64,000 nt of DNA from Devosia sp. Lineage in GTDB: Bacteria; Pseudomonadota; Alphaproteobacteria; Rhizobiales; Devosiaceae. The DNA lies in NCBI GenBank assembly GCA_015234425.1, contig JADGNE010000023.1, positions 1 to 64,000 on the forward strand, written 5' to 3'. The notes under the pieces were generated by a model. It was not told where the DNA came from. It ran no database searches and was given only the letters and a program-made list of their open reading frames with translations. A program made the position numbers and the translations under genes. Positions 1 to 64,000 of the stretch are shown here, piece after piece (the first letter of the stretch is position 1; each line of letters starts with the position of its first letter).

Positions 1-83
1 TCAACGTTGTTTCGATCCTTAAGCGTGACAAGCTCGTCCTGACCAAGGCAGCGCTTGAGGCGCTGGAAGCGAGGTTCGCATGA
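1..83 (+). CDS. rplD: 50S ribosomal protein L4, C-terminal end (partial)
   Basis: The first bases read in frame as the last 26 residues of a protein ending LEARFA, with the stop TGA overlapping the ATG of rplW (ATGA). Position directly before L23 and the residues [15 protein letters not shown] fit the C-terminus of L4 in the S10 operon. L4 binds 23S rRNA and lines the peptide exit tunnel. The gene starts outside the window, so only its tail can be judged. Confidence 0.9.
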
Positions 84-373
84 ACAAGCTTGCCGCTTAC
101 GATATCGTCCGTAACCCCGTCGTGACTGAAAAGTCCACGATGGCTTCGGAAAACAACCAGGTCGTTTTCGACGTGGCCATCGATGCATCCAAGCCCGAGA
201 TCAAGGCTGCTGTCGAGCAGCTCTTCTCGGTCAAGGTCAAGGCAGTGAACACCCTCGTCCGCAAGGGCAAGGTGAAGCGCTTCCGCGGCCGCATCGGTCA
301 CCGGAACGACGTGAAGAAGGCCGTTGTGACCCTCGTCGACGGCCAGTCGATCGATATTTCGACCGGCCTCTAA
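80..373 (+). CDS. rplW: 50S ribosomal protein L23
   Basis: A 97-residue protein of normal family length, carrying the L23 start ([13 protein letters not shown]) and the basic segment [15 protein letters not shown]23 sits at the tunnel exit and is the docking site for trigger factor and SRP (family knowledge). It overlaps the L4 stop by four bases and lies 18 bases before rplB, so translation is probably coupled within the S10 operon. Confidence 0.98.
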
Positions 374-391
374 GGGACAAGAGACAGCAAA

Positions 392-1231
392 ATGGCTCTA
401 AAGACTTATAATCCCACCTCCGAAGGCCGTCGTACTCTCGTTACGACCGACCGTTCGCAGCTCTGGAAGGGTGCCCCGGTCAAGGCTCTGACCGAAGGCC
501 TCAGCAAATCCGGTGGTCGTAACAACCGTGGTCGCATCACTGCGTTCCACCGTGGTGGCGGTCACAAGCGTACGTACCGCATGATTGATTTCAAGCGTGC
601 CAAGTTTGACGTCGTCGGGACCGTAGAACGTCTCGAATACGATCCGAACCGCACGGCCTGGATCGCTCTGATCAAGTACGAAGACGGCGAGCTTGCCTAC
701 ATCGTTGCTCCGCAGCGTCTGGCTGCTGGCGACAAGGTCATCTCGTCCATGTCGGCTCTCGACGTGAAGCCGGGCAATGCCATGCCGCTCGAGCGTATGC
801 CGGTCGGTACCATCGTCCACAACGTCGAGCTCAAGCCCCGCAAGGGCGGCCAGGTCGCTCGTTCGGCTGGTGCCTATGCCCAGTACGTCGGTCGTGACGC
901 TGGTTGGGCCATCCTGCGCCTGAACTCGGGTGAGCAGCGTCGTGTGCATGGCACTTGCCTTGCAACCGTCGGTGCCGTGTCCAACCAAGACCACGCCAAC
1001 ACCTCGCTCGGCAAGGCCGGTCGCAACCGTTGGCTCGGCCGCAAGCCGGTCAACCGTGGTGTGACCATGAACCCGGTCGATCACCCGCATGGTGGTGGTG
1101 AAGGCCGTACCTCTGGTGGCCGTCACCCGGTTTCGCCGTGGGGCAAGCCGACCAAGGGCAAGCGTACGCGTAGCAACAAGGCAACGGACAAGTTCATCGT
1201 TCGCAGCCGTCACGTTAAGAAGGGCAGGTAA
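392..1231 (+). CDS. rplB: 50S ribosomal protein L2
   Basis: A 279-residue protein of full L2 length. It begins [16 protein letters not shown] and holds the conserved C-terminal stretch around [13 protein letters not shown], whose histidine lies near the peptidyl transferase centre in L2 proteins. L2 supports subunit association and tRNA binding. It sits in S10-operon order between L23 and S19, three bases upstream of rpsS. The long open frame on the opposite strand is a composition artefact. Confidence 0.98.
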
Positions 1232-1234
1232 GCC

Positions 1235-1513
1235 ATGACCCGTTCGATTTGGAAGGGCCCGTTTGTCGACGGCTACATGCTCAAGAAGGCTGAAAAGGCC
1301 TTGGCATCCGGCCGCAACGATGTGGTCAAGATCTGGAGCCGTCGCTCGACCATTCTGCCGCAGTTCGTGGGTATCACGTTCGGCGTGCACAACGGCCAGA
1401 AGCACGTTCCGGTCAGCGTCACTGAAGACATGATCGGCCACAAGTTTGGCGAGTTCGCGCCGACCCGTACCTATTACGGTCACGCCGCCGACAAGAAGGC
1501 CAAGAGGAAGTAA
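1235..1513 (+). CDS. rpsS: 30S ribosomal protein S19
   Basis: A 92-residue protein starting [16 protein letters not shown] with the S19 core [19 protein letters not shown] and [10 protein letters not shown]19 belongs to the head of the 30S subunit and contacts S13. It starts three bases after the rplB stop, and its stop is followed after one base by the rplV ATG, a tightly coupled arrangement. Confidence 0.98.
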
Positions 1514-1514
1514 G

Positions 1515-1895
1515 ATGGGCAAGCCAAAGACTGAGCGCGCTCTCAAGGACAACGAGGCTAAGGCTGTTCTGCGCATGCTGCGCATCAGCCCTCAGAAGCT
1601 GAACCTCGTCGCGCAGTTGATCCGTGGCAAGAAGGTTGAGAAGGCCCTGGCCGATCTCGAATTCAGCCACAAGCGCATCTCTGGCCAGGTGAAGAAGGTG
1701 CTCGAGAGCGCCATCGCCAACGCCGAGAACAACCATGGCTTGGACACCGACGCCCTCGTCGTTGCAGAAGCCTTCGTGGGCAATTCGCTCGTCATGAAGC
1801 GTTTCATGGCTCGCGGTCGCGGTAAATCGTCGCGGATCGAGAAGCCTTTCTCGCATCTGACGATCATCGTCCGGCAAGTTGAGGAGGCCGCATAA
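1515..1895 (+). CDS. rplV: 50S ribosomal protein L22
   Basis: 126 residues. The reading frame is open further upstream inside rpsS, but the ATG at 1515 ([17 protein letters not shown]) gives the normal family length and follows the rpsS stop by one base. The L22 body ([25 protein letters not shown]) and the tip loop ([18 protein letters not shown]) are present; the loop lines the exit tunnel in L22 proteins. The stop TAA overlaps the rpsC start by one base (TAATG). Confidence 0.96.
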
Positions 1896-2632
1896 TGGGT
1901 CAGAAGATCAATCCAATCGGCTTCCGCCTGGGCATCAACCGCACCTGGGACAGCCGCTGGTACGCAAACAAGGGCGAGTATGGTTCGCTGCTTCAGGAAG
2001 ACCTGAAGATCCGCACCATGCTGATGAAGGATCTGAAGGCGGCTGCCGTCTCCAAGATCGTCATCGAGCGTCCGCACCGTAAGTGCCGCGTGTCGATCCA
2101 CACTGCCCGTCCGGGCATCGTGATCGGCAAGAAGGGCGCTGACATCGACAAGATCCGCGCCAAGGTGAAGAAGTTCACCGACTCGGAAGTGCACATCAAC
2201 ATCGTTGAAGTGCGCAAGCCCGAGACTGACGCGACCTTGGTCGCTCAGGGCATCGCTCAGCAGCTGGAACGCCGTGTGGCATTCCGTCGCGCCATGAAGC
2301 GTGCCGTGCAGACTGCAATCCGCATGGGCGCCGGTGGTATCCGCGTCAATGTTGGTGGTCGTCTTGGTGGTGCCGACATCGCTCGTACCGAATGGTACCG
2401 CGAAGGCCGCGTGCCGCTGCACACCCTGCGTGCGGACATCGACTACGGCACTGCCGAAGCCGAAACCACGTATGGCATCATCGGCATCAAGGTGTGGATC
2501 TTCAAGGGCGAAGTCCTTGAGCATGATCCGTCCGCTCATGAGCGTCGCGCTACCGAAGGTAGTGAAGGTGGCCAGCGTAGCGAGCGCGAACCGCGCCGTG
2601 AGCGTGGCGATCGCGACCGCGAACGCGCATAA
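1895..2632 (+). CDS. rpsC: 30S ribosomal protein S3
   Basis: 245 residues: an N-terminal S3 domain, a type II KH domain with [12 protein letters not shown] around residues 70-80, and the C-terminal S3 domain ([23 protein letters not shown]). S3 forms part of the mRNA entry channel. The last 30 or so residues are a highly charged Arg/Glu tail ([15 protein letters not shown]), longer than in enterobacterial S3 and probably disordered. It is coupled to rplV by a TAATG overlap. Confidence 0.98.
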
Positions 2633-2647
2633 GAAGGTTGAACGACT

Positions 2648-3061
2648 ATGCTGCAACCGAAGAGAACTAAGTTCCGCAAGGCCCACAAGGGCCGCATCCA
2701 TGGCCAGGCCAAGGGTGGCACCGAGCTGGCATTCGGCCAGTACGCACTGAAGGCCACCGAGCCGGAACGCGTTACTGCCCGCCAGATCGAGGCAGCCCGT
2801 CGCGCGATCACTCGCGAGATGAAGCGTCAGGGTCGCGTCTGGATCCGGATTTTCCCGGATCTGCCGGTTTCCAAGAAGCCTACCGAAGTCCGAATGGGTA
2901 AGGGTAAGGGCTCCGTGGAGTTCTGGGCCGCACGGGTAAAACCTGGTCGCATCGTTTTTGAGATTGACGGCGTACCCGAAGACGTTGCAAAGGAGGCCCT
3001 TCGCCTCGGAGCAATGAAGTTGCCGATCACCACGCGCATCGTACAGCGCATTGTCGACTAA
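2648..3061 (+). CDS. rplP: 50S ribosomal protein L16
   Basis: 137 residues beginning [19 protein letters not shown], with [20 protein letters not shown], the conserved loop that reaches toward the A-site tRNA in L16 proteins. Length and order (S3-L16-L29) are canonical for the S10 operon. Confidence 0.98.
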
Positions 3062-3072
3062 GGGACACGAGC

Positions 3073-3267
3073 ATGAAAGCCAGTGATGTGCGGAGCAAAA
3101 CCGCAGACGAACTGAAAGATCAGCTCGTCGACCTCAAGAAAGAACAGTTCAACCTGCGTTTCCAGCGTGCTACCCAGCAGCTGGAAAAGCCGGCCCAGGT
3201 CAAGCAGGTCCGCCGTGATATCGCGCGGATCAAGACGATCCTCGGCCAAAAGAGCGCAGCTAAGTAA
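3073..3267 (+). CDS. rpmC: 50S ribosomal protein L29
   Basis: A 64-residue, two-helix protein ([18 protein letters not shown]... then [15 protein letters not shown] and [12 protein letters not shown]). L29 neighbours L23 at the tunnel exit. It lies between L16 and S17 with short spacers of 11 and 12 bases, as expected for the S10 operon. Confidence 0.97.
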
Positions 3268-3279
3268 GGAATCGATCCC

Positions 3280-3513
3280 ATGCCAAAGCGCGTTCTGCAG
3301 GGGACTGTTGTCTCCGACGCCAATGACAAGACAATCGTTGTCCGTGTCGAGCGCCGTTTCACGCACCCCCTTCTCAAGAAGACCGTGCGTCGTTCCAAGA
3401 AGTACCATGCCCATGACGAAGCCAATGTGGCCAAGGTCGGGCAGACTGTTTGGATCGAGGAAACTGCGCCGATCAGTAAGAACAAGCGTTGGACGCTTGT
3501 TCCGTCAGCGTAA
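3280..3513 (+). CDS. rpsQ: 30S ribosomal protein S17
   Basis: 77 residues with the S17 OB-fold signature: [21 protein letters not shown], then [14 protein letters not shown]17 is a primary 16S rRNA-binding protein needed early in 30S assembly. It is the last gene of the S10 operon; the 69-base gap before rplN is wider than the neighbouring spacers and marks the S10/spc boundary. Confidence 0.97.
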
Positions 3514-3582
3514 GAGAATTTTTGATATTAGGTCGGCGAGCCGGATGACGGTGCAGCCGGTTCAACTAGAAGGCATCCAGTT

Positions 3583-3951
3583 ATGATCCAGATGCAGTCC
3601 AATCTCGATGTCGCCGATAATTCCGGCGCCAAGCGAGTCATGTGCATCAAGGTGCTGGGCGGTTCGCATCGCAAGTACGCCTCGGTCGGCGACATTATTG
3701 TCGTTTCGGTCAAGGACGCTATTCCGCGTGGCCGCGTTAAAAAGGGCCAGGTGATGAAGGCCGTGGTGGTTCGCACCGCAACCGACATCCGCCGTCCCGA
3801 TGGCACCGTCATCCGTTTTGACAAGAACGCCGCGGTTCTGATCAACAATCAGAAAGAACCTATCGGCACCCGTATCTTCGGACCTGTTCCGCGTGAACTC
3901 CGCGCTAAGAACCACATGAAGATCATCTCGCTCGCCCCAGAGGTGCTGTAA
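3583..3951 (+). CDS. rplN: 50S ribosomal protein L14
   Basis: 122 residues starting [28 protein letters not shown], the canonical L14 N-terminus, with [24 protein letters not shown] at the end. L14 forms intersubunit bridges and is the target of RsfS-type silencing factors. It is the first gene of the spc cluster and overlaps rplX by one base (TAATG). Confidence 0.98.
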
Positions 3952-4262
3952 TGGCCTCCAAGATCAAGAAGGGCGACAAAGTCGTCGTCCTCGCTGGTAA
4001 GGACAAGGGCAAGACCGGTCAGGTCCTGCAGGTTATCCCCAGCGAAACTCGCGCGCTCGTTCAGGGCATCAACCTGATCCGTCGCCACACCAAGCAGACT
4101 GCGTCGACCGATGCCGGCATCTTCACCAAGGAAGCGCCGATCCATCTGTCCAATCTCGCCGTTGCTGATGCCAATGGCAAGCCGACCCGCGTCGGTTTCC
4201 AGATCAAGGACGGCGTGAAGTCCCGCGTCGCCAAGACCACCGGAGATGCGATCGATGGCTGA
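3951..4262 (+). CDS. rplX: 50S ribosomal protein L24
   Basis: 103 residues with an N-terminal KOW motif ([24 protein letters not shown]) that binds 23S rRNA. L24 initiates 50S assembly. It starts on the last base of the rplN stop and its 3' end overlaps rplE by eight bases, so the three genes are probably translationally coupled. Confidence 0.98.
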
Positions 4263-4812
4263 GACCGCTTATATTCCGCGCCTGCGCACGGTCTATGAAG
4301 AGACCATCAAGGCTGAACTGACCAAGCAGTTCAACTACACGAACGTCATGCAGCTGCCCAAGATCGACAAGATCGTGCTGAACATGGGCGTTGGTGAAGC
4401 AGTGGCCGACACCAAGAAGGTGAAGTCCGCTGCTGGCGAAATGGAAAAGATTGCTGGTCAGAAGCCGGTCATCACCCATGCGCGCAAGTCGATCGCTGGC
4501 TTCAAGGTCCGCGAAGAGATGCCGCTCGGCGTCAAGGTCACCCTGCGCGGCGTGCGCATGTACGAATTCCTGGACCGCCTGGTGAACATCGCCCTGCCGC
4601 GCGTTCGTGACTTCCGTGGCCTTAATCCGAATTCCTTCGACGGCCGTGGCAACTATGCCATGGGCATCAAGGAACACATCATCTTCCCCGAAATCAACTA
4701 TGATCAGATCGATCAGGTTTGGGGCATGGACATCGTGATTGCCACGACGGCCAAGACGGATGATGAAGCACGCGCGCTTCTGCGGGCTTTCAACTTCCCG
4801 TTCCGCCAGTAA
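4255..4812 (+). CDS. rplE: 50S ribosomal protein L5
   Basis: 185 residues from the ATG at 4255 ([16 protein letters not shown]). An in-frame ATG nine bases upstream (4246) is possible, but 4255 gives the usual alphaproteobacterial N-terminus. Conserved segments are [32 protein letters not shown] and [18 protein letters not shown]5 binds 5S rRNA. It overlaps the rplX 3' end by eight bases. Confidence 0.96.
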
Positions 4813-4842
4813 GCGGGCAGGGAAGGGATAAAGGATCAGGAC

Positions 4843-5148
4843 ATGGCAAAGACCAGCTCCATCGAAAAGAACAACAAGCGCGCCGCCCTGGCCAAGCAGT
4901 ATGCTAACAAGCGTTCTGCTCTCAAGGCAACCATCAAGGACCAGAATCTGTCCATTGAAGAGCGCTTCAACGCAACGCTCAAGCTCGCAGAACTTCCCCG
5001 CAACTCGGCAAAGGTGCGCGTGCGCAACCGTTGCGAGGTCTCGGGTCGTCCGCGTGGTTACTATCGCAAGCTCAAGATGAGCCGTATCGCCCTGCGTCAG
5101 CTGGGCAACCTGGGTCAGATCCCGGGTCTGGTCAAGTCGAGCTGGTAA
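4843..5148 (+). CDS. rpsN: 30S ribosomal protein S14 (long, zinc-free form)
   Basis: 101 residues, the long form of S14. The C-terminal part reads [21 protein letters not shown], with a single Cys where the short zinc-binding form has a CxxC pair, so this copy does not bind zinc in the usual way. S14 is a late-assembling head protein of the 30S subunit. Position between L5 and S8 is canonical. Confidence 0.97.
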
Positions 5149-5160
5149 GGAGAGAAGACA

Positions 5161-5559
5161 ATGAGCTTTTCCGATCCCATCGGCGATATGCTGACCCGCA
5201 TCCGCAACGCTCAGGAGCGTCGCAAGTCTTCCGTTTCGACACCGGCATCGACCCTTCGCGGTCGCGTGCTGGACGTTCTCCAGTCCGAGGGTTTCATCCG
5301 CGGCTACTCCGAGACCAAGTTCGAGAACGGTGCATCCGAGTACGAGATTGAACTCAAGTACTCCGAAAACGAAGGCGTGATCCGCACCATCGAGCGCGTT
5401 TCCCGTCCCGGCCGCCGCGTGTACGCGTCGGTAAAGAATATTCCGCAGGTGGCGAATGGCCTCGGTGTGTCTATCCTTTCCACCCCAAAGGGTGTTATGG
5501 CCGACCACGAAGCCAAGGCTGCCAACGTTGGTGGCGAGGTACTCTGCCGCGTCTTCTAA
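5161..5559 (+). CDS. rpsH: 30S ribosomal protein S8
   Basis: 132 residues with the S8 N-terminus ([27 protein letters not shown]) and the C-terminal signature [32 protein letters not shown]8 organises the central domain of 16S rRNA; in E. coli it also represses the spc operon. It is followed by an unusually perfect 13-bp dyad before rplF. Confidence 0.98.
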
Positions 5560-5568
5560 GATGTGAGC

Positions 5569-5596
5569 CTGGAATGCGGGGTCCCCCGCATTCCAG
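5569..5596 (+). promoter_or_regulatory. 13-bp perfect RNA hairpin between rpsH and rplF
   Basis: CTGGAATGCGGGG (5569-5581) is an exact inverted repeat of CCCCGCATTCCAG (5584-5596) with a two-base loop. It starts nine bases after the rpsH stop and is not followed by a U run, so it looks more like a processing, stability or attenuation element than a plain terminator. rplF begins 46 bases downstream. Confidence 0.7.
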
Positions 5597-5642
5597 TCAC
5601 TTGCTCGCATCGCGCGGTAAGACGATTACTCAAGGATAAGAA

Positions 5643-6176
5643 ATGTCACGTACTGGCAAGAAACCGGTGGCCCCGGTAAGCGGCGTCACGGTAACGATCA
5701 ATGGTCGTACCGTCTCGGCTAAGGGCCCGAAGGGCGAACTGAGCATTGCGCTCATGGATGTGGTGAACGTCGAGCAGGGTGAGGACGGTCTTGTCGTCTC
5801 GCCAGCCAACGACAGCCGTGAAGCCCGCGCGGCTTGGGGCACCACCCGCGCCCTCATCCAGAACATGGTCACCGGTGTCAGCGCCGGCTTCGAAAAGAAG
5901 CTTGCGATCCAGGGCGTGGGTTATCGCGCCGCGATGCAGGGCAAAGATGTGAAGCTGTCTCTCGGCTTCAGCCATGAAGTTGTATACCAGGCTCCCCAGG
6001 GCATCACCCTGGCAGTTCCGGCTCCGACCGAGATCATTGTGACCGGTATCGACAAGCAGGCTGTGGGTCAGGTGGCGGCGGAGATCCGCAGCTGGCGTCC
6101 CCCCGAACCCTACAAGGGCAAGGGCGTGCGGTACTCGAACGAGACCGTGTATCGCAAAGAAGGCAAGAAGAAGTAA
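5643..6176 (+). CDS. rplF: 50S ribosomal protein L6
   Basis: 177 residues with the two L6 repeats and the C-terminal signature [23 protein letters not shown]6 contacts the sarcin-ricin loop and supports the GTPase-associated region. The start ([14 protein letters not shown]) follows a purine-rich CAAGGATAAGAA stretch. Order S8-L6-L18 is canonical. Confidence 0.98.
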
Positions 6177-6188
6177 GGAGCGCCTGCA

Positions 6189-6551
6189 ATGGCTATCACT
6201 GCAAAAGGTGTGGACCGCCGCAAGGCCCGTGTCCGCAAGGCGCTCAAGGCTCGTGCCTTCGGTCGTCCGCGTCTGTCGGTTTTCCGTTCAGAGAAGAATA
6301 TCTACGCACAGATCATCGACGACACCACTGGTCGTACGCTGGCTGCCGCTTCGTCCCTCGACAAGGACCTGCGTTCGAGCCTCAAGAGCGGTTCGACCGC
6401 CGAGGCTGCTGCGACCGTCGGCAAGCTGATCGCCGAACGCGGCGTGAAGGCTGGCGTTGGCGAGGTTGTGTTCGACCGTGGCGCCTACATCTATCACGGC
6501 CGTGTTAAGGCCCTTGCAGACGCTGCCCGTGAGGGCGGTCTGCAGTTCTAA
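6189..6551 (+). CDS. rplR: 50S ribosomal protein L18
   Basis: 120 residues with [31 protein letters not shown] and the C-terminal [26 protein letters not shown], which identify L18. The protein binds 5S rRNA with L5. It lies 12 bases after rplF with a GGAG-type ribosome binding site. Confidence 0.98.
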
Positions 6552-6572
6552 CCACGGCGAGGAAGAGATAAA

Positions 6573-7106
6573 ATGAGCAGAGACGTTCAAGAGCGCGAAA
6601 GCGAATTCGTCGATCGCCTGGTCCACATCAATCGTGTGGCCAAGGTTGTGAAGGGCGGCCGTCGCTTCGGTTTCGCAGCACTCGTCGTTGTTGGTGACCA
6701 GAAGGGTCGCGTCGGTTTCGGTCACGGTAAGGCCCGTGAAGTTCCTGAGGCAATCCGCAAGGCCACTGAACAGGCCAAGCGCCAGATGATCCGCGTGCCG
6801 CTCCGCGATGCACGTACCCTTCACCACGACGTGACCGGTCGTCACGGCGCTGGCAAGGTGATCCTGCGTGCCGCCGTTCCGGGTACTGGTATCATTGCCG
6901 GTGGTCCGATGCGCGCCGTGTTCGAAACGCTTGGCATCAACGATATCGTTGCCAAGTCGCAGGGCACTGCAAACCCCTACAACATGGTTCGCGCCACATT
7001 CGATGCGCTCAAGCGCGTTGATAGCCCCCGTGCGGTGGCTTCTCGTCGCGGCCTGAAGGTCTCCGAACTGCAGGCTCGCCGCGGCGAAACTGCCGTCGAA
7101 GCTTGA
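6573..7106 (+). CDS. rpsE: 30S ribosomal protein S5
   Basis: 177 residues: a dsRNA-binding-like N-terminal S5 domain ([41 protein letters not shown]) and a C-terminal domain ([24 protein letters not shown]). S5 shapes the mRNA entry site and affects decoding accuracy. It sits between L18 and L30 as expected. Confidence 0.98.
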
Positions 7107-7127
7107 CCGTAAGGACGGAGAAGCAAA

Positions 7128-7316
7128 ATGGCTGACAAGAAAACTATCACCGTGCAGCAGGTCGGTTCGCCGATCCGCCGTGAAAAGAGCCAGCGCGCGA
7201 CCCTCATCGGTCTCGGGCTCAACAAGATGAACAAGCAGCGCGAGCTGGTTGATACGCCCGAAGTTCGTGGCATGATCAACAAGGTCCCGCACCTCGTCCG
7301 CGTTGTCGGCGAGTAA
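7128..7316 (+). CDS. rpmD: 50S ribosomal protein L30
   Basis: 62 residues: [30 protein letters not shown], then [15 protein letters not shown]. This is the short bacterial L30. It is located between S5 and L15, 21 bases after rpsE. Confidence 0.97.
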
Positions 7317-7332
7317 GGAAGGGTCCGTACAA

Positions 7333-7836
7333 ATGACTCGTTTGAACGAACTTCGCGATAATCCAGGTGCCAACAAGGTCCGCGTTCGCGTCGGCCGTGG
7401 TATCGGTTCGGGCGTCGGCAAGACCGGCGGCCGCGGCGGCAAGGGCCAGACTGCCCGTTCCGGCGTTGCGATCAATGGCTTTGAAGGCGGCCAGATGCCC
7501 CTTCACATGCGTATGCCGAAGCGTGGCTTCAATGCTTGGAACCCCAAGGATTGGAACGAAGTGCGCCTCGACCGCATCCAGGCCTACATCGACAGCGGCA
7601 AGCTCGACATCAAGGGCGTGGTTGACTCCGCCGCTCTCGTCGCAGCCGGCGTCATCCGTCGTCCCAAGGACGGCGTGCGTCTGATCGGTTCGGAAGGCTT
7701 CTCGGCCAAGAAGGTTACCTTCAAGGTTGACTACGCCACCAAGGGTGCTGCTGCTGCCATCGAGGCTGCCGGCGGCAAGCTTGACCTGATCCCGGTCAAG
7801 GAGACCTGGAAAAAGACTCCTTACGAAGCCAAGTAA
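7333..7836 (+). CDS. rplO: 50S ribosomal protein L15
   Basis: 167 residues from the ATG at 7333 ([27 protein letters not shown]). The frame is open 30 bases upstream, but 7333 follows the rpmD stop and an AAGGAAGGG ribosome binding site. The glycine-rich [16 protein letters not shown] and [17 protein letters not shown] segments are typical of L15. A strong terminator-like hairpin follows, separating it from secY. Confidence 0.96.
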
Positions 7837-7846
7837 TCTGGCACTG

Positions 7847-7879
7847 GCGCACCCGACCTGGGGGTTGGGTGCGCTTTTT
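7847..7879 (+). terminator. Intrinsic terminator between rplO and secY
   Basis: GCGCACCC (7847-7854) pairs with GGGTGCGC (7867-7874), followed directly by TTTTT. It lies 10 bases after the rplO stop, so a fraction of spc transcripts probably ends here and secY may have its own promoter. Confidence 0.75.
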
Positions 7880-7882
7880 GGT

Positions 7883-7911
7883 TTGTTGCGCCAGGGTGGC
7901 AGGACTATATG
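7883..7911 (+). promoter_or_regulatory. Candidate secY promoter
   Basis: TTGTTG (7883-7888) and TATATG (7906-7911) are separated by 17 bases, immediately after the rplO terminator and about 50 bases before the secY start. This is a sequence match only. Confidence 0.35.
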
Positions 7912-7962
7912 CTCCTCAGGCGCTTTGACCGCGCCTGGCCTTGAAGCCTTAGGGAGCGAAGT

Positions 7963-9300
7963 ATGGCGTCCGCAGCCGAGCAACTAGCTCGCAATCTTTC
8001 TTTTTCGACCTTTTCTAAGGCGAAAGCCCTTCAGCAGCGCATCTGGTTCACGCTGGGCGCGCTGCTTGTTTATCGTTTGGGCACATTCATTCCGGTTCCG
8101 GGCATCGATCCTGATGCATTCCGTGCCACTTTCGAGCAGAGCCAGCAGGGCATCATCGGCATGTTTAACATGTTCTCCGGTGGCGCCGTTGAACGCATGG
8201 CGATTTTTGCTCTCAACCTGATTCCCTACATTACGGCGTCCATCGTCGTGCAGGTGATCTCGACGGCGTCTCCGCGCCTCGAAGCCCTCAAGAAAGAGGG
8301 TGAGGCTGGCCGTCGCAAGATGAACCAGTACACCCGCTACCTTGCCGTGCTGTTCTGCGCGGTTCAGGCATACGGCATTGCCGTGGGTCTGGAAGGCAGC
8401 CAGGGCGTGGTTCTCAATCCGGGCTGGTTCTTCCGCATCTCCACCGTGATCACCCTGGTTGGTGGCACGATGTTCCTGATGTGGCTGGGCGAGCAGATCA
8501 CGGCGCGTGGTGTCGGTAACGGCATTTCGCTGATCATCTTTGCCGGTATCGTGGCCAATCTGCCCGCGACCATCGCTCAGACCCTCGAGCTCAGCCGTAC
8601 TGGTGCCATCCCGGGCTTTGCAGCCCTCGGCATGATCATTCTGGCTCTCGTGGTCATTGCGGTCATCGTGTTCTTCGAACGCGCTCAGCGCCGCTTGCTG
8701 ATCCAGTATCCGAAGCGCCAGGTCGGCAATAAGATGTTCCAGGGGGATACCTCGCATCTGCCGCTCAAGCTGAACACCGCCGGCGTTATCCCGGTGATCT
8801 TCGGCTCGTCGCTTCTGCTGCTGCCGGCGACCATTGCGTCCTTTGCAGCGCAGGGGAATGCTCCGGGCTGGCTGACCACCGTCACGGCTCTTCTCGGCCG
8901 CGGGCAGCCGCTTTATCTGGCGCTGTTTGCGTTCTTCATTATCTTTTTCGCCTTCTTCTACACGGCCATCGTGTTCAATCCCACGGAGACGGCGGATAAC
9001 CTCAAGCGCTCCGGCGGCTTCATTCCGGGCATCCGTCCGGGTGAGCGGACCGCCCAGCACATCGACTATGTGCTGACGCGCATTACCGTTGCCGGTGCTA
9101 TATACCTCACGGTGGTGGCACTGATTCCGGAAGTTATGTTCAGCCAGCTCGCGGTCAGCCAGTTTATTGGCGGTACCTCGCTGCTGATCATGGTGACGGT
9201 GACCCTTGATACGGTCAGTCAGATCCAGAGCCATCTAGTTGCCCAACAATACGAAGGGCTGTTGAAGAAATCCCGACTTGGAGGGGGCAAGCGTCGATGA
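7963..9300 (+). CDS. secY: Protein translocase subunit SecY
   Basis: 445 residues, the normal SecY size, with about ten hydrophobic segments. The N-terminus has [27 protein letters not shown]; the plug region ([23 protein letters not shown]), the loop PKRQVGNKM and [25 protein letters not shown] are all recognisable. SecY forms the inner-membrane channel with SecE and SecG. Its stop overlaps the adk ATG by four bases. Confidence 0.98.
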
Positions 9301-9866
9301 GGTTGATCCTTTTGGGACCGCCGGGGGCAGGCAAGGGCACACAGGCCAAGATTTTGGTCGAAGCCTACGGCATCCCCCAGCTCTCCACTGGCGATATTCT
9401 GCGTGCAGCGATTGCTGCCCAGACCCCACTCGGGGTTGAGGCCAAGGCGATCGTTGATCGTGGTGACCTCGTCTCGGATGCCATCGTCAACGGTATCGTG
9501 TCGGAGCGGCTTGACGCCGAGGATTGCAAGCCTGGCTTCATCCTCGACGGCTTCCCGCGGACTATCGCCCAGGCTGAAGCTCTGGATGTCATGCTGGCGG
9601 AGAAGGGCATTGCGCTCGACGCCGTAATCGAGATCAAGGCAGATGCCGACATTCTCGTTCAGCGTGTTATCAATCGCGCCAAGGAATCAGGCGGCGCTCG
9701 CGCTGACGACAACGAGGAAGTGCTGCGCAAGCGCCTTGGTGTCTATGCAGAGCAGACAGCGCCTCTGGTCTCGTACTACTCCGACAAGGGTCTCTTGTGC
9801 CCTGTGGATGGTATGGCGCCTGTGAACGAAGTGACCACTGCCATCAAGGCAGCGATTACCAAGTAA
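9297..9866 (+). CDS. adk: Adenylate kinase
   Basis: 189 residues with the P-loop [12 protein letters not shown] (residues 7-18), the AMP-binding stretch [10 protein letters not shown] and the [16 protein letters not shown] motif. The LID is the short form (after [24 protein letters not shown]), without zinc cysteines. It interconverts ATP, ADP and AMP in the cytoplasm. Overlap with secY (ATGA) and the order secY-adk-rpsM are typical of alphaproteobacteria. Confidence 0.97.
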
Positions 9867-9873
9867 TTTGATA

Positions 9874-9897
9874 GGGCGGAGCCTGTTGACTCCGCCC
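9874..9897 (+). terminator. Hairpin after adk (possible terminator)
   Basis: GGGCGGAG (9874-9881) pairs with CTCCGCCC (9890-9897), eight bases after the adk stop. The bases after it (GGTCGAATCC) are not a U run, so termination is uncertain; it could be a processing signal between the spc and alpha operons. Confidence 0.4.
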
Positions 9898-10041
9898 GGT
9901 CGAATCCTTAAAGAACCGCATCAGTCTCATGGATTTTTGGGCTGGATTCGGTTCTCAACCATGGTTGGGGGTCGAGATCCGGTCCCTTGTTGTTTAAGGA
10001 CACCCGCCGGGATGGCGCGTGTTTAATGAAGGAGAGCAGAC

Positions 10042-10410
10042 GTGGCTCGTATTGCTGGCGTCAATATCCCGACGAACAAGCGCGTTGTTATCGCGCTGCA
10101 GTATATTCACGGCATCGGCGAAAAGTTTGCCAAGGACATCACCGACAAGGTTGGTATCCCGGCAGAGCGTCGCGTCAACGAACTGACCGACGCTGAAGTG
10201 ATCCAGATCCGTGAAGCAATCGACAGCGATTACGTTGTTGAGGGTGATCTTCGTCGTAACGTTGCGATGAACATCAAGCGCCTGATGGACCTCGGTAACT
10301 ATCGTGGTCTGCGTCATCGTCGTGGCCTTCCGGTCCGCGGTCAGCGCACCCACACCAACGCTCGTACCCGCAAGGGTCCGGCGAAGCCGATCGCTGGCAA
10401 GAAGAAGTAA
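10042..10410 (+). CDS. rpsM: 30S ribosomal protein S13
   Basis: 122 residues starting at GTG ([26 protein letters not shown]), with the C-terminal [35 protein letters not shown]13 forms intersubunit bridges and contacts the P-site tRNA. A GGAG ribosome binding site precedes the start. It opens the alpha operon after a 175-base gap from adk. Confidence 0.97.
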
Positions 10411-10413
10411 TTT

Positions 10414-10443
10414 CCGCACCCGCTAGGGCGGGGCGGTGTTTTA
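10414..10443 (+). terminator. Terminator-like hairpin between rpsM and rpsK
   Basis: CCGC plus CCCGC (with one bulged A) pairs with GCGGG plus GCGG across 10414-10436, followed by TGTTTTA. It lies just after the rpsM stop; rpsK starts more than 100 bases later, an unusually wide gap for these genes. Confidence 0.5.
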
Positions 10444-10555
10444 TCGGAAGTGGCGGGGTTGATCCTGCAGGGCCATATGGCTCCTGGACCTAGTCCGTTT
10501 CTTCCGTGGTGGAGCTGCTGGCATTACGGCAGCGCCGATACCCAAGAGGACCTTT

Positions 10556-10948
10556 ATGGCTAAGAACGAAGTCGCGCGCGTCCGTCGCAAGGAGCGCAAG
10601 AATATCACTTCCGGCGTTGCTCACGTGAACGCCTCCTTCAACAACACCATGATCACCATCGCGGACATGCAGGGCAACACGATCTCGTGGTCGTCCTCGG
10701 GCGTGATGGGTTTCAAGGGTTCGCGCAAGTCGACCCCTTATGCTGCCCAGGTTGCCGCGGAAGACGCAGCAAAGAAGGCTCAGGAACACGGCATGAAGAC
10801 CCTCGAGGTCGAAGTTCGTGGTCCGGGTTCAGGCCGCGAATCGGCGCTCCGCGCCCTTCAGGCTGCAGGCTTCAACGTCACCTCGATCCGCGACGTGACT
10901 TCGATTCCGCACAACGGTTGCCGTCCGCGTAAGCGGCGCCGCGTCTAA
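10556..10948 (+). CDS. rpsK: 30S ribosomal protein S11
   Basis: 130 residues with [38 protein letters not shown] and the C-terminal [18 protein letters not shown] signature. S11 lies on the 30S platform near the E site. Order S13-S11-RpoA-L17 with no rpsD between is the alphaproteobacterial arrangement. Confidence 0.98.
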
Positions 10949-10967
10949 CAACTAGACCACTTGGTAA

Positions 10968-11004
10968 ACTCCCGGCTGCAAGGGCCGGGAGTCCTATTGT
11001 GTTT
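10968..11004 (+). terminator. Terminator between rpsK and rpoA
   Basis: ACTCCCGGC (10968-10976) is an exact inverted repeat of GCCGGGAGT (10984-10992) with a seven-base loop, followed by CCTATTGTGTTT. A 9-bp GC-rich stem plus a moderate U run suggests partial termination ahead of rpoA. Confidence 0.6.
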
Positions 11005-11050
11005 GCGGCGGAGCGGCCTTCACGGGCCGCGAATTTGAAAGGACAATACC

Positions 11051-12070
11051 GTGACGATCCAGAGGAACTGGCAGGAACTCATCAAGCCGACCAAGCTGGA
11101 GATTGTTTCGGATGGCGTCGATACGCGCCAGGCTTCGGTTATCGCCGAGCCTCTCGAGCGCGGCTACGGCCTTACCTTGGGCAATGCGCTGCGTCGCGTT
11201 CTGCTGTCGTCGCTTCAGGGCGCCGCAGTCACCGCGATTCAGATCGACGGCATTCTGCACGAATTCTCGTCTCTGCCCGGCGTGCGTGAGGACATCACCG
11301 ACCTGGTGCTGAACGTTAAGGAAATCGCCATCAAGATGGGTGGCGAAGGTCCGAAGCGTCTCACACTGACCCGTCAGGGCCCAGGTTCTGTGACGGCCGG
11401 CGACATCAAGGTGTCGGGCGACATCGAAGTGCTCAATCCCGAACTCGTGATCTGCCATCTCGACGATGGTGCCGAAATCAACATCGAGTTCACCGTCAAT
11501 ACCGGCAAGGGCTATGTCCCCGCCGACAAGAACCGTCCGGAAGATGCCCCCATCGGCTATATTCCGGTCGACGCCCTGTTCTCGCCGGTTCGCCGCGTGA
11601 GCTACAAGGTTGACGCGACCCGCGCTGGCGAAAGCTTGGACAAGGACAAGCTCACCCTGCAGGTCGAGACCAATGGCGCCGTGTCGCCGGAAGATGCCGT
11701 GGCTTATGCTGCGCGCATTCTCCAGGACCAGCTGTCGGTCTTCGTGAACTTCGAAGAGCCCAGCAAGGAAAAGGCACAGGATGCCGTTCCCGAACTGGCC
11801 TTCAATCCGGCTCTGCTCAAGAAGGTGGACGAGCTCGAACTCTCCGTGCGTTCGGCCAACTGCCTCAAGAACGACAACATCGTCTATATCGGCGACCTTA
11901 TCCAGAAGACGGAAGCCGAGATGCTGCGGACTCCGAATTTCGGCCGCAAGTCGCTCAATGAAATCAAGGAAGTCCTGGCACAGATGGGGCTTCATCTCGG
12001 AATGGACGTTAACAACTGGCCGCCCGAGAATATCGATGACCTCGCCAAGCGCTACGAAGATCACTACTGA
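11051..12070 (+). CDS. rpoA: DNA-directed RNA polymerase alpha subunit
   Basis: 339 residues. The N-terminal dimerisation domain has [29 protein letters not shown], and the C-terminal domain has [41 protein letters not shown], the helix-hairpin region that binds UP elements and activators. The ATG-containing upstream region lacks an in-frame ATG; the start at 11051 is GTG after GGACAATACC. Full length. Confidence 0.98.
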
Positions 12071-12104
12071 TCCGGCGCAGGCCAAGACTTTTAGGAGATA
12101 ACCC

Positions 12105-12527
12105 ATGCGACACGGTAATCGCGGCCGCAAATTCAGCCGTACCGCTTCTCACCGTAAGGCGATGTTCGCCAATATGTCTGCTGCGCTGATCAAGCACGAG
12201 CAGATCGTTACTACGCTTCCCAAGGCCAAGGACCTGCGTCCGATCGTCGAGAAGCTGATCACCCTCGGCAAGCGCGGCGACCTGCACGCTCGTCGTCAGG
12301 CGATCGCCCAGATCCGCGACGAAGCCATGGTTGCGAAGCTCTTCGCAGTCCTCGGCCCGCGTTATGCTGAGCGTCAGGGCGGCTACATCCGCATCCTGAA
12401 GGCCGGTTTCCGCTATGGCGACAACGCGCCGCTGGCCGTGATCGAGTTCGTCGATCGTGACGTCAATGCCAAGGGCCAGGACTCCGGTCCGTCCTTCGCA
12501 CAGGACGACGAAGCCGAAGCCGCATAA
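12105..12527 (+). CDS. rplQ: 50S ribosomal protein L17
   Basis: 140 residues beginning [24 protein letters not shown], the L17 signature, followed by [29 protein letters not shown]. It is the last gene of the alpha operon, with an AGGAGATAA ribosome binding site, and is followed by a terminator. Confidence 0.98.
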
Positions 12528-12550
12528 GAGCGCTTCAGCACAAAGCTTCA

Positions 12551-12586
12551 AAAGGGCGGCCCCAGTGGTCGCCCTTTTTGTTTTTG
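12551..12586 (+). terminator. Terminator after rplQ
   Basis: GGGCGGCC (from 12554) pairs with GGTCGCCC (to 12574), one G-U pair, followed by TTTTTGTTTTT. It closes the alpha operon and faces the end of the convergent YCII gene. Confidence 0.8.
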
Positions 12587-12590
12587 CCTG

Positions 12591-12968
12591 TCACCGCGCT
12601 TCGGCCCTGGCCTTCAGCCGTTCCGGTGGCACAGCGTTGAACGCCCGCACCTCAACCGGTGCCCTGCAGGCCACTGTCGCTTTTTTCCCCCATTCGACCG
12701 CTTCCTCGAGGCTCTCGCATTCGAGCACCCAGAAGCCGCCGACATGCTCCTTTGCCTCGATGAAGGGGCCGTCGGTGACCATGGTGCCGCCATTGCGATC
12801 GGCGCGGATGGTCTTGGCGCGGGCAGGGGGCTGCAGGCCGCCGACGAAATTGCGCACACCCTTGGCAATCATCTCCTCATTGAGCGCGGAGATATCGCTC
12901 ATCAGCTGGCTGTCTTCCTTGGACGGGTCGTAGTCGTCGGGCAGGTGGATCGCGACGAGATATTCCAT
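12591..12968 (-). CDS. YCII-related domain protein
   Basis: 125 residues on the minus strand, convergent with rplQ. The sequence (MEYLVAIHLPDDYDPSKED..., GGLQPPARAKTIRAD, VTDGPFIEAKEHVGGFWVLEC, EAVEWGKKA) is the ferredoxin-like fold of the YCII/DGPF group, often found next to ECF sigma factor genes in other genomes. No such sigma gene is visible here. Biochemical role unknown. A GGAGACGAAA ribosome binding site precedes the ATG. Confidence 0.85.
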   Translation of the reverse strand: MEYLVAIHLPDDYDPSKEDSQLMSDISALNEEMIAKGVRNFVGGLQPPARAKTIRADRNGGTMVTDGPFIEAKEHVGGFWVLECESLEEAVEWGKKATVACRAPVEVRAFNAVPPERLKARAEAR

Positions 12969-13128
12969 TTTCGTCTCCTCATTAATCCGGCGGGTGTTTT
13001 TGCCGTCCAGACTAGACGAGTGAGATGGCGGGACTCAGACTGAGCGCGTCGCGATCGCCGTTCCTGATTTTTCTCGCTTTCCCTTTTCCCCTTGCCGTGT
13101 ACCCATGAAGGCCTTGTCGGGGGACAGC

Positions 13129-14163
13129 ATGGATCGCATTCTCGTCACGGGGGCCTCGGGCTTCGTTGCCAAGCACATCATTGGAGAGCTGCTGCGCGCC
13201 GGCTATCAGGTGCGTGGCACGGTCCGCAGCCGCGCCCGCCTTTCCGGCATCAAAGATGCGATTGCCGAGCTCGCTCCCGGTCGCGAACAGCATCTTGAAA
13301 TCGTCGAGGCGGACCTCCTCGAAGACGCCGGCTGGTCCGCCGCCATGGCTGGTTGTGCTGCGGTCATGCATGTGGCCACGGTAATCGTCGCCGAAGAGCC
13401 GAAGGACGCGTCCATCGTCATTCGCCCCGCCGTTGAAGGCACTGAGCGCATCCTGCGGTTTGCCCTTGCCAGCGGCATCAGGCGCGTGGTGATGACCTCC
13501 TCCATTTCCACGGTCGGTTATGGTCATGGCCACGACAGCGGCGTCCGAACCTATACCGAGGCCGATTACACCAATCTTGAAAACATGCGCCACCCCTGGG
13601 CCTATTGCATCGGCAAGACGCGGGCCGAACAGGCCGCCTGGGCCTACGCTCGCAGCAGGGATATGCAGCTGACCACCATCCACCCGGGGGCCATTCTCGG
13701 TCCGGCGACTGATCCCCAGACCAGCATCTCACTTGGGCTCGTCAGCGGGCTCCTCGATGGGTCAACACCGGCCATGCCCCGCATCGGCTTTGCCATCAGC
13801 GATGTCCGCGATGTCGCCGCCATGCATCTGGCTGCGCTGCAGACGCCCCAGAGCATCGGCCAGCGCTATCTCTGCACCGCGCCATATACGCGCTTTGACG
13901 AGGTCGCGGGCATCCTGCGCCGGGCCTATCCCGATTATCCTGTGACGCTCAAATCCGTGCCCGACTGGATCATGCGGCTCGTTGCGCTCACGGGTGGTCC
14001 TGTCCGCCAGATCATCAACGATATCGGCAATGAAAAGCATTTTGACGGGTCGAAAGGCGAGCGTCTTCTGGGCCGCCCCTATTTCACGGTCGAGGAAGCC
14101 GTCCTCAGCGCGGCCGACAGCCTGATCCGCTTCAACCTGGTAAAGCCTAAACCGGGAAGGTAA
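13129..14163 (+). CDS. NAD(P)-dependent epimerase / dihydroflavonol reductase-like oxidoreductase
   Basis: 344 residues from the ATG at 13129 (MDRILVTGASGFVAKHII), preceded by GGGGGAC; an in-frame ATG at 13105 is an alternative. Extended short-chain dehydrogenase fold: nucleotide-binding GASGFVAK near residue 8, TSSISTVGYG, and the catalytic YCIGK (YxxxK) near residue 160. It resembles the cinnamoyl-CoA/dihydroflavonol reductase-like group acting on aldehydes or ketones; the substrate cannot be told. Its 3' end overlaps the convergent next gene by 17 bases. Confidence 0.85.
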   Translation: MDRILVTGASGFVAKHIIGELLRAGYQVRGTVRSRARLSGIKDAIAELAPGREQHLEIVEADLLEDAGWSAAMAGCAAVMHVATVIVAEEPKDASIVIRPAVEGTERILRFALASGIRRVVMTSSISTVGYGHGHDSGVRTYTEADYTNLENMRHPWAYCIGKTRAEQAAWAYARSRDMQLTTIHPGAILGPATDPQTSISLGLVSGLLDGSTPAMPRIGFAISDVRDVAAMHLAALQTPQSIGQRYLCTAPYTRFDEVAGILRRAYPDYPVTLKSVPDWIMRLVALTGGPVRQIINDIGNEKHFDGSKGERLLGRPYFTVEEAVLSAADSLIRFNLVKPKPGR

Positions 14164-14686
14164 GCCCCCAGCGCCGATAGAGCGCCTGTAGTTCGCGCTG
14201 GTTGCGGCACACGACGACCGGCAATCCGGTCGCTTTCGCTACGGCAATATACTTGTCGGCCGCGTCGCGGGTGATCCAGAGCCAGTGGATCATGTCCCAC
14301 TTGATCGAGTCGCGATTGCCCTCCAGCGCTCCCGCCCGGTTTCGGTTGAGCGTGCGGGTGAAATAGCGCCAGTACCGCCGCCAAAGCGGCTCGTCGAGGG
14401 TAATGACGCCCGTCGCGCGGGAAAACCGGAGCGGGAGGATGACCGAATAATTCCCGTCCATCACCCATTCCGGCTCGGCCACTGCCTCGGCATGAAGAGC
14501 GTGAAACTCCTCATCCGGCCGCTGCACCCAGTCCGTATTCGGCATATGCCGAAAGAGATCGACGTGACGGGCGGGGACGCCGATCTTTTTTCCGATCGCA
14601 ACCGCGAGCGTCGATTTACCCGCATTGGTCGGCCCGAGAATCACGATCCGGCGGCCAAGATCATCAAGCTCGGGTATGTCTGGCAA
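14147..14686 (-). CDS. P-loop kinase-like protein (adenylate-kinase / FlaR-like)
   Basis: 179 residues. A Walker A motif GPTNAGKST lies at about residues 18-26, followed by IGKKIGVPARHVDLFRHMPNTDW, EWVMDGNYS and LDEPLWRRYWRYFTRTLNR. This pattern matches the small topology-modulation/FlaR-like nucleotide kinase-like proteins whose substrate is unknown. It overlaps the convergent epimerase gene by 17 bases at its 3' end. Confidence 0.75.
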   Translation of the reverse strand: MPDIPELDDLGRRIVILGPTNAGKSTLAVAIGKKIGVPARHVDLFRHMPNTDWVQRPDEEFHALHAEAVAEPEWVMDGNYSVILPLRFSRATGVITLDEPLWRRYWRYFTRTLNRNRAGALEGNRDSIKWDMIHWLWITRDAADKYIAVAKATGLPVVVCRNQRELQALYRRWGLTFPV

Positions 14687-14710
14687 TTCTACGCTCCTCA
14701 GATCCGGCTC

Positions 14711-14757
14711 CTGCCTCCCCTTGCCCCTTCGGGGTGAGGGCTAAGGTGAGGGGCCTT
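14711..14757. repeat. GC-rich palindromic intergenic repeat, copy 1
   Basis: CTCCCC...GGGG half-palindrome followed by GAGGGCTAAGGTGAGGGGCC. It lies between the kinase-like gene and the monooxygenase-oxidase fusion gene. The same design recurs at 20.9, 26.0, 27.2-27.4, 39.8, 47.1-47.3 and 49.0-49.1 kb. Confidence 0.7.
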
Positions 14758-14782
14758 CTTTTCGCTTCCCAGTCACCTCCGC

Positions 14783-17035
14783 TCACGCCGCTGGCGGTAT
14801 TGGAAAGTTGGCATTGAACAGCCCGGCCGGATCATATTTGGCCTTGAGCTGCCGCAGGCGGGTGAGTGTCTTGCCCGGAAATGCCTTTTCGAGCAAGTCC
14901 GGGCCCCGGCCGGTCTCAAAGCTCGTATAGAGCCCGTCGAGCTGGCCCGCCATGTCCGGCCACATCGCCTCCAGCCGCTGCTCCATGCCTTTGCTGAAGG
15001 CGGCGACATTGAAGCTGAAATTCTGGTGCCGATGGGCGTAAGCGGTTGCGTCCTCGGCGACGTCGTTGACTGCGCCACCCACGGCCCTGATCTGCATCAT
15101 TGCAGTCGCGCCACCGTCCAGCAAGGCGCCCATGCTCCGCGCGATGTCCGGTGTCAGTGTGGTCAGCAGGCCCGAGTGGCCCACGAGCTTTCCTGCCCCG
15201 TCATGACAGTCAAAACTGCTCTCCACTAGCGACGCATAAGGAATGATATAGGCCTGGCTGCCGAGGATCGGCCCGACGGCGAGGAACGGCTGCAGCAGCG
15301 GTTCGGCGAATTCTGGATCATTGCTCATGATCACGACGCTCGCCTGTGCGATGGGCTGGTTGCCGGCCCGTCCCGGCACCATGGAGAGGAAGCTCGTCAC
15401 CTCCCGCGGCGATTTTTCGACCGCCTCTGCCCAGCGCGGCAACACGCTCTGGGCATCGCTGAGATCATAGGTGATCTGGGCGAACACCACATTACCCACT
15501 GGATAGGCGTCCATTTCGAACGCGGTCACCACGCCGAAATTGCCACCGGCGCCGCGCAGCGCCCAGAAGAGATCGGCGTTGTTCTCCCGATCCGCCCGCA
15601 CCATCGAACCGTCAGCGAGCACCACGTCCGCCGCCTGCACATGATCCAGCGTCAGCCCATGCTTGCGCGTGAAATAGCCTATGCCGCCCGCCGTCGCGAG
15701 ACCGCCAACACCCACGCCACCATAGTCGCCCGAGCTCATGCCGAGCCCATGCGGCGCCAGGGCCGCGGCAACCTCACCCCAGCGTGCACCAGGCCCGACA
15801 CGAAACAGACCGCTCTTTTCATCGAGCAGTTTGATCGCATTCATCTGCCCCAGATCGATGACAATGCCGCCGTCATTGGTCTCCCGTCCCGAAATGCCGT
15901 GCCCGCCACTGCGCACCGCCAGCGGCACGCTTTGCCGCGCGGCATAGGCGACCGCTTCAGAGACCTCCTCAGCCTTTTTCGGCCGCAGCACGAGCCCGGG
16001 ATTGCCCTTGTGGATGTAGGTCGAGCGGAATTTCGGAAAATCGTGGTCGCCCGGCTCGACGGCCTGCGGCGCCAGATCTTTGGGAATGCCGTCATAGTCA
16101 ATGCCGGGGCGACGCTGGGCGAGGGCGCTCGACGAGCGCGTTGACGCCGTCTGCGCGCCCAGTGCCGCACGCGCCGCCGCCACCTTTTCGCGCACCGCCG
16201 GTGCCACCCGCGTGCCAAACAGCTCGATCGGGCCGGAGGCGTCCGCAGGCAGGATGAAGGTCGAAAACCCTTGCTCCAGCGCCAGCGCCGTCAATTGCTC
16301 GATCATGGCATTGACGTCATCGGTCGTCGTCAGCCGGCCGCCGATATTGAGGAGCCGCCGGATGTCGCGCGGATCCCGCCCGGCCTCAATCGCGGCTTCG
16401 TCGATGACGGCGTTGGATTCGACGAGATCGGGCGATTTGATATAGCCCTGCGAGGGCAGCCAGCCATCGGCCTTGCGCCCGATCAGCTTAAGCATGCGCG
16501 GCTTGTAGGCGCCCAGCCAGATCCCGATCTGATGATGGGGCAGGGGTCCGCGTCGGGCACCCCGCGCCTTGTGATAGGTCCCGTCGACCCTGACGCCACC
16601 GGCAGCCCCGGCGTCCCAGATGCCGCGGATGATGCCGATGCCCTCATCCAGCGCGTCGACGGACTGTCCGGGGCTGAGCTTGTCCTCGCCCATGGCCTCT
16701 ATGCCATCCCAGAATGCGCCGGCGCCGAGCCCGAGTTCAACGCGCCCCTTTGACAAGAGGTCGAGACTGGCCACCGCCCGCGCCAGCACGGCGGGCTGGC
16801 GCAACGGCAGGTTCAGCACGTTCCCAGACAGGCTCACGCGACTGGTCTTGGCCGCCACATAAGACAGCAGCGTCCAGGTATCGACGAAGTTGGACTGGTA
16901 GGGATGATCCTGGAAGGTGACGAGATCGAGTCCATAAGCCTCGGTCTCCTGCGCCAGCGCCACCACGGCATCCACCTTCTGGGCAGACGGGGTGATGAAG
17001 GTGCCAAAGCGCAGGCTATGCCCGTAATCGGTCAT
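14783..17035 (-). CDS. Fusion: LLM-class flavin-dependent oxidoreductase + BBE-type FAD-linked oxidase
   Basis: 750 residues in one uninterrupted frame. Residues 1 to about 295 are a luciferase-like monooxygenase (RFGTFITPSAQ, LVTFQDHPYQ, LSGNVLNLPLRQPAVLARAVASLDLLSKGRVELGLGAG, WLGAYKPRMLKLIGRKADGW), which would use F420 or FMN. After a linker (QTASTRSSSALAQRRPG), residues from about 315 form a PCMH FAD-binding oxidase with RSGGHGISG (the His is the covalent FAD site in the family), GGLATAGGIGYFTRKHGL, and a C-terminal BBE segment KYDPAGLFNANFPIPP. Both halves look complete. Substrate unknown; a two-step oxidation is inferred. No stop or ribosome binding site separates the halves. Confidence 0.88.
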   Translation of the reverse strand: MTDYGHSLRFGTFITPSAQKVDAVVALAQETEAYGLDLVTFQDHPYQSNFVDTWTLLSYVAAKTSRVSLSGNVLNLPLRQPAVLARAVASLDLLSKGRVELGLGAGAFWDGIEAMGEDKLSPGQSVDALDEGIGIIRGIWDAGAAGGVRVDGTYHKARGARRGPLPHHQIGIWLGAYKPRMLKLIGRKADGWLPSQGYIKSPDLVESNAVIDEAAIEAGRDPRDIRRLLNIGGRLTTTDDVNAMIEQLTALALEQGFSTFILPADASGPIELFGTRVAPAVREKVAAARAALGAQTASTRSSSALAQRRPGIDYDGIPKDLAPQAVEPGDHDFPKFRSTYIHKGNPGLVLRPKKAEEVSEAVAYAARQSVPLAVRSGGHGISGRETNDGGIVIDLGQMNAIKLLDEKSGLFRVGPGARWGEVAAALAPHGLGMSSGDYGGVGVGGLATAGGIGYFTRKHGLTLDHVQAADVVLADGSMVRADRENNADLFWALRGAGGNFGVVTAFEMDAYPVGNVVFAQITYDLSDAQSVLPRWAEAVEKSPREVTSFLSMVPGRAGNQPIAQASVVIMSNDPEFAEPLLQPFLAVGPILGSQAYIIPYASLVESSFDCHDGAGKLVGHSGLLTTLTPDIARSMGALLDGGATAMMQIRAVGGAVNDVAEDATAYAHRHQNFSFNVAAFSKGMEQRLEAMWPDMAGQLDGLYTSFETGRGPDLLEKAFPGKTLTRLRQLKAKYDPAGLFNANFPIPPAA

Positions 17036-17047
17036 GATATGCCCAGC

Positions 17048-17064
17048 AGTTACGAAAGATAACC
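17048..17064. promoter_or_regulatory. Candidate operator upstream of the fusion oxidoreductase
   Basis: GTTACGAAAGATAAC (17049-17063) has the outer arms GTTA and TAAC in exact inverted symmetry, 13 bases upstream of the fusion gene start. It resembles the motif in front of the HxlR gene (63398-63414). A shared HxlR-type regulator is only an inference. Confidence 0.3.
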
Positions 17065-17169
17065 TACTATCTAGTCGTCACCGTTGGGCATTCAAGTCGG
17101 CACATTTGTGTAACCATTGTGCGGCCGATGGCCGGGACGGATACCGCCCCAGCCGACAATCCGCTGCGT

Positions 17170-17610
17170 TCAGAGCTTGCAGGCGTGTCGCAGACCGTCA
17201 TTGCCGAGGAAGGTGTCGGTGCGCGCGTCATAGGATTTATAGCGAGACGCGCAGCGCGCCACGTGCTCGGCGTCGAAAGTGTTCCGCGCTGCCGGGGCAG
17301 GGGCCGGCTTGTTGCTGTTGGCAATGGCGCCGGCGATGATTGCGCCGATGGCGAGACCGAAAATGCCCGCGATCAGCGGCTCGAGGTCGTTGCGATTGCG
17401 GTAGTAATAGGCGTCGTAGTCACGCGCGCTCCAGAACCACCAGCCGTTGCAATCGGGGTCCTGCGGATACTTCTGGCAATAGGCCTGCACCACCTGCTTG
17501 CGCTGTTCGGCATTCAGCGAATGGTCCTGCGCCTGAACCGGTGCGATGCTGGACAGGGCCATGATGCCGGTGAGCGCTATTGCGGTAAACTTCGTGACAA
17601 ACGTGTTCAT
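17170..17610 (-). CDS. BA14K family protein (lectin-like)
   Basis: 146 residues from the ATG at 17610, preceded by GGAAGGTCCCA; the frame is open upstream but that part is not protein-like. Signal peptide MNTFVTKFTAIALTGIMAL...VQAQ, then a Cys pair region, one membrane segment (PLIAGIFGLAIGAIIAGAIA), and the C-terminal HVARCASRYKSYDARTDTFLG block typical of BA14K proteins, first described as Brucella immunoreactive antigens. Envelope location is likely. Its start is divergent from glyA. Confidence 0.88.
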   Translation of the reverse strand: MNTFVTKFTAIALTGIMALSSIAPVQAQDHSLNAEQRKQVVQAYCQKYPQDPDCNGWWFWSARDYDAYYYRNRNDLEPLIAGIFGLAIGAIIAGAIANSNKPAPAPAARNTFDAEHVARCASRYKSYDARTDTFLGNDGLRHACKL

Positions 17611-17989
17611 TGGGACCTTCCAGAGATTTTTTGTTTCCTGAACGTAGTTTGCGCTCGATCTCTCTAGGAAGCGTTGCCTCGTGCGGTGAACGCCCGCTTG
17701 CTGCATCGCCTTGCATTTTAAGCGTGGCCGGGCATTGCGTCGCGCCCTTTGGCTCTTCACTTTTAGTCGGGCTTACGCCATATTCGCCTCCGTTCGCGCA
17801 ACTGGCGAGATGAGATGGGTAACCATCGGGGAACGCGAACCTCATGAAGCCGCTCGCCTGGGCACCCAACCGCAACCAGGGGAGCCCTATGCTGTCAGCA
17901 TTGTCCACCCGGCCTTGGAATCGCGCTCAGCGCCATGATATGAGCACGTCCAATCAAATCTCTTCCGTCTCACGCGAGGTAATTTTCTC
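17611..17989. other. Divergent intergenic region BA14K / glyA
   Basis: 379 bases between the two divergent starts. Short open frames here have no ribosome binding site or recognisable protein features. Promoters for both genes must lie here, but I cannot pick convincing boxes. No riboswitch fold for glycine or SAM is evident. Confidence 0.6.
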
Positions 17990-19288
<1,299 letters not shown>

Positions 19289-19297
19289 GGGTATCCC

Positions 19298-19777
19298 ATG
19301 CGCTGCCCCTATTGTGGCAACGACGACACCCAGGTGAAGGATAGCCGCCCGACTGAAGATTCGGGCGCTATCCGCCGCCGCCGCGTGTGCAATGCCTGCG
19401 GCGGTCGCTTCACCACGTTTGAGCGCGTGCAGCTGCGCGACCTCACCGTGGTCAAGAAGAGCGGCCGGAAAGTGCCCTTCGACCGCGAAAAGCTCTCCCG
19501 TTCGGTCTATACCGCCTTGCGCAAGCGTTCTGTCGAGGCCGAGCGCGCCGAGCGGCTGATTTCGGGCATCGTCCGTCAGCTGGAAAGCCTGGGCGACGTC
19601 GAAATCACCTCCGACCAGATCGGCGAATATGTGATGGAGGGGCTCAAGGGCCTCGACGATGTGGCCTTCGTCCGCTTCGCCTCCGTCTACAAGAATTTCT
19701 CTTCTGCCGACGACTTCCGGGACTTTTTGGCCGAGCTGGCGCAGGGCGGGGACCAGACCTTCCAGGACGAGGACTGA
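19298..19777 (+). CDS. nrdR: Transcriptional repressor NrdR
   Basis: 159 residues: an N-terminal zinc ribbon ([16 protein letters not shown] and CNACGGRF) and an ATP-cone domain ([20 protein letters not shown]). NrdR senses nucleotides through the ATP cone and represses ribonucleotide reductase genes at NrdR boxes. It is cotranscribed with glyA and ribH by position. Confidence 0.97.
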
Positions 19778-19876
19778 TCTGCACCTGTTGCAGACCCAGC
19801 CGCGCCGGATTAAGGGTTGGGACGAGCTCGCGCGCTCCGATTTGGCGGATCGCGCGCAACACAAAGGTTTCGAGAC

Positions 19877-20350
19877 ATGGACTCCTACGGCGAGCGTTTC
19901 CCGATCGAAGCCAATTCAGCAGCCGGTCAGCATTTCCTGATCGTCGAGGGACGCTCCTATCCGGGCATCGCTGATGAGATGCGCGGCGGCGCTGTTGCCG
20001 CCCTCGAGGCGGCCGGTGCCACGCACGACGTCATCGCCGTGCCGAGCGCCATGGAAGTTCCGGTCGCCGTCGCCATGGCGATCGAAGCCGGGGACTATGA
20101 CGGGTTTATCGCCCTGGGCTGCGTCATGCGCGGCCACACAAATCACTATGAGGCCGTCGCCGGCGAGAGCATTCGTGCGCTTGCCGAGTTGGCGGTCGTC
20201 GATGCCCTTCCGCTGGGTATCGGCATTCTGACCGTTGAAAATGAAGGGCAGGCCTGGGTCCGCGCGCGCAAGAGTGAGCAGGACCGGGGTGGCGACGCCG
20301 CTCGTGCCGCATTGGCCCTGGCAGCGCTTAAGGCAAAGTTGAACGCATAG
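19877..20350 (+). CDS. ribH: 6,7-dimethyl-8-ribityllumazine synthase
   Basis: 157 residues from the ATG at 19877 (MDSYGERFPIEANS); the frame is open 60 bases upstream but without protein-like sequence. Family landmarks: VPSAMEVPVAVAMAIEAGDYDGFIALGCVMRG and GILTVENEGQAWVRA. The catalytic segment reads RGHTNHYEAV, differing from the common RG(E/A)T(x)H form while keeping the His at its end. It makes lumazine in riboflavin synthesis. No ribD or ribE separates it from nrdR. nusB starts two bases after its stop. Confidence 0.93.
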   Translation: MDSYGERFPIEANSAAGQHFLIVEGRSYPGIADEMRGGAVAALEAAGATHDVIAVPSAMEVPVAVAMAIEAGDYDGFIALGCVMRGHTNHYEAVAGESIRALAELAVVDALPLGIGILTVENEGQAWVRARKSEQDRGGDAARAALALAALKAKLNA

Positions 20351-20352
20351 AA

Positions 20353-20835
20353 ATGACAGATATTCCCAAACGAGACTCGCAGGTCCATCGACCGGCAAAC
20401 CAGCGCGGCGCAGCCCGTCTTGCTGCCGTGCAGGCGCTCTACCAGATGGACGTGGGCCGTCAGACCCTGGAAGACACGCTGGCCCAGTTCGGTGCCTTCC
20501 ATCTCGGCCGCGAGATCGAGGGTGAGCAATATCTCCCCGCCGATGCCGATTTCTTCCGCCAGATCGTGCAGGGCGTTGCCAAGCACCAGCTCGAAATCGA
20601 CCCCGCCGTCGATCAGGCGCTGGCTGATGGCTGGCCGATGGAGCGCGTTGACGCGACCCTTCGCGCCATCCTGCGCGCCGCTGCCTTCGAACTGCTGCGC
20701 CGCAAGGACATTCCGGCCAAGGTGGTCATCACCGAATATGTCGATGTCGCCCGGGCCTTCTACGAAGACGACGCTTCCGGCCTCGTCAACGCCGCTCTCG
20801 ACACCATCGCCCGCGCCGCCGGCGCCGAGCTCTGA
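20353..20835 (+). CDS. nusB: Transcription antitermination protein NusB
   Basis: 160 residues, all-helical NusB fold: ARLAAVQALYQMDV, then DATLRAILRAAAFELL, DIPAKVVITEYVDVARAFYEDDASGLVNAALDTIAR. NusB with NusE (S10) binds boxA RNA and supports rRNA transcription. It sits in the common ribH-nusB pair and is followed by a strong terminator. Confidence 0.97.
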   Translation: MTDIPKRDSQVHRPANQRGAARLAAVQALYQMDVGRQTLEDTLAQFGAFHLGREIEGEQYLPADADFFRQIVQGVAKHQLEIDPAVDQALADGWPMERVDATLRAILRAAAFELLRRKDIPAKVVITEYVDVARAFYEDDASGLVNAALDTIARAAGAEL

Positions 20836-20861
20836 CCGAAGCCTCCCGCAACGCTTCTAAA

Positions 20862-20888
20862 AAATCCCCGCCATGTGCGGGGATTTTT
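20862..20888 (+). terminator. Terminator after nusB
   Basis: AAATCCCCGC (20862-20871) pairs with GCGGGGATTT (20877-20886) with a five-base loop and continues in T residues. It closes the glyA-nrdR-ribH-nusB unit. Confidence 0.85.
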
Positions 20889-20917
20889 GTTTGTGGAGCA
20901 GGGGATGGGCAAGCCGC

Positions 20918-21020
20918 AACCCCTTCACCTCCCCTTCTGAAGGGGGAGGCAAGCAAAGCTAGGCCCCGTCCGGCCGTAGCGTCGCTCGGAGGGGGTGACC
21001 GCCCGCGCCCCCCCTCAAGA
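20918..21020. repeat. GC-rich palindromic intergenic repeat, copy 2
   Basis: Contains CTCCCCTTCTGAAGGGGGAG followed by GTCGGAGGGGGTGACC and a C-rich tail. Same family as the repeats at 14.7 and 26.0 kb; it sits between the two convergent terminators of nusB and bamE. Confidence 0.65.
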
Positions 21021-21024
21021 GAAC

Positions 21025-21054
21025 ACAAAAAAAAGCCCCGGCGAACCGGGGCTT
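21025..21054 (-). terminator. Terminator after bamE
   Basis: On the minus strand AAGCCCCGG (21054-21046) pairs with CCGGGGCTT (21041-21033) around a four-base loop, then a U run (the A tract 21027-21034 on the plus strand). It lies just past the bamE stop. Confidence 0.85.
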
Positions 21055-21077
21055 CCAAAACTCTGAGCTTGAACCGA

Positions 21078-21527
21078 TCAGAACGACTGCAGGATCGAGT
21101 CGATGAAGGTGCGGTCTTCGCCGAAGGACTGGGTCCGGCGCTGCTCGATCGTGACGACCTTGCCGTCGGTCAGGCCGTAGACGGCCTTGTCCGAAACGCG
21201 CTTGTTCTTGTCGAAGTAGACGGCCAGCACCGTGCGTTCCTGCACCATGGACAGGCCGAACGCGGTCTGCTGGACCTTGGTCTCGACATAGTACCAGGCG
21301 CTCTGGTCGCCGAAGCTGTTCGTGGACTGGGGCGACCCCAGAACCACGCGAACCAGGTCCTGGCTCTGGCCGACGCGGATCTGCTGCATCGCCGAGTCGG
21401 AAATCTCGTAACCCTGCGTGCGGCTGGTAACAACCGACGTGCTGCTTGTGCAGGCGACAAGGGCCAGTGCCATGACGGCTGCTGCCGCGATCGGCGCGAT
21501 AGGAGCGGAGGCATTACGCAGGAGCAT
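21078..21527 (-). CDS. bamE: Outer membrane assembly lipoprotein BamE
   Basis: 149 residues. The N-terminal signal ends in a lipobox (LVAC near residue 25). The SmpA/OmlA core is visible: QQIRVGQSQDLVRVVLGSPQSTNSFGDQSAWYYVETK and YFDKNKRVSD. BamE is a periplasm-facing outer-membrane lipoprotein of the BAM complex. The gene is divergent from the bc1 chaperone gene. Confidence 0.92.
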   Translation of the reverse strand: MLLRNASAPIAPIAAAAVMALALVACTSSTSVVTSRTQGYEISDSAMQQIRVGQSQDLVRVVLGSPQSTNSFGDQSAWYYVETKVQQTAFGLSMVQERTVLAVYFDKNKRVSDKAVYGLTDGKVVTIEQRRTQSFGEDRTFIDSILQSF

Positions 21528-21690
21528 GAATTTGACTTTCCCGATGGCTCTCGACTATAGGCGTGACAACAAGGCGCGTGCCCAATGACCGCCGGAATGT
21601 GTAGCTGTCAACACCCTGATCTGGCAAGCTGGCAAGCAGCCCGGCGCGCTAATCATGTGTTTGACCGATCCCGAGGCTGAGCGCAATCCC

Positions 21691-22212
21691 ATGATCCTGT
21701 CCTTGTTCCGCAAGAACACAGCAACTGACGCGGTTTATGCCGTCTACCGAGCTATTGTGGCGCAATCCCGACAGCCGCAATTCTATGCGGATTGGGGCGT
21801 CCCCGATACGGTGACTGGTCGGTTCGATATGATCAGCGTGCACATGGCGCTGCTGTTCCGGCGTCTGCGCGCCGACGCTACCAAGGATTTCAGCCAGGCC
21901 GTGTTCGACCTTTTCTTCAAAGACATGGACCGGTCCCTCCGCGAAATGGGTGTCACCGATCTCGGCGTTCCCAAGAAGATCCAGAAGATGGGCAACATCT
22001 TCTTTGGTCTGCTCGCCGCCATGAACGAAGCGCTTGATCGCAATGATGCGGAGACCCTCGCCGGGGTTCTTTCGCGAAACATTTTCGAAGGCGAAGCATC
22101 CGAGCATGCCCAGGCGCTGGCCGCCTATGTCATTGCCCAGGACGCTTTCCTTCACAACCAGTCGGCCGATTCCATCGTCAAGGGTGAGATCGCCTTCGGA
22201 GAAACTGCATGA
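21691..22212 (+). CDS. Ubiquinol-cytochrome c chaperone family protein (CBP3-like)
   Basis: 173 residues from ATG 21691 (MILSLFRKNTATDAVYAVYRAIVAQSRQPQFYADWGVPDT), the usual alphaproteobacterial start; an ATG at 21655 is also open. FDMISVHMALLFRRL and FKDMDRSLREMGVTDLGVPKKIQKM are the hallmark stretches. Relatives of yeast Cbp3 help assemble the cytochrome bc1 complex. It overlaps the DUF177 gene by four bases (ATGA). Confidence 0.9.
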   Translation: MILSLFRKNTATDAVYAVYRAIVAQSRQPQFYADWGVPDTVTGRFDMISVHMALLFRRLRADATKDFSQAVFDLFFKDMDRSLREMGVTDLGVPKKIQKMGNIFFGLLAAMNEALDRNDAETLAGVLSRNIFEGEASEHAQALAAYVIAQDAFLHNQSADSIVKGEIAFGETA

Positions 22213-22757
22213 CGCATAAGGCGGAGCCTCTTTTCGACGCCGTCGTCCGTATCGACAAGCTGCCGGCCGCTGGCCGCTCCCTCAAGGTCGAAGCCGACGC
22301 CACAACGCGCGCTGCCATCGCCGAGGCCATGAAGGTCACCGCCGTCACCCGCTTCCAGGCGGAGCTGACCATCGTGCCCCTGCGCGGTGGTCTGCGGGCC
22401 CAGGGATGGCTCAAGGCCCATATCGAACAGCCATCGGTCGTCACGTTTGAGCCTGTTTTCCAGGATATAGCAGCTGATATCGATCGTGTTTTCCTGCCCG
22501 CCAGCGGCAAGGAACTGCCGGGGCCCGGCTCGGAAGTGTTCATCGACCTCGAAGATGACGATTTTCCAGACCATATCGATGGTCCGGAAGTTGATCTGAG
22601 CGCGCTTTTGCTGGAAACACTGGGTCTCGAGATCGATCCTTACCCGCGCGCGCCGGGCGAAAGCCTCGACGCGCTTGGTCTCGATGCCAAAGACGGGGAA
22701 GAAGGGCCGTTCGCCGCCCTTGCACGGCTTAAGGCTGGTAAGAAGGACGAAGACTGA
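22209..22757 (+). CDS. DUF177 (YceD-like) protein
   Basis: 182 residues. The core (AVTRFQAELTIVPLRGGLRAQGWLKAHIEQPSVVTFEPV and a C-terminal acidic EDGEEGPFAALARLK) fits the DUF177/YceD family. In other bacteria yceD lies beside rpmF and plsX and is linked to 23S rRNA accumulation. Here plsX follows 157 bases downstream, but rpmF is absent. It is translationally coupled to the bc1 chaperone gene. Confidence 0.85.
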   Translation: MTHKAEPLFDAVVRIDKLPAAGRSLKVEADATTRAAIAEAMKVTAVTRFQAELTIVPLRGGLRAQGWLKAHIEQPSVVTFEPVFQDIAADIDRVFLPASGKELPGPGSEVFIDLEDDDFPDHIDGPEVDLSALLLETLGLEIDPYPRAPGESLDALGLDAKDGEEGPFAALARLKAGKKDED

Positions 22758-22914
22758 TCGCTGCGGGGCCTTTTGGTCTGGCGCGATCGTTCGCGTGGGA
22801 ATGCTGTATGATCCTGGATCGTCGCATTCCTTGCCCGTCGGGTCGGGGCTTGCACCCACCCAGTGATGGGATATGTTTGCATGCCTGCCCAAGCGGGCCG
22901 AAACACGGGCTGAA

Positions 22915-23985
22915 ATGACCGATACAATAACGATTTCCGTGGATGCCATGGGTGGCGATCACGCGCCGCGTGCCGTCATTCACGGCGCCGATTTGGCCCT
23001 GCGCGAGCACAAGGACACCAAGTTCATTTTCCACGGCCGCGAGGAGCAGATCAATCCGCTTCTCGAGGAGTTCCCGCGACTCAAGCCCGTCTCGACCGTC
23101 CGCCATTGCGAAACCGTCATCGCCATGGACGAAAAGCCCAGCCAGGCCTTGCGCAAGGGCAAGGGCACGTCCTCGATGTGGATGACCATCCAGGCGGTCA
23201 AGGATGGCGAAGCCGACGTCGCGATCTCCGGTGGTAACACCGGCGCGCTGATGGCCATGGCAACTTTCTGCCTGCGCCCGATGGAGGGCATTTCCCGCCC
23301 GGGCATCGCCGCCATCTGGCCGACCACGCGCAGCGATATCATCGTGCTCGACATGGGCGCCACCATTGGCGCCGACGCGCGCCAGCTGGTCGACTACGCC
23401 ATTCTCGGCTCCGCCCTCGCGCGTGCCCTCTTTGATTCGGAAGCCCCGACCGTGGGCCTCCTTAATGTCGGCACCGAGGAAGTGAAGGGGCTCGACTACA
23501 TCAAGGACGCCGGCAAAATCCTGCAGCAGGCCAGCGGCGCCGGCTTCACCTACCACGGCTTCGTGGAAGGCAATGACATCGGCAAGGGCACGGTCGACGT
23601 CGTCGTCACTGAAGGCTTTGTCGGCAACATCGCCCTCAAGACCGCCGAAGGCACGGCTCGCCAGGTCGCGACCTATCTCCGCAACGCCTTGATGGCCAAC
23701 TGGATGAGCAAGCTGGGCGCGCTGTTCGCCAGCTCTGCGCTCAATGCCCTCAAGCGCAAGATGGACCCGCGTACCGTCAATGGCGGCGTCTTCATGGGCC
23801 TCAATGGCATCGTCATCAAATCCCACGGTGGCACCGACGAAGTCGGCTATAACAGCGCCCTGGGCCTTGCATATGAAATGGCGCGCAGCCGTCTGATCGA
23901 CAAGATCGGCGACAGCATGCAGCGCTTCCCCGTCAACAGGGAGGTGCCCAAATCGCCCTCCGATACTGAGGCCAATTCGGCGTGA
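22915..23985 (+). CDS. plsX: Phosphate acyltransferase PlsX
   Basis: 356 residues from the ATG at 22915 ([18 protein letters not shown]); an upstream in-frame ATG at 22873 would add 14 atypical residues. Landmarks: [47 protein letters not shown]. PlsX makes acyl-phosphate from acyl-ACP for phospholipid synthesis. The stop overlaps the fabH GTG start (GTGA). Confidence 0.95.
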
Positions 23986-24959
23986 CCAGGATTCGTTCAA
24001 TCGTGCGTGGGGTCGGTGCATACCTGCCCCAAAGAGTGCTGACCAATGAAGAGCTCGCCAAAACGGTCGATACGACCGACGAGTGGATCCAGCAGCGGGT
24101 CGGCATCAAGGAGCGCCATATCGCCGCCGAGGGCGAGTTTACGTCCGACCTAGCCGTAGCCGCAGCCAAAAACGCGCTGGCCAATGCCGGCCTGACGCCC
24201 GACGACATCGATCTCATTATCGTCGCCACGACCACGCCCGATTACACATTCCCCGCTGCCGCGACCCTCGTGCAGATGAAGCTCGGCATCCAGCACGGCA
24301 TGGCGTTCGACGTCCAGGCCGTCTGCTCGGGCTTCGTCTACGCCGTCGCCACGGCGGACAGCTACATCAAGAACGGCCTCGGCACCCGCGCCCTGGTGAT
24401 CGGAGCCGAGACCTTCTCGCGCCTCCTCGACTGGACCGACCGGACCACCTGCGTGCTGTTCGGCGATGGCGCCGGCGCGATGATCCTCGAAAAGGTCGAA
24501 CTGGCCGAGGGTGAGCCCGAGCGCGGCGTTCTGGCTTCGGCCCTCCGCTCCGACGGCCAGCACTGGGACAAGCTCTATGTCGATGGCGGCCCGTCCACCA
24601 CTGGCACCACCGGTCACGTCCACATGCAGGGCAAGGAAGTCTTCCGCCACGCCGTCGGCAAGATCACCGACGTGGTCTACTCCACGCTCGAAAAGACCGG
24701 CTACACTGTCGAGGACCTCGACTGGTTCGTGCCCCACCAGGCCAACCGCCGCATCATCGACGGAGCTGGGGCCAAGCTCGGTCTTCCGCCCGAAAAAGTC
24801 GTCATCACTGTTGATGTGCACGCCAATACCTCGGCTGCCTCCGTGCCGTTGGCTTTGAGCGTCGCCACGGCCGATGGCCGCATCAAGCAGGGCGATCTCG
24901 TCATGCTCGAAGCCATGGGCGGCGGCTTCACCTGGGGCGCATCTCTCATCCGTTGGTAA
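23982..24959 (+). CDS. fabH: Beta-ketoacyl-ACP synthase III
   Basis: 325 residues from a GTG coupled to the plsX stop. Catalytic residues: Cys in [14 protein letters not shown] (about residue 112), His in [11 protein letters not shown] and Asn in [15 protein letters not shown]. FabH condenses acetyl-CoA with malonyl-ACP to start fatty acid synthesis. The plsX-fabH-ihfA-merR order is common in alphaproteobacteria. Confidence 0.97.
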
Positions 24960-25163
24960 CCTTTCTCCACCCGCATTGACCTTAAGCGTTTCAGGGCGTT
25001 AGTGTATTTCCGGGTGGAGGAGCCTGGCGCTGAAGCCGGACCAAGAAAGTCCCGGCGGCGTCGGTTGAGCGGTTTTCCTGTAGCGCAGTTGGCTCGGCAA
25101 CGGGCTTGAGGGTTCTGCGCGCTCTCGCCGGAAAATCATTCATCAACAGCAATGGGGGTGCTT

Positions 25164-25475
25164 ATGGCGCAGAAGACGGTTACACGGGCCGACCTTTCCG
25201 AAGCAGTTTACGGCACAGTGGGCTTGTCCCGCACTGAGTCGGCGGAACTGGTGGAGCGCGTGCTCGAGCTCATCACCGAGGCCTTGGTCACGGGAGCAAA
25301 CGTCAAGCTGTCGTCCTTCGGGTCGTTCCAGGTCCGCTCCAAGAATGAACGTGTGGGGCGCAATCCCAAGACCGGCGAGGAGGTGCCGATCCTCCCCCGG
25401 CAGGTTCTTGTGTTCAAACCCAGCAACGTGTTGAAGTCGAAGATTAACAAGTCTATGGTCGGCTCTGAAAAGTAA
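25164..25475 (+). CDS. ihfA: Integration host factor subunit alpha
   Basis: 103 residues from the ATG at 25164 ([17 protein letters not shown]), preceded by GGGGGTG; an ATG at 25152 would add four residues. HU/IHF fold with the DNA-inserting arm ([24 protein letters not shown]). IHF bends DNA and is needed for replication, recombination and site-specific integration, so it may also serve the element at 30-40 kb. Confidence 0.95.
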
Positions 25476-25502
25476 GGTTTTCTTACTGAAGGAGTTAGCG
25501 GC

Positions 25503-25958
25503 TTGGACAAGTCTCCAGACGCATTCCGGACCATTTCTGAGGCCGCTGAGGAGCTTGACCTTCCTCAGCATGTTCTCCGGTTCTGGGAGACTCGCTTCGC
25601 GACGATCAAGCCGCTGAAGCGCGGCGGCGGCCGCCGCTATTATCGGCCCGAGGATGTCATGCTTCTGCGTGGCATCCGCCATCTACTGTACGATCAGGGC
25701 TTCACCATCAAGGGCGTCCAGCGCATCCTCAAGGAGCAGGGGCCCCGCTATGTCATCGCCGTTGGCGAGGGCAGGCCGGTCGATGAAATCCTGCCGCTCA
25801 TAGAAGATGCCGAGAATGCGGCTGATGAAGCCGTCGTCGAAGAGGCGTTGATGGAGGCCAGTCCCTCCCTCGACGAGGAATCACGCAACAAGCTCTCCGA
25901 GGTTCTTCGCGAGCTGCTCGAGTGCAAACGCATCCTCGAGCGCGCCCGCGAACACTGA
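25503..25958 (+). CDS. MerR family transcriptional regulator
   Basis: 151 residues from a TTG start with GGAG upstream. An N-terminal MerR helix-turn-helix ([50 protein letters not shown]) is followed by an acidic region and a C-terminal helix. No metal-binding cysteines are seen. This regulator regularly follows ihfA in alphaproteobacteria; its targets are not known to me. Confidence 0.9.
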
Positions 25959-25990
25959 GTCTATCGCAAAGACAACGATCCCTCGGCTTC

Positions 25991-26035
25991 ATCGCCCTCT
26001 GGCCCCTCCGGGGAGAGGGGTGGGGTGAGGGGCCC
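25991..26035. repeat. GC-rich palindromic intergenic repeat, copy 3
   Basis: CCCTC...CCCCTCCGGGGAGAGGGG with the tail TGGGGTGAGGGGCCC. Almost the same layout as the copy at 14.7 kb; located between merR and the inositol dehydrogenase gene. Confidence 0.7.
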
Positions 26036-26175
26036 TAACAGAGAGCCCGAGTCTCCCCTCGCGAGACACCTCTATTGCATACGGAATTTCCGTTTCATTT
26101 CTGGCGAAAATCGCTTAATCATTCCACCAAGGTTCGGCCGGCGCTGATGCCGGCCAAGAGGGTGGAGAGTTTCGC

Positions 26176-27213
26176 ATGTCTATTCGTTTTGGCCTGCTCG
26201 GCGCGGGGCGCATCGGCAAGGTTCACGCCAGGGCCGTGACGGCCAATCCCAAGGCCCGGCTCGTCGCCGTGGCCGACGCCTTCCCCCAGGCCGCCACGGA
26301 CCTCGCCAGCCAGTATGGCGCCGAAGTGCGCACCATCGAAGCGATCGAAGCGGCCGCTGATATCGACGCCGTCGTCATCTGCACGCCCACCGATACCCAT
26401 GCCGATCTGATCGAGCGCTTTGCCCGGGCCGGAAAAGCCATCTTCTGCGAAAAGCCGATCGACCTTGACGTCGAGCAGGTAAAATCCTGCCTCAAAATCG
26501 TGGATGAAGTTGGCGGCACGCTGATGGTCGGCTTCAACCGCCGTTTTGACCCGCATTTCCAGGCCGTGCGCAAGGCCATCGACGAAGGCCAGATCGGCGA
26601 CGTCGAAATGGTCACCATCGTCTCGCGCGACCCCGGCGCCCCGCCGGTTGACTATATCAAGCGCTCCGGCGGTATTTTTCGCGACATGACCATCCATGAT
26701 TTCGACATGGCGCGATATCTCCTCGGCGAGGAGATCGACACGGTCAGTGCCCAGGCATCCGTTCTGGTCGACAAGGCCATCGGCACCGCCGGCGATTACG
26801 ACAGCGTCTCGGTCATGCTCGCCACCGCTTCGGGCAAGCACGCTACCATCTCCAACTCCCGCCGCGCCACCTATGGCTACGATCAGCGTATCGAGGTGCA
26901 TGGCTCCAAGGGTGCCGTCGCCGCCGAGAACCAGCGTCCGGTTTCCATCGAGATCGCCAATGCCTCCGGCTATACCCGCCCTCCGCTGCACGACTTCTTC
27001 ATGACCCGCTACACCGAGGCTTATGCCAACGAAATCAGGAGCTTCATCGATTTCGTGGAATCAAAATCTCCGGCCTCGCCCAGCGGCGTTGACGGCCTCA
27101 TCGCGCTTGCTCTTGCCGAGGCCGCGGTCAAATCCGTCCAGGAAGGCCGCGCCATAAAAGTCAGCGAAATCACCGGCCCCCTGGCCGACCGCTCGGTTTT
27201 CCAGGGGCGTTGA
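26176..27213 (+). CDS. iolG: Inositol 2-dehydrogenase (Gfo/Idh/MocA family)
   Basis: 345 residues. Rossmann start RFGLLGAGRIGKVHARAV, catalytic-type FCEKPIDLD around residue 95, and MVGFNRRFDPHFQAV, SGGIFRDMTIHDFDMARYLLGEE with the conserved His. These fit bacterial myo-inositol 2-dehydrogenases, which use NAD+. No other iol gene is adjacent, so the substrate assignment rests on sequence alone. An upstream GGTGGAGAG ribosome binding site supports the start. Confidence 0.85.
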   Translation: MSIRFGLLGAGRIGKVHARAVTANPKARLVAVADAFPQAATDLASQYGAEVRTIEAIEAAADIDAVVICTPTDTHADLIERFARAGKAIFCEKPIDLDVEQVKSCLKIVDEVGGTLMVGFNRRFDPHFQAVRKAIDEGQIGDVEMVTIVSRDPGAPPVDYIKRSGGIFRDMTIHDFDMARYLLGEEIDTVSAQASVLVDKAIGTAGDYDSVSVMLATASGKHATISNSRRATYGYDQRIEVHGSKGAVAAENQRPVSIEIANASGYTRPPLHDFFMTRYTEAYANEIRSFIDFVESKSPASPSGVDGLIALALAEAAVKSVQEGRAIKVSEITGPLADRSVFQGR

Positions 27214-27227
27214 GACAGGCCTTGCAC

Positions 27228-27416
27228 GATCTCCTCCCTCCCCTGGATGGGGAGGGCCGGGGTGGGGTGGAGCCACAAACGCAGACTTTGCGGCCGGCAT
27301 ACCCCCACCCAACCTCCCCCTGATAGGGGGAGGAGCCCGCCGAGGCTCAACCATCCCCTCAGCACACTCGATGCGTCCCTCCCCCTACCAGGGGGAGGCT
27401 AGGAGGGGGGCCTCTT
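27228..27416. repeat. Three tandem copies of the GC-rich palindromic repeat
   Basis: Copies at about 27228-27272 (CTCCCTCCCCTGGATGGGGAG), 27300-27335 (CCTCCCCCTGATAGGGGGAGG) and 27377-27416 (CCTCCCCCTACCAGGGGGAGG plus CTAGGAGGGGGGCC). They fill most of the gap between two convergent genes. Confidence 0.75.
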
Positions 27417-27440
27417 CCGAACTCAGAACGCTGACCCCCA

Positions 27441-27480
27441 AAAAACAAAAAAGGGCGGGAATGATCTCTCATCCCCGCCC
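27441..27480 (-). terminator. Terminator after the decarboxylase gene
   Basis: On the minus strand GGGCGGGG pairs with the CCCGCCC half around ATGAGAGATCATT, followed by a U-rich run (the A tract 27441-27452 on the plus strand). It lies 20 bases past the decarboxylase stop. Confidence 0.8.
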
Positions 27481-27499
27481 CCTCAAATAGAAGTGCGCC

Positions 27500-28681
27500 T
27501 TACTCAGCCGGCGCCATGTCCTTGCCGGTGTAGACCTCGTCGACCCAGTACTGGTCGCGGCGGTCAAAACCGTTGAACGGCGTCAGCGAGGCCTGGGTAT
27601 AGGCACCCATCAGACCGAACTCGATCCAGTCGTCCTCATCGATATCGGCCGGCAGGGTGAACACCTGGGGCAGCACGTCATAGCTGTCGCAGGTCGGGCC
27701 CCACAGTGTGAACTCGCTGAATTCAGCATTGTTGTCGTGGATGCGCGGACCGCGCCACACACGCACCGGCGGGGTGAAGTGCATGAACTTCGCTTCCATC
27801 AGCGCGCCATAGGCACCGTCATTGACGTAGACGGCCTGGCCGCCGCGCTGATGCTTTACGCGCAGCAGCAGCGAGGTCGAAGACGTGACGATTGCGCGGC
27901 CGGGTTCGATGATCAGCTCGGGCTTGCGCTTGCCGAAATGGTCTTCGACGGCATTGCCGATGGTCTCGAAATAGTGGTCCATCGGCGGCGCTTCGCTGGT
28001 CGGGTAGGGGGCCGGATAGCCACCACCGATATTGAGGCGCTTGAGCTCGATGCCGGCTTCTTCGACGATACGCGCAGCGGCCGCGATATGACGCTCATAG
28101 GCATAGGCGTCTTCGCACTGCGAACCGACGTGGAAGCAGAGGCTGGGCGTATAGCCCATCTTCTCGACAGCGGTGACGATTTCAGCCGCGCCCTGTTCCA
28201 TCACGCCGAACTTGATGCCGAAGTCATAGGACTTCAGTGCCTTGCCGGCCTTGAAACGGGTGGTCACTTCCACATCGCGGCTGGGCGACACGACGGACGC
28301 CAGCTGGTCGAGCTGCTGGGGATGGTCGATGGTGAAGCTGCGAACGCCGAACTCTTCATAAGCGCGCTCGATTTCGCGCTTGTTCTTGATCGGGTTGTTG
28401 TAGTGCATCACTGCGCCCGGCGCGTAGTCGCGCACCAGTTCCATTTCGCGGTTGGACGCCACGTCAAACGCCTTGAGCCCTTCGGCGTGCAGCTGCGCAA
28501 TGATGTGCGGGGAGGGGTTACACTTCACCGCATAGGTCAGCAGCCCGTCAAAGCCCTTCCGGAACACCTTGATGGCGCGATGAAACTCCCGCTCCGAGAA
28601 CAGGAACGAGGGATAGTCCGGCGCTTCCGCAGCAATCAGTGCGGAAGTGTTGGGATAGACGGTTTTCGGCTCGTCGGTCAT
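27500..28681 (-). CDS. Type III PLP-dependent ornithine/lysine decarboxylase
   Basis: 393 residues from the ATG at 28681 (MTDEPKTVYPNTSALIAAEAPDYPSFLF). The PLP lysine lies in TYAVKCN (K53), the glycine-rich phosphate loop in LNIGGGYPAPY, and the second-subunit catalytic Cys in LWGPTCDSYD (C331). This alanine-racemase-fold family makes putrescine or cadaverine; rhizobial members act on lysine and ornithine. Well matched along its full length, with its own terminator. Confidence 0.93.
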   Translation of the reverse strand: MTDEPKTVYPNTSALIAAEAPDYPSFLFSEREFHRAIKVFRKGFDGLLTYAVKCNPSPHIIAQLHAEGLKAFDVASNREMELVRDYAPGAVMHYNNPIKNKREIERAYEEFGVRSFTIDHPQQLDQLASVVSPSRDVEVTTRFKAGKALKSYDFGIKFGVMEQGAAEIVTAVEKMGYTPSLCFHVGSQCEDAYAYERHIAAAARIVEEAGIELKRLNIGGGYPAPYPTSEAPPMDHYFETIGNAVEDHFGKRKPELIIEPGRAIVTSSTSLLLRVKHQRGGQAVYVNDGAYGALMEAKFMHFTPPVRVWRGPRIHDNNAEFSEFTLWGPTCDSYDVLPQVFTLPADIDEDDWIEFGLMGAYTQASLTPFNGFDRRDQYWVDEVYTGKDMAPAE

Positions 28682-28939
28682 TGGACAACAGGCCTTTCGG
28701 GGCTGGAGGAAGTGCGGGGAAAGTGCTGTGCTACCGGGGAAAATCTGTCCCTCGTATTTTGCCGGTAACGCATCGAAATGAGCGCTGCATATAGGGCTGT
28801 GTGCCCCCCGGCGCAAACGATTATTTGCCCCTGGAAACAACAATGTTCACGCGTCATTTTCGTGACAGATTTCGGAGGTTTTCGTGGGGCTTGGGCAACG
28901 CCTCTCCGCGGCCTGGTATGAGTGAATGGGAATTGAGCC

Positions 28940-30409
<1,470 letters not shown>

Positions 30410-30434
30410 CAGCCGTGCCCCAAAGGGGAAAGAT

Positions 30435-30459
30435 CGCTCCAGTGGAGCGATCTTAGGCT
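30435..30459. repeat. Palindrome flanking the left attachment site
   Basis: CGCTCCAGTGGAGCG (30435-30449) is a near-perfect palindrome directly before the 34-bp repeat. The same 15-mer recurs at 30516-30530 and 39633-39647. The bases between palindrome and 34-mer differ at four places from the right copy. Confidence 0.7.
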
Positions 30460-30493
30460 GTCAGGCCCGAAGAGCTATGCTCGCAGGGCGGGC
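30460..30493. repeat. attL: left 34-bp direct repeat of the mobile element
   Basis: 34 bases starting GTCAGGCCCGAAGAGC and ending CAGGGCGGGC, identical to 39658-39691. The two copies bracket an integrase-bearing gene set and lie in host intergenic DNA at each side. The repeat is not part of a tRNA gene. It contains a small dyad (GAGC-TAT-GCTC). Confidence 0.75.
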
Positions 30494-30515
30494 AATCCGG
30501 CCCTTCGGGCAAATT

Positions 30516-30530
30516 CGCTCCAGTGGAGCG
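30516..30530. repeat. Extra copy of the 15-bp palindrome inside the left end
   Basis: CGCTCCAGTGGAGCG, identical to the palindromes at 30435 and 39633, followed by GAAATAAGG (compare TTAGG at the others). It suggests that the integration site lies in a small repeat cluster. Confidence 0.7.
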
Positions 30531-30549
30531 GAAATAAGGTGTCGATCCC

Positions 30550-30579
30550 TGTAAAAAGTATATTAAATTTCATATACTT
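30550..30579 (-). terminator. AT-rich terminator after the FRG gene
   Basis: On the minus strand AAGTATAT pairs with ATATACTT around an eight-base loop (arms 30572-30579 and 30556-30563), followed by a short U run. It lies about 115 bases past the FRG stop and could end the element's transcript before attL. Confidence 0.5.
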
Positions 30580-30695
30580 AAGTGGGGTCGGCACCAAGCC
30601 GTCAAATAAGCAGAAAATATACGGGCGTACACTTTGTCGGGCAGTGGGCCACAGCACATCTGCCAAATGCCCAGTGGGTTCGCTAGTCGCGCTTT

Positions 30696-31604
30696 TTATA
30701 AAAGACTGATTTCTGATAAATAGTAGTCTATGGCCACCTCTGCGCATGTCCCGTAGTCGGGCATAAGGTGTGCCCGCGTGCGTCGCTCGTGGAACAGCAT
30801 CTTCTTGACCTTGATCCTCTCCTCTTTGTCGAACCTAAGCACGTATCGCCGCACGCAGTGCTCGGGAATAAGTTCGTCGATAGAAGGCATGTGGCCGGTC
30901 AAAATGAAGTTGCTCTCGGCCATATATGTGAAAGAGAACATTCCACTTTGAGAACCAAGTCGGCGGTCGCTTGAGCGAGAAGGTCTGATAAACTGCACTC
31001 GCTCAAATGGCTGCCACTGCCTGAATTCGGCAATGTTAAGTGCCCACACCACTTGCTCTCCGTCTAAAGATTTGTGCAAGGCAAAGTAGAGCGCAGTGAT
31101 GGGATCTCTACTCCAGTCGAGAAGGCGGGTTGGCAGACCATAGTGCTGTCCAAGCACCCAGTGGTCTTGTAACGGATTACCGAGCAGGAGACTGTATTTG
31201 GAGGCGAGTTCCTCAATGTCCTGTGAACGCCGGCCGCCCCCTAGCTCAACGTCCTCAAGTAGCACTCGAAAATTGTCAGCGAGTTCATGCTCTATGAGTA
31301 CGCGGGTGACCGCCTCTTTCAAGCGGGCTCGAACGTCCATGTCACTTAAGTCAAATTGCCACGTCGTACTCGTCTGATGGGTGTCTAGGCCACGTTCTAT
31401 TGCGTGAGTGATTGCAGGCTGAACTCGATATTTTTCGAGGAAGTCAGGTCGCCATACGACAGGCAGGAGGCGCCAATCCGGATCTGACTGACCTCGAAAG
31501 ATCCAAGGGGACTGAAAGGCGTCACCAAACTCCCGATGATTGATGATCCGAAGCCTGCTAAAAGCTTCCTCTGCACTGTGAAGGTAAATAGTCTGGTATG
31601 TCAT
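30696..31604 (-). CDS. FRG-domain protein (probable defence cargo)
   Basis: 302 residues from the ATG at 31604 (MTYQTIYLHSAEEAF); a GTG at 31616 is also in frame. The FRG domain is clear: SPWIFRGQSDPDWRLLPVVWR near residues 32-52, LGQHYGLPTRLLDWSRDPITALYFAL in the middle, RRLGSQSGMFSF and the C-terminal LMPDYGTCAEVA. Its biochemical role is unsettled; FRG genes recur in mobile elements and near defence genes. Base composition is visibly more AT-rich than the host genes and the rest of the element. A role in excluding competing phages is inferred from its cargo position at the element end. Confidence 0.85.
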   Translation of the reverse strand: MTYQTIYLHSAEEAFSRLRIINHREFGDAFQSPWIFRGQSDPDWRLLPVVWRPDFLEKYRVQPAITHAIERGLDTHQTSTTWQFDLSDMDVRARLKEAVTRVLIEHELADNFRVLLEDVELGGGRRSQDIEELASKYSLLLGNPLQDHWVLGQHYGLPTRLLDWSRDPITALYFALHKSLDGEQVVWALNIAEFRQWQPFERVQFIRPSRSSDRRLGSQSGMFSFTYMAESNFILTGHMPSIDELIPEHCVRRYVLRFDKEERIKVKKMLFHERRTRAHLMPDYGTCAEVAIDYYLSEISLL

Positions 31605-31740
31605 AGAGCCAAGCACACCCGATCAGGACGAATATTGGCACAATGAGGGACACAATCGTCCTGCACCAGCCCAGCCAGTTACCACCCCACACAAATGTCG
31701 CCATCAAGCCGGTTCTTATTTTATAGGGTCTATTGGCCAT
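31558..31740 (-). CDS. Possible small membrane protein overlapping the FRG start
   Basis: A 60-residue frame with one hydrophobic segment (TIVSLIVPIFVLIGCAWLY) ending inside the first codons of the FRG gene. A toxin-partner or leader role is conceivable, but the start lacks a clear ribosome binding site and the overlap is about 47 bases. It may be a chance frame. Confidence 0.25.
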   Translation of the reverse strand: MANRPYKIRTGLMATFVWGGNWLGWCRTIVSLIVPIFVLIGCAWLYDIPDYLPSQCRGSF

Positions 31741-31941
31741 CGGATCATGGGTACGCAGCTGACTGCCCTTAATTTGGGCGGTCCTTGCCCTTTGCCCACC
31801 CCCAATGGGCCGCGCTAGCCGGGGTAGCAGCCGCGTTTCAGCGGTTTCGGTAGTTGGGTACGCTGCACGCTGATTCAGGGCACAGCCCGCGTGCAGCGTG
31901 CAGAGGCGGTAGCTCCGTGATCCGCTTCCGCCCTGTTGGTG
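31741..31941. other. Non-coding stretch with inverted repeat
   Basis: Together with the doubtful small frame above, this fills the gap between the FRG gene and the 236-residue gene. CTGCACGCTG (31863-31872) and CAGCGTGCAG (31894-31903) are exact inverted repeats 21 bases apart, located just downstream of the 236-residue gene on its strand. No U run follows, so it may be a weak terminator or a protein-binding site. Confidence 0.5.
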
Positions 31942-32652
31942 TCAGCCCTGCATCGCGGCTTGGAAAGCGGACTCAGCCTGAGTGGCTGCCGCATGACCTT
32001 CTGCCCCCCGTTGCTCGGCGGGCAAGTCGCGAAGCTCCTGAGCGGATTTCACAAAGGCGCTGGAGGCATGTTCGAGGAATGCCATTGCGCGCTCGATGTG
32101 CCCCAGCTCTTGGCGCATCTCGGGAGCCATCTTGTCGATAAAGAGTTCGGTTGAGGTCTTCACGGGCACAGTGAATTTGCCAGTGAGCATCGGACTCGGA
32201 GCGTGCGTGATTGCTGCGATCACCACTCGGTCGCCTGAGTTGATCGCTTCAATCACAGCCGCGTCGCGCGACTTCTGATCCATCCCGCGGAGCGCGAGCC
32301 AAATCGCTTCCGCCTGCGTCGGCAGCTTGTCCACCCCGGCCTTCTTGTAGGCATCAGCGACAATCTTGGCTTCATATGCGGCCACAGCCTCTGCACGCTC
32401 GTTAGCAAGCTTCTGGGCGCGCAGATATGCGGCCTCGAACTTCTGCTGGTAGGCTAGGGCGTTGTTCTCGCGGGTCTTGGTCGGATCCTCATTGGCACGC
32501 ACAGCGGCCAGCCCATCGTAGAGCGATCCCAGGCTGTCGATAGTCGAGAACACATTGTCATAGATCGGCGTAGTGAGGTGATCGAGAGCATTCCGGGCAG
32601 CCTTGCTGCTCAGGGACGGATGCCGAATTGGTGTCTGCTTGGCCATAGCCAT
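31942..32652 (-). CDS. Unknown helical protein downstream of the terminase
   Basis: 236 residues; I do not recognise a family. The sequence is mostly helix-forming, rich in Ala, Glu and Lys (YQQKFEAAYLRAQKLANERAEAVAAYEAKIVADAYKKAG), with a short beta-like middle (DRVVIAAITHAPSPMLTGKFTVPVKT). It begins seven bases past the large terminase start-to-stop unit, so it is in the same operon. In tailed phages this slot holds the portal, but size and sequence do not fit one. A packaging or head-redirecting accessory is a guess. Confidence 0.7.
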   Translation of the reverse strand: MAMAKQTPIRHPSLSSKAARNALDHLTTPIYDNVFSTIDSLGSLYDGLAAVRANEDPTKTRENNALAYQQKFEAAYLRAQKLANERAEAVAAYEAKIVADAYKKAGVDKLPTQAEAIWLALRGMDQKSRDAAVIEAINSGDRVVIAAITHAPSPMLTGKFTVPVKTSTELFIDKMAPEMRQELGHIERAMAFLEHASSAFVKSAQELRDLPAEQRGAEGHAAATQAESAFQAAMQG

Positions 32653-32658
32653 TTCCTT

Positions 32659-34089
32659 TCAATAGAAGTTCGTTTCAACGGCGATTGACTGCGCCCCGGT
32701 GCGCGTTGTGGCTAGATCGATGACCCCGGCTACAGCGTTGGCCAAATCGTCGTGACCATTGGGGGCGTGGTCGATGCTCTCGCGCCCACCGCGTGCAACA
32801 CGGCGCTCAAGGCCCACAAGCTGGTTGACCAATACGTTGCTATCGAGCAGGTCAGCGCGACCCGAATTCAGCACCGGCAACAGGTCTCGGTAGAGATCGG
32901 AGCGCGGCTTTTCGGCAAGCTCGTACATGATCCCGAGCTTGCGGAACTGCTCGCGCGGCCATTCACCGGCATAACGATCGCCGGTCACACTACGGATGCC
33001 GTACAACTTCAGTACCTCGCAGAACTCCTTCACCACGGCCTCGGGCGAAAACGGCGGCTTGCGGTCGCGCACTGCATCAAGGACCACAACGTCCCCTTCG
33101 TTGTGCGCGATGGCGAGGGTCATCGAGTCGTTGCTGCCGCCCGAGGGGTCAACGAAGGCGCGGTACGTCACGCCGTTGCGCCGTGGGCGCTCGAAGATGC
33201 CGGGCGACACACAGGCCTCAACGACTTCCCGAGCAATGAAGTCCTCAATGTCTTTGCGGAACTCTGCGCCGAACTCAGCGGCTGCTGAGGCAGGGTCTTC
33301 CTCGAATGCTTCTGTCAGGAACTCGCCGTCACGCGGAACAGTGGGATTCATGGTCCAGGTCGGAGCCTGCACGACCAGCACACTCCCGGACTTGCCGAAG
33401 TGCTTGCGCCACTTACCGTAGAGCAGTCCCTTCCGAGCATGTGGGCTTGAGATTCCAATGAGCATCGCGCCGGGGATAGTGGCCATGGCTGGCTTCACTG
33501 CGCCGTAAACATCAGTGTCGGGACTGACACTGCCCTCATTGTGCCAGAAGGCGCACTCGTCAAACACTGCGGCGACAACGGTGCGGCCGCGAACACGACG
33601 CTGATCGTTTGTGGTGATTTCGATGCTCAGCCCATTGTTGAGGTCAAGTCCATCAGCAGTGCTCTTGACCACCATGCGGGCAAGAATGGGCTGCTCGAAC
33701 ATCGCCTTGAGATACCCGAGGCAGACCCTCGCTTGATCCCTGTCAACGGCTAGGAGCTGAACAACACCACGCTCGCCGCGCGTAAGTCGTTTCCGATAGC
33801 CATAGATCTCAGCGCCAATGGTCGCGAAGTATGCGACGAGCGAAGCAGCCTTGACGTCCTTGCCGCCGCGCCGCCCGACGACAAACCATGCCTCGGTGGC
33901 GGGCTCAGTGGGTGCCTCGTCGCGACCCGTAATCTCGAGGAACACAGCCAGTTCATCCTCGTCCAGAGGATCGCCGAACAGGGCCTTATCAACGACGCGC
34001 CACGTCCCCCAGGTATCGCCCTTGAACCATGGGCCGAACAGTTCCGGGTCTTTGCAGGCTTCAGCAAAGGTGATGGCGTGGCGTGTCAT
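32659..34089 (-). CDS. Phage terminase large subunit
   Basis: 476 residues with a complete two-domain layout. ATPase: Walker A GRRGGKD (residues 72-78, Asp where Ser/Thr is usual), Walker B plus catalytic Glu VVAAVFDECAFW (D177-E178) and coupling motif GISSP (212-216). Nuclease: AFVDPSGG (D314), VTGDRYAG (D371) and HDDLANAVAG (D447/D448). TerL pumps DNA into procapsids and cuts it. Its ATG follows the stop of the upstream gene directly. It is intact, which argues against a dead remnant. Confidence 0.93.
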   Translation of the reverse strand: MTRHAITFAEACKDPELFGPWFKGDTWGTWRVVDKALFGDPLDEDELAVFLEITGRDEAPTEPATEAWFVVGRRGGKDVKAASLVAYFATIGAEIYGYRKRLTRGERGVVQLLAVDRDQARVCLGYLKAMFEQPILARMVVKSTADGLDLNNGLSIEITTNDQRRVRGRTVVAAVFDECAFWHNEGSVSPDTDVYGAVKPAMATIPGAMLIGISSPHARKGLLYGKWRKHFGKSGSVLVVQAPTWTMNPTVPRDGEFLTEAFEEDPASAAAEFGAEFRKDIEDFIAREVVEACVSPGIFERPRRNGVTYRAFVDPSGGSNDSMTLAIAHNEGDVVVLDAVRDRKPPFSPEAVVKEFCEVLKLYGIRSVTGDRYAGEWPREQFRKLGIMYELAEKPRSDLYRDLLPVLNSGRADLLDSNVLVNQLVGLERRVARGGRESIDHAPNGHDDLANAVAGVIDLATTRTGAQSIAVETNFY

Positions 34090-34503
34090 TTACCGCGCGC
34101 CCCGCTTCGCGTCTGCCCGATACTCCATGTACTGCTCGATGGAGGGCGTAACGTCCTTCGTAGCCCGCTCAAAACCAATGTCCTGAAGAATGCGGCGAAG
34201 GCTGTTGGTGGCGGTAGTCAGTTGACTGATCTCAACATCCTCGCCGTTGGCCAACTTCACCTCGACAGCCTCACACCACACACTGAGGGATGCAGCGCGG
34301 CGGATTAGCTGCTTCTGGGCTTCAGAAGGATCACCGCCCATGTCCGCCGCAAAGGTGGCAAGCAAATCGCGGTACCGGCGGGCAAGTGCGCTGCGCCCAT
34401 CCAGACCTTCCACAAACAAGCGCGTCCCATTGGCGACAGCACTGCGATGGCTCAGCTTTGTATTGACGGTGATAGTGCGATCTGCGGGCAATTGAATCAC
34501 CAA
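34090..34503 (-). CDS. Putative terminase small subunit
   Basis: 137 residues starting at TTG 34503 (or GTG 34500). The sequence (SHRSAVANGTRLFVEGLDGRSALARRYRDLLATFAADMGGDPSEAQKQLIRRAASLSVWCEAVE..., LTTATNSLRRILQDIGFERATKDVTPSIEQYM) is helical and ends immediately before the TerL start. This location is the standard one for TerS, which recognises packaging sites. No clear helix-turn-helix is visible, so the role rests on position. Confidence 0.6.
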   Translation of the reverse strand: MVIQLPADRTITVNTKLSHRSAVANGTRLFVEGLDGRSALARRYRDLLATFAADMGGDPSEAQKQLIRRAASLSVWCEAVEVKLANGEDVEISQLTTATNSLRRILQDIGFERATKDVTPSIEQYMEYRADAKRGAR

Positions 34504-35014
34504 ATGAAGTGCGGATTTACATAGGCTGATATTTTATTGTTATTACACAACTAGCATAAAGCGCGCAAAATCACAAGGAAACACAAGGGTTAGTGCAAAT
34601 CGAATGCCTCTGGTTTACGCTGTAGTTGAGCGTATGACTTGGTCTAAGCGAGGGCTTTGGTGCGGGCAGTGGAAAATGAGCGAATTTTGCCGAGAGGGTT
34701 TGGCATCAATTCCAAGCCCTGTTCTTCGCTACCGTTACGCGGTGGAGATATGTTCCACTGGGTGCTGACGCATCCGGAGCGACTACCCAGAACCCTGACC
34801 AGTGACAAGGGGTACTGTAATGCCACCCCCCTGAAATATGCGGCTAACAGTGCTAACAGTACTAACAGTTAAAATAATGGGGATCCCCCCATTTAGGTAC
34901 TGTAATGACTGTTAGTACTGTAACTGTGTTTTTGTCAGGGGGGCGGCAGTTACAGTGAGCCGGGGGGGGGGGCAACCCTGGAAACCGGGTCGCTCCTTGT
35001 GACCCACTCAACGG
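34504..35014. other. Iteron-rich non-coding region: candidate replication origin / cos-pac region
   Basis: 511 bases without a convincing gene between the replicase and terminase operons. The left part (34504-34560) is AT-rich. The right part holds three tandem 9-mers, GCTAACAGT at 34843 and 34852 and ACTAACAGT at 34861, their inverse ACTGTTAGT at 34908, AGTTACAGT at 34948 with its inverse ACTGTAACT at 34917, and GGTACTGTAATG twice (34811, 34896). An 11-base G run lies at 34962-34972. Such arrays are typical binding sites for satellite or phage replication proteins. Confidence 0.65.
34843..34869. repeat. Three tandem 9-bp iterons
   Basis: GCTAACAGT, GCTAACAGT and ACTAACAGT in direct tandem with no spacer; the inverse ACTGTTAGT follows at 34908-34916. 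They lie about 145 bases downstream of the replicase stop. Confidence 0.8.
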
Positions 35015-37009
35015 TCATTGCGGAACAGGGACGGCCAGTGCTCTATAGATGGTCTTATTGCCACCGCCGGGGTGCAGAGTCACGTCGACTTGGAAGATTT
35101 GCGGCAACTGCCGAAGCTCGCTGTCCACTTTCGTCCACTGTGCGCGGTTGACCTTCTGGTCAGGCAATTGCAATTCAACCTGCTCGCGCGTGATGAACCG
35201 GTCTTGCCCCGAGTGCACCATCTCGACCAGCTTGTCGCGGACAATATCTACCACTGTCTTCCTGGGCGCGCCCGCCCAGCTACTGCCGCCGCCATCGTCA
35301 TCGGGTTTCTTGGTGGCTTTCTCGAACATCTCTAACGATTCAGCATTGCCCCAGACAATCTCCTCGGGCTCGACACGGACCAGCACCGTGTCAGGTCCGT
35401 TCTGGCGCTCGTATAGGGTATGAACCGGGGTTGTCCGGTAGGGTACACCGAAGGGGTCGAAGTTCGTTTTAGCCACCCGCATCACGTAGGCATAATCCTC
35501 GCGGCGGTCAGCAGCGTGCACAAACGACAGGCGCGGCGAGTTGGTCCATGCCGAAGCGCCCATAACCGTGTCCGCGAAGTACTCGTGCTTGCCCTTATTC
35601 GAGTGACCGATGAAGGCGATGGTCAGGTCATGCTGCTCGGCAAGTGCTTGCAGATAGCCCAAAAGCTTCTTCACCGCGGCGTCGTCGTTTGGACTTTCGC
35701 CCTTGCCCCATGCAGTCAGGCCGACAGCAGTGTCTAGGACGACGAGGCGAAGCGGTGGTTTGTTCGCGCCGGTGAAGGCGCCTTTGGCCTGCTCAATAGC
35801 GACTTCTAGATGCTCATATGCGTTGAATGACGATGCAATCACTCTTCCCTGATGATCCATTTCACTAGCAACTGCCTTCACTATGGCGAGCGTACCTTCC
35901 TGGGCTCCACATTTGATATGGCGGACCTTGATCCAATCCGCTGGCTCCTCGACGCTCACCCATAGGGTGGATGCGGTGCCGCTGATCCCCGCCGCCATAC
36001 TGGCTAGGAATGAGGACTTCGCCGTTGAACCTCGTCCGAAGAAGCCGACCACGCACTTGGCAGGCAGGTAAGGGTCGAGGAGATAGTCAACCTTAATGGT
36101 AGCAGTGTCGCTTGCCATGGCGAACTCCAACGTTATGAGGGGCGGGGAAGAAGGTTTGAGTGACGTGGAAGCAAGCTGCGCGGCCTTACTCATAGGGTTG
36201 ACCCATCCACCTTCTTGCGCAGCCTTGAACACTGCTTGATAGCCGGTGCGGTCCGGCTTGAAGCCGTCCCACTGCCGGGCATCTTTCTTAGGCTGGTGCT
36301 CGTCCGAGGTAGCTGACCAGTCAAGCCATAGGCCCCGCCCCACGTCCCCCAGTTCCTTGAGAGCATGACCCATGCGCATCCAAAGATCACGGTCGTCTGA
36401 CCTCATGGACAGGAGCGCCGAGCGCAACTCTGTGACGGTCTTCGCATCGACGGTGACTAGTCCGGCACCGGCATTACTGGTCTTGGTGGACGAACCCGCT
36501 CGCCCAGCGGCATGTCTAGGTGTCAGTACTTGCTCGACATAGTCAGCGAGGTCGACAAGTTCAGCATCTGGCCGGATTCCGTTCTCAGTGACCACGAAGT
36601 AGCGACCCGTCGAGTAAGCCTCGATGCCGCTGCCGTTACTCCCTAGCGGCGCGAAGCGTCTGCCGTATCCAATTGCGTGCGCCCCCTCGCCGCTTACGCT
36701 CTTCTCTACGTACCCGGCCACTTCGTTCGCGAAATGCGCGGTGCCGTTGAGGCGAATTTTGTCGAGGTCGACACCCTGCCAACAATATCCACTCTCAGTC
36801 GGGCCCAACGCGAAGCCGAGGAGCCACCCAGGCCGCGAGGCAAGAGCTGCCTGCGCATCCGCGTAAGTCGCTAGTCGCGCATGGTCCTCCGGACAATCCA
36901 GCGCACCTGACCGCTTCGAGCCGTCGACGTAATGCGGCACCTTATTGGGAGAAGCGATGAGCCATCGCCTTGCGCTAACCATGCACTCAAAGGCAGACAG
37001 CTTAGCCAT
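35015..37009 (-). CDS. Satellite replicase: PrimPol + PriCT-2 + RepA-like helicase
   Basis: 664 residues from the ATG at 37009 (MAKLSAFECMVSARRWLIAS), which has GGAG upstream and overlaps the preceding stop. The N-terminal primase-polymerase domain shows GVDLDKIR (DxD metal site), SGEGAHAIGYG with His, and GIEAYSTGRYFVVTEN. A PriCT-2 segment follows (LLSMRSDDRDLWMRMGHALKEL...FKPDRTGYQAVFKAAQEGGW). The C-terminal half is an AAA/RepA-type ATPase with Walker A FGRGSTAKSS and Walker B LRLVVLDTAVG. Primase and helicase on one chain is the P4-alpha/PICI-like replication strategy. The tail may bind the iterons. Confidence 0.88.
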   Translation of the reverse strand: MAKLSAFECMVSARRWLIASPNKVPHYVDGSKRSGALDCPEDHARLATYADAQAALASRPGWLLGFALGPTESGYCWQGVDLDKIRLNGTAHFANEVAGYVEKSVSGEGAHAIGYGRRFAPLGSNGSGIEAYSTGRYFVVTENGIRPDAELVDLADYVEQVLTPRHAAGRAGSSTKTSNAGAGLVTVDAKTVTELRSALLSMRSDDRDLWMRMGHALKELGDVGRGLWLDWSATSDEHQPKKDARQWDGFKPDRTGYQAVFKAAQEGGWVNPMSKAAQLASTSLKPSSPPLITLEFAMASDTATIKVDYLLDPYLPAKCVVGFFGRGSTAKSSFLASMAAGISGTASTLWVSVEEPADWIKVRHIKCGAQEGTLAIVKAVASEMDHQGRVIASSFNAYEHLEVAIEQAKGAFTGANKPPLRLVVLDTAVGLTAWGKGESPNDDAAVKKLLGYLQALAEQHDLTIAFIGHSNKGKHEYFADTVMGASAWTNSPRLSFVHAADRREDYAYVMRVAKTNFDPFGVPYRTTPVHTLYERQNGPDTVLVRVEPEEIVWGNAESLEMFEKATKKPDDDGGGSSWAGAPRKTVVDIVRDKLVEMVHSGQDRFITREQVELQLPDQKVNRAQWTKVDSELRQLPQIFQVDVTLHPGGGNKTIYRALAVPVPQ

Positions 37010-37466
37010 TCCGCAGTATCTCCGAGTCGTACGCATGGGGCCGGAGCGTCTCGGCTACAGCGAGGCAAAGGGTAAGTAGGCCGGGTACACCCTGGCGCAC
37101 CAAATCAGCGACTGCAGCGGCGGCTATGCGCCGGGCAATCGAAAAGATGGGATCAACGAAACCATCTAGGGTCTCAACTTCCTGAGCGTACTCGGCTGCT
37201 ACCCATTTTAGGCCATCGGCGTCGGATTTTTCCACCGCCCCTACACCGACCAAATAGTCAAGAACGATATGGGAACTGAGCGAATGCTGTTTCACCTCCA
37301 TGACCTTCCTAGGGTCAGCAACTATCTCGGCTGAAATATCAATATTGATTGCAGCAATGTTGAAAGCTACAATGCAGAGGCTCACATGTGAAAGTGGGTG
37401 CTCAATCTTGATCCGGTGCAGCGTGCCCGCGCTGCCCGGATTTTTGCAATATGGATAGAACATCAT
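37002..37466 (-). CDS. Unknown protein of the element's early operon
   Basis: 154 residues, unrecognised. It starts within the stop of the tandem-HTH gene (ATGA overlap) and overlaps the replicase start by eight bases, so the three genes are translationally coupled. The sequence is mildly hydrophobic in the middle (IVAFNIAAINIDISAEIV) and C-terminal parts (AAAAVADLVRQGVPGLLTLCLAVAETL). Its coupling suggests a replication accessory. Confidence 0.75.
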   Translation of the reverse strand: MMFYPYCKNPGSAGTLHRIKIEHPLSHVSLCIVAFNIAAINIDISAEIVADPRKVMEVKQHSLSSHIVLDYLVGVGAVEKSDADGLKWVAAEYAQEVETLDGFVDPIFSIARRIAAAAVADLVRQGVPGLLTLCLAVAETLRPHAYDSEILRNG

Positions 37467-37894
37467 ACAGCCTCACGCACAGGCAAACTCTCCATGAAGT
37501 TCTGGAGATCATCATGGAGGATGATGGTGCGGCGTCCCAACTTGCGCGCGGGCAAGCTGCCGGATTTCATTGCTTTGAAAATGTTTGACCGGCACATACC
37601 TGCCAGCATGGCGGCCTCGTCGGGCGAGTAGCCCATTTTTTGAGCCACTGATCCTTCCATGAGGTGCTCAGCAACGCTTGGCACTTGTGCGGTGGACTGC
37701 TCGCGCAACCAATCTTCGAGGTCAGGCCGATAGTAGCGGACCGCTGAGCCTCGACCGCCCAAACGAATGTACGGGGGGCCTTTGCCCTCGCTCCGCTGGG
37801 TTTCGAGCGTGTTTGGCTTGACGCGAAGAAGCAGAGCCGCTTCCCGAGTGGTTAGCAGGTCAGCTAGATTTATAGATGCGACGGAGGGGGGCAT
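37463..37894 (-). CDS. Tandem helix-turn-helix (AlpA/excisionase-type) regulator
   Basis: 143 residues containing two HTH_17-like winged helices in one chain: LLTTREAALLLRVKPNTLETQRSEGKGPPYIRLG...RYYRPDLEDWL (about residues 13-65) and MGYSPDEAAMLAGMCRSNIFKAMKSGSLPARKLGRRTIILHDDLQNFM (about 92-138). Single-domain relatives (AlpA, Xis) control integrase expression and excision. Two fused domains could bridge two DNA sites. The promoter region upstream carries two inverted repeats. First gene of the replication operon. Confidence 0.85.
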   Translation of the reverse strand: MPPSVASINLADLLTTREAALLLRVKPNTLETQRSEGKGPPYIRLGGRGSAVRYYRPDLEDWLREQSTAQVPSVAEHLMEGSVAQKMGYSPDEAAMLAGMCRSNIFKAMKSGSLPARKLGRRTIILHDDLQNFMESLPVREAV

Positions 37895-38117
37895 ACGTGA
37901 AACTTCCGCAAGGGGTGGCTCGCCGGCGTTCTTGACCCGAACATGGCGTTTAAGCGGGAAGTTTCAGCAGCCTTACTTAAGCTGCCGGGGTTTAGCTGCT
38001 GTTACCTTACACACTAACTTTGGCAGCGCAAGCGAAAATAGCTGCTATGTACTGGACGATTGTGTTTTCAGCCCAGTACATCTGAATAGTGGGAAAACAT
38101 CTGTCAGTGAACGGGTG
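37895..38117. promoter_or_regulatory. Control region with two dyads between integrase and tandem-HTH gene
   Basis: TGAAACTTCC (37898-37907) and GGAAGTTTCA (37957-37966) are exact inverted repeats flanking the likely promoter of the HTH gene. A second exact dyad, ATGTACTGG (38047-38055) and CCAGTACAT (38073-38081), lies near the integrase 3' end. These are probable operators for the tandem-HTH protein or a host repressor; the second could also terminate the integrase transcript. Confidence 0.55.
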
Positions 38118-39470
38118 TTAGTTAAACTTGATGATCTTCGCGCCTTCTGTCTGCGGAACCAGCGGTCGGACGGCAGCGCGTGCGATTTCCTCAAGCCCGT
38201 CTACGATCCACCGGCTATAGTGCTTCTCGATTTGCACAACCGATGTGTCATGGAGTGCAGCCACAAGACGGATCGGCTGGTTTGCTCGAATGCCATTCAC
38301 GATTGATGTGTGGCGGAGGGCATAGGGGATTACTTTCGGCAAGCCGGCTCTTGCAGTGATCTGCTGCCAGCTCTTGTCCAACGCTGCCGCCGACTGCCAC
38401 CGCCCGCGCTCAGACCTTACCCAAGCCCTTCCACCGGGGGCTTGAGCATGCCGCCAGCGTTCGAGCAGTGGCTCGTACGGGTCGCGCCCTTGCGTCACTG
38501 GAACCAGTTCGTCGAGTACGTCTTGGCCCACAGGTATCTTGAGGGAATCCGACTTGTCACCCTGTCCCTTCCGGCTGCGCGGCACGATTAGCCGCCCCTC
38601 TTTACGCTGGCAGTCCTTCACCTGCATGCGGGCGACCTGAGAGAAGCGCGCGCCGGTTGCCGTCAGCACCAGCACCATGCGGTAGAGGTCGCCCTCCCAA
38701 TACTGCTCTGCGTCGATCTCACGCGCTGCCTTCAACAAACGAGCCACGTCTGCATCTGCCAGTATCTGGTTTTCACGTGCTGCGGGCTCCCGATGATCAC
38801 CCAGGTGCTCAAACCGGATACCCCGCTTGATTATGTCTGGCAGGCGCGGATTTAAGCGCTCCCGATTTGCGTCATAAGCACTATTCAGCGCTGCCTTGAG
38901 GTCGCTACCGAGACGCAGAAGTGTGGCGTGCTTCAGGTTGTTGGGTAGACCTGCACACCATGCCCGAAGGTCGGGCTCCGTGAGCCTGTGCAGGGGAATG
39001 GCAGCCAACGGCGACGGTGCTACAGCAGCCTTCTTGCTGCTAGCGGGCGCGCCAAGCACATATCTCCTTAGTCGGCTGCTGGCATCGCTGCGCACCGAGC
39101 GACCGGCCCACTTGCTATCTCGGTTGTCGCGCATGGCAATGTACTGCTCGACCGCCGACTGGACGGTAAGGATCGGGCCATCGGCGAGAGCCTTTGCGTC
39201 CAACCGTTCCCGTTGAACGGTCTCGCGACCCGCCTTGGTCGCTGCCTGAAAGTCCAGCGTCCCAACAGCGATTTCGTCGTCTGCTGTGCCAAGCTTCATC
39301 TGCTTGTAGCCAACGCCATTGCGCCACCGGACTAGCCACACACCGCCCCGAGCCCCCTTGCGGTAGCCAAGGTGAACTTCCGGGTCGATACCGCGCCAAT
39401 GAATGCCCTGCGGCAGTTCCTTGCGCGCATTCCGGGTAGTGATGGGCGCTTCTTTGAGGGTCTTGGCCAT
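38118..39470 (-). CDS. int: Tyrosine recombinase / integrase
   Basis: 450 residues from the ATG at 39470 (MAKTLKEAPITTRNARKELPQGIHWRG); an ATG at 39503 adds 11. An arm-binding N-terminal part (VWLVRWRNGVGYKQMKLGTADD) and a core-binding domain precede the catalytic domain: Arg in LTATGARFSQVARM, Lys near PRSRKGQGDKSDS, YALRHTS (HxxR motif with Tyr in the first place), His in AALHDTS and Tyr in QIEKHYSRW. It drives integration between the 34-bp repeats. It lies just inside the right end, reading inward. Confidence 0.93.
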   Translation of the reverse strand: MAKTLKEAPITTRNARKELPQGIHWRGIDPEVHLGYRKGARGGVWLVRWRNGVGYKQMKLGTADDEIAVGTLDFQAATKAGRETVQRERLDAKALADGPILTVQSAVEQYIAMRDNRDSKWAGRSVRSDASSRLRRYVLGAPASSKKAAVAPSPLAAIPLHRLTEPDLRAWCAGLPNNLKHATLLRLGSDLKAALNSAYDANRERLNPRLPDIIKRGIRFEHLGDHREPAARENQILADADVARLLKAAREIDAEQYWEGDLYRMVLVLTATGARFSQVARMQVKDCQRKEGRLIVPRSRKGQGDKSDSLKIPVGQDVLDELVPVTQGRDPYEPLLERWRHAQAPGGRAWVRSERGRWQSAAALDKSWQQITARAGLPKVIPYALRHTSIVNGIRANQPIRLVAALHDTSVVQIEKHYSRWIVDGLEEIARAAVRPLVPQTEGAKIIKFN

Positions 39471-39632
39471 GGCTCGCTTTCTAAGCTGCAAAATATGCGT
39501 CAAATATGCGAGCTTGCACTTTGGTGCACAAGGACGGCCGCCGGAAAAGCAAAATCTTTTTATTTCAGTGAGTTAGATGTACGTTGGTGCACGAAGTGGC
39601 CCAGCAAAATCACCCGGCGAACCGCTCATAAA
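39471..39632. promoter_or_regulatory. Integrase upstream region with paired direct repeats
   Basis: AAATATGCG occurs at 39491-39499 and 39502-39510 (11-base period) and TTGGTGCAC at 39521-39529 and 39584-39592. Pairs of short direct repeats between an integrase start and its attachment site resemble arm-type integrase or Xis sites. A related inverted GGCACCAA lies in the left end at 30590-30597. Confidence 0.45.
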
Positions 39633-39657
39633 CGCTCCAGTGGAGCGAATTTAGGTC
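39633..39657. repeat. Palindrome flanking the right attachment site
   Basis: CGCTCCAGTGGAGCG (39633-39647) followed by AATTTAGGTC, aligning without gaps with the left copy at 30435 apart from four substitutions. Confidence 0.7.
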
Positions 39658-39691
39658 GTCAGGCCCGAAGAGCTATGCTCGCAGGGCGGGC
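39658..39691. repeat. attR: right 34-bp direct repeat of the mobile element
   Basis: Identical over 34 bases to 30460-30493. It lies 188 bases outside the integrase start and about 200 bases before rarA. Confidence 0.75.
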
Positions 39692-39795
39692 CAGAGTTAA
39701 ACCAGATTCAATCTCTCGGACATCGATTATAAGTCCTTGAATCTAAAAGCTGAAAATCTCGGACTCTCTCAAGCCCTTCGGGTCCTTCGGCTCCC

Positions 39796-39836
39796 TCGTC
39801 TTCCTCCCCCTCGTGGGGGAGGGATCAAGGCTAGGG
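39796..39836. repeat. GC-rich palindromic intergenic repeat, copy just outside attR
   Basis: CTTCCTCCCCCTCGTGGGGGAGG followed by ATCAAGGCTAGGGG. It belongs to the host repeat family and marks the return to host sequence. The rest of the gap up to rarA shows nothing else I can name. Confidence 0.7.
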
Positions 39837-39894
39837 GCTTCGGTAGCCATCCGCAGATAGTGCGAACCCCGACGCTCTCTGCTAATACGCTCTC

Positions 39895-41211
39895 ATGTCC
39901 GATCTCTTTTCTGCCGATCCCCAAGAAACCGACAAGGCCCGCCCGCTGGCCGACCAGCTGCGGCCGCGCACGCTGGACGAAGTCATTGGCCAGGAGCATC
40001 TGCTTGGCCCCAGTGGCACGCTGCGCCGCATGCTGTCGTCCGGCCGTCTGGGCTCGCTGATCCTCTGGGGCCCGCCCGGCACCGGCAAGACCACTGTCGC
40101 GCGGCTCCTCGCCGATCAGATCGGCTTCAAGTTCGAACAGATCTCTGCCATCTTCTCGGGCGTTGCCGACCTCAAGAAGGTTTTCGAGAAAGCGCGCTTC
40201 GAACGCCTCTCGGGCCACCGCACGCTGCTCTTCGTGGATGAGATCCATCGCTTCAATCGCGCCCAGCTCGACAGTTTCCTGCCCGTCATGGAAGACGGCA
40301 CCATCGTCCTCGTGGGCGCCACCACGGAAAACCCGTCCTTTGAGCTCAACGCCGCCATGCTCTCGCGCGCCCAGGTGCTGCGATTCCAGTCGCTTGGGCC
40401 GGAGGATCTCGAAAAGCTGATCGGCCGCGCCGAAACCCTGCTCGGGCAGACCCTGCCGCTCACCGAGGACGCCCGCCAGACCCTGCTCGGTCTCGCTGAT
40501 GGCGATGGTCGCGCGATGCTCGGGCTCGTCGAGGAAATCCTCGCCTCTGTTTCGCAGGACGAGACGCTCGATGCTAACAGTCTGCTAACAATAGTGCAGC
40601 GCAGGGCACCGATTTACGACAAGGCGCAGGACGGCCATTACAATCTGATTTCGGCCCTGCACAAGACCATCCGCGGCTCCGATCCCGATGCCGCGCTCTA
40701 CTATTTTGCCCGCATGCTCGATGCCGGCGAGGATCCGCTTTTCCTCGCTAGGCGCTTGATCCGTATGGCTTCTGAAGACATTGGCTTGGCTGACCCGCAG
40801 GCGCTGCAGCTGGCGATCGCCGGTCGCGACGCCTATCAGATGCTCGGCTCCCCCGAGGGCGAGCTGTCCCTTGCGCAGGTCGTCGTCTACCTTGCGCTCG
40901 CACCCAAGTCGAACGCGGTCTACACCGCCTACAAGGCTGCGGTTTCCCTTGCGAAATCAACGGGTTCGCCGATGCCGCCAATGGTCATTCTCAACGCCCC
41001 GACCAAGCTGATGAAGGGCGAAGGCTATGGCGGCGGCTACATCTATGACCACGACACGCCCGAAGCCTTCTCCGGTCAGGAATATTTCCCAGAAAAGCTC
41101 GGCCGGCAGAATTTCTATCAGCCCGTGGAGCGGGGCTTCGAGCGCGACCTGCGCAAGCGCATGGACTATTTCGCCCGACTTCGTGCTGAGAAATCAAAGC
41201 CGAGGGACTAG
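39895..41211 (+). CDS. rarA: Replication-associated recombination protein A (MgsA/RarA)
   Basis: 438 residues. N-terminal [22 protein letters not shown], Walker [11 protein letters not shown] (about residues 58-67), Walker [12 protein letters not shown], sensor region [15 protein letters not shown] and the C-terminal MgsA domain ([24 protein letters not shown]). RarA is a clamp-loader-like ATPase acting at stalled replication forks. Starts at ATG 39895 after the att region. Confidence 0.97.
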
Positions 41212-41308
41212 TTATCCCCCTTGGGTCCGGTCTGCATTATCCTGATCCGGCCGATCGCGATCCCATAAAAGAAAAACGCACCGGCCGGGGCCAGTGGCGT
41301 TCTTCTGG

Positions 41309-42424
41309 TCAGTTGCTGTGGTGCCACGCACCGACCTTGCCGCTTTGCAGGCCGTAATCATACAGCATGCTGAGCCATTGTGGGGATCCGAAGAGGCTGC
41401 TGCTCTCGGGGAATTCAGCCGGGATTGCCGTCACGCGGTAGCTGACGCCGCTGTCCCGCGCCGAATGGGCCAGTTCGGCCAGATTGGCGCGACCGAGATA
41501 TTTCAGCATGGTCGGCACGGCGCGCTGCAACAGGTTCACGCTCGAAATCTGCACCGTCTCGCGGGTCGGCTCAACCACGCCGTTGAAGATCACATAGAGC
41601 TTGGCCGAGCCATTGCCGCGATTGCCATAGCCGCCGGGCATCAGCAGCACCTGCTGGGTCACGCCGCCGTCGACATGCAGCTCGTTGAACGCCTGCCCCT
41701 GGGCGGCAACATCCACCAGCACGGGCGGGAAAACCCCGGGCACGGCGGCCGAAGCCAGAATGATGCTGTGGACCAGCTGAAGACGGTTGGGCAGCGTGCT
41801 GTTGGCAATGGCGCCGATATCCCAGACCACCGGCCGCTGCGCGTCGAGATTGGTCGTGCCGATATAAAGGCGCCGGCCCTCGCGGTGTGCCTTGGCGATA
41901 TCGTTGAGCACGTTCGCGTCCACCACGGTGGCGATCGCCGACTGCAGCGGTGCATTGCTGAGGATGGACGGCGCGCCGAACACCGCCGACAGGAAATCCG
42001 CCGCCGGATTGGTGGCTTCGGTCAGCGACGAGAAAACCACCTTCAGCCGCTCGTCATAGGGCGTGCCGAGGAAGGCGAGGGGGGCAATGATCGCGCCCAC
42101 GCTGATTCCGGTGACGACTTCAAACTCCGGCCGCTTGCCGCTTTGCGACCAGCCAACGAGGAACCCGGCGCCATAGGCACCGTTGATTCCACCACCAGAC
42201 AGGGTAAGAAAATCAACGCGTCCGTCCGAACCCGGCTTAACGCGCGTATGGCTGAAGGCAAACTCGGGGTCGTCGCCCCAATAGCGCAGCTTGGCCGTAG
42301 TGCCTACGCTGGCGGTGTCGGCCAGGGCCGCGGGGATCGCCGCGCGTTTCGGCGCCACGAAGGAACAGGCACCCAAGGCGATGGCCACAGTCATGATGAC
42401 AGAGAATTTCAACAGACGGTTCAT
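41309..42424 (-). CDS. Patatin-like phospholipase lipoprotein
   Basis: 371 residues from the ATG at 42424 (MNRLLKFSVIMTVAIALGACSFV); the frame extends upstream without protein character. Lipobox LGAC indicates a lipoprotein. Patatin elements: oxyanion loop LSGGGINGAYGAG, nucleophile elbow TGISVGA (GxSxG) and DGG in HVDGGVTQQ, giving the Ser-Asp dyad of lipid acyl hydrolases. Envelope-located; substrate unknown. Convergent with rarA, divergent from crcB. Confidence 0.9.
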   Translation of the reverse strand: MNRLLKFSVIMTVAIALGACSFVAPKRAAIPAALADTASVGTTAKLRYWGDDPEFAFSHTRVKPGSDGRVDFLTLSGGGINGAYGAGFLVGWSQSGKRPEFEVVTGISVGAIIAPLAFLGTPYDERLKVVFSSLTEATNPAADFLSAVFGAPSILSNAPLQSAIATVVDANVLNDIAKAHREGRRLYIGTTNLDAQRPVVWDIGAIANSTLPNRLQLVHSIILASAAVPGVFPPVLVDVAAQGQAFNELHVDGGVTQQVLLMPGGYGNRGNGSAKLYVIFNGVVEPTRETVQISSVNLLQRAVPTMLKYLGRANLAELAHSARDSGVSYRVTAIPAEFPESSSLFGSPQWLSMLYDYGLQSGKVGAWHHSN

Positions 42425-42535
42425 GCGCCAAGAATTCCGATACCTGAGATTTGATCGAACCTTAGAGATGAGGAATGAGAATGGCGCAAACAAATTGTCG
42501 CGCTTTGCGCGCACTTGGTTAGGGGAAGATTAGCC

Positions 42536-42919
42536 ATGGCCAGCGTGCTTCTCGTAGGGGCAGGGGGCGCCATCGGGGCCATGGCACGCTATGGGTTCGG
42601 CCTTTTATTCAGCCGCCACTTCGCCACGACTTTCCCCCTCGCGACCTTGCTGATCAACATCCTGGGCTCGCTCGCCATGGGCCTCGTCATCGGCCTTTTG
42701 TCACGGTTCATGCCGCCCTGGCAGGAGGCGGCCCGCCTTTTCCTCGCTGTCGGGGTTTTGGGTGGCTTCACCACCTTTTCGGCCTTTTCGCTCGACGCCA
42801 TTACACTTCTTGAGCGCGGCGAATTGGCAAACGCACTGTTCTATGTCGCCTTGTCGGTTGTGGTTTGCCTCGCCGGGCTATATCTCGGGCTCTTGATCAG
42901 TAAAGGCGGAGCGGCATGA
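42536..42919 (+). CDS. crcB: Fluoride channel CrcB/Fluc
   Basis: 127 residues from the ATG at 42536, which has AGGGGAAG upstream; a TTG at 42515 is less likely. Four hydrophobic segments, the conserved Asn in ATLLINILGS and the GGFTTFSAFS motif of dual-topology fluoride channels. It exports fluoride. I see no fluoride riboswitch in the short leader. The stop overlaps the rluC start (ATGA). Confidence 0.93.
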   Translation: MASVLLVGAGGAIGAMARYGFGLLFSRHFATTFPLATLLINILGSLAMGLVIGLLSRFMPPWQEAARLFLAVGVLGGFTTFSAFSLDAITLLERGELANALFYVALSVVVCLAGLYLGLLISKGGAA

Positions 42920-43905
42920 GCGCGGTCCAACATAAAGAAGTCACCCCAGACGAAGACGGCATGCGCCTCGACCGCTGGTTCGCGCGCAATTTCCCGCAGC
43001 TGGGTTTTGGGCGTCTGCAGAAGCTTATCCGCAACGGCGACGTGCGGGTCGACAAGGCACGCGCGCAGACCAGCACGCGCGTAACCGCCGGCCAGATCGT
43101 CCGCGTCCCGCCCATCGATGATCCCGGCACGGTCAAGCCGCTTCGGGTCAATGAAGAAGACGTGCGCTTCCTGCGCGATATCACCCTCTACGAGGATGAT
43201 GACGTCATCGTCTTCAACAAGCCCCACGGCCTTGCCGTACAGGGTGGCAGCGGCACCACGCGCCACCTTGATGGCATCATGAAGAGCATTCCGAACGCCC
43301 AAGGCGAAGCGCCACGCCTCGTGCATCGCCTCGACCGCGATACCTCCGGTTGCATCATCGTCGCCAAGACTGCCGCTGCCGCCAAGCATTTCGGCTCGGT
43401 GTTCCGGTCGCGCTCTGCCCGCAAGATTTACTGGGCCATCGTCGCCGGTAACCCGACGCCCCGTCAGGGCGAAATCTCCTGCTTCCTCGCCAAGCAGGTG
43501 ACCGAAGACGGGGAACAGATGGTCGTCGTGCGCAATGGCACGCACGGCGCCCAGCACTCCTCGAGCTATTACTCGACCACAGACACCGCCAGCCGGCGCT
43601 TTGCCTGGGTCACCCTCAAGCCTGTCACCGGCCGCACCCATCAGCTGCGCGTCCACATGGCCCAGCTCGGCACGCCCATCATCGGCGATCCGCGCTACTT
43701 TAACATCGAGAACTGGCAGGCTGCCCCAGGCCTAGGCGAAGGTCTGCACCTTCATGCCCGTCGCCTGTCGCTGCCGCTGCGCAACGGCAAGCGTCTCGAC
43801 ATTTCGGCTCCCTTGCCGCCACACATGCGCGAGAGTTTTGAAGCCCTTGGCTTCGAAGCAGACCGCTACGACGTCCAGACGACCGATCCCGAGGACGCTC
43901 CGTGA
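42916..43905 (+). CDS. rluC: 23S rRNA pseudouridine synthase RluC-type
   Basis: 329 residues: an N-terminal S4 RNA-binding domain (MRLDRWFARNFPQLGFGRLQKLIRNGDVRVDK) and a RluA-family catalytic domain with the nucleophile Asp in VHRLDRDTSGC and the later GRTHQLRVHMA. It isomerises uridines in 23S rRNA; the RluC label is by best family resemblance. Coupled on both sides by four-base overlaps to crcB and the HAD gene. Confidence 0.92.
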   Translation: MSAVQHKEVTPDEDGMRLDRWFARNFPQLGFGRLQKLIRNGDVRVDKARAQTSTRVTAGQIVRVPPIDDPGTVKPLRVNEEDVRFLRDITLYEDDDVIVFNKPHGLAVQGGSGTTRHLDGIMKSIPNAQGEAPRLVHRLDRDTSGCIIVAKTAAAAKHFGSVFRSRSARKIYWAIVAGNPTPRQGEISCFLAKQVTEDGEQMVVVRNGTHGAQHSSSYYSTTDTASRRFAWVTLKPVTGRTHQLRVHMAQLGTPIIGDPRYFNIENWQAAPGLGEGLHLHARRLSLPLRNGKRLDISAPLPPHMRESFEALGFEADRYDVQTTDPEDAP

Positions 43906-44567
43906 AACTTGTCATGTTCGACATGGACGGGACGCTGATCGACACCGAGGCGCTCATCACCGAGCACATGACGGTGACCTTCACCTCGGCCGGTCTGACG
44001 CCACCCACCCCGGCGCAGTCGCGCCGGGTGATCGGGTTGTCCCTTCCTGTCGCCATGGCCCGCCTGCTCGGCTCGGACGACACCGATCTCGCCAATCGTC
44101 TGGCTGATGACTACCGCGCGCATTACCGCGCCGCCATCCTCACCGACGAAGGCCGGGAAGGGCTCTTCCCCGGCGCGCTCGAGACCCTCAACCTCTTGCG
44201 GTCGCGGGCGGACACGCTCCTCGGCATCGCCACCGGCAAGGGGCTCAATGGCGTGCACCGTCTCACCGCGATGCACAATATCGCCGATCACTTCGTCACC
44301 CTGCAGACGCCGGATCACAATCCGTCCAAGCCCCACCCGGGCATGATGCTCCGCGCCATGGCAGAGACCGGCGCCGAGGCACGTGACACTGTGATCATCG
44401 GCGACACGACATTCGATATAGAAATGGGCAAAGCGGCCGGAACCCGGGCGATTGGCGTCACTTGGGGCTACCACCAGCCCGAAGAGCTGATCGCCGCTGG
44501 AGCCGATGTGCTGGTGGAGAGCTACCACGAGCTGCCGGCCGCTATCGACGCCCTATTGGAGGCCTGA
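43902..44567 (+). CDS. HAD-superfamily hydrolase (subfamily IA)
   Basis: 221 residues from a GTG overlapping the rluC stop. HAD motifs: FDMDGTLIDTE (motif I), LGIATGKGL (motif II), KPHPGM (motif III Lys) and IIGDTTFDIEMGKAAGT (motif IV). It is phosphoglycolate-phosphatase-like; substrate unknown. This gene often lies between rluC and the ATP12 chaperone gene in this order. Confidence 0.88.
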   Translation: MKLVMFDMDGTLIDTEALITEHMTVTFTSAGLTPPTPAQSRRVIGLSLPVAMARLLGSDDTDLANRLADDYRAHYRAAILTDEGREGLFPGALETLNLLRSRADTLLGIATGKGLNGVHRLTAMHNIADHFVTLQTPDHNPSKPHPGMMLRAMAETGAEARDTVIIGDTTFDIEMGKAAGTRAIGVTWGYHQPEELIAAGADVLVESYHELPAAIDALLEA

Positions 44568-44568
44568 C

Positions 44569-45345
44569 ATGCGCGACCAGTTGGAAGACGCCCACAAGCA
44601 TATGAACGACGGCTACGGCCGCGCCCAGCACCTCAACAAGGTCGAACTTCCCAAGCGCTTCTATAAGGAAGTCGACGTTGCCCGCGTCGACGACGGCTAT
44701 GCAGTGACGCTCGATGGCCGCCAGGTACGCACACCCGGCCACAAGATCCCGATCTTCGTTCCGGCCCTCAGCATCGCCCAGACGCTGGCGGCGGAGTGGG
44801 CGGCGCAGGGCGAATTCATCAACCCGGCGACCATGCCCATGGTCCGCCTGATCAATTCGGCGGTCGAGAGCGGCGATGAAAAAATCCCCGAATTCCGGGC
44901 CGAAGTGGGAAAATTCGCGGCCGGCGATCTCCTGCTCTATCGGGCCGATAGCCCGCAGGAACTGGTCGCCGATCAGGAGCGCGAATGGGACGGTGCACTC
45001 ATCGCCCTTGCGCGCAAGTTTGACGTCGCCTTCCAGCCGACCATCGGCATTATCCATCAGGAGCAACCTGCGGAGACGCTGAGGAAGCTTGACCTGGCCC
45101 TTGAAAATGAAGGGCTTTTGTCGCTGACGGCGCTGGTCTCGATCACCGGCATCACCGGTTCCGGCCTGCTTGCCATCGGCCTGCTGCATGGCCTGTTCAC
45201 GCCCGATCAGGTCTGGACAGCCGCCCATGTGGATGAGGATCACCAGATCCGCCTGTGGGGTGAAGACGAGGAAGCCAGCGAGCGCCGCGCCAAGCGCCGG
45301 GTCGAATTCGACATCGCCGTTGCCGTCGTCGAAGCTCTCAAATAA
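44569..45345 (+). CDS. ATP12 chaperone family protein
   Basis: 258 residues from the ATG at 44569, one base after the HAD stop. Typical ATP12 sequence: KRFYKEVDVARVDDGYAVTLDGRQVRTPGHK, LAAEWAAQGEFINPATMPM and LVSITGITGSGLLAIGLLHG. ATP12 chaperones the F1 alpha subunit in mitochondria and alphaproteobacteria. Confidence 0.92.
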   Translation: MRDQLEDAHKHMNDGYGRAQHLNKVELPKRFYKEVDVARVDDGYAVTLDGRQVRTPGHKIPIFVPALSIAQTLAAEWAAQGEFINPATMPMVRLINSAVESGDEKIPEFRAEVGKFAAGDLLLYRADSPQELVADQEREWDGALIALARKFDVAFQPTIGIIHQEQPAETLRKLDLALENEGLLSLTALVSITGITGSGLLAIGLLHGLFTPDQVWTAAHVDEDHQIRLWGEDEEASERRAKRRVEFDIAVAVVEALK

Positions 45346-45369
45346 GGGCTTGTTGCTCGCAGACTATTA

Positions 45370-45396
45370 GCATTCGCGACGTTCAGCTGCGAATGC
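45370..45396. terminator. Hairpin between convergent ATP12 and folK genes
   Basis: GCATTCGC (45370-45377) pairs with GCGAATGC (45389-45396); the right arm overlaps the folK stop region. No good U run on either side. Confidence 0.35.
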
Positions 45397-45817
45397 CCAC
45401 GATCCAGTCGGCCGTCTCGGGAGCAATTTCCCGCAGCGGCCCGAGGACGAACTCGCGCTCATGCGCGAACGGATGGGGCAGGGTCAGCCGGCCTGTGTGC
45501 ATCTCGACCCGCTCATAGGCGATAACGTCGATGTCGATCAGCCGCGGCCCCCACACCTCGTGCCGCACCCGACCCATATCCCGCTCGATATCGAGACAGA
45601 CATGGAGCAGGTCCACCGGCTCCAGATCGGTCTCGACCTCGGCCGCCATATTGGCGAAATCGGGCTGATCGGTCTTGCCCCAGGGCGCGGTGCGGATCAC
45701 CGAGGATTGCCGCGTCACCGAAATATCTGCATGGGCATCCAGCCGCTTGATCGCTTCGACCAGTTGCGCCGCCGGGTCGCCGATATTGGCCCCGAGGCTG
45801 AGCCAGGCGCGTGCCAT
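45383..45817 (-). CDS. folK: 2-amino-4-hydroxy-6-hydroxymethyldihydropteridine diphosphokinase
   Basis: 144 residues: ARAWLSLGANIGDPAAQL, then SSVIRTAPWGKTDQPDFANMAAEVETDL and the signature RDMGRVRHEVWGPRLIDIDVIAY. It pyrophosphorylates the pterin in folate synthesis. Third gene of a folP-folB-folK set; its start touches the folB stop. Confidence 0.95.
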   Translation of the reverse strand: MARAWLSLGANIGDPAAQLVEAIKRLDAHADISVTRQSSVIRTAPWGKTDQPDFANMAAEVETDLEPVDLLHVCLDIERDMGRVRHEVWGPRLIDIDVIAYERVEMHTGRLTLPHPFAHEREFVLGPLREIAPETADWIVGIRS

Positions 45818-46200
45818 TATTGCGGCCTCACGCGGTGGAGTTCGATCGCCGCTTCGCCGCGCACCATGGCAATCGGCGCTTCCGGCTTGCGGACCCGGAT
45901 GATGATCCAGTTGATCTCCTCAAAGCTCTCGAACAGCGCCGTAACGATATTCTGGCCGAGTGCCTCGATCAGCTTGGTGCGCTTGCCGTCGAACGTCGCT
46001 TTCACCACGTCAAAAATATCGGCGTAGGAGATCGTATGGCCCAGCGCGTCGCTGCTAGCCGGAGCCGACAGGTCGAGGCCGCATTCGAGGTCAATGAAAA
46101 AGCGCTGGCCGAGCTTCTTTTCCTCCTCGAAGACCCCGTGATAGCCGTAGAAGCCAAGATCGCGAAGGATGATGCGGTCGCCGGAAAAAGCGGTGGTCAT
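45817..46200 (-). CDS. folB: Dihydroneopterin aldolase
   Basis: 127 residues from the ATG at 46200 (MTTAFSGDRIILRDLGFYGYHGVFEEEKKLGQRFFID); the frame is open upstream inside folP. The FYGYHGVFEEEKKLGQ stretch with its Glu and the later SYADIFDVVKATFDG are FolB hallmarks. It converts dihydroneopterin to the hydroxymethyl pterin. One base separates it from the folP stop. Confidence 0.94.
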   Translation of the reverse strand: MTTAFSGDRIILRDLGFYGYHGVFEEEKKLGQRFFIDLECGLDLSAPASSDALGHTISYADIFDVVKATFDGKRTKLIEALGQNIVTALFESFEEINWIIIRVRKPEAPIAMVRGEAAIELHRVRPQ

Positions 46201-46201
46201 G

Positions 46202-47062
46202 TCAAACTGTTCCTGTGTCCGGCGGCCCGTAGAGTGTCGCCTCGGCGACCCGAAGTGCATCGCGATTAGCGCGCACGTCGTGCACGCGAAAAATATGGCC
46301 ACCCGCTGCATAGCCGAGCGCGGTGGTGGCAAGCGTCCCCGGTAGTCGCTCGGAGGGCTGATTGTCCAGCAGTTTGCCGATCATCGATTTTCGCGAGGTG
46401 CCGACCAGCACCGCCAGATCTGGAAAATCGAATCTGAAATCAGCCAGTTGCCGGAGGATCGTGTAGTTCTGCTTGAGGCTCTTGGCAAAGCCGAACCCCG
46501 GGTCGAGCACGAGTTTGTCGCGCGCCAGCCCCGCCCGCTTTGCAATGGTGACGGTGGAATGGAAATAGTCCGCCATGGCCGGAACGGGCTCGGTCTCTTC
46601 CGTCCAGCTCCGGTCCCAGTGCATGGCAATCACCGGCGCCTGATAGAGCGCGGCAATCTCTGCCATTTCCGGCGGGCCCTGCAGCCCATTGACGTCATTG
46701 ATGATATCAGCGCCGGCCTGAATGGCCTGATCGGCGACGAGGGGCTTGTAGGTGTCGATGGAAATCGGCGCCGCGATTCCAGCTGCCCGCAGCGCCTGGA
46801 TGACCGGCACAACCCGATCGAGTTCTTCCTGAACGCCTATCGGTGCTCCGCCGGGCCGCGTGCTTTCCCCGCCCACATCGATGATGTCGGCCCCGTCGGC
46901 AAGCATGGCGCGGGCATGGGAAACCGCCGCTTCGATCTGGTCGTGCTGCCCGCCATCGGAAAAGCTGTCCGGCGTCACATTGAGAATACCCATCACCAGG
47001 GCGCGCCGCCCCAGCACCAGCGGTGGTCGATTGGCAGGGGCGATTGTGTGGCTGCTGTGCAT
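46202..47062 (-). CDS. folP: Dihydropteroate synthase
   Basis: 286 residues from the ATG at 47062. MGILNVTPDSFSDGG and DGADIIDVGGESTRPGG are the two DHPS signatures; SIDTYKPLVA, INDVNG, KLVLDPGFGFAKS and VGTSRKSMIG complete the barrel. It condenses pABA with the pterin and is the sulfonamide target. First gene of the folate set. Confidence 0.96.
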   Translation of the reverse strand: MHSSHTIAPANRPPLVLGRRALVMGILNVTPDSFSDGGQHDQIEAAVSHARAMLADGADIIDVGGESTRPGGAPIGVQEELDRVVPVIQALRAAGIAAPISIDTYKPLVADQAIQAGADIINDVNGLQGPPEMAEIAALYQAPVIAMHWDRSWTEETEPVPAMADYFHSTVTIAKRAGLARDKLVLDPGFGFAKSLKQNYTILRQLADFRFDFPDLAVLVGTSRKSMIGKLLDNQPSERLPGTLATTALGYAAGGHIFRVHDVRANRDALRVAEATLYGPPDTGTV

Positions 47063-47145
47063 GGCTTTCACTCCGGAATGGGCTTGGCATAGCGGGCGGG
47101 AGCCGAAAAGGCGAGGGGAGCATGACATGGTTATGGCAGCGTTCG

Positions 47146-47264
47146 CGCCCTTACCCCCACCCGGACTCCCCCCGATTGGGGAGGGGCGGCCAGTGGCTCA
47201 CCAGCGGTGGAGTCGACTCGGAAGTATCCCTCCCCTTATCAGGGGAGGTTAGGAGGGGGTATCT
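47146..47264. repeat. Two copies of the GC-rich palindromic repeat
   Basis: One at about 47150-47190 (CCCCCACCCGGACTCCCCCC and GGGGAGGGG) and one at about 47225-47264 (CCCTCCCCTTATCAGGGGAGG plus TTAGGAGGGGGT). They occupy the gap between folP and cysW. Confidence 0.75.
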
Positions 47265-47288
47265 CGTGTCCTGCGTCACGCAGACGAC

Positions 47289-48092
47289 CTACCGCTCCTC
47301 CCACGCCTCCAGCGCCGACTTCAGCACCAGCGTCAACACCGCGATCAGTGCCAGCGTCGAGGCCGCAGCGAACGCACCGGTCACGTTGAAATCGTTGAAC
47401 AGCAGATTGATCTGCAGCGGCAGCGTATTGGTCTGCCCGCGAATGGCGCCCGACACCACCGACACGGCCCCGAACTCGCCCATCACCCGCGCATTGGTGA
47501 GAATCGCGCCATAGATCAGCCCCCAGCGGATATTCGGCAGGGTGACGTGCCAGAACATCTGCCAGCCATTGGCCCCCAGCGACAACGCTGCCTCTTCGTC
47601 CTCGGTGCCTTGCTGGCGCATCATGGGAATGAGCTCGCGTGCCACATAGGGGGCGGTGACAAAAAGGCTGACCAGCACAATGGCGAGCGTCGTGAACATG
47701 ATCTGCATCCCCGCAGCCTGCAGGGTTGGACCCAAAAGGCCCTGGCCGCCATAGAGGAAGAGATAGACCACACCAGCCACGATCGGGCTGACTGCCGCGG
47801 GCAGCTCGACGATCGTCACCAGCAGATTCCGGCCGCGAAAGCGGAAGCGGGTCACCAGCCACGCCAGCGCGACGCCGACCGCCATATTGATCGGCACCAC
47901 GATGAGCGCGGTGACCACGGTCAGCCAGATCGCGTGCAGCGTATGAGGCTGGCTGATATTGGCGAGATAGACGCCAAGGCCCTCGCGCAGCGCGAAGGCG
48001 AAGATGACAGCAAGCGGCACCGCCAGGGTGACGGCCGCAGCCACGATCGCGGTGGAGATGAGGGCGATTTCCCCGACCGAGCGATTGGCCAT
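47289..48092 (-). CDS. cysW: Sulfate ABC transporter permease CysW
   Basis: 267 residues from the ATG at 48092, one base after the cysT stop and with GGAGAAG upstream; two further upstream starts overlap cysT. Six membrane segments and the EAA-type loop EDEEAALSLGANGWQMFWHVTLPNIRWGLIYG. ARVMGEFGAVSVVSGAIRG is typical of CysW. Inner-membrane partner of CysT. No ATPase gene (cysA) follows. Confidence 0.93.
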   Translation of the reverse strand: MANRSVGEIALISTAIVAAAVTLAVPLAVIFAFALREGLGVYLANISQPHTLHAIWLTVVTALIVVPINMAVGVALAWLVTRFRFRGRNLLVTIVELPAAVSPIVAGVVYLFLYGGQGLLGPTLQAAGMQIMFTTLAIVLVSLFVTAPYVARELIPMMRQQGTEDEEAALSLGANGWQMFWHVTLPNIRWGLIYGAILTNARVMGEFGAVSVVSGAIRGQTNTLPLQINLLFNDFNVTGAFAAASTLALIAVLTLVLKSALEAWEER

Positions 48093-48093
48093 C

Positions 48094-48930
48094 TCAGCTT
48101 CTCCGCTCGGCATAACGCGTCTGCCAGGCGGCAAGCATATTGGTGCTGGCCATGGTGAGGAAGGCAACGACCAGCAGCACGAAGGCCAGCGCGGCGGCAG
48201 CTTCGTAATTATATTCGTCGAGCCGGATGTAGATCAGCAGCGAGACGATTTCAGTCACCCCCGGGAGATTGCCGGCGATGAAGACCACCGCGCCGAACTC
48301 GCCCAGCGAGCGGGCAAAGGACAGCACGCATCCGCCGATGAAGGCCGGCATGATCGTCGGCCAGATCACCCGCGCAAAAATCTGCCAGCGGCTCGCGCCA
48401 AGAGTGCGCGCCGCATTTTCGAGATCAGCGTCGACCTCTTCGAGCACCGGCTGGACCGCCCGCACCACGAAGGGAATGGACGTGAAGGTCATCGCCGCGA
48501 TGATGCCGAGTTGGGTGTAGTTGACCTTGAGCCCATTGGGCTCGAGGAACTGGCCATACCAGCCAGTCTTGGCAAAGAGGGTGACCAGCACGAGGCCCGC
48601 CACGGCGGTGGGCAGGGCGAAGGGCAGGTCGACTAACGCGTCGAGAACGCGCCGGCCCGGGAACCGGTAGCGCGTCAACACCCAGGCTAGCAGCAGTCCC
48701 AGCACGCCATTGATCAGCGTGGCGACGAAAGCCGAGCTGAAGGTGATGCGATAGGCGGCGAGGGCGCGGTTCGAGGTGATGATGCGCCAGAACTCGGGAA
48801 ATCCCATGCCGGCCACTTTCAGCAGCATGGCGGCCAGCGGCAGCACGATGATGAGCGTGAGATAGAACAGGGACACGCCCATGGTCAGCCCGAAACCGGG
48901 CAGCAGATGTTTGCTGCGTTTGTTCGCCAT
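48094..48930 (-). CDS. cysT: Sulfate ABC transporter permease CysT
   Basis: 278 residues with six membrane segments, the N-terminal LLPGFGLTMGVSLFYLTLIIVLPLAAML and the cytoplasmic loop LENAARTLGASRWQIFARVIWPTIMPAFIGG; RSLGEFGAVVFIAGNLPGVTEI is the CysT signature. Pairs with CysW in sulfate/thiosulfate import. Confidence 0.94.
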   Translation of the reverse strand: MANKRSKHLLPGFGLTMGVSLFYLTLIIVLPLAAMLLKVAGMGFPEFWRIITSNRALAAYRITFSSAFVATLINGVLGLLLAWVLTRYRFPGRRVLDALVDLPFALPTAVAGLVLVTLFAKTGWYGQFLEPNGLKVNYTQLGIIAAMTFTSIPFVVRAVQPVLEEVDADLENAARTLGASRWQIFARVIWPTIMPAFIGGCVLSFARSLGEFGAVVFIAGNLPGVTEIVSLLIYIRLDEYNYEAAAALAFVLLVVAFLTMASTNMLAAWQTRYAERRS

Positions 48931-49006
48931 TGGCCCTTATGCCTTTAGGCGGGCCAAGGCCCGCCGTCGTGGTAGTTCTAGCGATGGGATCGGTGGAGAG
49001 GTAAAG

Positions 49007-49117
49007 ACCCCCACCTAGCCTCCCCTTGGCAGGGGGAGGGACCTATCGAGCTTGTTGTGAGCGTGGTGTTCCACCGGCCGGCTCCTCCCCCTATCAGGGG
49101 GGGCGGGAGGGGGTGTC
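49007..49117. repeat. Two copies of the GC-rich palindromic repeat
   Basis: About 49007-49050 (CCCCCACCTAGCCTCCCC, GGGGGAGG) and 49082-49117 (CTCCCCCTATCAGGGGGG, GGGAGGGGGTG), between cysT and the sulfate-binding protein gene. A transcript through the cys genes would carry these hairpins. Confidence 0.7.
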
Positions 49118-49120
49118 CGC

Positions 49121-50119
49121 CTACTGGTTGATGAAAACCTTGTCGAGCAGGCCGCCCTCGGCAAAGTGCTCGGCCGAAACCTTGTCCCAGCCGCCGAACG
49201 CGTCTTCGACGGTCAGCAGGCGCACTTCCGGGAAGCTCTCGGCATGAGCGGCGACGACGCCCTCGTCATGGACGCGATTAAAGAAGGTAGCGAGGATTTC
49301 CTGGCCGGCTGGCGAATAGAGGTAGTTGAGGTATTCGGTGGCGATTTCCTGGCTGCCGCGGGCATCGGCGACCTTGTCGACGACGGCTACCGGGAACTCG
49401 GCGAGCAGGCTCACTTCCGGAACCACAGCGTCATACTTGTCTTCGCCCAGGAGCTTGCGGATGCCGTGCACTTCGGCCTCGAAGGTGATCAGCACATCGC
49501 CCAGCTCGCGCTCGGTGAAGGCGGTGGTCGCGCCACGGCCCCCGGTCTCGAACACCGGCACATTGGAGAACACTTTGGTGAGATAGGCTTCAACCTGCGC
49601 TTCGTCGCCGGCGAATTCCTCATTGGCCCATGCGCGGGCGGCGAGATAAGTGTAGCGCGCATTGCCCGAAGTCTTCGGGTTCGGGAAGATCACGGCCACG
49701 TCGTCACGGGCGAGGTCGGCCCAGCCGGCGATGTTCTTGGGATTGTCGGCGCGTACGAGGAAGGCCGGCAGCGAATAATAGGGCGAGGCATTGTTGGGGA
49801 ACTCTTCCTTCCAGTTGGCCGACACAAAGCCCTCATCGGCCAGCTTCTGGATATCGGTAACCTGGTTGAAGGTCACGAGATCAGCCTGCAGGCCTTCGAG
49901 AATGGCGCGTGCCTGCGCCGAAGAGCCGGCGTGGGACTGGTTGACCGTGAGGTCGACGCCGTGCTCGGCCTTGTAGTGCGGCACGAAGTCCAGATTGACC
50001 GCCTCGTAGAGCTCACGGGCAATGTCATAGGAGACATTGAGCAGATCGGTCGGCTGAGCCAGGGCAGGGGTGCTGCCGATGGCGAAGGCCAGTGCGGCGG
50101 TGGTAACCAGCTTGTTCAT
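49121..50119 (-). CDS. Sulfate ABC transporter substrate-binding protein
   Basis: 332 residues from the ATG at 50119; the upstream frame is not protein-like. Signal peptide MNKLVTTAALAFAIGSTPALAQ. Core motifs LLNVSYDIARELYEAVN, VNQSHAGSSAQARAILEGLQADLVTFNQVTDI, FPNPKTSGNARYTYLAA and DVLITFEAEVHGI are those of Sbp/CysP. Periplasmic receptor for sulfate feeding CysT/CysW. Sbp versus CysP cannot be decided from sequence alone. Confidence 0.93.
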   Translation of the reverse strand: MNKLVTTAALAFAIGSTPALAQPTDLLNVSYDIARELYEAVNLDFVPHYKAEHGVDLTVNQSHAGSSAQARAILEGLQADLVTFNQVTDIQKLADEGFVSANWKEEFPNNASPYYSLPAFLVRADNPKNIAGWADLARDDVAVIFPNPKTSGNARYTYLAARAWANEEFAGDEAQVEAYLTKVFSNVPVFETGGRGATTAFTERELGDVLITFEAEVHGIRKLLGEDKYDAVVPEVSLLAEFPVAVVDKVADARGSQEIATEYLNYLYSPAGQEILATFFNRVHDEGVVAAHAESFPEVRLLTVEDAFGGWDKVSAEHFAEGGLLDKVFINQ

Positions 50120-50319
50120 GACGCTTTTCCAGCACTTAAGAAGGTGTTGGCACTGGTGATGCGACGGCGTTCCGTAAGGGTAAAGCGCTAAAACGCTGGT
50201 TCGGATGAGTAATTTACCGGCCTTGCGGCGCACGAAACGCCGTTGCGCTGCGCACCCGTCCGGCGACAATTTCTTCCTGCCTGCAGTGTAGCCGGCCGCC
50301 AGCGGCGACCGGCAGAATC

Positions 50320-50571
50320 CTATTTGGACACAGCCCTGCCGATGAAGATGATGATGCAGGCGCCGATGAAGCCGGCGATGAGATAGCCGACCCAACCGCC
50401 GAAGGAAATGCCAAGAAGCCCGAAGACCAGGCTGGCGATAATCGCGCCGACAATTCCGAGAAGGACGTTCTTGAGCACGCCTCCACCGGCATTCATGAAC
50501 ATGCTTGCGAGCCATCCGGCGACGCCACCGATCAGGATGGCAGCGATCCAGCCCACTCCGTCAAAACCCAT
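50320..50571 (-). CDS. GlsB/YeaQ/YmgE family membrane protein
   Basis: 83 residues from the ATG at 50571, preceded by AGGAAGCAAA. Three glycine-rich membrane segments (WIAAILIGGVAGWLASMF, GGGVLKNVLLGIVGAIIASLVFGLLGI, VGYLIAGFIGACIIIFIGRAV) match transglycosylase-associated/GlsB stress proteins. Function not known beyond stress association. Confidence 0.88.
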   Translation of the reverse strand: MGFDGVGWIAAILIGGVAGWLASMFMNAGGGVLKNVLLGIVGAIIASLVFGLLGISFGGWVGYLIAGFIGACIIIFIGRAVSK

Positions 50572-50702
50572 TTGCTTCCTCCTAGCGCTGAGTCTGTAAC
50601 GTGGTGAGCGTGGCACAGTGCCGGGAAAACACAATACGCAGCGTGCACCGGGTTTACATCGCCCTCCAGACGCGCACACTTGGACCAGGAGGGGGAATAT
50701 CC

Positions 50703-51617
50703 ATGCGACAATTGATTACAACCTTGGGGCGCTTTCACCGGGACCAGCTTGGACTGATCCTGCCGCATGAGCACGTCTTCGTGGATCTGCGGACCCCGGA
50801 CCAGCCAGGCTATGCCGAGGCCGATCCGGCTGACGTGATCCGGCTGATGGCGCCAGAGATCGAGGCGATCAAGGCCCAGGGCGTCACCGCGGTGGTCGAG
50901 TGTTCAACCGGCGGCGTCGGTCTGCGTGTCGATATCGACCTCGCCGTCTCCCAAGCCACCGGCATGCCCATCGTGGTGCCGACCGGCAATTATCGCGAGC
51001 CGTGGATCCCCGACTGGGTGGCTGACGCGAGCCTTGAGGCGCTGGAAGAGTGGATGGTGGGCGAACTCACCGACGGTATCGGCGACACTGGGGTCGTCGC
51101 CGCCTGGATCAAGGTCAGCGCCGGCGATGATGGCATAACCCCGCTCGAAACGCGCATCCTGCGCGCCGCCGCGCGGGCTTCTGCCCGCACCGGCGCCATC
51201 ATCGGTTCGCACACCATCAAGGGGCGCGTGGTGCTCGACCAGCTCGACATCATCGCCGAGGAGGGCGGCTCGGCCGAGCGCTTCATCTCTATCCACACAC
51301 AGGAGGAGAAGGATTTTGGCCTCCATCGGGAAGTCTTCGATCGGGGCGCCTGGCTCGAATTCGACCATATCGGGCGCGTGCCCGACGCCGAGGTGGTGCC
51401 GCTGGTGACCCGCGCCCTTGAGGCGGGGCATGGCGAGCGCCTGATGCTCAGCCATGACCGCGGCTGGTATGATCCGGCGCTGCCGGGCGGTGGCACGCCG
51501 CAGCCCTATACCCACCTTGTGGATAGCTTCCTGCCCGCCCTGCGGCAGGCCGGTGTCGATGAAACGACCATCACGCGGCTCACCCACGATAACCCGTTCA
51601 ACGCCTTTTCGCGCTGA
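50703..51617 (+). CDS. Phosphotriesterase-related amidohydrolase
   Basis: 304 residues from the ATG at 50703 with GGAGGGGG upstream. Metal ligands of the PTE family are all visible: LPHEHVFVD (HxH), AAWIKVSAG (bridging Lys), IGSHT, ISIHTQE and MLSHDRGWYD. It is a TIM-barrel metal hydrolase of the PhP/lactonase type; native substrate unknown, a lactone or phosphoester being plausible. Confidence 0.88.
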   Translation: MRQLITTLGRFHRDQLGLILPHEHVFVDLRTPDQPGYAEADPADVIRLMAPEIEAIKAQGVTAVVECSTGGVGLRVDIDLAVSQATGMPIVVPTGNYREPWIPDWVADASLEALEEWMVGELTDGIGDTGVVAAWIKVSAGDDGITPLETRILRAAARASARTGAIIGSHTIKGRVVLDQLDIIAEEGGSAERFISIHTQEEKDFGLHREVFDRGAWLEFDHIGRVPDAEVVPLVTRALEAGHGERLMLSHDRGWYDPALPGGGTPQPYTHLVDSFLPALRQAGVDETTITRLTHDNPFNAFSR

Positions 51618-51796
51618 TCGCTTCTTCATGCCGCGCGCGGATGGCGCTGCGCGCGGTGACCCCAGCGGAACTTTATGTGTCTGGGTGCGCTGGAAATTAA
51701 TCTTTACCGCTCAATACTTTATCCAAATCAAAATGGCATTTTTCCGTCCGTGGGTGACGGGCCTCATGACGCATGAATTCTGTATTGGGTGGTTCA

Positions 51797-53536
51797 ATGA
51801 CTGATAGATCGGACACTCCATTTCAAGATGAAATGGAATTTGTCAGATATGCGCTGGACAGCGCAGCTATCGTGGCAATGACGGATGTCAAAGGCACAAT
51901 AACCCTGGTCAACAACAAGTTCAGCGAGATCAGCGGATACTCTCGCGAAGAGCTGATCGGGGCCAACCACCGTCTTCTTCATTCTGGCGTTCACGGGCCG
52001 GAGTTCTTCCGGGAGATGTATCGCGTCATCGCCAGCGGCAAGGTCTGGCACGGCGAAATATGCAACCGCCGCAAGGATGGTGAGCGCTACTGGGTGGATA
52101 CCACTATAGTGCCGCATGTCGGGGCATCGGGAAAAGTCGACAGCTACACAGCCATCCGTTTCGATATTACCGCTCGCCAGCAGGCGCAGAGCGAATTGCG
52201 CAAGGTGGTCAATATTGACCCGATGACCGGCATTCCCAATCGCCGGCATTTTCAGGAATATCTCGAGGACGCGCTGCGCCAGGCCGGGGTAGGGGCCAAG
52301 ACTGTCCATCTCGCGCTCCTTGATCTCGATACATTCAAGGAAATCAACGACTGGTTCGGCCACGACGTTGGCGACCGGCTGTTGCGCATCATCGGCGAGC
52401 GGCTGAGCGCGCTGGGGCACGACGATTATTTCGTGGCCCGCCTTGGCGGCGACGAGTTCGGCATTGTTCTCACCGGCCAGAGCGAGAGCGAAGTTCGCGC
52501 CCTCGTCGGCAAGGTGCTCGGCGCCATCCGGCGGCCGATCCTGCTCGGGGATGTCACGCGGCGGTGCACGGCCAGCATCGGCGTCGCAATGTTCCCCCGC
52601 GACGGGCTGACGGCCGAGGATATTTTCAAGAACGCCGATCTGGCGCTCTATCGCGCCAAGGAGCTTGGCCGCGATCGCGCCAGCACCTATGAGCACCGGC
52701 TTGGCGACGTCTCACGCCAGCGCAGCGAGCTGACACGCGCCATCGAGGATGGCCTTGGGCGTGGTCAATTCCTGCTGCATTACCAACCGGTTGTGCCGGT
52801 TGCCGATGGCGGTGGTTTGTCTGTGGAAGGTCTCTTGCGCTGGCAGCACCCGACCAATGGCATGGTGGCGCCGGGCAGCTTCCTCAGCGATCTGCGCGAT
52901 CCCGGCCTCTTCGCCGAGCTGGGCATGCTCGTGGTCGAGCGCGCGGTTCAGGACATGAAGGCGATGAAGCTGCAGGGCCTGCCGGTGGGGCGTATCGCCA
53001 TCAATGTCACCAATGCAGATTTCCGCTCGGACCTCTTCACCAACAAATTCTTCGCGCTGACCGAGCGGGCCGCGCTCCCGCCCAGCGCCTTCTGCATCGA
53101 AGTCACCGAGGGCGTCTTCCTTGGTCGCGACTTTGCCGAGGTGGAACGCCGAATCTGTCGTCTGCACGATGCGGGCGTCGAAGTGGCGCTCGACGATTTC
53201 GGCACCGGCTTCGCCAGTCTCACCCATTTGCGCCGCATGCCGATTGACCGGGTCAAGATCGATCAGGTGTTTGTCGCCAATCTGACCCAGAGCAGCGCTG
53301 ACCTCGCGATCGTACGCGGCATCATCGACATCTCTCATGGCATGGGCAAGCTGGTGACGGCCGAGGGCGTCGAAACGCGCGCGCAGGTGGACCTGCTGCG
53401 TGAGCTCGGCTGCGATTCTCTCCAGGGCTGGTACTTTGCCAAGGCCCAGTCGCCCGAACGTCTCGGCTATGTGCTGGAAAACCTGCCCTCGGCCCAATGC
53501 GAAACGGACGCAGTAGGGCGCATGGCGCGAGGCTGA
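51797..53536 (+). CDS. PAS-GGDEF-EAL cyclic di-GMP protein
   Basis: 579 residues from ATG 51797 (GGGTGG upstream; ATG 51773 is the alternative). PAS domain (VAMTDVKGTITLVNNKFSEISGYSREELIG), GGDEF domain with intact RLGGDEFGIV, and an EAL domain where the signature reads EGLLRW instead of EALLRW, with EVTEG, LDDFGTGFASL, KIDQVF and AEGVET otherwise kept. The inhibitory RxxD site before GGDEF is absent (HDDYFVAR). No membrane segment, so cytoplasmic. Likely active as cyclase; phosphodiesterase activity is less sure. Confidence 0.92.
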   Translation: MTDRSDTPFQDEMEFVRYALDSAAIVAMTDVKGTITLVNNKFSEISGYSREELIGANHRLLHSGVHGPEFFREMYRVIASGKVWHGEICNRRKDGERYWVDTTIVPHVGASGKVDSYTAIRFDITARQQAQSELRKVVNIDPMTGIPNRRHFQEYLEDALRQAGVGAKTVHLALLDLDTFKEINDWFGHDVGDRLLRIIGERLSALGHDDYFVARLGGDEFGIVLTGQSESEVRALVGKVLGAIRRPILLGDVTRRCTASIGVAMFPRDGLTAEDIFKNADLALYRAKELGRDRASTYEHRLGDVSRQRSELTRAIEDGLGRGQFLLHYQPVVPVADGGGLSVEGLLRWQHPTNGMVAPGSFLSDLRDPGLFAELGMLVVERAVQDMKAMKLQGLPVGRIAINVTNADFRSDLFTNKFFALTERAALPPSAFCIEVTEGVFLGRDFAEVERRICRLHDAGVEVALDDFGTGFASLTHLRRMPIDRVKIDQVFVANLTQSSADLAIVRGIIDISHGMGKLVTAEGVETRAQVDLLRELGCDSLQGWYFAKAQSPERLGYVLENLPSAQCETDAVGRMARG

Positions 53537-53554
53537 TCCACCGCATTCTTGGGA

Positions 53555-54880
53555 TCAGACCTTCGCCGGGGTGGCGAAGAGATCATATTCGTCGTTGTCG
53601 GTAACGGTCACCGAGACAATGTCGCCGATCTTGATGCCGTCGGCATTGTCGACGATCACCTGGCCGTCGATCTCCGGCGCATCCCACTTCGAACGCGCGA
53701 TCACGCGGTTCTCTTCGGGGCGCACGTCGTCGACAATCACGTCAATGGTGCGGCCGACCTTCTTCTGCAGCTGGCCGAAGGAGACGTTCTGGGCCACTTC
53801 CATCAGCTGGGCGAAACGCTCTTCCTTGACCTCGTCGGGCACGACGCCCTCGAGCTCATTGGCCGTCGCGCCGGTCACCGGCTCATATTTGAAGCACCCG
53901 GCGCGATCGATTTCGGCTTCCTCGATGAAATCGAGCAGCATTTCGAAATCTTCTTCCGTCTCGCCGGGGAAGCCGACGATGAAGTTCGAGCGCACGGTGA
54001 GGTCAGGCACCTGTCGCTTCCAGTCGAGAATGCGGTTGAGCGTCTTTTCCTGGTGGGCCGGGCGGCGCATGGCCTTGAGCACGTTCGGCGAGGCGTGCTG
54101 GAACGGAATGTCGAGATAGGGCAGGACGAGGCCTTCGGCCATCAGTTCCATCACCGGATCGACATGGGGGTAGGGGTAGACATAGTGCAGACGCACCCAT
54201 GCCCCGAGTTCACCCAGTTCCTTGGCGAGGTCATAGAACTTCGCCTTCACCTCGCGGCCGCGATACTTGCTCGTCGCATATTTGAGGTCGAGGCCGTAGG
54301 CGCTGGTGTCCTGGCTGATCACCAGCAGTTCTTTGACGCCGGAGCGAATGAGGCCCTCGGCTTCCGAGAGAATGCCGGCAGCCGGACGCGAAGCCAGATC
54401 GCCTCGAATCTGCGGGATGATGCAGAACGAGCAGCGATTGTTGCAGCCCTCGGAAATCTTCAGATAGGCGTAGTGGCGCGGCGTCAGCTTGAGCCCGCTC
54501 TCGGGCACGAGGTCGACGAAACGGTTGGGCACGGGCGGCAGATGGTCGTGAACGGCGGCAACGACGCTCTCATACTGATGCGGGCCGGTGATGGCGAGAA
54601 CGCTGGGGTGCGTTTCGCGGATCAGGCCTTCCTCGACGCCGAGGCAGCCGGTGACGATCACCTTGCCGTTTTCATTGAGAGCTTCGCCGATCGCCTCGAG
54701 GCTTTCCTGCTTGGCACTGTCGAGAAAGCCGCAGGTGTTCACGAGGACGATGTCGGCGCCCGCATAGTCCCGGCTAAACGAATAGCCCTGGGCCCGCAGC
54801 GTGGTCATGATCCGCTCGCTGTCCACGAGGGCCTTGGGGCAGCCGAGGCTGACAAGGCCGATTTTAGGCGCCTGAGTCAT
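53555..54880 (-). CDS. rimO: Ribosomal protein S12 methylthiotransferase RimO
   Basis: 441 residues: UPF0004 domain ([35 protein letters not shown]), radical SAM core with the CxxxCxxC motif in [18 protein letters not shown], and a C-terminal TRAM domain. It methylthiolates the conserved Asp of ribosomal protein S12. The length and the [11 protein letters not shown] start separate RimO from MiaB. Confidence 0.96.
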
Positions 54881-55179
54881 GCGCGTTCAAAGGTCCGAAT
54901 TGAAGGAAGTTGGCCGCGTCATACAGCATATGACCCCGGTTACGCAATGTTACTGCCCCTTCAATCTGTGCGGGGCAGGCCTGATCCCAGCGGTGAACAC
55001 CTCGGATTGAACATCAAGCATTGTTGAACAGTGCGTCCGCCAGACTCCCGGTTTTGCCTTAACCCATGTTGGGCTAGCTTGGGTTTGCCCGACGGCGTCC
55101 TCACTGTCGGGGACAATTAGAAGCGTCTGCCAAAGGGATCGAAGTCCCGCCCCCTGGACGCCTTATCTGGAGACAGACC

Positions 55180-55557
55180 TTGTTCGATCGCCTTTCCGTC
55201 CATGCACCAAAGGCCCTCGCGGCCCTCCGCATCATCGCAGCTCTGCTGTTCCTCGCTCACGGCACGCAGAAGATTCTTGGCTTTCCGGCCGCCGAATTTG
55301 CACCGCCGATGTTCTCGATCTTCTGGTTCGCTGGCATCATCGAAATTGTCACCGGCGTGCTGATCGCCATTGGCCTGTTCACCCGTCCGGCCGCCTTCCT
55401 CGCTTCTGGCACCATGGCAGTGGCCTATTGGATGGCTCATGCGCCCGCCAACATGTTCCCGGTGAACAACGGTGGCGACGCCGCCATCCTCTTCTGCTTT
55501 GTCTTCCTCTACCTTGTGTTCGCCGGTCCCGGCGCCTGGGCAGTCGACAAGAAGTAA
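55180..55557 (+). CDS. DoxX family membrane protein
   Basis: 125 residues starting at TTG with GGAG upstream. Four hydrophobic segments (LAALRIIAALLFLAHGTQKILGFP, MFSIFWFAGIIEIVTGVLIAIGLF, PAAFLASGTMAVAYWMAH, ILFCFVFLYLVFAGPGAWAV). DoxX-type inner-membrane protein, function unclear. Preceded by about 300 bases (54881-55179) in which I see no gene. Confidence 0.88.
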   Translation: MFDRLSVHAPKALAALRIIAALLFLAHGTQKILGFPAAEFAPPMFSIFWFAGIIEIVTGVLIAIGLFTRPAAFLASGTMAVAYWMAHAPANMFPVNNGGDAAILFCFVFLYLVFAGPGAWAVDKK

Positions 55558-55575
55558 GCAATTCCCGACGGGAAT

Positions 55576-55612
55576 CAAAAAGGCCGCCCGGAGCGATCCG
55601 TGGCGGCCTTTT
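55576..55612. terminator. Bidirectional terminator after doxX
   Basis: AAGGCCGCC (55580-55588) pairs with GGCGGCCTT (55602-55610), with A residues before and T residues after, serving doxX and the convergent DUF4282 gene. Confidence 0.8.
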
Positions 55613-55652
55613 CATGTCCGGGCGGCAGCTGAAAACCGCCGCGATCCCACCC

Positions 55653-56135
55653 TCAGCTGTTCGAATAGGGTTTGCCTGGTGTTACCGATGGCTCGCGCCG
55701 CGGCTTTGCGACATGCGGCGCAGGCTCGGTCGCCGGCGTAAAATATTCGTCCGCTTCCGCATAGTCGCTTTCGCTGCCCTCTTCGGCGAGGTCGCGAATG
55801 GCGTCCCGCACCTCATCGAGCAGCGATGCCGAGAAGCGTGTGCGGTTCACCGTCTCGCCCGTGCTCTCATGTGCCTTGAACCACACGATCAGCGCTTCGC
55901 AGCCGATCCGCAGCCCGACAAGGGCGATTAGGCCGAACACCAGGATCTCGAGAAGGCCCCAGAGCCCGTTCCCGAAACCCATGCCGAACCGATAGAAGAA
56001 GTGATTGATCGCCCACAGCAGGATGCCAGCGAGACCCAGCGCATAGAGAATCGGCACGAGCCGGGGCGACAGGATTGCGTCGAGCCGGAACAATGTCTGG
56101 CGGGTAAACAGGCGTTTGAGATCGTCCAGTGTCAT
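55653..56135 (-). CDS. DUF4282 membrane protein
   Basis: 160 residues. FTRQTLFRLDAILSPRLVPILYALGLAGILLWAI and GLWGLLEILVFGLIALVGLRIGCEALIVWF give two membrane helices typical of DUF4282, followed by an acidic, probably disordered tail. Function unknown. Located 24 bases downstream of lipB on the same strand. Confidence 0.8.
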   Translation of the reverse strand: MTLDDLKRLFTRQTLFRLDAILSPRLVPILYALGLAGILLWAINHFFYRFGMGFGNGLWGLLEILVFGLIALVGLRIGCEALIVWFKAHESTGETVNRTRFSASLLDEVRDAIRDLAEEGSESDYAEADEYFTPATEPAPHVAKPRREPSVTPGKPYSNS

Positions 56136-56159
56136 TGCGGGCTCCTCGATTCGAGCGTG

Positions 56160-56915
56160 TCAGGCAAATTGGCCAGACGGGGCCGGTATGGCAAGGCCGG
56201 GCGCGGCCTCTTTTGTCGCCCCGAATATGTCTTCAAAACGCGCCCGCAGCACAGAATCGACCTCCGGCATCGTCACCAGCTGCCCCTGATCTTCAAAACT
56301 GGTGACGCCCTGGTCGGTGATCCCGCAGGGCACGATGCCGTCGTAATGGCCTAGATCCGGGTCGATGTTCAAGGAAATGCCGTAGAAGGTCACCCACTTG
56401 CGCACGCGCACGCCGATGGCCGCGATCTTGTCCTCGCGCCCAAAACCCTTGTCCGGACGCTGAATCCAGACGCCGACGCGGCCTTCGCGGCGCTCGCCGA
56501 CAATATTATGGCTGGCCAGCGTATCGATCACCCATTGCTCAAGGCCTTTGACGAGGCAGCGGATATCGCGCCCCCGCTTGGTCAGGTCGAGCATGACATA
56601 GGCCACGCGCTGTCCAGGGCCGTGATAGGTGTATTGCCCGCCGCGGCCGGCGGGATAAACGGGAAAGCGCTGGGTGAGGAGATCCTCGGCCCGCGCCGAG
56701 GTGCCCGCGGTGTATAGGGCAGGGTGCTCCAGCAGCCACACCGCCTCGGGGGCTTCACCAGCAGCGACCAGCGCGGCGCGCTCCTCCATGGCGGCCAGCG
56801 TCGCCGGATAGTCCTGGGCACCGTCAAATATGCGCCATTCGACCGCTTCTGCATCATCGCGATGCAGTTTCGATCGAATTTGGCACGCTTCGGCGTCGGG
56901 CGTTAAGACTTCCAT
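56160..56915 (-). CDS. lipB: Octanoyltransferase LipB
   Basis: 251 residues from ATG 56915 (start at 56921 also possible). Motifs: [39 protein letters not shown], the lysine in [16 protein letters not shown] and the acyl-accepting Cys in [15 protein letters not shown]. It transfers octanoyl from ACP to lipoyl domains. Divergent from the fliN-like gene. Confidence 0.95.
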
Positions 56916-56986
56916 AACCAAGCCTGAGCAATCCTTAATTTAACGAATCCGCCGATATCGGGCACAACGGACCTCAGAACATACCT

Positions 56987-57220
56987 ATGAGCACACTGGA
57001 CCATATTGAAGTCGATATCATCGTCGAACTCGGCGCGACCAAGATGCCTATCCATCATCTTCTGCGCATGGGCCGTGGTGCCGTCATCGAGCTGGATGCC
57101 ACCGAGCACGATCCGCTCAACATATATGCCAACAACACGCTGATCGCCAAAGGCGAGGTGAATGTCGAAGACGGGCACCTGCGGGTGCAGGTCACCGAGA
57201 AGGTGTTCAAGGTCGCCTGA
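56987..57220 (+). CDS. Stand-alone FliN-like SpoA domain protein
   Basis: 77 residues, just one SpoA (FliMN C-terminal) domain: VDIIVELGATKMPIHHLLRMGRGAVIELDATEHDPLNIYANNTLIAKGEVNVEDGHLRVQV. FliN forms the flagellar C-ring with FliM; here no flagellar gene is near. It may be an orphan motor component or a SpoA protein of other use. Full FliN proteins are usually longer at the N-terminus. Confidence 0.85.
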   Translation: MSTLDHIEVDIIVELGATKMPIHHLLRMGRGAVIELDATEHDPLNIYANNTLIAKGEVNVEDGHLRVQVTEKVFKVA

Positions 57221-57268
57221 TCACCCAAAATTATTTCGCGCCGGAAGAGATTTTCGGCGACCACTGTG

Positions 57269-57304
57269 AAAAGGGCCGTAAACCGAGGGGTTGCGGCCCT
57301 TTTG
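57269..57304 (+). terminator. Terminator after the FliN-like gene
   Basis: AAGGGCCG (57271-57278) pairs with CGGCCCTT (57294-57301), preceded by GAAA and followed by TTG. Confidence 0.7.
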
Positions 57305-57466
57305 CCTGTCTGGGTGAGCCTCCGGGGAGGGTGAAATCCCGCCCGGGCGCAAAATTCTCCACAGGCGAAAAAAGAATTTGCGATCTAACCACTTGAGGTT
57401 CCGGGGAAGCCTTGCTAAATCCCCACTCGCTTCGGGACGAAAGAAACGAAGCTTCTACCACACAGT

Positions 57467-57551
57467 GCGGTCGTGGCGGAATTGGTAGACGCGCAGCGTT
57501 GAGGTCGCTGTGTCGCAAGACGTGGAAGTTCGAGTCTTCTCGACCGCACCA
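57467..57551 (+). tRNA. tRNA-Leu (anticodon GAG)
   Basis: Acceptor arms GCGGTCG (57467-57473) and CGACCGC (57541-57547), discriminator A and encoded CCA. Anticodon stem CAGCG/CGCTG holds the loop TTGAGGT, giving anticodon GAG at 57501-57503. The long variable arm and D-arm AATTGGTAGAC are typical of class II leucine tRNA. Confidence 0.95.
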
Positions 57552-57576
57552 TTCTCTCCCTTCGGGGAGGAGAAAC

Positions 57577-57605
57577 AAAAAGCTGCCCCAGGGCGGCTTT
57601 TTTGT
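57577..57605 (+). terminator. Terminator after tRNA-Leu
   Basis: AAAAGCTGCCC pairs with GGGCGGCTTTT (one G-U pair) and runs into TTTTTT, about 30 bases after the tRNA end. A smaller hairpin, TCTCCC-TTCG-GGGAGG, precedes it. Confidence 0.8.
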
Positions 57606-57613
57606 TGTCTGCA

Positions 57614-57952
57614 TCACAGCGGCGTCTGCTGGTGCTGGATCAGTTTCAGATTTCCCCCGGTGATGAGATAGGTCGAGGTGCAGAGCGCCCGGTAGGGCGG
57701 GGCATCATCCCTTTGCGCTTCTGCTCTATAGGCAAGCACGACGACAGCGCTGTCCTCCGGCACTGCGAAGCGCTGATCGCTTATCTCCACGCGCGTCCAG
57801 CGCGGGCCTCCGGCAAGGCTCTCGATGATATCGCGACGGTTCATGATGCCCATCGGCCCGAAGGCCATGAGGCACTCCTCGGCGAGGTGGTCCTCATAGG
57901 CTGCTGCGCCTTCAAGCCAGAGGCGGCGTTCGATTGTCCAGGCTGCGTCCAT
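57614..57952 (-). CDS. DUF4440 / NTF2-like protein
   Basis: 112 residues: WTIERRLWLEGAAAYEDHLAEECLMAFGPMGIMNRRDIIESLAGGPRWTRVEISDQRF, then AVVVLAYRAEAQR and YRALCTSTYLITGGNLKLIQHQQTPL. This is the cone-shaped NTF2/SnoaL-like fold of small proteins with varied roles. Specific function unknown. Confidence 0.78.
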   Translation of the reverse strand: MDAAWTIERRLWLEGAAAYEDHLAEECLMAFGPMGIMNRRDIIESLAGGPRWTRVEISDQRFAVPEDSAVVVLAYRAEAQRDDAPPYRALCTSTYLITGGNLKLIQHQQTPL

Positions 57953-58003
57953 GGCGGTTCTCCTGCCGCCTCAACGCATTTCCGTCCCGAGGGTTCGCCA
58001 GCC

Positions 58004-58540
58004 TCAAATCTCTAACTTCTGGGCGATCTCGATTTCCGGGGCCTTGAATCCCATTGCGATCCATACACCGAGGAGCTTTGCGAAAAATTTGGCCGTGACC
58101 AGCTTTCCCGAGGGAAGGTCGTCGGGCAGGGGGGCGCTCTCGGGCCTGTCGCCCACCATCGTGCGGATCGTCGGCTGGGGCGATGCGCCCTCGGGCCAGA
58201 GCGAGGCATAAAGGCTCAGCCAGTGCCCGCCCTTGAATTCGACGAACACCGGCGTCTTGCAGCAACTTGTCACCACCCGTCGCGTGGCTGTCTTCTCGTT
58301 CAGGCGAAACTCGGCAAGGTTTTCTGCGCCCCTGAGGAAGCGCACCCGGTCCTTGCGATAGAGAACGAAGGGCGTCCCCAAATTCTCGCTCCGCATGGGG
58401 CGGGAGAGGGGCAGGGCTTCAAGCTTTGCTCCTGCCGTCCTGCAGCTCGTGCAATGGCATTCCGTGGTGATGAAGGGCTCGCCCGTCAGTTCCAGCGCAA
58501 AGGCCCCACAGGTACAGGAGAGCTCGGTCGTAGTGGCCAT
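58004..58540 (-). CDS. GFA family (CENP-V type) zinc protein
   Basis: 178 residues with zinc-binding cysteines in SCTCGAFALELTG and ECHCTSCRTAGAKLEA, and VTSCCKTPVFVEF later. Relatives include glutathione-dependent formaldehyde-activating enzyme, but most members have no proven activity. The C-terminal part is longer than in the smallest members. Confidence 0.82.
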   Translation of the reverse strand: MATTTELSCTCGAFALELTGEPFITTECHCTSCRTAGAKLEALPLSRPMRSENLGTPFVLYRKDRVRFLRGAENLAEFRLNEKTATRRVVTSCCKTPVFVEFKGGHWLSLYASLWPEGASPQPTIRTMVGDRPESAPLPDDLPSGKLVTAKFFAKLLGVWIAMGFKAPEIEIAQKLEI

Positions 58541-58580
58541 GAGAAGTCCTGGGGTTGACTAGAGTTCAGGTGCGTATGCG

Positions 58581-58937
58581 TCAGCTCGGATTTTGCGCGG
58601 GCTGGCCCGGCGCCCGGAAGTGCCAGGCGTCCTCGAGGCGCAGGGACAGTTCCTCGTCGCTTATGGCACCGAGATGCACCAGCACCACTTCCTGGCCGAC
58701 ATAGTCGTCGGTGTCGAAATAGATGTCGGGAGAAATTTCCATCAGCAGGATCTTCTGCTCCAGCGGGCAGTGCAGCACCATTGTTTCGGCATCGAGCAGT
58801 CTCACGAAGGCGACGCCCCGAACCGTCAGTGCCGGCGTCCCGTCGCTGCTCGCGCGATCGACCTCTGCCAGCGCCCGCTGCTCGGCCAGTCGATGGATTC
58901 GTTCGAAACTTTTATCGCGCCCGTCTGTTTCACCCAT
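58581..58937 (-). CDS. MmcQ/YjbR-like protein
   Basis: 118 residues from the ATG at 58937, which has GAGGAGGGAAC upstream. ALTVRGVAFVRLLDAETMVLHCPLEQKILLMEISPDIYFDTDDYVGQEVVLVHLGAISDEELSLRLEDAWHF follows the MmcQ/YjbR pattern, a CyaY-like fold. Role unknown. Divergent from mgtE. Confidence 0.75.
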   Translation of the reverse strand: MGETDGRDKSFERIHRLAEQRALAEVDRASSDGTPALTVRGVAFVRLLDAETMVLHCPLEQKILLMEISPDIYFDTDDYVGQEVVLVHLGAISDEELSLRLEDAWHFRAPGQPAQNPS

Positions 58938-59062
58938 TGTTCCCTCCTCGAACCCGCCCGTGGTCGGCGAGAAAACTTTTTGTGCCAGTCTGGCGCGTTC
59001 CGCCACGATTGGCTACAGCTTGCCACGCCCCAGAAACCCCCAGGACACGAAAAGGGCTCCCT

Positions 59063-60478
59063 ATGAGCAGCGAATTCGAGACTGAGCCTGGCACGGGTGC
59101 CGGGTTGGAGACGAACGTGTTCCGCAATTCGGAAGACCGTATCAGCCAGGATTGGCTCGATCGGTTGCGCGCGCTCCTGTTTGCGCAGGACACGGACGCC
59201 ATTGCCGAGCTGATGGAGCCGCTCCACACCGCCGATGAGGGCGACGTGATCGAGCGGCTGGAGCCGGCCGAACGGCTTGCGCTCATTCGCCTCCTCGGTG
59301 ATCGCTTCGACTATTCGGCGCTGACTGAGGTGGACGAGAGCGTCCGCGTCGAGCTCATGGACGCCTTGCCCAACGCCGAAATCGCCCGCGGCGTGTCCGG
59401 CCTCGACAGCGACGACGCAGTCTTCATTCTTGAAGATCTCGAACAGGATGACCGGGACGAGATTCTCTCGGCCCTGCCGGCTTTCGAGCGTCTGAGCCTC
59501 AAGCGCAGCCTCGATTTTCCCGAGGACTCTGCCGGCCGACGCATGCAGACCGAGTTCATCGCCATCCCGCCGTTCTGGACGGTCGGGCAGACGATCGACT
59601 ATCTGCGCGCCGACAAGGACCTGCCGGACGAATTCTACCAGCTCTACGTCGTCGACGCGGCCTATAAGGTGGTCGGCACCGTTCCGCTGGATCGTGTGCT
59701 TCGCGCGCAGCGCAGCACCAAGATCGATTCCATCATGAACACCACTTTGGTCCTGGTGAACGCCAACGAGGACCAGGAAGAGGCCGCGCGTCCCTTCGAG
59801 CGCTATGATCTTGTCGAGGTCGGCGTCGTGGACGAGAGCGGGCGCCTTGTCGGCGTGCTGACCATCGACGACATGGTCGACGTCATCACGGAAGAAGCCG
59901 ATGAGGACATCAAGCTCCTCGCCGGCGTGGGCGACGAAGACGTTTCCGACCGCACGGTCGATACCGTCAGAAGCCGCGTGCCCTGGCTGGTGGTGAACCT
60001 CTTTACCGCGCTGATGGTCTCTTATGTCATCGGCTTTTTCAACGCCACCATCGAACAGATGGTCGCCCTCGCTGTCCTGATGCCCATCGTCGCCTCCATG
60101 GGCGGCAATGCCGGCGCGCAGACCATGACCGTCACCGTGCGCGCCCTGGCGATGCGCGAGCTTGATGGGCAGCGCCTCAAGCGGCTCATTCGCCGCGAAA
60201 TGGTCGTTGGCTTCCTCAACGGCGTGATCTTCGCGATTCTCATCGGCATCGTGACCTGGGTGCGTTACGACAGCATCGAGCTCGGTGCAGTGATCGCTTC
60301 GGCCATGGTGATCAACATGATCGTCGCCGGCACAGTCGGAATTCTCATTCCGCTCGGTCTCGACAAGGTAAAGGCCGACCCCGCCATTGCGTCGGCGGTG
60401 TTCGTCACCACAATCACCGATGTCGTTGGCTTCTTTGCCTTTTTGGGCATTGCCGGGCTCTGGTTCGGCCTGTTCTAG
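59063..60478 (+). CDS. mgtE: Magnesium transporter MgtE
   Basis: 471 residues from the ATG at 59063 (MSSEFETEPGTGAGLETN). An N-terminal helical MgtE domain, two CBS domains (MNTTLVLVNANEDQEEAARPFERYDLVEVGVVDESGRLVGVLTIDDM), then five membrane helices with PIVASMGGNAGAQTMTVTVRAL, the pore signature. It imports Mg2+, gated by cytoplasmic Mg2+ at the CBS/N domains. I see no magnesium riboswitch in the short leader. Confidence 0.95.
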   Translation: MSSEFETEPGTGAGLETNVFRNSEDRISQDWLDRLRALLFAQDTDAIAELMEPLHTADEGDVIERLEPAERLALIRLLGDRFDYSALTEVDESVRVELMDALPNAEIARGVSGLDSDDAVFILEDLEQDDRDEILSALPAFERLSLKRSLDFPEDSAGRRMQTEFIAIPPFWTVGQTIDYLRADKDLPDEFYQLYVVDAAYKVVGTVPLDRVLRAQRSTKIDSIMNTTLVLVNANEDQEEAARPFERYDLVEVGVVDESGRLVGVLTIDDMVDVITEEADEDIKLLAGVGDEDVSDRTVDTVRSRVPWLVVNLFTALMVSYVIGFFNATIEQMVALAVLMPIVASMGGNAGAQTMTVTVRALAMRELDGQRLKRLIRREMVVGFLNGVIFAILIGIVTWVRYDSIELGAVIASAMVINMIVAGTVGILIPLGLDKVKADPAIASAVFVTTITDVVGFFAFLGIAGLWFGLF

Positions 60479-60621
60479 GCCGCACCCCGACATCCCGAAC
60501 CGCTTGTCAACTGTTGCAGTTTGGTCGCTTGCATTGCCGTTTTGGCACGGTTAACGATTTGACACTGGCCGGGGGGCTCTGCCCTTGGGCGGCCAGCGTG
60601 AACGGCTGACAAGGAGCGAAC

Positions 60622-60723
60622 ATGCGCAGTCAACCGAAGTCCAATGCCTGGCAGGCCACGAGCTGGGCCCTGGTATGCCTCCTCTCGATGGGGCTGGTTT
60701 TCTCCGTGATTGCTGGCGTCTGA
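60622..60723 (+). CDS. 33-residue single-pass membrane peptide
   Basis: ATG at 60622 preceded by AAGGAGCGAAC, an excellent ribosome binding site, encoding MRSQPKSNAWQATSWALVCL and LSMGLVFSVIAGV, then a stop. A short polar N-terminus is followed by one hydrophobic helix. A perfect terminator hairpin follows 34 bases later, so it looks like an independent transcription unit or the tail of mgtE. No known family recognised. Confidence 0.6.
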   Translation: MRSQPKSNAWQATSWALVCLLSMGLVFSVIAGV

Positions 60724-60756
60724 AGCGCTAGAGTTCGTCACTGATACAAATTGGAG

Positions 60757-60784
60757 AAGGGCGCCCCTGCCACAGGGCGCCCTT
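60757..60784 (+). terminator. Terminator after the small membrane peptide gene
   Basis: AAGGGCGCCC (60757-60766) is an exact inverted repeat of GGGCGCCCTT (60775-60784), loop of eight bases, followed by CC then TG; ends before the GST gene. Confidence 0.7.
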
Positions 60785-60808
60785 CCTGTTCTCTGAACGG
60801 ATGACGCG

Positions 60809-61486
60809 ATGAAACTGCTGATCGGCAACCGCAATTATTCCACCTGGTCGTTGCGCCCCTGGCTGGTGCTGCGCCATTTCGAGATTCCCTTCGAGGACGA
60901 AGTCCTGCAGCTGTCGGGACCGCGCTGGCGCGAACTCATCGCCGAGCGCTCGCCGACCGGCAAAGTGCCGGTGCTGGTCGACGGCGACCTCATTATCCCC
61001 GAGACCATCGCCATCATCGAATATCTGGCCGATCGCTTTCCTGAGCTGCCCATCTGGCCGCGTGATTTCCGCGACCGGGCGCTGGCCCGCGCCGCAGCTG
61101 CCGAGATGCATGGCGGCTTCTCTGCCCTTCGCAATCATGCGCCGATGAACCTGCGCGCCTCTCATCCCGGCAAGGTCGACGTCGACGCCGTGCGCGGCGA
61201 TCTCCTGCGCATCGAGCGCCTCTGGGGCGACCACCTGTCCCGCTCGGGTGGGCCATACCTGTTCGGAGAATTCACCGCCGCCGACGCCATGTTCGCGCCT
61301 CTCGCCACGCGCTTGCGAACCTATGCCCTGCCGGTCTCCGACCAGGCCGCGGCTTATGTCGAAGCCATCTACGCCCTGCCGGCCTTCCAGGACTGGCTGA
61401 GCCAGGCCTTGCGCGAGCCGTGGATCGTCGATGACGACGAAATCGACGTCATCCAGGGCCGCGTCGCTCCGGGGACGCTGGCATGA
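60809..61486 (+). CDS. Glutathione S-transferase family protein
   Basis: 225 residues. Thioredoxin-like N-domain (MKLLIGNRNYSTWSLRPWLVLRHFEIPFEDE, TGKVPVLVDGDLIIPETIAIIEYLADRFPE) and helical C-domain (RSGGPYLFGEFTAADAMFAPLATRL). The Ser in NYSTWS is the candidate catalytic residue. Substrate unknown. Coupled to the next gene by ATGA. Confidence 0.9.
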   Translation: MKLLIGNRNYSTWSLRPWLVLRHFEIPFEDEVLQLSGPRWRELIAERSPTGKVPVLVDGDLIIPETIAIIEYLADRFPELPIWPRDFRDRALARAAAAEMHGGFSALRNHAPMNLRASHPGKVDVDAVRGDLLRIERLWGDHLSRSGGPYLFGEFTAADAMFAPLATRLRTYALPVSDQAAAYVEAIYALPAFQDWLSQALREPWIVDDDEIDVIQGRVAPGTLA

Positions 61487-61908
61487 TCCACATGGTCAAA
61501 CTCTGCGTCGGCATTTCCAGTTTCGAGGAACTGGAAAGCTACCGCGACCAGCGCGCCCATTGGTGGGGCGCCGACTACGGCGAGGACGTGCATGTCCATC
61601 GTACCCGCATGATGCCCAAGCGCGCCGCCGAAATGGAGGGCCTGTCCTCGATCTACTGGGTGATCGGGGGACAGATCGTCTGCCGCCAGCCGATCCTTCG
61701 CCTCGCCCCCTATAAGGATGCCGAGGGCAAGGATTACTGCGACATTATCATGGCGCCCGATCTGACCCGCACCATTCCTTATCCGAAGCGCCCGTTCCAA
61801 GGCTGGCGCTATTTCAAGCCCGAGGATGCGCCGCCCGATATGGCTGCCAACGACTCAGGCAATTCCCACGAGCTGGCCGCTGAACTTGCAAAGCTCGGTT
61901 TGTTGTAG
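61483..61908 (+). CDS. DUF1489 protein
   Basis: 141 residues: MIHMVKLCVGISSFEELESYRDQRA, HVHRTRMMPKRAAEM, GSIYWVIGG-like GLSSIYWVIGGQIVCRQPI and PKRPFQGWRYFKPEDAPPD. This is the DUF1489 pattern, largely restricted to alphaproteobacteria. Function unknown. Overlaps the GST stop by four bases. Confidence 0.85.
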   Translation: MIHMVKLCVGISSFEELESYRDQRAHWWGADYGEDVHVHRTRMMPKRAAEMEGLSSIYWVIGGQIVCRQPILRLAPYKDAEGKDYCDIIMAPDLTRTIPYPKRPFQGWRYFKPEDAPPDMAANDSGNSHELAAELAKLGLL

Positions 61909-61997
61909 AGAGCCGTTACCATTCGCCTCAGCATAAACCCGCTTGTGCGGTGCCTCAGAAAACATGAGACTTACCAAAGTGATTTGGGGGATCGATA

Positions 61998-62891
61998 GTG
62001 CGACAAGGCGCGCATGTCATTGTCGTGGGGAATGAAAAGGGCGGGTCTGGCAAGTCCACGACTGCCTTTCATCTTGCCATCCATCTGCTTTACCAGGGCT
62101 ATAGCGTCGCATCCATCGACGTAGACGGCCGCCAGCAGACGATGACCCACTATGTCCGCAACCGGCGCAACTGGGCTCGTGAAAAAGCCCTGACGCTGCC
62201 GCACACGACGCATTTCCACCTGCCGGTGGCGCGTGGCGATTCTGTCCGGGAAAACCACAAGGTCGAATTCGACCTCTTCCGTCAGGCCGTCGTCGAGGTC
62301 GAGCACAAGGCCGATTTCGTCGTCATCGACACGCCCGGCTTTGACACCAATCTGACGCGACTGGCCCATTCTCTGGCTGACACGCTCATTACCCCGGTCA
62401 ACGACAGCCTCATCGACCTCAACGTCATGGCCCAGATCGACCCGAGCTCCGGCGAGCCGCGCGAGCTCAGCCATTATGCGCGGCTGGTCCAGCGCGCCCG
62501 TTCCGAGCGCCTTGCCATCGACGGCCGCAATATCGACTGGGTGCTGGTGCGCAACCGCATCTCCATGCTGTCGTCGCGAAATATGCGGCAGGTTCAGCTG
62601 ACGCTGGAAAAGATCGCCCTGCGCCTTGGCTGCAGGCTGGCGGACGGCATCGCCGAGCGCGTCATCTTCCGCTCGCTCTTTGCCACCGGCATGACGGTGT
62701 TCGATCCCCTTGACGATGAATTGCTGGGCGGGATGCCAACCTCGTCACACCTCAGCGCCCGCCAAGAATATCGCGCCCTCGTCGCCGCGCTCAACCTGCC
62801 GGAGCGACAGGCGTCTGCGCGCGCGGACAGTCGCAAAGCCGAAGGGGCCAGCGACGCGGACAGCCGGACGCTGGCCCAGACTGACGGCTAG
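61998..62891 (+). CDS. mipZ: Division-plane positioning ATPase MipZ
   Basis: 297 residues from a GTG start. Deviant Walker A GNEKGGSGKSTTAFHL (residues 11-26), then VASIDVDGRQQTMTHYVRNRRNW, Walker B DFVVIDTPGFDTNLTRLAHSLADTLITPVNDSLIDL. MipZ forms ParB-anchored gradients that block FtsZ near the poles in alphaproteobacteria. The RNRISMLSSRNMRQV segment and length agree. A Ser/Ala-rich tail ends the protein. Confidence 0.94.
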   Translation: MRQGAHVIVVGNEKGGSGKSTTAFHLAIHLLYQGYSVASIDVDGRQQTMTHYVRNRRNWAREKALTLPHTTHFHLPVARGDSVRENHKVEFDLFRQAVVEVEHKADFVVIDTPGFDTNLTRLAHSLADTLITPVNDSLIDLNVMAQIDPSSGEPRELSHYARLVQRARSERLAIDGRNIDWVLVRNRISMLSSRNMRQVQLTLEKIALRLGCRLADGIAERVIFRSLFATGMTVFDPLDDELLGGMPTSSHLSARQEYRALVAALNLPERQASARADSRKAEGASDADSRTLAQTDG

Positions 62892-62936
62892 GCGCTCTTG
62901 ATAAAATAGAATTGAAGGCGGGGCAGGGTACCCCGA

Positions 62937-63353
62937 CTAGCCGCGCGCGTAGGCGATCTTGCGCGGCTGGTCGGCTGCCGTGATGTTTTCCCGTGCGTCA
63001 TAGATGGCGCGGGCATCGAGGATAGCCATGTGATGCTCGGCCGACCAGTTCCAAAGCTCGTCGATCGGCTCCTGCAGCGTCTTGCCCATCTCGGTGAGGT
63101 TGTATTCCACGCGCGGTGGCACCTCGGGATAGATGGTGCGGCTGACCAGACCATCACGCTCGAGATTGCGCAGGGTGAGCGTCAGCATGCGCTGCGATAC
63201 ACCGTTGATCAGGCGCTTGAGCTCGTTGAAGCGCAGCGTGCCATGACGCCCAAGCATGCCCACCACCATAACGCTCCACTTGTCGCCGATGCGATTGAGA
63301 ACGTCCGACATTGCCAGGCAATTGGCTGATTTCGATGTGTCGGTCAGGGACAT
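62937..63353 (-). CDS. HxlR family transcriptional regulator
   Basis: 138 residues: MSDVLNRIGDKWSVMVVGMLGRHGTLRFNELKRLINGVSQRMLTLTLRNLERDGLVSRTIYPEVPPRVEYNLTEMG, the winged helix of HxlR. The single Cys (SANCLAMSD) near the N-terminus could sense electrophiles or oxidants, as in related regulators. Next to a DJ-1/PfpI gene on the same strand. Confidence 0.92.
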   Translation of the reverse strand: MSLTDTSKSANCLAMSDVLNRIGDKWSVMVVGMLGRHGTLRFNELKRLINGVSQRMLTLTLRNLERDGLVSRTIYPEVPPRVEYNLTEMGKTLQEPIDELWNWSAEHHMAILDARAIYDARENITAADQPRKIAYARG

Positions 63354-63397
63354 GGGGCGGCCTTTCGTCTTGCGTCACAGGCACCGTATATAGCCAT

Positions 63398-63436
63398 GGT
63401 TACTAAGAGATACCAGTGACTTTTTGTTACCGCCCC
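63398..63436. promoter_or_regulatory. Candidate HxlR operator
   Basis: GGTTACTAAGAGATACC (63398-63414) has imperfect inverted symmetry, followed by GTGACTTTTTGTTAC. It lies 45 bases upstream of the HxlR start, the usual place for autoregulation. Confidence 0.4.
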
Positions 63437-63442
63437 TGCGCA

Positions 63443-64000
63443 TCAGCCATGCGTGTGCTCGGCAGCATAGAGATTGAGGTAAAAATCGAGGTCGCCATTG
63501 CGGTAGCCCATCGACTCGAGGACCGCGCCCATGAAGCTGACCGGGGCCGTGCCCGGAGCGGTGACGATCTTCCGGTCGAGCACGGCGCGTGGCTGATCCT
63601 GATACCGCGCCACACCGCCATAACCAGTATCCGGCAGGCTCTCCGGGCCATTGGACGTGTGCGCGACATCATCGAGAATACCCGCCCGCGCCAGGTCCAG
63701 CGTGCCATCGCAGATCCCGCCCACCGTCTTGCCCGCGTCCCGCGCCCGCACCAGCAGGTCGGAAATATCAGGCGCGTCCGGTGAGCTCCAGATCGAGCCG
63801 CCATTGACGACAATGGCGTCGACTGCATCGAGGTCGATATCCTCAACGGCCATCTGCGGGGTCACCTTGAGCCCGCCGGCCGAAGTCACCTCTTCGCCAC
63901 GCGGCGAGGCAAACATTGTTTCGATCCGATAATACTGCCGTGCCCCGGCATTGAGCAGCGCTGTCTCCCAATCTGCATAGCCCGAGGTCAGAATGGTCAC
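63443..64000 (-). CDS. DJ-1/PfpI family protein (partial at right edge)
   Basis: 185 visible residues; the frame runs to the window edge and a few N-terminal residues are probably missing. DAIVVNGGSIWSSPDAPDI and GKTVGGICDGTLDLARAGILDDV carry the nucleophile-elbow Cys of the DJ-1/PfpI fold, here in the GICDGT context. Possible roles are amidotransferase-like, glyoxalase or chaperone-type; the exact activity is unknown. Confidence 0.85.
   Translation of the reverse strand: MTILTSGYADWETALLNAGARQYYRIETMFASPRGEEVTSAGGLKVTPQMAVEDIDLDAVDAIVVNGGSIWSSPDAPDISDLLVRARDAGKTVGGICDGTLDLARAGILDDVAHTSNGPESLPDTGYGGVARYQDQPRAVLDRKIVTAPGTAPVSFMGAVLESMGYRNGDLDFYLNLYAAEHTHG

Follow-up and report, generated by a model that had tools for sequence, protein, structure and literature searches.

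A 9.2-kb element of Devosia with its own terminase genes and no recognised head genes is probably a phage satellite

Phage satellites of the P4 type carry an integrase, an AlpA-like regulator and a primase-helicase, and borrow the shell of a helper phage. P4 relies on the P2 terminase for DNA packaging, and PICIs have a TerS or TerS-binding protein of their own, or work through cos sites (excerpts of PMC10690885). The cf-PICIs encode TerS and TerL together with the portal, major capsid, protease and connectors, and take only the tails from a helper (PMC10690885, in part); some carry putative tape measure genes (PMC12987554, in part). The Streptomyces satellites MulchRoom and MiniFlayer encode TerS and TerL plus portal, major capsid and scaffold, with no obvious replicase in the excerpts of PMC10690885 that describe them. 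The tape measure of the Vibrio cholerae satellite PLE replaces that of the helper, giving chimeric tails (excerpts of PMC12987554), and PICMI115 has no terS, sid or ppi homologue in the excerpts of PMC10803314. The literature consulted also includes PMC4936722, PMC11389934 and PMC10187409.

The element described here occupies positions 30460-39691 (~9.2 kb) of the window, the whole 64,000-nucleotide stretch of a Devosia sp. contig that was analysed. It consists of eight genes, all on the minus strand and all with open reading frames. The features of the element and its flanks are as follows.

28940..30409, plus strand: flanking DegP-like protease gene, outside the element; named from a reading of the protein
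30435..30459, plus strand: imperfect repeat extension with a 15-bp palindrome; counterpart at 39633-39657
30460..30493, plus strand: 34-bp direct repeat at one end, attachment-site candidate
30696..31616, minus strand: FRG-domain gene, GTG start, probable defence cargo (Pfam FRG, PADLOC PDC-S15)
31942..32652, minus strand: gene X, 236 aa, helical; found again after TerL in relatives
32659..34089, minus strand: TerL, large terminase
34090..34503, minus strand: small terminase (TerS) candidate, listed with a TTG start; assigned by position and structure model
34811..34956, no strand: iteron-like array and inverted repeats, origin candidate
35015..37036, minus strand: replicase with a primase-like N-terminal part, PriCT_2 and AAA_25
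37002..37466, minus strand: 154-aa ORF without family assignment
37463..37894, minus strand: regulator with two HTH domains (HTH_17, AlpA/excisionase-like)
38118..39503, minus strand: tyrosine integrase, listed with a TTG start; a start further in is favoured by the gene caller
39658..39691, plus strand: 34-bp direct repeat at the other end
39895..41211, plus strand: flanking rarA, outside the element; named in the initial annotation and from a reading of the protein

The ends are well defined. With up to three mismatches allowed, the 34-bp repeat has only two copies in the 3,978,489-base genome; it is part of a 59-nt repeat with 93% identity between the copies. The insertion place lies between the protease gene, which ends at 30409, and rarA, which begins at 39895. 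The GC content in 2-kb windows is 56-60.5% inside the element and 61-63% in the adjoining DNA, though the first part of the window, distant from the element, also goes down to 57%. The rarA neighbourhoods of 19 of 30 relatives (17 congeneric and 2 of the same order) were compared. The protease gene and rarA are adjacent, -7 to 781 bases apart, and the site is element-free in 18 of them; in the remaining one there was no protease match within the 3 kb taken at rarA. The spacer in these relatives is too diverged to display the uninterrupted attachment site base for base. A TerL of this kind was found in none of 100 close relatives searched. The initial annotation had described a mobile element of intact single-strand genes between identical repeats, and these results bear it out: the empty sites that it proposed to look for, protease gene joined to rarA, exist, and the capsid and portal genes whose presence at this locus in close relatives it would have taken as a sign of decay were looked for and not found, the relatives reading there without the element. 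From the sequence, we infer that the element can be excised. The 15-bp palindrome CGCTCCAGTGGAGCG is present at both ends (30435-30449, 30516-30530, 39633-39647) and has seven copies in the genome.

The integrase, the regulator and the replicase beside an iteron-like array make up the satellite-like gene set that had been claimed for the locus. The 511-bp gap between the replicase and TerS contains three tandem 9-mers (GCTAACAGT, one starting with A) plus inverted copies, and a 23-nt inverted repeat with 83% complementarity. Four of the five occurrences of ACTGTTAG in the window fall in this gap (0.29 expected). This is where an origin would be expected, and the array is a candidate for it. 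No portal, capsid or tail gene was recognised among the eight proteins by Pfam, PHROG and PADLOC scans. The element thus has the general make-up of a satellite: small and integrated, with integrase, regulator and replication gene, and without a full set of virion genes.

The terminase genes set it apart from P4-like satellites and PICIs. The TerL retains the ATPase and nuclease residues conserved across 11 TerLs. In comparison with five relatives, substitutions amount to 0.52-0.63 per codon at the third codon position versus 0.19-0.29 at the first two; because changes concentrate at third positions, the gene is under selection. The TerS candidate has no sequence-family match. With these motifs intact and no portal, capsid or tail match in the element, the proposed full TerL without recognised head genes stands. 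Like P4, the element combines integrase, AlpA-like regulator, primase-helicase and a presumably borrowed shell, but it carries both terminase genes; P4-like sid, psu and delta have no Pfam or PHROG match in the window, a result that depends on whether models for each of these genes exist and leaves three window proteins without assignment. It shares with SaPIs and other PICIs the integrase, regulator, replication gene and redirected packaging, but these, as we read them, rely on the helper TerL, whereas the window TerL is the element's own, with conserved motifs. It resembles the PICMIs in its very small size, its integration and replication genes and its lack of recognised capsid genes, but those insert next to fis and not at a protease gene/rarA site. 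The cf-PICIs are likewise integrated and encode TerS and TerL (in the window, TerS by position and model), yet their portal, major capsid, protease and connectors are unmatched among the eight proteins. MulchRoom and MiniFlayer also have TerS and TerL within a satellite, but their portal, capsid and scaffold are not recognised here, and the window element has a replicase. Set beside PLE by description and not by sequence, tape-measure-bearing relatives of the element may act in the same way, although the window element itself has no tape measure. Taken together, the element is probably a phage satellite with its own motor and a borrowed shell, in which excision, packaging and helper are deduced from gene content.

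The design had been thought uncommon, but it recurs widely. Relatives of the TerL were found in 12 of 397 genomes of the order (its own included, one weak), at 248 places in GTDB genomes (from 355 pattern matches), at 78 loci in viral contigs and in 5 plasmid records. The best 80 of the 248 are mostly from Alphaproteobacteria, with others from Halomonas, Thiomicrospira, Nitrospira and Acidobacteria; the Gammaproteobacteria are thus included. Environmental bacteria with such an element include Sphingobium ummariense RL-3, Sphingomonas aracearum and Hyphomicrobium sp. D-2. The design also occurs in two circular metagenome contigs. Among phage records, 150 of 50,697 match, all at less than 60% identity; the best-ranked match has 25.6% identity over 79% of the protein, and some shorter ones reach up to 31.8%. 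The suggested search for similar gene sets elsewhere was therefore productive: the gene order is common to elements of distant families. Genes were called on 175 loci with our own script and clustered (starts are approximate, and the script cut short the window FRG and regulator genes), giving TerL in 167 loci, TerS in 113, integrase in 92 and X in 33.

A repeat of at least 18 bases surrounds TerL in 43 loci, including two contigs with their own ends repeated. Twelve loci were scanned for tRNAs, and in 5 of them the repeat and a tRNA gene coincide; many other repeats read like tRNA ends. From the 43, a table of 33 elements (7.9-18.3 kb) was picked by hand: 31 integrated elements and the circular contigs L119 and L120. 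Left out were two plasmids, one duplicate and seven loci (L059, L074, L090, L091, L112, L156, L167) with repeats that are short or enclose no recognised integrase; the selection is not fully even, L036, L038 and L046 having been kept with repeats of 18-27 bases. All 33 have integrase and TerL, 30 have TerS, 15 an HTH gene and 14 X. The virion genes are a tape measure in 13 (clusters 11, 26 and 59 plus one PHROG match; one cluster 59 member matches at 1.6e-10, another has no match), a head protease in 8, a major capsid gene in 4 and a fibre-like gene ("tail fibre" being the PHROGs label) in 2. A tape measure, capsid or fibre-like gene is present in 18, and 10 have none of the listed extra virion genes. 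The two circular metagenome contigs (9.7 and 9.3 kb) read Int-TerS-TerL-X-tape measure, with no other recognised virion gene. In several elements a DUF2213-type protease is followed by a 260-291-aa gene without assignment (cluster 31, e.g. L045:11826-12668, L022:11467-12342).

No portal was recognised in any of the 33 elements with models from two of our own clusters and a PHROG scan. A wider PHROG scan covered 101 of the 116 unclassified proteins of at least 150 aa (14 X proteins and one known tape measure were excluded). Among the matches listed (25 of 91 families) there was no portal or major head protein, and there were two "tail completion or Neck1" families with 2 members each. Since the check consists of two cluster-derived models and these listed matches, an unusual portal could be missed. 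Of the ten loci left out of the table, L156 carries a portal and the other nine have no portal cluster.

These relatives bear on whether the locus is instead a decayed prophage, or a decayed capsid-forming satellite, that lost its head and tail genes and is now stuck. Some TerL relatives do lie in portal-bearing contigs, broken relatives exist (TerL is in pieces in L028 and in a Roseomonas plasmid), and no head or tail gene remains in the window element. Yet its eight genes are open, its repeats are exact, its gene order is shared by elements of distant families, and its TerL codons have a purifying pattern; no structural remnant was matched within the ORFs. Moreover, 33 bounded or circular relatives of 7.9-18.3 kb lack a recognised portal, and independent decay to the same core is unlikely because it would have to recur many times. 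Decay is thus an unlikely explanation.

A second alternative is an integrative element or plasmid-like replicon whose TerS-TerL serves something other than packaging, or which is never packaged. Relatives do exist as plasmids, with a recombinase/resolvase-family gene before TerS, and the two circular contigs could be plasmids. However, the tape measure, major capsid or fibre-like genes of 18 of the 33 elements are hard to explain without particle assembly, and this alternative appears improbable, somewhat more so than decay. The small Roseomonas plasmid L033 (NZ_CP024585.1, 9720 bp) combines a TerS match and a TerL spread over two ORFs with a primase-like gene and a recombinase. The Komagataeibacter plasmid L032 (NZ_CP019881.1, 25766 bp) has the terminase region twice, with one TerL in pieces, and also repeats a stretch of about 2.9 kb. 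In the 58-kb Methylobacterium plasmid L031 (NZ_CP121649.1), TerS-TerL-X, all three annotated as hypothetical, follow a recombinase-family gene and a P4-type primase.

A quick method, with SH-aLRT as the only support, gave a tree of 152 TerLs; its labels count genes within 9 kb, so that a few may fall outside the element, as the capsid-like gene of L071 does. The window TerL belongs to a fully supported set of ten, 64-72% identical to it. Within this set, L040, L019 and L038 have a tape measure, L035, L036 and L115 a fibre-like gene, and L116 and L117 a protease, a capsid gene and a tape measure; L039 and the window element have no recognised virion part. Since the terminases are alike and their neighbours are not, the virion part differs beside similar terminases. 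In the window element the FRG gene, of a PADLOC candidate defence family and probably directed against competing phages, stands after X, where many relatives hold a virion part. A portal follows TerL in 20 of the 152, all in uncultivated contigs (18 without an integrase within 9 kb), so the TerL family is not restricted to satellites. The portal label changes at least five times on well-supported branches, a pattern that suggests repeated passage of the motor between phages and satellites. Several of the viral contigs L137-L166 are phage-like, with a TerL 44-48% identical to that of the window and then a portal; these portal-bearing contigs are a possible source or helper lineage of the motor.

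Gene X recurs with the terminase. Its structure model is confident (pLDDT 93.4) and all helical, with no meaningful fold match in structure comparison. In 31 of the 33 gene-called loci that have it, X is the first or second gene after TerL. A profile search found 20 places in 18 of the 397 genomes of the order, ten of them, in nine regions, away from a TerL of the window type. Among these ten, X directly follows a terminase of another kind (PHROGs) in three cases (L266 once, L270 twice), and is preceded by a TerS match with no recognised TerL in L267 and by the replicase in L265. Because it also follows other terminases, X accompanies packaging genes of more than one kind, and it may be an adaptor between motor and shell or a factor for shell size. 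In L270 (G442:C24) the two copies of X are on opposite strands of one 20-kb stretch, each after a terminase not of the window type.

The helper prophage that the initial annotation expected in the same genome did not turn up. In the draft of 74 contigs, two of the three portal/capsid Pfam families tried gave one match each, in the same cluster, and the third none. This cluster (G000:C71, locus L244 2915-16576) holds TerL, portal, capsid, DUF2460, NlpC/P60 and GTA_TIM (7.5e-132) and is a gene transfer agent. That the element is carried by this host agent and not by a phage would agree with its cluster being the only place of a portal and capsid found with these families. The agent, however, has its own TerL, which is barely similar to the window TerL (26% over 127 aa). 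Gene transfer agent particles hold only a few kilobases, less than the 9.2 kb of the element, and carriage by this agent is highly improbable.

If the element is a satellite, its cycle would be triggered by infection with a tailed phage or by prophage induction. The regulator and integrase would excise the element and the replicase would amplify it from the array at 34811-34956. The satellite TerS would mark the satellite DNA; the satellite TerL would dock on the helper portal and fill helper procapsids, making the helper terminase unnecessary. X may couple the foreign motor to the helper procapsid or influence procapsid size, the weakest step of the model. Because 9.2 kb is below the usual capsid capacity, the DNA would perhaps be packaged as concatemers or into small heads. 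Related elements carry a further virion part, most commonly a tape measure, where the window element has its FRG gene.

More broadly, the relatives plausibly form a widespread satellite family, with a fixed, portable motor core (TerS-TerL, often X) and an exchangeable next slot for a tape measure, capsid, fibre-like, protease or defence gene. Docking would then take place on a portal with which the motor has no shared evolution, so the portal-motor contact must be tolerant; virion parts would be swapped singly, and the window element would be the motor-only form with defence cargo. The map legend of mobile elements with primases in PMC5862659 names TerS, TerL, TMP and MCP; going by this legend, parts of such loci had already been mapped. 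No description of capsid-less satellites with both terminase subunits was found in the open-licence literature by title and abstract start. With its constant motor and variable virion part, the family appears to be a new satellite variant but no new kind of element; it may overlap with the VEIMEs, which are reportedly integrative-element DNA found inside marine virions.

Detection of satellites by marker genes, or calling every TerL locus a prophage, would probably misfile such elements. Known satellites either build a complete capsid or redirect packaging by means of a TerS or small helper proteins; a motor-only satellite, if true, would stand in between, and the specificity of the portal-terminase contact would become directly testable. 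The relatives, with varied virion parts beside a conserved terminase, are a natural series from which one could learn which phage parts are replaceable singly.
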